Shown here: piece after piece, positions 1 through 33,957 of the stretch
Layout of the letters: each line of letters begins with the position of its first letter
Numbering within the stretch: position 1 is the first letter of the stretch
Assembly: GCA_016930855.1 (NCBI GenBank)
Contig: JAFGFX010000228.1
Location: 1-33,957, forward strand
Length of the DNA stretch: 33,957 bases
Origin: Sedimentisphaerales bacterium
GTDB taxonomy: Bacteria; Planctomycetota; Phycisphaerae; Sedimentisphaerales; SM23-30
Reading direction: 5' to 3'
The notes under the pieces: generated by a model
Told to the model about the DNA's origin: nothing
What the model saw: the letters and a program-made list of their open reading frames with translations, nothing else
Database searches by the model: none
Program-made: the position numbers and the translations under genes

Positions 1-1043
1 ACGATCCCCAGACCCGCCCGAAACGCATTCAGGACCTGGCGGTCGGTGATCTGAATCCGTATCCCCTGGCAGGGCTGATCCTTGTATTTGGAATCCAGCG
101 GGGTGAAATGGGCCGGTTGAAACTCCACGCCCGGCAGGTTCATCCGCTGCAGGGCGATCCTAAGTTCGCCGGCATTCAGCCACGGCGCCCCGAATTGCAG
201 GAACGGCCGCTCGGTTCCCCGTCCCTCGGAGACATTGGTGCCCTCCAGCAGGCAGGTGCCCGGATAGATCACCGCGGCGTCCAGCTCCTTGATGTTCGGC
301 GAGGGCGGCACAAACGTCAATCCCGTCTGGTCAAACCACATCGTCCGCTTCCAGCCGGCGGCGACCACCACGCGCAGGTCCGCGCGGACGTGCCCGGTCA
401 GCCAGCCCTCGCCGTTGATCATCTTGGCCAGTTCGCCCACCGTCATTCCATGCCGCTCCGGGATCGGATGCATCCCCACGAAGCTGGCGAACTGCCTGTC
501 GAGAATATTGCCCTCCACCGCCACGCCGTTCAACGGATTGGGCCGATCGAGCACCACGAAGGGCTTGCCCTGCTCGGCCGCGGCCTCCAGGGCCAGCGTC
601 AGCGTCGAGATGTAGGTATAGTAGCGGGCCCCCACGTCCTGCATGTCGAACACCAGCACGTCCACGTCCTCCAGCATGGCGGGCGTGGGTTTCCTCGTCT
701 GGCCGTACACGCTGTACACGGCGACCTGCTCGTAGTGGTTGTCGCGGATGTCCTGACCCGCCTCGGCCGCACCGAACAGGCCGTGTTCCGGGGCGAACAA
801 TGCCGTCACCTTCACCTGCGGCATCTGCCGAAACACCTCGAGAATGGTCCGGCCGCGACTGTCCCGACCGGTATGATTGGTCAGTATCCCCACCCGCCGA
901 TGTTGAAACCAGTCGGCATGGTCGCCGACGCCATCCAGTCCCACCTGGACCTTGACCTGGCCCTGGCTGGGGCCCGGGCAGGCGAACCATACAACACATA
1001 GCATCACCATCCATCGAATAGAATTCTTCGTAGTACACAGCAT
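1..1043 (-). CDS. DUF1343 / NamZ-like exo-beta-N-acetylmuramidase family protein with N-terminal signal peptide (3' end truncated by window edge)
   Basis: Manual translation of the minus strand from ATG at 1043 is open to position 1: MLCTTKNSIRWMVMLCVVWFACPGPSQGQVKVQVGLDG...RRVGILTNHTGRDSRGRTILEVF...VTALFAPEHGLFGAAEAGQ...VYSVYGQTRKPTPAMLEDVDVLVFDMQDVGARYYTYISTL...VLDRPNPLNG...GTNVSEGRGTERPFLQFGAPW, typical of DUF1343. Absent from the ORF track because it runs off the window. Confidence 0.9.
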   Translation of the reverse strand, partial: MLCTTKNSIRWMVMLCVVWFACPGPSQGQVKVQVGLDGVGDHADWFQHRRVGILTNHTGRDSRGRTILEVFRQMPQVKVTALFAPEHGLFGAAEAGQDIRDNHYEQVAVYSVYGQTRKPTPAMLEDVDVLVFDMQDVGARYYTYISTLTLALEAAAEQGKPFVVLDRPNPLNGVAVEGNILDRQFASFVGMHPIPERHGMTVGELAKMINGEGWLTGHVRADLRVVVAAGWKRTMWFDQTGLTFVPPSPNIKELDAAVIYPGTCLLEGTNVSEGRGTERPFLQFGAPWLNAGELRIALQRMNLPGVEFQPAHFTPLDSKYKDQPCQGIRIQITDRQVLNAFRAGLGI

Positions 1044-1165
1044 AAGAGTTAACCCTCGTCCTTTCCGCGCAGTGCCTTGCGCCATCGTGACCACTACGGA
1101 CAGGAAACACCCCGATGAGTCCCGCGCCGTCAGGGGATCAGACGCCTCCAGATTGTTCGGCCCGA

Positions 1166-3166
1166 TCAGGGGGCACCAGCGGCGAGATCACGGCGCTGCC
1201 CGTCGATCTCAATATACCCCGAAATCCGGTCCGGGAAAAAGGTTATTTTCACGCCGCCGATTCGTACGGCGATTTTCCCGTCCCCTTTTTGCAGGACGGC
1301 CGGCTCGACGGTATCCACGTCCGCGTCGGTCGCCGTCAACACGTGCAAAAACACATCCGCCCGGGCGGCCGTTGGACAGGCAACCTCGATGCGGCAGGCG
1401 GGCGCCGGACCCGTATCCCGCCGGGGCGGGTACGCCTTTCCGCCGTAGCGATACAGATCGGGGCCGCTGACGCAGCGGATCTCGGGCCGCTCGGGCAGCA
1501 GCGTCTGGACGAACAACCGGCCTTGGCCGTTGGTGACGACCAAGTAGTTTTTCTCCTGCCGGGGCGGTTTCATCGCCTGCAGCAGCCAGGTTTTGCGAAA
1601 CCCCGGATCAGTGGCGACCACCCGGTCGAAGACGACGAAGGTGCCCGGCCGCAGAAAGACGATCTGCCGCGTGAAGAGCTTCAATTTCTTCGCCGAGTAG
1701 GCCCGCGAACAATCGCCCGCCACGTACAGGTAGGAGCCGTGGTCTTGGCAGGCCACGATATCGGCGATGTCGTAGAGGGCGCGCTGCCGCTGCCACTGCT
1801 GCGGGTCCGAGACCGCCCCGTTATGGTGCGGCCAGTCGTGCGCCTGCCCGCCGTCGTTGCCGGTCACCTCACCGGCGCGGATGGCCGGCCAGATTTCCTG
1901 AGGATCGTGCACCAGGATCGTATTGTGGGCAATACTTCGCAGGTGGTAATTGACGTCGTGCGGGGAGCCGAAGTCATCGTAATGGCCGCCGTCGCCGGCC
2001 AGCTCCTCGTGTTTAAAAATCAGGAAATGCCCGGCGTCCAGATGCTGATGGGCGGTGAAGCGGTCGCCGCAGGTGAAAAGGAAATAGGTGGCCTCCTCGT
2101 CCCAGCCGCTGCGGGCATATACGCGGCCGGCGCCGCGGCTGTAATGGGACAGTTTGAAGGCGGATAGGTCTGCCGCTTTGACGGTAGAATCCCGCCAGAG
2201 AAAATCCTGGTAGGCGTACGCGCCCACGCTGCAGCGGGGCGTCGTTTCGTTGAAGGCGTGCACCGCCTGATGGGCCGGATCGTCGCCAAAGTGATTCACC
2301 AGGATCCGCCGGGCCGACAGGGCCTTGTCGCGGTCGCCGCCGAAGACCCGGCCGCCGCCGTCGCCCAGGGGTAGCGGCCGCCGGGAGCCGTAGATCCCGA
2401 TGCCGGGATACATCTCGAACATGCTCGCGACGGCACGGTTCCGGAAAAAATCCGGCGCATCGGCGTAGTAGTCCCTGCCTTCACAGAACCGCGCCGCCTC
2501 GCAGAACCACAGCCATTCATACAGCCAGTAGTGGATGTAATACCCCTCCGCCCAGCCGCCGCCCGCCCCGGCCAGTTCCAGCGCCGGCGCCGCCCGCTGT
2601 CGCCAATCCTCTTCCAGGGCACGCAGAATCCCCGGCGCGCGTTCGTTTTCCTCATAGGCGGCGTAACAGGCCAGGCCGATGCCCCAGTGCTTGTAGCCGT
2701 ACCAGCCGTTGTGAAACACGTGCGTCTCCGACTGGATATTGGCATCCACGGTCCGGTTCACGTAGTCGTGGAATGCCTGGCGCTGCGGGGGGGTCCAGTA
2801 GTCGTAACAGAGGTCGTACACCAGTGCGCAGAGGGCCAGATCGTGCCCGAAGGGCGTATGGCCTTTTTTGATCGGTCCTTCGATGAGGGCAAGCACCTCT
2901 TGGACCGCCCGCCTGCCGAGCGAGCCATCCTGCTCGATCGCGCAGACCAGCGCCCTCGAAATCACCCTGGCCGGATCCGATTCGGCCTGCTCCCGGGCGA
3001 CGCGTGCCATCCGCTCATACGCCTGGCTTCGCTGCCGGGCCAGCTGTTGCAGTCTCTGCCGGTCGCCCAGCAGGCGGGGATGACCCGCCGTGACGGCGGC
3101 GTTCAGACTGGCCGCCGCGGCGCACATCCCCGTGCCGATCCCGAGAATGAACAGCCATCTTGACAA
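1166..3166 (-). CDS. Heparinase II/III-like (polysaccharide lyase-type) secreted protein
   Basis: 666-aa ORF with signal peptide; 'HPRLLGDRQRLQQLA' N-terminus and 'FTAHQHLDAGHFLIFKHEELAGDGGHYDDFGSPHDVNYHLRSIAHNTILVHDP', resembling the heparinase II/III C-terminal domain. Confidence 0.85.
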   Translation of the reverse strand: MSRWLFILGIGTGMCAAAASLNAAVTAGHPRLLGDRQRLQQLARQRSQAYERMARVAREQAESDPARVISRALVCAIEQDGSLGRRAVQEVLALIEGPIKKGHTPFGHDLALCALVYDLCYDYWTPPQRQAFHDYVNRTVDANIQSETHVFHNGWYGYKHWGIGLACYAAYEENERAPGILRALEEDWRQRAAPALELAGAGGGWAEGYYIHYWLYEWLWFCEAARFCEGRDYYADAPDFFRNRAVASMFEMYPGIGIYGSRRPLPLGDGGGRVFGGDRDKALSARRILVNHFGDDPAHQAVHAFNETTPRCSVGAYAYQDFLWRDSTVKAADLSAFKLSHYSRGAGRVYARSGWDEEATYFLFTCGDRFTAHQHLDAGHFLIFKHEELAGDGGHYDDFGSPHDVNYHLRSIAHNTILVHDPQEIWPAIRAGEVTGNDGGQAHDWPHHNGAVSDPQQWQRQRALYDIADIVACQDHGSYLYVAGDCSRAYSAKKLKLFTRQIVFLRPGTFVVFDRVVATDPGFRKTWLLQAMKPPRQEKNYLVVTNGQGRLFVQTLLPERPEIRCVSGPDLYRYGGKAYPPRRDTGPAPACRIEVACPTAARADVFLHVLTATDADVDTVEPAVLQKGDGKIAVRIGGVKITFFPDRISGYIEIDGQRRDLAAGAP

Positions 3167-3227
3167 CGGATTCTCCCTGGCGAGGGGAACACCCCCGCCC
3201 CGTCGCGCCGGGGCGTTCCTTTGCCCG

Positions 3228-4013
3228 CTAGATCTGGGAACAGGATGCCGGCCGCAAAAACAGATTCGTTATCCCGCAGAGGATTTTTTTGTCGGCGTAT
3301 TCCGGCAGGGAACTGATCTGTTTCCACTCCGGGTGATTAACGAAGGTCCTCCAGTTCGCCTGGCGTTCCTGGTCATCCTTGAATACCAGCATGTAGGTCA
3401 GGTTCGGCATGCGGTCGCCGGCGATCGATTCACCGAAGAACACCGGATGCAGCCCGCACGTGCGGAAGATGGCGATCTCCGCCCGATTGAACATCTCGAT
3501 CTTCTTCTGTCCGGTCAGGACGCTGGGGCTTTCGTAGATCCGCAGCTGCAGGATCCGGCCTTCGCTGCGGATGGGAGTTTCCAGCTGCGGCATGCCGGCG
3601 AAGGCGGCCAGCAGCGAGCATTCGATCCGCTTATAGGCCGGATCGGAGGCGGCAGCCTGGAGGAAATCCGCCCCCGCCGCGAGAAATTCCGAATCGGCCA
3701 GAAGCCTCTCGGTGCCGCGGGCGAACGATTCCAGCGACCGATGCCGCAGGAGCACATGGGCCGGCCCGAGTTTGTCCTGTGGATAGAACACCCCCACCGG
3801 CGCGATCTGGATGCGATTCAGGGCCGGAATCATGGCTCGCTGCAGGAAGAGATCGAGCCCTTCCTTTTGCTTTTCCGTATCCAGCTGATAGCGGCGCAGC
3901 TCATAATAATCCCGCTGGGTAGCGCCGCCCGCGGATTGCCCGTGCAGCAGGCAACTCGTCAGCGGTGCCGCGCCTGCCGCGCAGGCGGCCGTCAGGAAAT
4001 CGCGTCTTCTCAT
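3228..4013 (-). CDS. NIPSNAP-family protein with Tat-type signal
   Basis: MRRRDFLTAACAAGAAPLTSC...(twin-Arg leader) then 'YYELRRYQLDTEKQKEGLDLFLQRAMIPALNRIQIAPVGVF' and 'LQLRIYESPSVLTGQKKIEMFNRAEIAIFRTCGLHPVFFGESIAGDRMPNLTYMLVF', NIPSNAP-like ferredoxin-fold repeats. Start placed at MRRRDF rather than the longer ORF start. Confidence 0.8.
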   Translation of the reverse strand: MRRRDFLTAACAAGAAPLTSCLLHGQSAGGATQRDYYELRRYQLDTEKQKEGLDLFLQRAMIPALNRIQIAPVGVFYPQDKLGPAHVLLRHRSLESFARGTERLLADSEFLAAGADFLQAAASDPAYKRIECSLLAAFAGMPQLETPIRSEGRILQLRIYESPSVLTGQKKIEMFNRAEIAIFRTCGLHPVFFGESIAGDRMPNLTYMLVFKDDQERQANWRTFVNHPEWKQISSLPEYADKKILCGITNLFLRPASCSQI

Positions 4014-4289
4014 GATAACATCCTCCTTGGCCAGGGTTTGTCTCATCCGGCCTCTGATCGCGCGCCGGTTTCTCGTTGGGCCGGACGCCTCCACGGCGGC
4101 TTACGGCCGGGGCCCATCATAGACAATGTTCGGTTGTTTTTCATTCCAATTCTTAGGCTATTTTTAAGGGAGAATACGCGGCGACCTGTCGTAAGTGATT
4201 GTTTCGCCGAACCATATATTTCCGGTTGCCGCCGGAATCGATTCCTCCGTAATAGAAGGTCCGCTATCTCGGATACCCCCGAATACGGC

Positions 4290-4318
4290 TTGCATTTTTG
4301 TCGGCCCTGTTCTATAAT
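4290..4318 (+). promoter_or_regulatory. Candidate sigma70-type promoter TTGCAT-N17-TATAAT upstream of the dockerin-like gene
   Basis: TTGCAT at 4290-4295, 17-nt spacer, TATAAT at 4313-4318; would give a leader of about 225 nt. Confidence 0.45.
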
Positions 4319-4550
4319 GAAACTGTATCTGGATAATGAGCCCGAAAGACTAACGTGGTCCAGGTGCCGCGTCTGGAGGGATCATTTCGTTGAGTATCTA
4401 TGGTTCAGCACCAAGTCCGGCCGTGTATTTTTTCGTTTCTGATGCTCTGGATCAGTATGCTACCGGCGAATCCGTTCGCCACAGGGGCCGGCAGTTTCGG
4501 CCTTCGGCGTAACCTTCGCGTTGTCCGGGCAGCTCAAAAAGGAGAAAGCC

Positions 4551-5483
4551 ATGCGCCCGCAAACAAACTTTTTTCGGTTCGAGTCTATCCGTTTCCGCGC
4601 CCGAGGCATTTGTCGAATCCGGCCGGCGGCCGTCCGGATCGCCCTGCCGCTGCTCTATCTGGCTCTGGTCGCCACCGCGCCGGCGGGAGCCAAGGTCAAC
4701 GGCGACTGCGCCGTGAATTCCTCCACTGGTTTCTGCCAATTCAAGGATAAAGAGTGCAAAATCACCGTGGACGGCGTCTCCAAGGACGGCAAGTGCAAAA
4801 GCCATACCGTCGCCACGATCGGGGGGGTATGCGTCTGTACGCCCAACGACGGCAGCAAGGTGCAGGAGACCAAGGCCAATGCCGCTCCGAGCTCCGGACC
4901 GGGCCCCGTACCGCCGGCCCCGGCCACGATCGAATTTATCATCGCGCCGCCACCCGGCGAAGGGACCATCGCCCTCGTGCCGGAATTTCTCGGCGGGGGG
5001 ATGGTCTTTGTCCCGGATTTTGCCGGGGCGGTCTCGATGCAGATCCTGCCCGGCGGCAGTCCCGACCTGGACGTGGTTCAAATCATCGGCGGCATGGCGG
5101 ACGCCGGACCGGTCATGCTGCCCAACGGCCAATCCACCGGTTTCAACCATTTTGAGTTTGCCGGCCCCGGCATCCTGGAGGGCACCCTCGACCGCACGAC
5201 CGGTGCGTTTTTCTTTACCGCGACCGGCGTATTGACTAATGAACTCTTTCCTCCATCGCGGCCGATTGAAACCGTCGGGCAGTATTTCGGCCTCGTCGAC
5301 ATGGCCACCGGCGAGGCGCAGGTGGATACCACCACCTTCGATCTTATGCCGCCGCCCTGTGACGGCGGTTACCTGCCGGGCGATCTCAACGGCGATTGCT
5401 ACGTCAACCTGCTCGACTTTTACATCATGGCAACCCATTGGCTGGCCTGCAACGAACCGGCCGATCCCGATTGCTGGGATTAG
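4551..5483 (+). CDS. Secreted hypothetical protein with a C-terminal dockerin type I-like EF-hand segment
   Basis: ATG at 4551 preceded by GGAGAAAG; hydrophobic leader 'IRIALPLLYLALVATAPAGA'; C-terminus 'GDLNGDCYVNLLDFYIMATHWLACNEPADPDCWD'. Confidence 0.75.
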   Translation: MRPQTNFFRFESIRFRARGICRIRPAAVRIALPLLYLALVATAPAGAKVNGDCAVNSSTGFCQFKDKECKITVDGVSKDGKCKSHTVATIGGVCVCTPNDGSKVQETKANAAPSSGPGPVPPAPATIEFIIAPPPGEGTIALVPEFLGGGMVFVPDFAGAVSMQILPGGSPDLDVVQIIGGMADAGPVMLPNGQSTGFNHFEFAGPGILEGTLDRTTGAFFFTATGVLTNELFPPSRPIETVGQYFGLVDMATGEAQVDTTTFDLMPPPCDGGYLPGDLNGDCYVNLLDFYIMATHWLACNEPADPDCWD

Positions 5484-5838
5484 GCGGCGAAGTCGCGTTG
5501 AGCTGCGCGTTCCAATCCAACTGCCGGATCGGTTAAAACAAAAACAGCATTACGGCGGGTCCCCCTCCCGGACGGCGGCTTCTATTTGGGGACCCCCATT
5601 CGTCCGATAACCACCGGATCCCTTCTTTCTTGCCTGCCTGATGCCTCTTGGCCGGATATACGGCGTCTCAGCGAACTCCTTGCCGCAGCGCCCTCTTCAG
5701 GGGATGTGACATGGGTGTTGCTGTCCACGCCCGATTGTGCCGGGCCGCCCATTCTGGCGAAGGGATATTTTTCCGGAACAGGCAAACCAAGACGGTACGT
5801 TGCCATGCCGATACTTAAACAAGTGTAGACAGAGATAA

Positions 5839-5989
5839 CCCAAACCATTAATCCCGGGTGCGACACGGGGCTTCGATGGTTGGGCGGATAGGTACTGGAT
5901 CGGAACATGCATGTGTAAGATCCGTTAGGGGACGTGGGCATCCAGGGGGTGGATCTTCCCGGCCCGTCGATGCGACGGGGAAACCCACG
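5839..5989 (+). ncRNA. Candidate structured 5' leader of the TonB-dependent receptor gene, class unassigned
   Basis: CCC-A-AACCAT (5839-5848) pairs with ATGGTTGGG (5876-5884); CGTGGG (5933-5938) pairs with CCCACG (5984-5989), enclosing hairpins ATCCA/TGGAT (5940-5954) and CCCGTCG-ATG-CGACGGG (5963-5979). Confidence 0.4.
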
Positions 5990-6046
5990 CGCTTAAGGAT
6001 GGGCACAACGCAACCAGAGGTCGGGGTATGACGGTTCCGAGGCGAT

Positions 6047-8107
6047 ATGCGGATACAGGCAGATGCGGGCGACATGGGATCAAGTGCGATACAAAATGTG
6101 ATTAGTATCTTGGCCCTGATGTTGTTGGGGTTTTTCGGGGGGCGATCCCCCTTTCTTGCGGCCGCGGAGACGGCCGGTCCCCAAGCCACTGCGGAATCGG
6201 ACCGGCCGGAGGCTTCGGAATTACTGAACCTGTCGCTCGAAGACCTGATGAACATCGAGGTCACCTCGGTGGCGGGGGTGGAGCAATCCTGGTTCACTAC
6301 GCCGGCGGCGATGTATGTGATTACCGCCGAGGACATCCGCCGCAGCGGGCACCGAAGCATTGCGGAACTTCTGCGGATGGTGCCCGGCCTGGCGGTCAGC
6401 CAGATGGATTCCCGTCACTGGGCGATTACGGTGCGCGGTTTCAATACGATCTTTGCCAACAAGCTGCTGGTTCTGATCGACGGCCGGATCGTGTACGATC
6501 CGATATTTGCCGGCACCCTGTGGGACCTCCAGGACCTCCTGCTGGAGGATATCGAGCGGATCGAGGTGATCCGCGGTCCCGGGGCCACCCTCTGGGGCGC
6601 CAACGCGGTCAACGGCGTCATCAATATCACCACCAAATCAGCCCGGGACAGCCAGGGCGGCTATTGGCTCGGCGGGGCGGGAACCGAGGAAAGGGGTTTC
6701 GGGGCGGTTCGCTACGGCGGGAAAGTGAATGATCAAGCGCATTACCGCGTTTGGACGAAGTACTTCAACCGGGATAATTTTCAGGATCCTTCCGGCGCCG
6801 ATCGTCCCGACGACTGGGACTTCTCGCACGGGGGCTTCCGCCTGGATATCGAGGGGCAAAACGACACCGCGCTGATGCTGCAAGGCGACATGTTTTACAG
6901 CGATCGAATGGGCGAAGGGACCCGGGTGGCCGTACCGGGTCATCTGACCTGGATCGGCGTGGATCGGGACGGTCGCTCTGCCGGCGGCAACGTGCTGTTT
7001 CGCTTGCGGCAGGACAACTCAGCCACCTCGGACTGGACCCTGCAGGGGTACTATAACTTCGGAAAGACTGTCGCGTTCGCCGGGCTGGGGGTCCAGCGCC
7101 ATACGGTGGACCTCGATTTTCGCTATCATTTCCGGTGGGGCGACTTCCAGGAAATCGTTACCGGTCTGGCCTGGCATCACACCCGCGACCATACCGAAGC
7201 GGGGGCGTTCGCCGGCTTTGATCCCGCCATTCGCACCGCCGACACCTTCAGCGGCTTCGTCCAGGACACCCTGACGATAGCTCCCGATGCGCTGTTTGCC
7301 ATGCTGGGTTCCAAGTTTGAGCATAATGACTATACCGGCTTTGAAATCCAGCCGAGCGCGCGCCTGTGGTGGACGCCCAATCCGCGGCAAACAATCTGGA
7401 CGTCGGTATCCCGCCCGGTGCGAACGCCCTCCCGCGCCGAATCGGACGGCGATCTCACGCTGGCTTATGTCGATGTGGGCCTGGTGTCGGGCGGCGGCCC
7501 CCTGGGGGTGTATTGGCCGGTCAAGCTGCAGGGCAACTCCGACGTGGAGTCGGAGGAACTGACTGCCTATGAATTGGGGTATCGGGTCCAACTGACGAAC
7601 GAGCTGAGTCTGGATACCGCGGCCTTCTACAACGATTACCGAAAGCTGATCACCTTTTCCGCGGACGAGTTCGGTTCGTTTGACAATCTCGCCTCGGCGA
7701 AGACCTATGGCCTGGAAACCGCGTTCACCTGGCGGCCGTACGAGCAATGGAAAGTGGTCGGCAGCCACTCCTTTTTCCGATACGACATCCCCCAGGGCCA
7801 CACGGTGGATGTGGAGTTGTCGACCCCCCGGAACCTGTTCCAGGTCCGTTCCTATCTGAATCTTGCGCAGAATCTGGACGTCAACGCCGCGACCTACTAC
7901 ACGGACAACAATCCGGACGACGACGCCCCGGCCTATCTGCGTTTCGATCTCGGGGTTACCTGGCGGCCGACGAAGAACCTGGAGTTGTCGCTGGTCGGCC
8001 AGAACCTGCTGGACGATTCCCACTATGAAATGACCAATCCCCTGTTTCTGTCGGCGCCGACGGAAGTGCCGCGGAGCATGTACGGACAACTCGTGTATCG
8101 ATTCTAA
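6047..8107 (+). CDS. TonB-dependent receptor
   Basis: 686 aa; plug domain 'LMNIEVTSVAGVEQSWFTTPAAMYVITAEDIRRSGHRSIAELLRMVPGLAVSQMDSRHWAITVRGFN...RIEVIRGPGATLWGANAVNGVINITTK', long beta-barrel, terminal aromatic '...YGQLVYRF'. Confidence 0.92.
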   Translation: MRIQADAGDMGSSAIQNVISILALMLLGFFGGRSPFLAAAETAGPQATAESDRPEASELLNLSLEDLMNIEVTSVAGVEQSWFTTPAAMYVITAEDIRRSGHRSIAELLRMVPGLAVSQMDSRHWAITVRGFNTIFANKLLVLIDGRIVYDPIFAGTLWDLQDLLLEDIERIEVIRGPGATLWGANAVNGVINITTKSARDSQGGYWLGGAGTEERGFGAVRYGGKVNDQAHYRVWTKYFNRDNFQDPSGADRPDDWDFSHGGFRLDIEGQNDTALMLQGDMFYSDRMGEGTRVAVPGHLTWIGVDRDGRSAGGNVLFRLRQDNSATSDWTLQGYYNFGKTVAFAGLGVQRHTVDLDFRYHFRWGDFQEIVTGLAWHHTRDHTEAGAFAGFDPAIRTADTFSGFVQDTLTIAPDALFAMLGSKFEHNDYTGFEIQPSARLWWTPNPRQTIWTSVSRPVRTPSRAESDGDLTLAYVDVGLVSGGGPLGVYWPVKLQGNSDVESEELTAYELGYRVQLTNELSLDTAAFYNDYRKLITFSADEFGSFDNLASAKTYGLETAFTWRPYEQWKVVGSHSFFRYDIPQGHTVDVELSTPRNLFQVRSYLNLAQNLDVNAATYYTDNNPDDDAPAYLRFDLGVTWRPTKNLELSLVGQNLLDDSHYEMTNPLFLSAPTEVPRSMYGQLVYRF

Positions 8108-8209
8108 GGATGCCTGACGGACGAAAGGGTACTCGTCGAGATCTGCTCGTCTAAAGGCCTCGCCCCCTGAGGTGCGCCGCAGATGTGATCCACGGTCGGC
8201 AGGTGATAC

Positions 8210-9499
8210 TCAGGCCGTTTCCTTTTTCGGCAGGTCGGTAGTGGTAAACAGCGAGGTCTTGCCCTCGGCTACGTCCCGGTCGATCACATACTGGCCGACT
8301 TGCTCCTGTTCGGGCAGTTCGTACATGATGTTCAGCATGATCTCTTCCGTGACCGCGCGCAGGGCCCGGGCGCCGGTGTCGCGTTTGAGGGCCTTATGGG
8401 CGATGGCCTGCAGGGCGTCCTCGGTGAACGTCAACTCGCAGCCTTCCATTTCGAAGAACTTTTGGTACTGGCGGATCAGGGCGTTTTTCGGCTCGGTCAG
8501 GATCCGAATCAGCGCCGTTTCATCCAGCGGCTCCAGCGAGGCGGTCACCGGCAGCCGCCCGACCAGTTCCGGAATCATCCCGTAGTGAATCAAATCCTCC
8601 GGCGTGACCTGGCGGAGCACCTCGGCGGTCTGCGAGCAGGACTCGGCGGCCGGTTGCTGCTCGGCGGCGAATCCGATCATCTTCTTGCCGATCCGTTTCT
8701 TGATGATATCCTCGAGGCCGCTGAACGTGCCGCCGCAGATAAACAGGATCTGGGAGGTGTCCATCTGGATGTACTGCTGTTCCGGGTGCTTGCGGCCGCC
8801 CTGGGGCGGAATGTTGGCGATGGTTCCCTCCAGCAGCTTCAGCAGCGACTGCTGGACGCCTTCCCCCGAGACGTCCCGCGTGATGGAAACGTTCTGATTG
8901 GTCTTGCCGATCTTGTCGATCTCGTCCACGTAGATGATGCCGTGCTGGGCCGACTCGATGTCGAACTCCGCCGCCTGCAGGAGCCTCAGGAGGATGTTTT
9001 CCACGTCTTCCCCGACGTAGCCGGCCTCGGTGAGGGTGGTGGCGTCGCTGATGGCGAAGGGGACGTGCAGCAGGCGCGCCAGGGTGCGGGCCATGAGGGT
9101 TTTGCCGCAGCCGGTCGGCCCGATCAGCAGGACATTGCTTTTTTCGATCTCGACCTCGTCGTCATCGTCCATCAGGGTGTGATTGAGTCGCTTGTAGTGA
9201 TTGTGCACCGCCACCGCGAGGTTCTTCTTGGCGAACTCCTGTCCGATCACGTATTCGTCCATGATCTCCTTGATTTGCCGCGGCGAGGGAATCGCATCAA
9301 AGAGCGGTTGATCGCTGGCCAGTTTGCGTTTTTCCTGCCGGACGATATGGGAGCACAATTCGACGCAACTGGCGCAGATATAGATATTGTCGGGCCCTTC
9401 GATGATGGGGCCGACTTCGCGTTCCCGCTTGCCGCAAAAACTACAGGTCCCGCTTCGCCGCCGGGTGGTGCCGGCGCCGCTACGTTTTTTCGTTGCCAT
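8210..9499 (-). CDS. clpX: ATP-dependent Clp protease ATP-binding subunit ClpX
   Basis: Zinc finger '[31 protein letters not shown]', Walker A '[21 protein letters not shown]', 'DEIDKIGK', '[17 protein letters not shown]'. Confidence 0.98.
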
Positions 9500-9602
9500 G
9501 ATGATCGTTCCTTTCCCGGACCATTATATACCCACCCCTTGGCCAGGTGCTAAGGGAAAATATCCATTCCGGCGACCGCGCCGTTCGAGCCGGGATTCGG
9601 GC

Positions 9603-9893
9603 CTATTTGGGCGTGCCGGGACGGTCCTGAGAGGTCCGGGCCGAATCCCAGGCGCCGCTTTCCTCGATCACCCGGGTCCGCAGGTTCTGGTATTCCTGCT
9701 CGGAGATCTGCCCCTCCTGACGCATCAGGCGCAGCTGTTCCAGGGTAAACGGGGTATTGCCGGTCGGATCGCTTTCCAGCGTTTTGCCGAATCGTCGGCG
9801 CACCCAAACCATCGCCGCCACGCCCCCCAGCAGCAGCAGGGCCAGGATCGATCCGATCCAGAGCATATCCTCGGCATTGATTTCGGCGATCAT
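9603..9893 (-). CDS. Small membrane protein with SHOCT-like C-terminal motif
   Basis: MIAEINAEDMLWIGSILALLLLGGVAAMVWVRRRF (one TM helix) then 'FTLEQLRLMRQEGQISEQEYQNLRTRVIEE'. Confidence 0.6.
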   Translation of the reverse strand: MIAEINAEDMLWIGSILALLLLGGVAAMVWVRRRFGKTLESDPTGNTPFTLEQLRLMRQEGQISEQEYQNLRTRVIEESGAWDSARTSQDRPGTPK

Positions 9894-10217
9894 GGAGGTC
9901 TCCGGTATATCCGCCTGATTGTTTATACTGCAAACGGCCGCTATCGTCAAATCCGTTGGGCCCGACGGCCCGGGCAAAGACAATACCGGCTGCATGGGGC
10001 GTAAATCGACGCCGCCGGCCGGAAGCATATTGTTCTGCGAGAGAAGAACTTACGATAGACTACGGGTATTTGCCCCCTGGGATTTTGGGGCTGGAGATCG
10101 CGAGGGAACCGCGGAATTGGTAGGCCCAGCACTCGTGGTCTGGCCCATCTGTCCCGTCATCCAAGAGGGACGGGGTTGGTGGGTGCGGGCTTTCGCTGCG
10201 GGCAAGAGGGCGACGGG

Positions 10218-10658
10218 TTAATCCAGGATCAGACCGAGACTTTGTACCTGTTTTTTCAGGGATTCCCGCTGGATCGGCTTGATCATGTAGGCGTTGCAGC
10301 CGGAGCGGAAGGCCTGCTGCTTGTCGTTGTCCCCGTCCAGGCAGGTCGTCATGATGACCTTGACGCCTTCCGGCCGGTCAATGCCCTGGATCTCTTCGAG
10401 GCGGCGGATCTCCGACAGGGCCTCATGCCCGTTCATTTCCGGCATCATGATATCCATGCAGATCAGGTCGTACGGGCGCTTGTCCTCCAGGGAATTGGCG
10501 AAGGCATCCACCGCTTGGGAACCGTCGTTCGCCACGGCGCAGTCCCCGAATCGGGAGAGTATCGATTTCAAAACCCTGCTGCAAATCGGATCATCTTCCA
10601 CTACCAGGCTTTTCATGCTTTGTTCCCCGTTTCTGTTTTGGGGCTGCTCGACGATCAT
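10218..10658 (-). CDS. CheY-like single-domain response regulator
   Basis: 'MKSLVVEDDPICSRVLKSILSRFG...YDLICMDIMMPEMNGHEALSEIRRLEE...VKVIMTTCLDGDNDKQQAFRSGCNAYMIKPI'. Start at MIVEQPQ (AAGGGAG upstream) or MKSL (10616). Confidence 0.85.
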   Translation of the reverse strand: MIVEQPQNRNGEQSMKSLVVEDDPICSRVLKSILSRFGDCAVANDGSQAVDAFANSLEDKRPYDLICMDIMMPEMNGHEALSEIRRLEEIQGIDRPEGVKVIMTTCLDGDNDKQQAFRSGCNAYMIKPIQRESLKKQVQSLGLILD

Positions 10659-10999
10659 AAAGACTCCCTTCCTTTTATTTTCTATTTCGCCTGGCAGACC
10701 CCATGGTAAGCTCGGCAGGCTTGGATTTATCGGTCGTTGGCGCGGTTGCCCTCGCCGTTGCCGCCTGTCGCATCCCGACTCGACGTAAGCGAAATACTGC
10801 TTAGGGGATGTATCGGCCGATGGCGGAATCCACTTTATCCCGGAAATCATTATTATCCCCGCCGGCCGCCGGGGATCCGGCCGGAGTTGGCCGCTCCGGC
10901 TGCCCGGGAAACCCGGCCGGTGGCACCATAAGGCATTGTCAGAATCCCCCCTCGCCGGTATACTTGCCTCGGCGCTGGACAGATACACCCGCCTTGGAG

Positions 11000-11842
11000 A
11001 TGTCTATGGAACTGGCCATGATCAACGACACGATCGTCCCGATCGCCGAGGCCCGCATCCCGGCCCACGACCGCGGCCTGTTTTTCGGCGACGGCGTGTA
11101 TGAGGTGGTCGCCGCCGCCGGCGGCCGGCTCTTTGGCCTGGACCGACACCTGCGGCGGCTGGAACACAGTCTGCGGGAGATGGACATGCTGGGGCGGGTG
11201 GACCTGGAGTTGATCGAGCAGCGGGTCCGCCGGGCCTACGCCGAGGCGCAATTGCCCGACGCGAAGGTCTATTTCCACCTCACCCGCGGATGTGCCCTGC
11301 GGGCCCACGAATACGACAGCGATTGGCAGCCGAACTTCTTCTTGACCGTCGGGGCCCGCCGCCGCCTGCCGTTTGAAACCGTCACCGCCATCACCCATCC
11401 GGACTGGCGCTGGAAGCGTTGCGATATCAAGTCGCTCAATCTGCTGGCCAACGTACTGGCCCAGAACGCCGCCCGCCGGCAGGGGGCGTACGAGGCCCTG
11501 CTGGTCGACGAGAACCATTGCGTCCTGGAGGCCACCGCCAATTCCGTGCTTCTGGTCCGGGATTCCGTCCTGCGGACCGCCCCCCTGCATGCCAATATTC
11601 TGCCCGGCATCACCCGGGCCCTGTTGCTGGAATGGGCCCCGGCGTTCGGCCTGGCGGTTCGCGAGGAATCCTTCACCGTCGAAGAGGCCTGCCAGGCGGA
11701 CGAACTGATGCTCACCGGCACGACCTCCGAGGTTCTGGGCGTCCGCCAGCTCGACGGCCGCATGATCGCCGACGGCCGGCCGGGCCCCTGCACCCGGCGG
11801 TTCCGGCAGCGGCTGCAGGAGGCCATGCAACAGGATCGTTAG
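11000..11842 (+). CDS. Class IV PLP-dependent aminotransferase (D-amino acid / branched-chain aminotransferase-like)
   Basis: 'IPAHDRGLFFGDGVYEVVAAAGGRLFGLDRHLRRLEHSL', 'CDIKSLNLLANVLAQNAARRQGAYEALLVDENHCVLEATANSVLLV', 'ILPGITRALLLEWA', 'ADELMLTGTTSEVLGV'. Confidence 0.85.
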   Translation: MSMELAMINDTIVPIAEARIPAHDRGLFFGDGVYEVVAAAGGRLFGLDRHLRRLEHSLREMDMLGRVDLELIEQRVRRAYAEAQLPDAKVYFHLTRGCALRAHEYDSDWQPNFFLTVGARRRLPFETVTAITHPDWRWKRCDIKSLNLLANVLAQNAARRQGAYEALLVDENHCVLEATANSVLLVRDSVLRTAPLHANILPGITRALLLEWAPAFGLAVREESFTVEEACQADELMLTGTTSEVLGVRQLDGRMIADGRPGPCTRRFRQRLQEAMQQDR

Positions 11843-11947
11843 GGTGGAAGGCGGCGTAACCGTACGGGGGGGTATTCTCGTTCTCCCGGTGCAAGGCGCC
11901 CACTTTTTTAGGTGGCATGACCGTGCGGCCGGTGTAGCTGCTGCGTG

Positions 11948-12370
11948 TTACTTGGTCTTGTAGGCCTGCCGGGGATCGTAAACCGGTTCGGCGACGAACT
12001 CCAGCCGGCTGTCGCTGCCGGCCTCCAGGCGGCGGTAGAAGCAGGATTGATAGCCGACGTGGCACTGTCCGGCATCGACCTGCACCTTGAGGATCAGGCA
12101 GTCCTGATCGCAGTCGACCAGGATCTCCCGCACCTGCTGGGTGTGGCCGGACTGCTCCCCCTTGGTCCACAGCGCGCCGCGGGAGCGGGAATAATAGGTG
12201 GCCCGGCCCGTCGCGATCGTGCGGGACAGGGCCTCCTTGTTCATATAGGCAACCATCAGCACCTGGCCGGTTTCGGCATCCTGGGCGATCGCCGGCAACA
12301 GGCCGTGGGCGTTGAATTGCGGGGTAAACTGGGTTCCGGTTTCGATTTCCTTGCTGGCAGACATTCTCAT
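11948..12370 (-). CDS. hisI: Phosphoribosyl-AMP cyclohydrolase
   Basis: 'GLLPAIAQDAETGQVLMVAYMNKEALSRTIATGRATYYSRSRGALWTKGEQSGHTQQVREILVDCDQDCLILKVQVDAGQCHVGYQSCFYR'. Confidence 0.95.
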   Translation of the reverse strand: MRMSASKEIETGTQFTPQFNAHGLLPAIAQDAETGQVLMVAYMNKEALSRTIATGRATYYSRSRGALWTKGEQSGHTQQVREILVDCDQDCLILKVQVDAGQCHVGYQSCFYRRLEAGSDSRLEFVAEPVYDPRQAYKTK

Positions 12371-12454
12371 TTCTCCGGGCAGTAAAGACGAATCCTCCCT
12401 TGCTGGCGGTTCGATCAGGCCACAGGGTAACGCCGGGGGCGGCAAACACAAAGG

Positions 12455-13135
12455 TTATTTTTCGACGCCGGCGATATTCATAATCGCCGGCGGACAGATC
12501 CCGAACACCCGCTGATCGACGGTATCGAAGCCGGCCTGGGTCAGCAGCCGCTCGAAGCGCCGGGCCGAGCAGTGGTGTACGTGGTTTTCGGCCCGGGCGA
12601 CGCAGATGTCGAAGATGAAATGTCCCAGCGGATCATCGCGGCAACCGTCGATGAGGATCAGACGGCCGCCGGGCCGCAGCACCCGGCGCATCTCGCCGGC
12701 GGCCCGGTCCTGATGGGGGTAGTGGTGGAAGGAATTGCAGCAGGTGATCAGATCGAAATATGCCTCGGGAAACGGCAGATGCTCGGCGTCGCCCAGGGTG
12801 AACGCCAGTCGGTCCTGCCCGTCGCACAGCTGGGCCTTTTCCCGGGCGTAGTGCAGCATATTTTCCGACATGTCCAGCCCGAATCCGCTGCGGATGCGGT
12901 CGCCGAACGCCAGACAATGCATCAGAAGCGTGCCGGTGCCGCAGCCGATATCGAGGATCCGGATCGGTTCCCACCCCCGGCGTAACCAGTGTCGGATCTG
13001 GGCCAGCACCCGGCGATGGCTGGGGTTGAACAGCAGGATGTTGATCATGCCGCGATCGTAATGGTGTGCCCAGCGCTGAAAATGCACGTGGGCGCTTTGT
13101 TTCCATTCATGTCGGTGATCGCCTTGACGGCTCAT
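12455..13135 (-). CDS. Class I SAM-dependent methyltransferase
   Basis: 'IRILDIGCGTGTLLMHCLAFGDRIRSGFGLDMSENMLHYAREKA...FTLGDAEHLPFPEAYFDLITCCNSFHHYP...EMRRVLRPGGRLILIDG'. Confidence 0.85.
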   Translation of the reverse strand: MSRQGDHRHEWKQSAHVHFQRWAHHYDRGMINILLFNPSHRRVLAQIRHWLRRGWEPIRILDIGCGTGTLLMHCLAFGDRIRSGFGLDMSENMLHYAREKAQLCDGQDRLAFTLGDAEHLPFPEAYFDLITCCNSFHHYPHQDRAAGEMRRVLRPGGRLILIDGCRDDPLGHFIFDICVARAENHVHHCSARRFERLLTQAGFDTVDQRVFGICPPAIMNIAGVEK

Positions 13136-13508
13136 AAAGGCCCTCCTGTCGATGCCGCTGCCGCATCGATATATTCGGACGTAGCTTTTGTGCCGGGAGC
13201 GAATTTATATCAAACCAGTATAATCCTGCGGCCAAGTAAATCAAGCCCGCCGGCCGAACCGGCAGAAACGGTCGTATGGTCCTCTGGGAGATGAATTTAT
13301 ATCGGACGGCGGAAAGCGCCCAAAACCGCCTCAGCCCTGGCGATTCCCCGCTGAAGTCGGCCGCCCCGCCGGTCGAAAAGGGATATATCTACGGGTGGCG
13401 ACCGGGACGGACCGGACCGGCCGGGCCCACCAGTCCGATATGGCCGGGGATGCCGCCAACCGATCCCTCCGGCCCTGCCGGAGAAACAGCAGGCAAACGG
13501 GACCGAAC

Positions 13509-14753
13509 GTGAAACTGGATAAGATCGAAAAACTTCTTCGCGACTGCTCGCTGAACGAGTTGGAAGCGGTCGAACGGATGCTCCAGGAATTGCTGGTCAA
13601 GGCCAAGATCACCTGTGAGCAGTTGGCGGACGACGACGGCCGCAAGCGCCGCAAGGAGCCCCGCTTCGAGACCAACATGCTGGGCACGCTCACCCGGTTG
13701 ACCGACGTCAAGCCGGGCGAGCGCAAGGAATTCAGCGTCACGATCCGGGACGTCTCCCGGAATGGCATGAAACTGATCGTCGATCCGAATTTCATCCCGT
13801 CGCGGGTCGTGGAGATCACCTTCGCCGCCCCCGGCGGCAAGATCAAGCGCAGCATGCTGGAGATCGTCCGCATGCGGAAGATGGTGAACGAAGACGGCAG
13901 TTGGCTGGAAATCGGCTGTCGCAGCATCGTTGAGGAACATGTCCGGCGGCTGCGGCTTCAGGAGGAAAAGATCGCCAAAATGCGCAGCAAGCTGCACACC
14001 AAAACCAATATCCTGGTCCTGGTGGTCGGACCGGACAATGACCAGACCAATCAATTGGTCGGGCGGATCAAGGGGGCCGGCTACCAGGCCAACCACATCA
14101 CCGGCCTGCGCCAGGCCCTGATGACTGCGGAGAAATTGGCCGCCCAGTTGGCGATTCTTTGTCAGGGTTCCCAGATCTGCGAGGACGAAAAGATGCTGGC
14201 GGATCTGAAGACGGCCCCGCCGTCCCTGGCCCTGTTGGCGTTGGTCGATAACGACTCCGAACGTTTCGATCTGCTCAGCAATGGGGTGGACGAATGTTTG
14301 ACGCGGATTCAGGGGCATGTGCGTGATGATTTCCTGTTTCATTCCATGGAACGGGCCCTCGTCGGCCATGTCGTGCGCCGCCGGGACGGGCATTGCCCGA
14401 CGGCCAAGGCGCTGGTCCTCAGCCAGAGCAGCTCCAAGGTCAACCTGGTATGTTATCAACTGGAGGATCAGGGCTACGGCACCCGTATTGCCGAGACCGT
14501 CGAGGAGGCCAAAGGCTTCGATGGCCGGGAATTCGACATGGTATTTGCCGATTTTAACATGCTCAAGCCGGAGGAGTTCGACCAGGTCGTTCAACACTTT
14601 TGCGCCCTGCCGGTGATCGCCCTCTGCGACGATCTGACATTTGGGCATCAATCCATGAGCCGCGGGGCGAATAACTATCTCTGTATGCCCCCCAGCCGGG
14701 AGGAGATGCGGATGGTCCTGGAAAGCGCCGTCGCCACGTCGTCGAGTATGTGA
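13509..14753 (+). CDS. PilZ-domain protein with two C-terminal receiver-like (pseudo-receiver) domains
   Basis: GTG start at 13509 inside the longer ORF 13395-14753; PilZ signature 'RKRRKEPRFETNMLGTL...DVSRNGMKLIV'; two alpha/beta receiver-like segments 'NILVLVVGPDNDQTNQL...' and 'KALVLSQSSSKVNLVCYQLEDQGYGTRIAE...FDMVFADFNML'. Confidence 0.7.
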   Translation: MKLDKIEKLLRDCSLNELEAVERMLQELLVKAKITCEQLADDDGRKRRKEPRFETNMLGTLTRLTDVKPGERKEFSVTIRDVSRNGMKLIVDPNFIPSRVVEITFAAPGGKIKRSMLEIVRMRKMVNEDGSWLEIGCRSIVEEHVRRLRLQEEKIAKMRSKLHTKTNILVLVVGPDNDQTNQLVGRIKGAGYQANHITGLRQALMTAEKLAAQLAILCQGSQICEDEKMLADLKTAPPSLALLALVDNDSERFDLLSNGVDECLTRIQGHVRDDFLFHSMERALVGHVVRRRDGHCPTAKALVLSQSSSKVNLVCYQLEDQGYGTRIAETVEEAKGFDGREFDMVFADFNMLKPEEFDQVVQHFCALPVIALCDDLTFGHQSMSRGANNYLCMPPSREEMRMVLESAVATSSSM

Positions 14754-14899
14754 CGGTGTTTGACGATCGTAAATACTTTTTAATAAAGGATTAACGAATA
14801 CTAGCATTATATGCCTCCCGTTATATCGAGGCGAAATCTCCGGCTATTTCCGGTGTCCTTTTGAAATAAATATATTGTAAATCCTTTGATTATAGACAC

Positions 14900-14927
14900 T
14901 TACAAAATTACACGTCATATTTTGTAA
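14900..14927. repeat. Perfect 9-bp inverted repeat TTACAAAAT-N10-ATTTTGTAA, candidate second operator
   Basis: Direct reading of the sequence; located 17 bp upstream of the -35 box. Confidence 0.6.
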
Positions 14928-14944
14928 TTAATTCCCAAATTCCT

Positions 14945-14973
14945 TTGACATGGTGTATTGGAAAATGTAATAT
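14945..14973 (+). promoter_or_regulatory. Near-consensus promoter TTGACA-N17-TAATAT upstream of the rex-hydrogenase operon
   Basis: TTGACA 14945-14950, 17-nt spacer, TAATAT 14968-14973, in an AT-rich intergenic region. Confidence 0.75.
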
Positions 14974-14974
14974 T

Positions 14975-14996
14975 CATTGTGATATTTATAACAATG
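14975..14996. promoter_or_regulatory. Rex-like operator
   Basis: CATTGTGATATTTATAACAATG: imperfect 8-bp inverted repeat (CATTGTGA / TAACAATG, one mismatch) with 6-bp spacer, matching the known TTGTGA-N6-TCACAA-like Rex site pattern; lies just 3' of the -10 box and upstream of rex. Confidence 0.7.
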
Positions 14997-15020
14997 TTAT
15001 ATTTGTAACGAAAGGATAAT

Positions 15021-15641
15021 TTGTTGGTACGGGAAAAGACAATCGGTCGCTTGAGCCTTTATCGCCGTTTGCTGACGGAACTACAGGGCGAGGGCCCAAA
15101 GTCGGTCTATTCCCACCAGTTGGCGGCACGGGCCGGCGTTTCGGCCGCCCAGATCCGCCGCGACTTCATGATCCTGGGCTACAGCGGCAGCCCCGCCCAG
15201 GGCTATGAGGTGGCCAAATTGCTCGACAGCATCACCCATTTTTTGGATGCCCCAGAGAGCCAGGGGGCCATCCTGGTGGGGGTGGGTAACCTCGGCCGGG
15301 CCCTGTTGGCCTATTTCGGCACCGGCCGGGCCCGGCTGCGGATCGAGGCCGCCTGCGACAACGATCCGAAGAAGATCCAGCGGGTCATCCATGGTTGTCA
15401 TTGTTATGCCATGGTTGAAATGCCCGAGGTCATCCGTCGGCAGTCGATACGAACGGCGATTATCACCGTGCCGGCCCCGGAGGCCCAGGCGGTGGCCAAC
15501 GATCTGATCGAGGCGGGGATCCGGGGGATATTGAATTTCGCCCCCGTCCGGTTGCATGTCCCGGAAGGGGTGTTTGTGGAGAATATGGATATGGCGGTCG
15601 CCCTGGAAAAGGTGGCCTTTTTTGCCCGCCAGCACGTGTAG
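15021..15641 (+). CDS. rex: Redox-sensing transcriptional repressor Rex
   Basis: 'TIGRLSLYRRLLTELQGEGPKSVYSHQLAARAGVSAAQIRRDFMILGYSGSPAQGYEVAKLL...GAILVGVGNLGRALLAYFG...IEAACDNDPKKI...TAIITVPAPEAQAVANDLIEAGIRGILNFAPVRLHVPEGVFVENMDMAVALEKVAF'. TTG start after AAAGGA. Confidence 0.95.
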   Translation: MLVREKTIGRLSLYRRLLTELQGEGPKSVYSHQLAARAGVSAAQIRRDFMILGYSGSPAQGYEVAKLLDSITHFLDAPESQGAILVGVGNLGRALLAYFGTGRARLRIEAACDNDPKKIQRVIHGCHCYAMVEMPEVIRRQSIRTAIITVPAPEAQAVANDLIEAGIRGILNFAPVRLHVPEGVFVENMDMAVALEKVAFFARQHV

Positions 15642-15658
15642 CGCGAAGGAAGAGAACC

Positions 15659-16171
15659 ATGCCTGTATCATCAACATCGATGGCGGATCGGATAGAAACC
15701 ATCTTGACGAGATACCCCAACGGCAAGCGCGATGCCCTGATCCCCCTGCTCCAGGACATCCAAGAGGATCTGGGTTTTCTTTCCCGCCAGGCGGTCCTGC
15801 AGGTCGGCAGGCATCTGAATCTGCCCGCCAGCAAGATCTACGGCGTGGCGACCTTTTACAACCAGTTTCGCTTCGAGCCCCAGGGCCGGTTCCATATCCA
15901 GGTCTGCCGGGGAACCGCCTGCCATGTCAAGGGCTCCGCGATCGTGCTGGAAACCCTCCAGCAGCATCTCGGCATCGGACCCAATCAGACCAGCCGCGAC
16001 GGCCAGTTCAGCCTGGAGGTGGTGGCGTGCATCGGGGCCTGCGGACTGGCGCCGGTCATCAGCATCAACGGTGAATTCTTCGGCGGGGTCACCCCGGAGA
16101 AGATCCCGGACATCATCGAGGCGGTTCGCCGTCAGGACCAGAAAGACCCAGATCATGATCAACACTTTTGA
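15659..16171 (+). CDS. NuoE/HndA-like [2Fe-2S] thioredoxin-fold subunit of NAD(P)-linked [FeFe] hydrogenase
   Basis: 'NGKRDALIPLLQDIQEDLGFLSRQAVLQVGRHLNLPASKIYGVATFYNQFRFEPQGRFHIQVCRGTACHVKGS...VACIGACGLAPVISING'. Confidence 0.93.
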   Translation: MPVSSTSMADRIETILTRYPNGKRDALIPLLQDIQEDLGFLSRQAVLQVGRHLNLPASKIYGVATFYNQFRFEPQGRFHIQVCRGTACHVKGSAIVLETLQQHLGIGPNQTSRDGQFSLEVVACIGACGLAPVISINGEFFGGVTPEKIPDIIEAVRRQDQKDPDHDQHF

Positions 16172-18149
16172 AACCAATTGTTGTGCCCAATGCCAGCACA
16201 CCCCCCAGCGGCCCTGTCCGGACCGGATCGATTGCCTCCAGGACCGGCCGCGCTGTCATGAGAAAGAGGCCTGCCACCGGCAGCGATTGGAACTCATGGC
16301 GCAGCTGCGGCGGGAAACCCTCACGCGGCCGGCCATTTTCGTGGGCACCGGCACCTGCGGCCTGGGGGCCGGCGCCGGCAAGACCATGGCGGCGGTGCGG
16401 CGCTTTCTGGCGGATCGCGACCTCCAGGCGGACCTGATCGAGGTCGGCTGCATCGGCCTTTGTGCCGCCGAACCGATTCTCGACGTCCAATTACCCGCGC
16501 GGACGCGGGTCTCCTTCCAGCAGGTCACCGAAGACAAGGTGTCCTCCCTGCTGGCGGCGGTGCTGGCCGGGCAGATTCCGGCCGATTCGGTCATCGCCCA
16601 GCATCGTGGTGACGGCCTGGAGGCCTGGCCGGACGTGTGGTTTCTGGACGAACACCCCTTTTTCGCCCCGCAGCAGCGGATCGTCCTGGCCAATTGCGGC
16701 CTGATCGATCCGGCCAGTTTCGACGAATATATCGCCCGCGGCGGTTACCAGGCCCTCGCCCATGTGCTGCGGCAAAACACCAGTGCCGAGCTATGCGACC
16801 GGATCGAGCAAAGCGGCCTGCGCGGCCGGGGCGGCGGCGGATTTCCCACGGGGGAAAAATGGAAATTCGCCCTGGCCGCCCAGGCCGATCAGAAATACCT
16901 GATCTGCAACGCCGATGAAGGCGATCCGGGCGCGTTCATGGACCGGGCGGTGATCGAGGGCGATCCCCATCGCCTGCTGGAGGGCATGGCGATCGGGGCG
17001 TACGCCATCGGGGCGACCAAGGCCTATGTCTATATCCGGGCGGAGTACCCGCTGGCCATCCGCCGCCTGAAAAAGGCCATCGCCCAGGCCCGCGGCGCCG
17101 GCCTGCTGGGCGAGAACATCCTCGACAGCGGCTTTCACCTGGACATCGTCATCAAGCAGGGGGCCGGCGCCTTCGTCTGCGGCGAGGAAACCGCCCTCAT
17201 CCAGAGCATCGAGGGCAAGCGCGGCATGCCCCGTCCCCGGCCGCCCTTCCCGGCCGTGCAGGGGCTGTTCGGCAAGCCCACCATCATCAACAACGTCGAG
17301 ACGCTGGCCAATGTCCCCGCGATCGTCAGCCGCGGGGCCGAATGGTTCAGCGCCATCGGCACCGCCAACAGCAAAGGCACCAAGGTCTTCGCCCTGTCGG
17401 GCAAGGTGAAACTGACCGGCCTGATCGAGGTCGCCATGGGGACCTCCCTCCGGCAGATCATCTTCGATATCGGCGGGGGCATCCCCGCCGGCAAGTCCTT
17501 CAAGGCCGTCCAGATCGGCGGTCCCTCCGGCGGCTGCATCCCGGCGGAGCACCTGGACATCGAGATCGACTACGAATCCCTCAAGACCGTGGGGGCCATG
17601 ATGGGCTCGGGCGGCCTGGTGGTGATGGACGAGGATACCTGCATGGTCGATCTGGCCAAGTTCTTCATGGATTTCATCCAGCGCGAGAGTTGCGGCAAGT
17701 GCATCCCCTGCCGGGAGGGAACCCGGCGGATGCTGGAGATCCTCCGGCGGATCACCCGCGCCCGCCGGGACGAGACCGGCACCGATGCCCTGGAACGCTT
17801 CAAGGGGATCATGTACCTCCAGCGGCTCGCCGAGGTCATCAAGGATACCAGCCTCTGCGGATTGGGCCAGACCGCGCCCAATCCGGTCCTGAGCACCCTA
17901 CGCTGGTTTCACGACGAGTACGAGGCCCATATCTACGAGCGCCGCTGTCCGGCCGGCGCCTGTCGCGAGCTGCTGGAGTACCGGATCGATCCCCAGGCGT
18001 GCAAGGGCTGCACGCTCTGCGCCAAGAAATGCCCCGCCGATGCCGTCCGGGGCGTCGCCAAGGGCCCCCATTACATCATCCCGGAAAAGTGCATCGGCTG
18101 CGGAACCTGTGTCCAGGTCTGTCGCTTCGGCGCGGTCATCGCCGAATAA
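16155..18149 (+). CDS. NuoF/HndC-like flavin/Fe-S NADH-binding subunit of [FeFe] hydrogenase, with C-terminal 2x[4Fe-4S] ferredoxin
   Basis: ATG at 16155; 'LRGRGGGGFPTGEKWKFA', 'KYLICNADEGDPGAFMDRAVIEGDPH', 'GAGAFVCGEETALIQSIEGKRGMPRPRPPFPA', 'ESCGKCIPCREGTRRMLEIL', 'CKGCTLCAKKCPADAV...CIGCGTCVQVCRFGAV'. Confidence 0.95.
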   Translation: MINTFETNCCAQCQHTPQRPCPDRIDCLQDRPRCHEKEACHRQRLELMAQLRRETLTRPAIFVGTGTCGLGAGAGKTMAAVRRFLADRDLQADLIEVGCIGLCAAEPILDVQLPARTRVSFQQVTEDKVSSLLAAVLAGQIPADSVIAQHRGDGLEAWPDVWFLDEHPFFAPQQRIVLANCGLIDPASFDEYIARGGYQALAHVLRQNTSAELCDRIEQSGLRGRGGGGFPTGEKWKFALAAQADQKYLICNADEGDPGAFMDRAVIEGDPHRLLEGMAIGAYAIGATKAYVYIRAEYPLAIRRLKKAIAQARGAGLLGENILDSGFHLDIVIKQGAGAFVCGEETALIQSIEGKRGMPRPRPPFPAVQGLFGKPTIINNVETLANVPAIVSRGAEWFSAIGTANSKGTKVFALSGKVKLTGLIEVAMGTSLRQIIFDIGGGIPAGKSFKAVQIGGPSGGCIPAEHLDIEIDYESLKTVGAMMGSGGLVVMDEDTCMVDLAKFFMDFIQRESCGKCIPCREGTRRMLEILRRITRARRDETGTDALERFKGIMYLQRLAEVIKDTSLCGLGQTAPNPVLSTLRWFHDEYEAHIYERRCPAGACRELLEYRIDPQACKGCTLCAKKCPADAVRGVAKGPHYIIPEKCIGCGTCVQVCRFGAVIAE

Positions 18150-18169
18150 CTTCCTGCGAGGAACCCAAC

Positions 18170-19891
18170 GTGATCACCATCGAAGTCAACAATCAAACCA
18201 TCGAAGCCAAATCCGGCCAGACCATCCTGGCGGCCCTGAAGGCGGCCGGCGTGACGGTCCCGACGCTCTGCCACCTGGACGATCTGCCGCCCTCCGGGGC
18301 CTGTCGGATGTGCGTGGTCGAGGTCGAGGGCCGCGGCGGCCTGATCCCGAGCTGCGCCTATCCGGTCGCCGAGGGGATGAAGATCAAGACCCATTCGCCC
18401 CGCGTGGTCCGCGCCCGCAAGACGATCATCGAGCTGCTGCTGGCCGACCACCCGGACGACTGCCTGTACTGCGTGCGCAGCGGCAACTGCGAGCTGCAGA
18501 AACTGGCCGAGCAGTACGGCGTCCGCGAACGGCGCTTTACCGGCGCCCGCAGCAGCCATCATCTGGACACCTCCAGCCCGTCGATCGTCCGCGACCCGGC
18601 CAAGTGCATCCTGTGCGGCCGCTGCGTGCGGGTCTGCGAGGAAATCCAGGGCGTCTCCTGCATCGACTTCCTCGGCCGCGGCAGCCGGACCATCGTGGGC
18701 ACCGCCTTCAACCAGGGCCTCAACGTCTCCAGCTGCATCCACTGCGGCCAGTGCATCCTGGCCTGCCCGACCGGCGCCCTGCGGGAACAGGATTGTCTCA
18801 AGGAGGTCTTCAACGCCCTAAAGGATCCCGACACCTTTGTCGTCGTCCAGCACGCGCCCAGCGTCTCGGTGTCCCTGGCGGAGGAATTCGGCATGAAACC
18901 GGGCGTCGACGTCTGCGGGATCATGACCGCCGCCCTGCGGCAGCTTGGATTCGACCGCGTCTTCGATACCGGATTCTCCGCCGACCTGACCATCATGGAG
19001 GAGGCCAGCGAACTCGCCCGGCGCATCCGGCAGGGTGGACCTCTGCCGATGCTGACCAGCTGCTCGCCCGGCTGGATCAAGTTCGTCGAGCAGTTTTATC
19101 CCGATTTTATGCCGCATCTGTCCACCTGCAAGAGCCCGCAGCAGATGATGGGCGCCATCCTCAAGTCCTATTTCGCCGAAACGGAGGGCATCGATCCGGC
19201 CCGCATCTTCAGCGTCTCGATCATGCCCTGCACCGCCAAGAAATTCGAGGCCCAGCGTCCGGAGATGATCCACGACGGCATTGCGGACATCGACGCCGTG
19301 ATCACCACCCGGGAGTTCGCCAAGCTGATCCGCGCCCACGGGCTCGAGCTGTCCCGCCTGGCCCCCGACGTGGCCGATTCCCCCTTCGGCATGCGCAGCA
19401 GCGCCGGCAAGCTCTTCGGCGCCACCGGGGGGGTCATGGAGGCCGCCCTGCGCACCGCCCATTATTTGCTGACCGGCTCGGAGATGCCCATCGAGCCGAT
19501 CAAGGAACTCCGCGGCCTCAAGGGCATCAAACGGGCCCACCTGCAGATCGGCGAGCTGCAAGTCGGCGTCGCCGTCGCCAGCAACCTGAGCAACGCCCGC
19601 GCCCTGCTGGACGAGATTGCCGCCGGCCGCAGCGACCTGCATTTCATCGAGGTGATGACCTGCCCCGGCGGCTGCATCAACGGCGGCGGCCAGCCCCTGC
19701 ATGCCGATCCCCAGGCCATCAGCGAGCGGATGAAGCGACTGTACAAGATCGACCGCGACGACCCGCTGCACTGCTCGCATAACAACCCAGAAATCATCCG
19801 GCTGTACCGGGATTATCTCGGCGAGCCGCTGGGCGAACGCAGCCATCAGTTGCTGCACACCCACTACAGCGAACGGACGGTATACGCCTAG
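18170..19891 (+). CDS. HndD-like catalytic subunit of [FeFe] hydrogenase (group A3-like by context)
   Basis: GTG start at 18170; [2Fe-2S] N-terminus 'PTLCHLDDLPPSGACRMCVVEV', His-Cys cluster region, two [4Fe-4S] motifs, H-cluster motifs 'TSCSPGWIKF', 'MPCTAKKFEAQRPE', 'EVMTCPGGCINGGGQP', small-subunit-like C-terminus. Confidence 0.96.
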   Translation: MITIEVNNQTIEAKSGQTILAALKAAGVTVPTLCHLDDLPPSGACRMCVVEVEGRGGLIPSCAYPVAEGMKIKTHSPRVVRARKTIIELLLADHPDDCLYCVRSGNCELQKLAEQYGVRERRFTGARSSHHLDTSSPSIVRDPAKCILCGRCVRVCEEIQGVSCIDFLGRGSRTIVGTAFNQGLNVSSCIHCGQCILACPTGALREQDCLKEVFNALKDPDTFVVVQHAPSVSVSLAEEFGMKPGVDVCGIMTAALRQLGFDRVFDTGFSADLTIMEEASELARRIRQGGPLPMLTSCSPGWIKFVEQFYPDFMPHLSTCKSPQQMMGAILKSYFAETEGIDPARIFSVSIMPCTAKKFEAQRPEMIHDGIADIDAVITTREFAKLIRAHGLELSRLAPDVADSPFGMRSSAGKLFGATGGVMEAALRTAHYLLTGSEMPIEPIKELRGLKGIKRAHLQIGELQVGVAVASNLSNARALLDEIAAGRSDLHFIEVMTCPGGCINGGGQPLHADPQAISERMKRLYKIDRDDPLHCSHNNPEIIRLYRDYLGEPLGERSHQLLHTHYSERTVYA

Positions 19892-19983
19892 GGCGTCCCG
19901 CCCCAACGCTTCGACGATCCGGGCCGCCCGCAGGGAGTACCGCTATCCGGACGAGTGGCCAAAAGGGATTACAAGGAAACAGT

Positions 19984-22068
19984 ATGGTTCAACCGGCGAA
20001 CATCGCATTTATCCGAACGGCCAAGGAAAACTGCCGCGTGTGCTACACCTGCGTGCGGGAGTGTCCCGCCAAGGCCATTCGCATCGCCGAGGGCCAGGCC
20101 CAGATCATCGCCGAACGGTGCATCAGCTGCGGCAACTGCGTTCGGGTGTGCAGCCAGGGCGCCAAGCAGGTCATCCACGGCATCGATCCCGTCCGGGAGC
20201 TGCTGGCCGGTCCCGAGCCCGTGGCCGCCTGCCTGGCGCCCAGTTTCCCGGCGGAATTTTCCGAGTGGGAATATGAAACCTTCCTCGGCATGGTCCGGGC
20301 CCTGGGATTCGATTATCTGATCGAGGTCGCCTTCGGCGCCGACCTGGTCGCCCGCCGCTATGCCGAGCTGCTGGCCTCGCCGGACCGGTCGCGCAGCTAT
20401 ATTTCCACCGCCTGCCCGGCCATCGTCAGTTATGTCGCCAAGTATCATCCCCAACTGGTCGACCGCCTGGCGCCCATCGTCTCGCCCATGGTCGCGGCCG
20501 CCCGCGTGGTGCGGCACCGTTACGGCCCGCAGGTAAAACAGGTGTTCATCGGGCCCTGCATCGCCAAGAAAAGCGAGGCCCTGCACGCCCCGGTGGACCT
20601 GGAACTCGACGCGGTCCTGACCTTCGCCGAACTGGCCCGGATGTTCGACGAGAGCGGACTCGATCCGGCCGCCGTCGCTCCGGCTGATTTCGATCCGCCC
20701 CGCGCCGGCCTGGGCGCGTTGTTTCCCATCAGCCGGGGCCTGTTGCAGGCCGCCGACATTGCCGAGGACCTGATGGTCGGCGATGTGGTCGCCACCGACG
20801 GCCGGACGAACTTCGTGGAGGCCATCAAGGAATTTGAAAGCGGCGCCCTGGACGCCCGGTTGCTGGAGGTGCTGGCCTGCAACGGCTGCATCATGGGGGC
20901 GGGGATGACCACGGATCTGCCGCTGTTTCGCCGCCGGTCGCAGGTGAGCCGCTACGTGCGGCGGCGGATGCGGCAATTCGACCGGGCCGCCTGGCAGCGG
21001 GACATGGACTGTTTCGGCGAACTGGATCTCGGCGCCCGATTTCACCCGGACGACCAGCGCGTCCCCGTGCCCTTCGCCGAGGAAATCACCTACATCATGG
21101 CCAAGATGGGCAAGCGCAATCCGGAGGACGAACTCAATTGCGGCGCCTGTGGCTACGATACCTGTCGGGAGCATGCCGTGGCCATCTTCAAGGGCCTGGC
21201 GGAAAGTGAAATGTGCCTGCCGCACACCATCGATCAGCTGCGCCGCACGGTCGAGAAGCTCGCGGCCTCCAACGAGCAGTTGGCCGACACCCGCGAGGCC
21301 CTCATGCAGTCGGAAAAACTGGCCAGCATGGGCCAGTTGGCCGCCGGCATCGCCCACGAAGTGAACAATCCGCTGGGCGTGGTGCTCATGTACGCCCACC
21401 TGCTGCTGGACGAGATCGAACAGCACTCGCCGATTCGCGAGGATCTGCACATGATCGCCGAGCAGGCCGACCGCTGCAAGAAGATCGTCGCCGGTCTGCT
21501 TCATTTCGCCCGGCAGAACAAGGTCCAGCTGCAGCCGACCGATGTGACGGCGCTGGTCGATCGGGTCTTGCAGGTGGCCGCTGCGCCCCTGAACGTCACG
21601 GTGCAGGCCCAAAACGAGCTGACCGACCGAATCGCCGAGATCGATCCCGACCAGATCGTGCAGGTGCTCAACAATCTGATTCACAACGCCTTTTCGGCCA
21701 TGCCCGACGGCGGGACGCTGCACCTGCGCACCTACGGCGATACGGCCCAGGTCCGGATCGACGTGACCGACACCGGCGTGGGAATCGCCAAGGAAAATCT
21801 GGGCAAGCTCTTTGAGCCGTTTTTCACCACCAAGGACATCGGCCAAGGCACCGGCCTGGGCCTGTCGGTCACCTACGGCATCATCAAGATGCACCGGGGC
21901 GACATCCAGGTCCATACCAACGCCGATCCGGCGGCCGGTCCGACCGGCTCGACCTTTACCGTCATCCTGCCCCGCCGCCAGAGCCCCCGGCCGGTCGAAG
22001 CGAACCGACGGGACATCGGATACGACCAAATTGAAACTAAGGACACCCGAACGGACTACCAATCGTAA
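19984..22068 (+). CDS. Ferredoxin / [FeFe]-hydrogenase H-cluster-like domain / FeS domain / histidine kinase fusion (putative redox or H2 sensor kinase)
   Basis: '[18 protein letters not shown]...[16 protein letters not shown]'; '[10 protein letters not shown]', '[11 protein letters not shown]', '[15 protein letters not shown]' as H-cluster-like motifs; '[20 protein letters not shown]'; HisKA '[21 protein letters not shown]'; HATPase '[13 protein letters not shown]', '[22 protein letters not shown]', '[14 protein letters not shown]'. Confidence 0.93.
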
Positions 22069-22491
22069 ATGAAAGTCGAGCCCGCCATGAATCCAACCCG
22101 GCAGAATCCCGTTACCATCCTTTTGGTGGACGACGATCCCGATTTCCTCTGTCAGATGGAGCTTCAGCTCCGCAACGCCGGCTACGCCGTGACCACGGCC
22201 GCCGATTGCCGGGAGGCCGAGGCCCAGTTGGCACAGGCCCCGCCGGATCTGGCCGTCCTCGATCTGATGATGGATCATCCGGACGACGGATTCGCCCTCT
22301 GCTACCACATCAAGAAGAAGAATCCGGCCACGCCGGTCATCCTGGTCACCGCCGTCACCAGCGAAACGGGCCTGGAATTCGACGCGGCCACGGAGGAGGA
22401 AAAATCCTGGATCCGCGCCGACGCCATGCTCAACAAACCCGTGCGCTTCGAGCAGCTCACCCGCGAGATCGAACGCCTCCTGCGAAAGTGA
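22069..22491 (+). CDS. Stand-alone receiver-domain response regulator
   Basis: 'VTILLVDDDPDFLCQMELQLRNAGY...PDLAVLDLMMDHPDDGFALC...PVILVTAVTSETG...ADAMLNKPV'; starts immediately after the upstream stop (alternative start at 22087). Confidence 0.9.
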   Translation: MKVEPAMNPTRQNPVTILLVDDDPDFLCQMELQLRNAGYAVTTAADCREAEAQLAQAPPDLAVLDLMMDHPDDGFALCYHIKKKNPATPVILVTAVTSETGLEFDAATEEEKSWIRADAMLNKPVRFEQLTREIERLLRK

Positions 22492-22496
22492 ACGTT

Positions 22497-23636
22497 ATGG
22501 AAACCCTGCAAATACTCGTTGTCGATGACGAGCCGGGCATGCTCACCGGCGTGCAGCGGGCCCTGCGCAGCCTGCGGCTGGTGCTGGCCGAGGTCCAGAC
22601 GGAGGTCGATTTCACCGTCGAGACCGCCGCCAGCGGCGAGCTGGCCCTGGAGCGGATCGAGGCCCATCGCCCCGATATCCTCCTGTTGGATCACAAGCTG
22701 CCCGGCATCAGCGGCCTGGACGTTTTGGAACGCATCGCCGCCCGCAAGAGCGACATCCTGACGATCATGATCACCGCCTATGCCTCGCTGGAGACGGCCG
22801 TGACCGCGATCAAACAGGGGGCGTATGACTTTCTGGCCAAGCCGTTCACCCCCGGCGAGCTCAAGGCCACCGTCCACAAGGCGGCCTCCAACCTGGTTCA
22901 CACCCGCCAGGCCCGCAAGCTCGCCCAGGAAAAACGCCGCATCCGCTTTGACGTGATCTCCGTTCTGGTCCACGAGCTCAAGGCCCCGCTGGCCGCCGTC
23001 GAGGGCTACCTCAGCATCCTGCGCGACGGCATCGCCGGCGAGGATCCCGCCCTGCAGCATAAGATGATCGCCCGCTGCGGCGAGCGGATGGACGGCATGC
23101 GCAAGCTCATCGTCGATATGCTGGACCTGACCCGCATCGAGTCCGGCCAGAAGGCCCGCACCTTGAGCCGCGTCGACGTGGCCGAGATCGCCCGCAAGGT
23201 CATGGACAACTGCCAGGCCGCCGCCGCCGGTCGGGGGATCAACCTAATGCTGACCGGGCCGGAAATCCTGGCCATGACCGCCGACGCCGGCGAGATCGAG
23301 ATCGTTCTAAACAACCTGGTGACCAACGCCATCAAGTACAACCGCGACGGCGGCCGGGTGGAGATCCTCCTGAATCAGACCGACTGTCGGGTGACGCTGG
23401 CCGTGCGGGATACCGGCATCGGCCTGACCGAGGAGGAGGCCGCTCGGCTGTTTCAGGATTTCGTCCGTATCAAGAAGACCGAAACCCGAAACATCCCCGG
23501 CAGCGGGCTGGGACTGTCCATCGTCAAGAAGATCGCCTACCTGTACGAGGGAAACGTCGACGTCGAAAGCCAGCCCGGCCAGGGAAGCACCTTTACCGTG
23601 ACCTTGCACAATGAACCGGAAGTCCACCATCACTAA
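22497..23636 (+). CDS. Receiver-histidine kinase hybrid (REC-HisKA-HATPase)
   Basis: 'LQILVVDDEPGMLTGVQRALR...DILLLDHKLPGISGLDVL...TIMITAYASLETAVTAIKQGAYDFLAKPF' followed by 'DVISVLVHELKAPLAAVEGYL' and 'VLNNLVTNAIKYN...DTGIGLTEEEAARLF...GSGLGLSIVKKIAYLYEG'. Confidence 0.92.
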   Translation: METLQILVVDDEPGMLTGVQRALRSLRLVLAEVQTEVDFTVETAASGELALERIEAHRPDILLLDHKLPGISGLDVLERIAARKSDILTIMITAYASLETAVTAIKQGAYDFLAKPFTPGELKATVHKAASNLVHTRQARKLAQEKRRIRFDVISVLVHELKAPLAAVEGYLSILRDGIAGEDPALQHKMIARCGERMDGMRKLIVDMLDLTRIESGQKARTLSRVDVAEIARKVMDNCQAAAAGRGINLMLTGPEILAMTADAGEIEIVLNNLVTNAIKYNRDGGRVEILLNQTDCRVTLAVRDTGIGLTEEEAARLFQDFVRIKKTETRNIPGSGLGLSIVKKIAYLYEGNVDVESQPGQGSTFTVTLHNEPEVHHH

Positions 23637-24702
23637 AGAGCAGATCCGCCGTTGGCTGCGGGAAACGGACTGGCGACGGCTGGATACCCTGTTTGGCCGC
23701 GCCGACCGGGTCCGGCGGGACCACGTCGGCGACGAGGTCCATCTGCGCGGCCTGGTGGAGATATCCAGTCACTGCCAGCGGGATTGTCTCTACTGTGGAC
23801 TGCGCCGTCAGAATCGCATCCTGTCCCGCTATCGCCTCAGTGCCGAGCAGATCCTCGCCTGTGCCCGTCGGGCGGTCCACTACGGCTACGGCACCGTGGT
23901 GCTCCAATCCGGCGAGGACTCCGGCATCCGCCGGGAGTGGCTAACGGAGGTGATTCGCCAATTGAAACGCCAGACGCACCTGGCGGTGACTCTCAGTCTG
24001 GGCGAGCGCGACCGGGCGGACCTGGCGGCCTGGCGCCATGCCGGCGCCGATCGCTACCTCCTGCGGTTCGAGACGGCCAACGCGCATCTGTATAATCGGA
24101 TCCACCCCCCCCGGCGACCGGGCCTTCCCGACCGCTTCGATCTGCTGCGAACCTTGCGGCAGCTCGGCTACGAGGTCGGCAGCGGCGTCATGGTCGGCAT
24201 CCCCGGCCAGACCATCGACGATCTGGCCGACGATATCGAGTGGTTCGGCCGGCTGGATCTGGACATGATCGGGCTGGGTCCCTTTCTGGCCCATCCCCAT
24301 ACGCCGCTGGGACAAGAATATGCCGAAGCATCCGACCGCCCGGCCGACCCCCGACAGGTCGCCAACAGCGAGTTGATGACCTACAAGGCGATCGCCCTGG
24401 TGCGGCTGGTCTGTCCGGACGCCAACATCCCCAGCACCACGGCTCTCGCCAGCCTCAATCCGCAGAACGGTCGGGAAGAGGGCCTGCGGTGCGGGGCCAA
24501 CGTCATTATGCCCAACCTGACGCCCCTTGCCTACCGGCGGCAGTACGAAATCTATCCGGCCAAGGCCTGTCTCCAGGAAGAGCCCGGCCGATTCGATCAA
24601 CAGCTCAAACAGCGGATAGCCGCCCTGGGCCGTCGCGTCGGCGTCGGTCCCGGAGCCGCCCCGCATTATCTCGAACGCCGCAAAGCAGAGGTGCCATCGT
24701 GA
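23611..24702 (+). CDS. hydE: [FeFe] hydrogenase H-cluster radical SAM maturase HydE
   Basis: 'VHLRGLVEISSHCQRDCLYCGLRRQN', 'YRLSAEQILACARRAVHYGYGTVVLQSGED', 'RYLLRFETANAHLYNRIHP', 'YEVGSGVMVGIPGQTIDDLADDI'. Confidence 0.95.
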   Translation: MNRKSTITKEQIRRWLRETDWRRLDTLFGRADRVRRDHVGDEVHLRGLVEISSHCQRDCLYCGLRRQNRILSRYRLSAEQILACARRAVHYGYGTVVLQSGEDSGIRREWLTEVIRQLKRQTHLAVTLSLGERDRADLAAWRHAGADRYLLRFETANAHLYNRIHPPRRPGLPDRFDLLRTLRQLGYEVGSGVMVGIPGQTIDDLADDIEWFGRLDLDMIGLGPFLAHPHTPLGQEYAEASDRPADPRQVANSELMTYKAIALVRLVCPDANIPSTTALASLNPQNGREEGLRCGANVIMPNLTPLAYRRQYEIYPAKACLQEEPGRFDQQLKQRIAALGRRVGVGPGAAPHYLERRKAEVPS

Positions 24703-26123
24703 ACACTACCCTGCCGATGAATCGCAGCGCGGACGCGATCGATTTTATCGATGACGTGGCCTTGACCGGCCTGCTGGACGTCGGATCGCCCGAACCACAG
24801 CGCGTCCGGGACATCATCGCCAAGAGCCTGGCCAAGGAGGCGCTAACCGTCGAGGAAACTGCTACCCTGCTGCGGGCGGACGATCCGGCCCTAGCCGAGG
24901 AGATCTTCGATGCCGCCCGCGACCTGAAGCGCCGGGTCTACGGCAACCGGATTGTGCTGTTCGCCCCCCTCTACATCGGCAATCTCTGCATCAACGACTG
25001 TGCCTACTGCGGCTTTCGCCGCTCCAATCCGGACGCCGTCCGCCGGACGCTCAATCCCGGCGAGGTGCGCCGCCAGGTCGAGGCCCTCGAACGGGCCGGT
25101 CACAAGCGGCTGATCCTGGTCTTCGGCGAGCACGCCCGCTACCATGCCGAGTACATCGCCCAGACCGTCCGGACCGTGTATGACGTCAAGGTCGACCACG
25201 GCGAGATCCGCCGCGTCAACATCAACGCCGCCCCCCTGGAGATCGAGGACTACCGCATCGTCAAGGATGCCGGCATCGGCACCTATCAGATCTTCCAGGA
25301 GACCTACCATCACGAGACCTACCGCCGCTATCACCCGGCCGACACCCGCAAGGGCGATTACCTCTATCGCCTGGACGGCCTGAGTCGGGCCCTGCAGGCC
25401 GGCTGCGACGACGTGGGCATCGGCGCCCTGTTCGGACTGGCCGACTGGCGGTTCGAGGTGCTCGGACTGGTCAGCCACGCCCTCTTTCTCCAGCGACGCT
25501 ACGGCGTCGGGCCCCACACCATCAGCTTCCCGCGTCTGCGGCCCGCCGCCGGGATCGAGTTCGATCCGCGGTTTCTGGTCAACGACGAGGATTTCAAGCG
25601 CCTGATCGCCATACTCCGCCTGGCGGTGCCCTATACCGGTCTGATCCTGACCGCCCGGGAGAATCCCGAGCTGCGCCGGGCGGTGATGGACTTCGGCGTC
25701 TCCCAGATCGATGCCGGCAGTCGCATCGAGATCGGCGGCTACACCGAGTTCGGTGACGCCCAGGTCATGCAGCGCGAACAGTTCACCCTCGGCGATGTCC
25801 GACCGCTGGACGAGGTGATGGGCCAACTGCTCGAGGACGGCTACCTGCCCAGCTTTTGCACCGCCTGCTATCGGCTGGGGCGCACCGGCGAGCATTTCAT
25901 GGAGTTCGCCATCCCCGGCTTCATCAAGCGCTACTGCACGCCCAACGCCCTGACCACGCTGATGGAGTATCTGGTGGACTACGCCAGCCCCGCCACCCGG
26001 CAAAAGGGCCTGACCCTGGTCCAGTACGAACTGGACCGGATGCCCGCCGGCAAGCACAAAGAGGATCTGCAGCGCCGCCTGCGTCAGATCCGGTACTCCG
26101 GCGACCGGGATCTGTATGTATAA
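24699..26123 (+). CDS. hydG: [FeFe] hydrogenase H-cluster radical SAM maturase HydG
   Basis: GTG start overlapping the hydE stop; 'LFAPLYIGNLCINDCAYCGFRRSN', 'GEIRRVNINAAPLEIEDYRIVKDAGIGTYQIFQETYHHETY', C-terminal auxiliary-cluster motif 'SFCTACYRLGRTGEHFMEFAIPGFIKRYCTPNALTT'. Confidence 0.97.
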   Translation: MNTTLPMNRSADAIDFIDDVALTGLLDVGSPEPQRVRDIIAKSLAKEALTVEETATLLRADDPALAEEIFDAARDLKRRVYGNRIVLFAPLYIGNLCINDCAYCGFRRSNPDAVRRTLNPGEVRRQVEALERAGHKRLILVFGEHARYHAEYIAQTVRTVYDVKVDHGEIRRVNINAAPLEIEDYRIVKDAGIGTYQIFQETYHHETYRRYHPADTRKGDYLYRLDGLSRALQAGCDDVGIGALFGLADWRFEVLGLVSHALFLQRRYGVGPHTISFPRLRPAAGIEFDPRFLVNDEDFKRLIAILRLAVPYTGLILTARENPELRRAVMDFGVSQIDAGSRIEIGGYTEFGDAQVMQREQFTLGDVRPLDEVMGQLLEDGYLPSFCTACYRLGRTGEHFMEFAIPGFIKRYCTPNALTTLMEYLVDYASPATRQKGLTLVQYELDRMPAGKHKEDLQRRLRQIRYSGDRDLYV

Positions 26124-26181
26124 CATCCCCGCCGAGCGACCCCGTCCAAGAATGGGACCATTTGGCAAGCGAAAAAATATC

Positions 26182-27624
26182 ATGACCTATCGCATCGAAA
26201 AAGACAGTCTCGGCGAACGCCAGGTTCCCGCCGCTACCCTCTATGGCATCCACACCCTGCGGGCCCGGGAGAACTTCCCCCTGGCCGGCCGGCCGGTGAA
26301 TCCGGCGCTGATCCATGCCTACGGCGTCGTGAAACGGGCCTGCTGCCGGGCCAACCAGCAATGGCGCCCCTGGCCGGACGGTATCTTCGCCGCCATGGAG
26401 CAGGCCTGTTCCGAGATGCAGCGGGGCCTGCTCGACGAGCACATCCTCGTCGACGCCCTCCAGGGCGGCGCCGGCACCTCCACCAACATGAATATTAATG
26501 AGGTGTTGGCCAACCGGGCCCTGCAGATCCTGGACCGGCAGCCCGGCGACTATACGTGCATCCATCCGCTGGACGACCTCAACCGCCATCAATCCACCAA
26601 CGACACCTACCCAACCGCCCTCAAGGTGGCCGCGTTGGAGGAACTGGCCCGGCTGGAGCCGCAGGTCATTGCCCTGCTGGAGGCCTTCCAGGTGCAGGAA
26701 AAGAAACTCGCCCACGTCGTCAAGATCGGCCGCACCCAGTTCCAGGACGCCGTGCTGACCACCCTTGGCCGCGAGATGGGCGCCTACGCCGAGGCCCTCG
26801 CCCGCGACCGCTGGCGCCTCTACAAGTGTCGCGAGCGGCTCCGCGTGGTCGCCCTCGGCGGCACCGCCATCGGCACCGGCCTGGGGGCGCCCCGGTCCTA
26901 CATCTTCCGCGTGGTGGATCTCCTGAGGGAGCTGACGAATCTGCCGATCGCCCGGGCGGAAAATCTCGTGGAAGCGACCCAGAATACCGACGTGTTCGTG
27001 GAGGTCAGCGGCCTGCTGAAGACCCTGGCCAGCAACCTCTTAAAGATCAGCACGGATCTGCGCTTCCTGTCGTCCGGTCCCCGTGCCGGGATCGGCGAAC
27101 TGCGCCTGCCGCCGCGGCAGGCGGGCTCATCGATCATGCCCGGCAAGGTCAATCCGGTGATCCCTGAGGCCATCTCCCAGGCGGCCCTGCAGGTCTTCGC
27201 CAATGATCAGGCTATTACCCAGGCGTGCAGTATGGGCCATCTGGAGTTGAACGCCTTCCTGCCGCTGATCGCCGACCGGCTGCTGGAAGGGATTCAGCTT
27301 ATGACTCGCTCCTGCGCCATATTGCGCCAGGGGTGCGTGGCGGGCCTGACGGCCGACGAGGCCCGCTGCCGGATGCAGGTGGAAAACGCCACCGCCGCGG
27401 TTACGGCGCTGGTCGAGGTGATCGGTTACGAAGCGGCCGCCGCGGTCGCCGCCGCCGCCGAGCGGGAGAAAAAGACCGTTCGCCAGATCGTCCTGGAACG
27501 GGGACTGCTGAACGCCCACCAATTCGATCGCTGCATCTCGCCCGAACAGGTGATGCGATTGGGCTCCGTCGGCGGGGGCAGCGATACGGCGCCGCCGCCC
27601 GACAGCGGGGGCGAACCATCATGA
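26182..27624 (+). CDS. aspA: Aspartate ammonia-lyase (aspartase/fumarase superfamily)
   Basis: 'MTYRIEKDSLGERQVPAATLYGIHTLRARENFPL', 'GGAGTSTNMNINEVLANRAL', 'HQSTNDTYPTALK', signature 'GSSIMPGKVNPVIPEAISQAALQV'. Confidence 0.92.
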   Translation: MTYRIEKDSLGERQVPAATLYGIHTLRARENFPLAGRPVNPALIHAYGVVKRACCRANQQWRPWPDGIFAAMEQACSEMQRGLLDEHILVDALQGGAGTSTNMNINEVLANRALQILDRQPGDYTCIHPLDDLNRHQSTNDTYPTALKVAALEELARLEPQVIALLEAFQVQEKKLAHVVKIGRTQFQDAVLTTLGREMGAYAEALARDRWRLYKCRERLRVVALGGTAIGTGLGAPRSYIFRVVDLLRELTNLPIARAENLVEATQNTDVFVEVSGLLKTLASNLLKISTDLRFLSSGPRAGIGELRLPPRQAGSSIMPGKVNPVIPEAISQAALQVFANDQAITQACSMGHLELNAFLPLIADRLLEGIQLMTRSCAILRQGCVAGLTADEARCRMQVENATAAVTALVEVIGYEAAAAVAAAAEREKKTVRQIVLERGLLNAHQFDRCISPEQVMRLGSVGGGSDTAPPPDSGGEPS

Positions 27625-28853
27625 AGAACACCCCCAAGGGTTTGCGCCTGCACATCGGCCTGTTCGGCCGGCGGAACGTGGGCAAGAGTTCGCTGCTGAA
27701 CGCCCTGACCCGCCAGCAGGTCTCGATCATCTCGGAGGTGGCGGGCACCACGACCGATCCGGTGGAAAAGCCGATGGAGCTGCTGCCGCTGGGCCCGGTG
27801 TTGTTTATCGATACCGCCGGGATTGATGATCTCGGATCGCTGGGCGCCCAGCGGGTGCAGCGTACCCGGCAGGTGTTCGACCGGACCGATCTGGCGATTC
27901 TGATCACGCAGGCCGGCGAATGGACCCAATATGAGCCGGCGATGCTGGCCGAATTTGGTCAGCGGGGGATTCCCACAATAGTGGTGTACAACAAGTCCGA
28001 TCTGGCCGGCCCGTCGGCGGAGCTGTCGGGGCGACTCGAGCAACAGGGGATTGCAACCGTGCGGACCTCCGCGCTGCTCGGTGAGGGGATCGCCGACCTG
28101 CTCGCCATGATCATTCGGCAGGCGCCGGAGGATTTCGTCCATCCGCCGACGATTCTGGGCGACCTGATCGAGCCGGGCGACCTGGTCATGCTGGTGGTAC
28201 CGATCGACCTGGAGGCGCCGAAGGGCCGGCTGATCCTGCCGCAGGTCCAGACGCTGCGGGAGGTGCTGGACGGCGACGCCTGCGGTCTGATCGTCAAGGA
28301 GCGGGAGTTATCTGAGGCCCTGGACCGGCTGCGGCGGCCGCCGCGGCTGGTGGTTACTGATTCCCAGGCCTTCTTGAAGGTCGCCGGCGACACGCCGCCC
28401 GGCGTGAAGATGACGTCGTTTTCGATCCTGTTCGCCCGCCAGAAGGGCGATCTGGCGGAGTTTGTCCGGGGGGCCCTGGCGATCGAGCGGTTGCGGCCGG
28501 GCGATCGGATCTTGATCAGCGAATCGTGCAGCCATCATCCGATCGGCGACGATATCGGCCGGATCAAGATCCCCCGCTGGCTGACCCAGTACGTGGGCGG
28601 CCGGTTGCATTTCGAGGTGGTCCAGGGCCATGATTTTGCGGACGACCTGGCGGATTTCCGGCTGGTGGTGCAATGCGGCGGCTGCATGCACAACCGCCGG
28701 GAGATGCTCACGCGGATCGGCCGCTGCCGGGCGGCGGGGGTGCCCATCACGAATTACGGCGTGGCGATCGCCTACACGCTGGGGATCCTGGATCGGGCCT
28801 TGGAGCCGTTCGCCGCGGCGCACGAGCTGTATCGTCGCCTGCGGGCCAAGTAA
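27621..28853 (+). CDS. hydF: [FeFe] hydrogenase H-cluster maturation GTPase HydF
   Basis: ATGA overlap with aspA; 'HIGLFGRRNVGKSSLLNALTRQQVSIISEVAGTTTDPVEKPMELLPLGPVLFIDTAGIDD', 'NKSD', C-terminal Fe-S ligand region 'ISESCSHHPIGDDIGRIKIPRWL...VVQCGGCMHNRREML'. Confidence 0.97.
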   Translation: MKNTPKGLRLHIGLFGRRNVGKSSLLNALTRQQVSIISEVAGTTTDPVEKPMELLPLGPVLFIDTAGIDDLGSLGAQRVQRTRQVFDRTDLAILITQAGEWTQYEPAMLAEFGQRGIPTIVVYNKSDLAGPSAELSGRLEQQGIATVRTSALLGEGIADLLAMIIRQAPEDFVHPPTILGDLIEPGDLVMLVVPIDLEAPKGRLILPQVQTLREVLDGDACGLIVKERELSEALDRLRRPPRLVVTDSQAFLKVAGDTPPGVKMTSFSILFARQKGDLAEFVRGALAIERLRPGDRILISESCSHHPIGDDIGRIKIPRWLTQYVGGRLHFEVVQGHDFADDLADFRLVVQCGGCMHNRREMLTRIGRCRAAGVPITNYGVAIAYTLGILDRALEPFAAAHELYRRLRAK

Positions 28854-29051
28854 GTGTACTCCCATGGACACTCGTCTGCGATCAAATCGTATCCGCCCGA
28901 TCGGCATCTTAACGCTTATCTCTTCTCATCCTCTCTCAAAAGCGCCCAACGATTCTGGGTGAGCCGGCGAGTTGCCCCTTTGTTTAACCGGCGCCGGCGT
29001 GGAGTTACGCCCGGTTGACAATCCGCCCGCCGGCCTTGGACGCCCTCAGGA

Positions 29052-29474
29052 TTAGATCCAGTCCCGGCGCGGATCGGTCCGGGAGGTGTCCTTGATGCCG
29101 AGCCAGGTTTTGGCGGTAAAGACGTCGGCGAATACGATCACGCTTTCCGGGTAGTGCAGGCAGATCATTCCCTCGTAGAATTTCGCCAGATCCCAGGCGC
29201 AGTTGTCCGACAGGGACGGGACGATCGCGCAGCGGTGCGGTGTGGGCGGTCGGTCTATTTCCTTGCGCCGGTCCAGGACGCGTTGGACGTCCTGCCTGGT
29301 GATCAGTCGGCAGGCATCGTGCCCGATTTCCAGTAGTTCGTACAGCGGCGTCTGAATCCGTTCATCGATGGCGTGGGCCACTTCGTAGGCGATGAATTCC
29401 TCCGCCGTGACCGTCCCGCTGGCGATGGCATAAATGTAATGACCTTGCCCGTGGACCGAATAATCGATCGGCAT
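29052..29474 (-). CDS. Hypothetical protein, possibly STAS/SpoIIAA-like fold
   Basis: MPIDYSVHGQGHYIYAIASGTVTAEEFIAYEVAHAIDERIQTPLYELLEIGHDACRLITRQDVQRVLD...; GGGAGG upstream of the ATG at 29474. Confidence 0.6.
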   Translation of the reverse strand: MPIDYSVHGQGHYIYAIASGTVTAEEFIAYEVAHAIDERIQTPLYELLEIGHDACRLITRQDVQRVLDRRKEIDRPPTPHRCAIVPSLSDNCAWDLAKFYEGMICLHYPESVIVFADVFTAKTWLGIKDTSRTDPRRDWI

Positions 29475-29953
29475 CTCGTATTTCCTCCCTGGCAAGCCAT
29501 GGTTCCCAGAACAGTATCCTTTTCCCATCGAGATGCATGCCGAGTTGACCCATAAGATCAAGGGATATTGTAGCGGCTCTTATCCCCGACCGTCAAGGCG
29601 CCATAAGGCGGTCCGGCTAGATCAAAGATAGTCGCCATCATTTTTTGTCCGCCTGGGTCTAAATTGTAGGGTAGAATAGAGGTAGAAAACCCGGCATTAC
29701 GGGACCGCCGATGATCCAGCAGTTGGCCGCCAAGAATGCCCGCGCCGAAGTACATACCAAGACGTTATTTTTGATCCAACGGTGTAGCGAACAGCCGGGG
29801 AAAGATCTTTCTAAAGGCTTGTAAACGAGTGGATTAGGGTTATTTTTCCTGTGCATGGAGTCCCTGACAGGAACGATTGAAACGACCGATCCCGCAGGGC
29901 CGATGGCTCTACTGTCCCGGCAGGCGGCACAAAGTCCATGTAGGAGAATTGTG

Positions 29954-31240
29954 ATGGCTGCGCGTACCAAGTCACTTGTTCCCAAGGTGTTACCGATCCT
30001 GTTGGCCCTTTTATTGCTGGGGATCTGGATGGTGCCCTATCCGGCCGTGCGGGCCGCGTCCTCCGGGGCTGGGCCAGCCCAGGAAACACAGGCGATCACG
30101 GATTTTCTATCCTCCCTGGAGCGGGCCGGCGGCCCGATGGCCTTCGATCATAACGCCGACGGCCGCGCGGATATGCAGGTCTATCCGCTTCGAACCCGAA
30201 CTCCTGACGATCAAACAAGTTACGTCACCTTGTCCCAGGCCATGCAGACCGGCCAGTTCGTCCTGCGGGAGGATCCGCGCAATTACAATGCCAATTATTT
30301 CAACAGTCCGCTGGTTCAGAATCTCCAGCAGCGGTACGGGCCGAACGTGGTGGCCCAGTATACCGGCAGCTCGAACGTCTTCGCCCAGCGGGGTACGGGC
30401 ATCCAGGGCGGCGGGCAGAATCGCAGTTTCGGCAGCAGCGGCGTGTACGGCCGCAGCTCGGGAAGCTACGGCCGCAGCAGCCGCGGTACCGGCAGTCGCG
30501 GCAGTCGGACCGGCTCCTATGGCACCGGGGGCACCCGCGGATCGTATGGAACCGGCGGCTATCGGGGCGCGTATCTGTCCGGCGGTCGTAGCGACATGGT
30601 GGCCGCGGCGGAACCGGCGGACATGGAACTGCAGCTCTGGTGCTTCGAAAAGAACCGGATCATCCCGCAGGCCATCCAGTCGGGCAATTCCGACCTGTTC
30701 AACTTCGCGGGCCTGGCCAGCCCCTCGGTGCGCCGCAAGCTGGTCACCGCCTCGAGCCAGAAGCAGGTGGACCGGATCGTGGCCAGGGAGTTGCAGCGGC
30801 TCGGCGTGCAAAGCCGAACCCTGGCGCTCCACGATATCTTCACGGAGCCTTCCATCTACGATACCATGCGGTTTTATGCCCAGCAGAGCCAGGAGATCCT
30901 GGCGAGTTGTCCGGACAGCACCGGCATGATGGTGCTGGACGGCAGCGGCAGGATCCTGTGCCTGGACGTCTACGCCAACGTCGACCTGTTCCGGCAGATG
31001 CTGCCTTCGCTGCTGCAGAGCGCGGCGCTCGATGTGTATGCCGCCGCCCCGGCCGAGCCGGTGGCGAGCGATTCGCTGGCGGCGGAGTTTCTGATCCGGG
31101 TGCAGACCCTGAACGATTGGGAAAAGGTCTCGAGGCAGGCATACCAACACGTTTCGAATACCCTGGTGGGCGAGATGGTCCTGCTGGGCGACGCCGGCCA
31201 GACCCGAATGGTTCACCTGGAGATCTACCCGGCGAACTAG
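29954..31240 (+). CDS. Secreted/anchored protein resembling ARPP-1 (DUF6569) domain, with a Gly/Ser/Tyr/Arg-rich low-complexity insert
   Basis: TAGGAGAATTGTG-ATG; signal 'VLPILLALLLLGIWMVPYPAVRA'; 'MQVYPLRTRTPDDQTSYVTLSQAMQTGQFVLRED' and 'MMVLDGSGRILCLDVYANVDLFRQMLPSLLQSAALDV' flank 'SFGSSGVYGRSSGSYGRSSRGTGSRGSRTGSYGTGGTRGSYGTGGYRGAYLSGG'. ORF well supported; family call from memory. Confidence 0.65.
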   Translation: MAARTKSLVPKVLPILLALLLLGIWMVPYPAVRAASSGAGPAQETQAITDFLSSLERAGGPMAFDHNADGRADMQVYPLRTRTPDDQTSYVTLSQAMQTGQFVLREDPRNYNANYFNSPLVQNLQQRYGPNVVAQYTGSSNVFAQRGTGIQGGGQNRSFGSSGVYGRSSGSYGRSSRGTGSRGSRTGSYGTGGTRGSYGTGGYRGAYLSGGRSDMVAAAEPADMELQLWCFEKNRIIPQAIQSGNSDLFNFAGLASPSVRRKLVTASSQKQVDRIVARELQRLGVQSRTLALHDIFTEPSIYDTMRFYAQQSQEILASCPDSTGMMVLDGSGRILCLDVYANVDLFRQMLPSLLQSAALDVYAAAPAEPVASDSLAAEFLIRVQTLNDWEKVSRQAYQHVSNTLVGEMVLLGDAGQTRMVHLEIYPAN

Positions 31241-31490
31241 GGCCAAAGGGCCGCAATGTGGCCGACCAGTGAACGATCTTTCCGACCGCTATGAGGGGCC
31301 GGCTGCTCTGATGGGCCGACATCACAACATACTTCCGGCCGGTGGCGATGAGTACGCTCTGGTCCCAGCCGACCTTTAGAGCAATTGTCGTCGATCCACG
31401 ATTCTGACGCCTGCCGATTTTTCTCGTCGCCAACCTAGTGTCATATATCAAGTTACTTTATGTTGCACTTGGAAGTTGAATCCGCGATTT

Positions 31491-32828
31491 TTAGAGATGC
31501 CAGGGGCTGCGCATCGAGCGGTAGAGCATGCGGTTTGCTTCGCTGTCGTTGGGGAAGGTTTCCCGGTCGGGATCCCAGCGGAGCCTTCGTCCCAGGCGCA
31601 TGGCGATTTCGCCCAGCAGACAGACGCTGCATGAGCGATGGCCGATCTCGACGGGGGCGATGGATTCCCGGCGGCTCCGGATGCATTCCAGGAAGTTGCC
31701 CTTGTGGCTGCGGCTGGCGTAGAGGCGGATCTGGTCGGGGCCGATCCGGCAATCCAGCAGGGATTTCGGGTGGGCGTCCAGTTGGCCGCGCCGCACGGCC
31801 ACCCAACCCTCGGAACCAAGAAACGTGATACCCTGGGGGATCTTCCTGTTGTCGGCGCAGATGACCTTGACGCCGTTGGCATAGGTATATTCGATGCGGA
31901 AGGGACCGTGGACGTTCCAGATGCCATCGGACGGGTACTCGGCGGCGCCTTCGATCTCGACCGGTCCGGTGTATTCGGTGCCCATGCCCCACTGGGCGAT
32001 GTCGAGGTGGTGGCTGCCCCAGCCGGTGATCATGCCGGCGCCGTAATCGGCGATCCGCAGCCAGCCGGGCCGGCCGTAGCCCTTCTGCGGATGCACGCGG
32101 GTCTCGGTGTAGGGCGCCCAGGGCGCCGGGCCCAGCCACATGTCGTAATCGAGCCCGTCTGGGACCGGCATGGCCGGCTGGCTGGTCCCGGCCGGATCGA
32201 CGTCGAAGGCGACGTGCACGGTGTGGAGCTTGCCGATGCGGCCGTTGCGGACCAGTTCGCAGCCGAAGCGGAACTGTCCGCTGCTGCGCTGCTGGCTGCC
32301 GACCAGGAGCACGCGGCGATAGCGGCGGACCGTATCGCTCAAAATGCGGCCCTCGGCGAGGGTCAAGGACAGGGGCTTTTGCAGAAAGATGTCCTTGCCG
32401 GCCCGGGCGGCCGCCAGGGCGCAGGGCACATGCCAGTGATCGGGGGTCACGATGGAGACGGCGTCGATATCCGGCCGCGCGACCAGCTCGCGGAAGTCGC
32501 CGTAGCGGGCGCACCCTTTGTAGGCGCCGCTTTTGGCCCGGGAGGCATAGTTTGATTCGACGAGTTGTTGGGCGAATGCGGCGCGGCGGGCGTCCACGTC
32601 GCAGACGGCCACGATCTGCACCTGGGAAAATCCCATCAGTTCCCGCAGGTCCCCCAGTCCCATGCGCCCCACGCCGATACAGCCGATGGTGATTTTATTA
32701 CCGGCGTCGTTGGGGTTGCCGAAGACGCCGCCGCCGGCCAGTGACGGCCCCGCCAGGGCCCCGGCGAGGCCATGCAGAAAATTGCGGCGCGTAAGGTGAA
32801 CGGGCAGGCGCTTTGTATTCCTGTGCAT
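31491..32828 (-). CDS. Gfo/Idh/MocA-family oxidoreductase with Tat-type signal
   Basis: MHRNTKRLPVHLTRRNFLHGLAGALAGPSLAGG... 'ITIGCIGVGRMGLGDLRELMGFSQVQIVAVCDVDARRA', 'DIDAVSIVTPDHWHVPCALAAARAGKDIFLQKPLSLTLAEGRIL'. Confidence 0.93.
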   Translation of the reverse strand: MHRNTKRLPVHLTRRNFLHGLAGALAGPSLAGGGVFGNPNDAGNKITIGCIGVGRMGLGDLRELMGFSQVQIVAVCDVDARRAAFAQQLVESNYASRAKSGAYKGCARYGDFRELVARPDIDAVSIVTPDHWHVPCALAAARAGKDIFLQKPLSLTLAEGRILSDTVRRYRRVLLVGSQQRSSGQFRFGCELVRNGRIGKLHTVHVAFDVDPAGTSQPAMPVPDGLDYDMWLGPAPWAPYTETRVHPQKGYGRPGWLRIADYGAGMITGWGSHHLDIAQWGMGTEYTGPVEIEGAAEYPSDGIWNVHGPFRIEYTYANGVKVICADNRKIPQGITFLGSEGWVAVRRGQLDAHPKSLLDCRIGPDQIRLYASRSHKGNFLECIRSRRESIAPVEIGHRSCSVCLLGEIAMRLGRRLRWDPDRETFPNDSEANRMLYRSMRSPWHL

Positions 32829-33115
32829 CGTGTCTTCTCTGGAGGCGACCGGTTTGACCGGTTCCCTGAACATAAAGCGGATTATAGCGGAAACGATTCT
32901 TCGGGTACAACCTTTTTATCCCTGCCGCGAAACGCGACGGGGGCCGCAACGATGTCAGACTTGCCCGCCGGGCGAGGAAACGCTATCCTTGTGGAGGCCG
33001 TTTCCCGATCCCGGCAAAAGGCGATATCAGCGGGCACAACGCCGACTGACGGACTGGAAAGCAGCTTTCAACCTGCCTGGTTTTCCGGCAGCGGCGATAC
33101 GATGAGCAAGGGACA

Positions 33116-33957
33116 ATGATCAAGATCGCGGTGATTTCGGACGTCCATGCGGGCAGGACCGAGGCGGATTCCTCCTGCCGGGGGGATATCGCCGAGATCC
33201 TGCTGGCGCGGGCGGTGTACCGGTTGCAGCGATGGGTAAGGCCGGACATCGTGCTGCTGCTGGGTGACCTGGTCGAGGCGGATGGCTTTGCCGCGCACCG
33301 CGATCCATTGGAACGGCTCGCCCGCCAGATCGAGACCTTGACCTGCCCGGTTCTTGTCATCCCCGGCAACCACGATCCGGCCGACGAGCTGTTTTACGAG
33401 CATTTTCCGCCGCCCCCGGAGATGCTGGACGTTGGAGGCGTCCGCTTCCTGGCGTTTCAGGACGAGCAGTTGCCGGCCTATCACGCCCGTCGATCCGAGC
33501 GGGATTTGCGGCGGATGCAAAGCGCCCGCCGGGATTTCGACGGGCCGATCGTCTCGGTCCAGCACGTGCCGCTTTTTCCCGCGGATGCCGCCGCCTGTCC
33601 CTTTCATTACACCAACGCCGAGGACATTATAGAGGTCATGCGTCAGGCGGGGATCCATCTGGCGATCTCCGGTCATTATCATGAGGGCATGGACCTGCTG
33701 CGGCGGGGGCCGATGGGATTTGTCGTCAATCCGGCCCTGTGCCAGGAGCCGTTTTCCTTTCTGGTCCTGGAGATGGACGGGTCCACCATCCGCTGCGAGC
33801 CGCATTCGCTGCAGATGCCGCGGGCGCTGGAATTGTTCGACGCCCACGTGCATACGCCGTTCGCCTATTGCAACGAGAATATGGACGCGGCCCTGGCGCT
33901 GCGCTTGGCGGAGGATTTCCACCTGGCCGGCGTGGGCTTCGCGGAACATTCCAGCCA
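33116..33957 (+). CDS. Calcineurin-like metallophosphoesterase fused to an N-terminal part of a PHP domain (truncated by window edge)
   Basis: Manual translation from ATG 33116 is open to the window end: MIKIAVISDVHAGRTEADS...PDIVLLLGDLVEADGF...VLVIPGNHDPADELF...VQHVPLF...LAISGHYHEGMD...MPRALELFDAHVHTPFAYCNENMDAALALRLAEDFHLAGVGFAEHSS. Absent from the ORF track because it is partial. Confidence 0.82.
   Translation, partial: MIKIAVISDVHAGRTEADSSCRGDIAEILLARAVYRLQRWVRPDIVLLLGDLVEADGFAAHRDPLERLARQIETLTCPVLVIPGNHDPADELFYEHFPPPPEMLDVGGVRFLAFQDEQLPAYHARRSERDLRRMQSARRDFDGPIVSVQHVPLFPADAAACPFHYTNAEDIIEVMRQAGIHLAISGHYHEGMDLLRRGPMGFVVNPALCQEPFSFLVLEMDGSTIRCEPHSLQMPRALELFDAHVHTPFAYCNENMDAALALRLAEDFHLAGVGFAEHSS

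Follow-up and report, generated by a model that had tools for sequence, protein, structure and literature searches.

A histidine kinase-fused [FeFe]-hydrogenase-like protein with a contracted H-cluster loop, encoded behind a bifurcating hydrogenase in a Sedimentisphaerales bacterium

Introduction

A gene in the draft genome of a Sedimentisphaerales bacterium joins an [FeFe]-hydrogenase-like domain to a histidine kinase on a single chain and follows the gene of a catalytic hydrogenase, raising the questions of whether its product holds an H-cluster, what it senses and where the signal goes. Putative regulatory H-domain proteins have been classified before: HydDB, whose classes derive from similarity networks, distinguishes the [FeFe] groups C1 (histidine kinase-linked) and C3 (phosphatase-linked) (PMC5037454). 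More recently, the main-text passages of PMC11406978 (2024) describe BfuT, which is assigned to group C3, carries a histidine kinase domain and is found beside sub-type V group A3 clusters in Hydrogenedentota; they report the same arrangement for Caldithrix abyssi, and two bfuT genes, of unclear meaning, in Perlabentimonas and its relatives. A preliminary description of the locus, made from the sequence, had noted divergent H-cluster motifs and the lack of a PAS domain, and had proposed a sensor controlling the adjacent hydrogenase. We followed up these observations with profile searches, a structure model and a comparison of relatives and their loci.

Results

The locus lies in a stretch of 33,957 nucleotides, the whole of which we call the window. 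Eleven genes on the plus strand follow each other in the order rex, hndA, hndC, hndD, sensor, receiver, receiver-kinase, hydE, hydG, aspA and hydF. The first, rex (15,021–15,641), encodes an NAD(H)-responsive repressor and matches the NCBIfam Rex subfamily NF003995 at 208 bits (cut-off 126). About 27 bp before it is a Rex-operator-like palindrome, TTGTGATATTTATAACAA (14,977–14,994, plus strand), with one mismatch to TTGTGA-N6-TCACAA. The pattern was tuned to the site itself, so that its chance figure of 0.03 is not independent and the position before rex is the better argument; this position suggests that the operon may be autoregulated. The NuoE-like hndA (15,659–16,171; PF01257, 3.2e-51) and the NuoF-like hndC (16,155–18,149; PF01512 and PF10589) precede hndD (18,170–19,891), the catalytic subunit of a group A [FeFe]-hydrogenase (NF040763, 828 bits; PF02906, 2.9e-91), whose closest PDB entries are the HydA1 proteins of T. 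kivui and A. woodii. The L1 motif of HndD reads TSCSPGW, with Ser preceding Pro, a form shared with A. woodii HydA1 (PDB 7q4v) and frequent among these A3 proteins.

Downstream of the sensor gene, a single-domain receiver, RR1 (22,069–22,491; PF00072), begins directly after the sensor stop codon and is followed by RR-HK (22,497–23,636), a hybrid with receiver, HisKA and HATPase profiles; the Pfam search found no DNA-binding domain in either. The remaining genes are hydE (23,611–24,702; TIGR03956, 323 bits), hydG (24,699–26,123; TIGR03955, 483 bits), the aspartate ammonia-lyase gene aspA (26,116–27,624; NF008909, 618.6 bits) and the maturation GTPase gene hydF (27,621–28,853; TIGR03918, 553 bits). 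Ammonia-lyases have been linked to H-cluster maturation (PMC11736057), a link with which the position of aspA is consistent, and with hydE, hydG, hydF and aspA the requirements of a second H-cluster protein would thus be covered by genes of the window. In the draft genome (406 contigs, 84% complete), the only proteins matching PF02906 are HndD and the sensor, both inside the window.

The sensor gene (19,984–22,068, plus strand) starts with ATG and encodes 694 amino acids. Pfam profiles confirmed that one reading frame carries all the proposed modules: a 2x[4Fe-4S] ferredoxin domain (20,020–20,163, residues 13–60; Fer4_10 at residues 13–56), an H-domain (20,218–20,901, residues 79–306) matching Fe_hyd_lg_C with E=4.5e-47 and 161 bits (cut-off 22.1), an FeS domain (PF04060; 21,133–21,222, residues 384–413), HisKA (21,328–21,516, residues 449–511) with the phospho-acceptor H458 at 21,355–21,357, and HATPase_c (21,643–21,978, residues 554–665). 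The absence of a PAS domain was likewise borne out, as Pfam gave zero PAS matches and HisKA comes directly after the FeS domain. The H-box, N-box and G-boxes of the kinase are intact, with H458, N568, D596 and G622/G624/G626 invariant in an alignment of 32 sequences. The AF2 model (mean pLDDT 86.2, pTM 0.66) places most blocks of the H-domain at 90 or above and predicts a continuous helix over residues 412–477 (21,217–21,414) that leads from the FeS domain to H458, with pLDDT dropping to 60–66 across residues 431–460. By Foldseek, the front of the model resembles CbA5H, DdHydAB, TmHydABC and CpI, and the rear resembles ZraS.

The motifs quoted in the preliminary description, with their four cysteines, are all present. 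In L1 (STACPAIV, 20,404–20,427), A143 and C144 stand at the positions of C299 and C300 of CpI; in L2 (IGPCIAKK, 20,548–20,571), C192 and K195 stand at those of CpI C355 and K358; and in the contracted L3 (20,875–20,907, containing CNGC), window C299 and C302 take the places of CpI C499 and C503. The L3 of the sensor thus has the spacing CxxC, as had been noted, whereas that of the neighboring HndD has the canonical CxxxC (TCPGGCINGGG).

Proteins of this architecture are widespread. Kinase-fused orthologues are encoded in related genomes and in other parts of the phylum, and we found at least about 100 kinase-fused relatives across more than ten phyla, mostly encoded behind hndD and beside a matching receiver pair. 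The best 80 matches of a scan of named genomes were almost all kinase-fused. The matches listed included Bacteroidales/Bacteroidetes, Hydrogenedentota, Ignavibacteria, Myxococcota, Lentisphaerae, Calditrichaeota, KSB1, Elusimicrobia, Acidobacteriota, Dehalococcoidia, Spirochaetaceae and others, although individual taxon labels may be wrong, as the relatives come mostly from metagenome-assembled genomes. Viral contigs contained just two relatives, both distant. Dozens of independent genomes encode the same full-length fusion, which is therefore not an assembly artifact. The preliminary description had suspected relatives in Firmicutes; relatives do exist, but the Firmicutes proteins that we recovered are of the PAS type.

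The gene neighborhood is conserved together with the protein. Among loci with enough flanking sequence, hndD lies immediately upstream of the sensor in 55 of 65, which supports the proposed tie between a kinase-linked sensory [FeFe]-hydrogenase-like protein and the adjacent hydrogenase. RR1 adjoins the sensor in 53 of 60 loci, RR-HK follows in 59 and both receivers are close by in 52. The phospho-accepting Asp of RR1 is conserved in 53/53 relatives; in those of RR-HK, the receiver Asp is found in 59/59 and the HisKA His in 56/59. One locus (L077, 10,004–13,276) has a kinase-fused sensor and a receiver-kinase and lacks a hydrogenase gene within 10 kb, and its genome encodes HydG and other PF02906 proteins elsewhere.

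The CxxC spacing is a property of the clade and not a local oddity. It was found in 91 of 92 kinase-fused proteins (counting L139, which was labeled "other" by the rule and assigned CxxC by eye) and in none of 24 PAS-type sensors, all of which have CxxxC; the tie to the kinase fusion was first seen in 36 sequences and held in loci collected later. Among the published proteins, Perlabentimonas BfuT (L118) carries the same motif. In quick trees, computed without bootstrap, the H-domains separated from group A with 100% SH-aLRT and were sister to those of the PAS-type sensors, and when the L3 columns were omitted, a tree of the sensing part placed the kinase-fused proteins and their decayed paralogues (below) opposite the PAS-type sensors (SH-aLRT 94). 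On the tree, a single origin of CxxC and a single reversal suffice to explain the two spacings. The reversal, in L102 (1,236–3,281), has CKGGC and an L3 of canonical length, making it the sole such protein among the 92 and a natural revertant. Another variant, CCxGC, occurs in 43 of the 92 and places a Cys also before the equivalent of window C299; a CxxxC pair would thus be possible in those 43 and not in the window protein, which is without the extra Cys.

The preliminary description had considered that the spacing by itself could mean an altered or [4Fe-4S]-only cofactor. This found no support, given that the spacing is shared by the clade and that no kinase-fused protein among 92 has lost any of the four cluster cysteines or the counterparts of CpI K358 and E361; the stronger form, that CxxC alone means no H-cluster, is weakened by the same invariant pocket residues. 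All 92 proteins keep the equivalents of CpI C300, C355, C499, C503, K358, E361, S323, P324 and P354; the four cluster cysteines of the window protein (144, 192, 299 and 302), the eight Cys of the ferredoxin domain and the four of the FeS domain are equally invariant. The position of CpI M353 is Gly in 92/92 (G190 in the window protein), and the proton-relay Cys of CpI C299 has been lost across the clade, as in most group C proteins. Loss of C299 and change of M353 have been reported for group C sensors (PMC10055695; PMC8163306), and the pattern of the clade matches these reports.

A different pattern is seen in Bacteroidota paralogues that are nested in the clade and lack the kinase. These retain the FeS-domain cysteines, the equivalent of K358 in 0/11 and that of C499 in 6/11. 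Such a decayed second BfuT of about 620 amino acids was found at L075, L085, L087, L090, L091, L093, L097, L098, L100, L112 and L118. By its residues, the second Bacteroidota BfuT appears to be a pseudo-hydrogenase sensor, and the losses look like what would be expected upon release from the constraint of the [2Fe] subcluster.

These paralogues bear on the best-surviving alternative, that the H-domain of the whole clade carries a [4Fe-4S] cluster only and senses the redox state of the ferredoxin or NADH pool, with H2 not being its ligand. The paralogues favor it by showing that the scaffold can outlive the [2Fe] pocket, and the clade-wide contraction of L3 points the same way. So do relatives in two Dehalococcoidia genomes, one of which is a single 2.3 Mb contig: neither genome gave a HydG match, a HydE or HydF match above the cut-off or another PF02906 protein, and their sensors (L140 and L142, the latter at 10,001–11,938) are encoded near a sigma-54 protein, NuoE and NuoF (L142, 8,886–18,011). 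Against this alternative, the K358 equivalent is present in 92/92 kinase-fused proteins and in 0/11 decayed ones, and the E361 equivalent in 92/92 kinase-fused proteins; all three maturases are encoded in the window, and most relatives adjoin a canonical hydrogenase. We consider a cluster without the [2Fe] part possible but unlikely for the clade.

The Dehalococcoidia sensors retain all cluster and pocket residues. The invariance of these residues was therefore rejected as proof of an H-cluster: they can be retained even where the presence of an H-cluster is improbable, which argues against extending the H-cluster and H2 reading to the relatives. Missing HydG was in turn rejected as a general test for the H-cluster, as some genomes with canonical A3 hydrogenases are also without it. 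Three genomes (G676, G671 and G599, with loci L162, L163 and L165), in each of which the contig with the sensor spans roughly the full genome length, contain group A hydrogenases and gave no HydG match; HydE is present in G671 and absent in the other two, and G676 has a HydF-like gene beside the operon. Within the deep FCEGC branch, too, several genomes lack HydG.

The Dehalococcoidia cassette differs in its outputs as well, the sensor being followed by an NtrC-type sigma-54 regulator and by a receiver fused to a NuoG/HndD-like Fe-S module. The latter fusion, beside NuoE/NuoF, hints that a receiver may contact the complex directly.

Discussion

The window protein is probably a sensory [FeFe]-hydrogenase of group C type, located in the cytoplasm and fused to its output kinase, that senses H2 through an H-cluster. 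That it binds an H-cluster and senses H2 is, on sequence grounds, the most likely reading; from the domains, motifs, conservation and gene order we infer the occupancy of the cluster, its ligand, the direction of phosphate flow and the output. H2 would bind a low-activity H-cluster held by C144, C192, C299 and C302, with K195 and E198 lining the [2Fe] pocket and with assembly by HydE, HydG and HydF (with AspA) of the same operon. A redox or conformational change would then pass through the C-terminal FeS domain to the long helix with H458 and alter autophosphorylation. In TamHydS, the C-terminal cluster is not reduced by H2 (PMC13104023), which argues against electron transfer to this cluster as the signal. 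The phosphate would go to RR1 (22,069–22,491), to the receiver of RR-HK (22,497–23,636) or to both. As neither receiver protein has a DNA-binding domain, the relay would either control the Hnd complex directly or act through a different protein located elsewhere. Sensor control would be superimposed on the control of the operon by Rex, responding to NADH/NAD+. We know of no CxxC-spaced relative that has been purified, or shown to bind the [2Fe] subcluster or to respond to H2.

H-clusters bind CO. The protein might thus hold an H-cluster whose physiological signal is CO, O2 or the integrity of the cluster instead of H2, and the low turnover expected without the CpI C299 proton relay would suit such a role. 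We find this improbable, as the conserved partner is an H2-metabolizing complex, no CO-metabolism gene is among the annotated genes of the window, and TamHydS and TmHydS show increased CO tolerance (PMC8163306). A catalytic subunit with a fortuitous kinase tail and no regulatory role, to which the PF02906 match far above the cut-off could point, is very unlikely, given that the kinase motifs are intact and conserved, that both receivers are near in 52 of 60 loci and that the group A proton-relay Cys is missing, as in most group C proteins.

The favored group C-kind sensor can be compared with several described proteins. Closest among these are the kinase-domain BfuT proteins of Hydrogenedentota, Caldithrix and Bacteroidota, in which, according to the main-text passages of PMC11406978, a kinase-fused hydrogenase-like protein similarly stands beside an A3 bifurcating hydrogenase; in the window, hndA, hndC and hndD are directly upstream. 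The HydDB class label of the window sensor is uncertain, the kinase-domain type being filed under C3 in those passages. TmHydS of Thermotoga maritima (group C, M2f) shares the ferredoxin, H-domain and C-terminal FeS domain, with Ala and Gly in place of CpI C299 and M353; unlike the window sensor, it has a PAS domain and no fused kinase. TamHydS of Thermoanaerobacter mathranii (group D, M2e) shares the same three modules, the absence of PAS, Leu at the M497 position and a gene near a bifurcating hydrogenase, but it has Ser instead of Gly at the M353 position and its kinase-like gene is merely a neighbor (PMC8163306). The PAS-type homologue of Ruminococcus albus (L148, RUMAL_RS17375) has ferredoxin, H-domain and FeS domain with 36% identity over the sensing part, and differs in its PAS-like tail, a separate adjacent SpoIIE phosphatase and the canonical CNGSC.

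Like group C proteins, the sensor is separate from group A, has lost CpI C299 and M353 and holds the four cysteines. It departs from the PAS-type members in having CxxC instead of CxxxC and no PAS domain after the FeS domain, an M2f feature. The kinase fusion was known; what is added here is the shortened H-cluster loop and the sensor's own relay of two receivers. The main-text passages of PMC11406978 mention neither a contraction of L3 nor a receiver/receiver-kinase pair (the term "response regulator" being absent) nor the residue loss of the second BfuT. More speculatively, and rather against the odds, the contracted loop may make a structurally distinct sensory H-cluster, or a [4Fe-4S]-only switch in lineages without HydEFG, whose receiver/receiver-kinase relay controls the bifurcating complex and not transcription.

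Published accounts still treat a sensory function of group C and D [FeFe]-hydrogenases as putative, partly because their output is unknown or separately encoded. With the output kinase on the same chain, H2 sensing could be read as autophosphorylation. Together, the CxxC clade, its decayed paralogues and the maturase-less Dehalococcoidia form a natural series on what sensing needs from the H-cluster scaffold.
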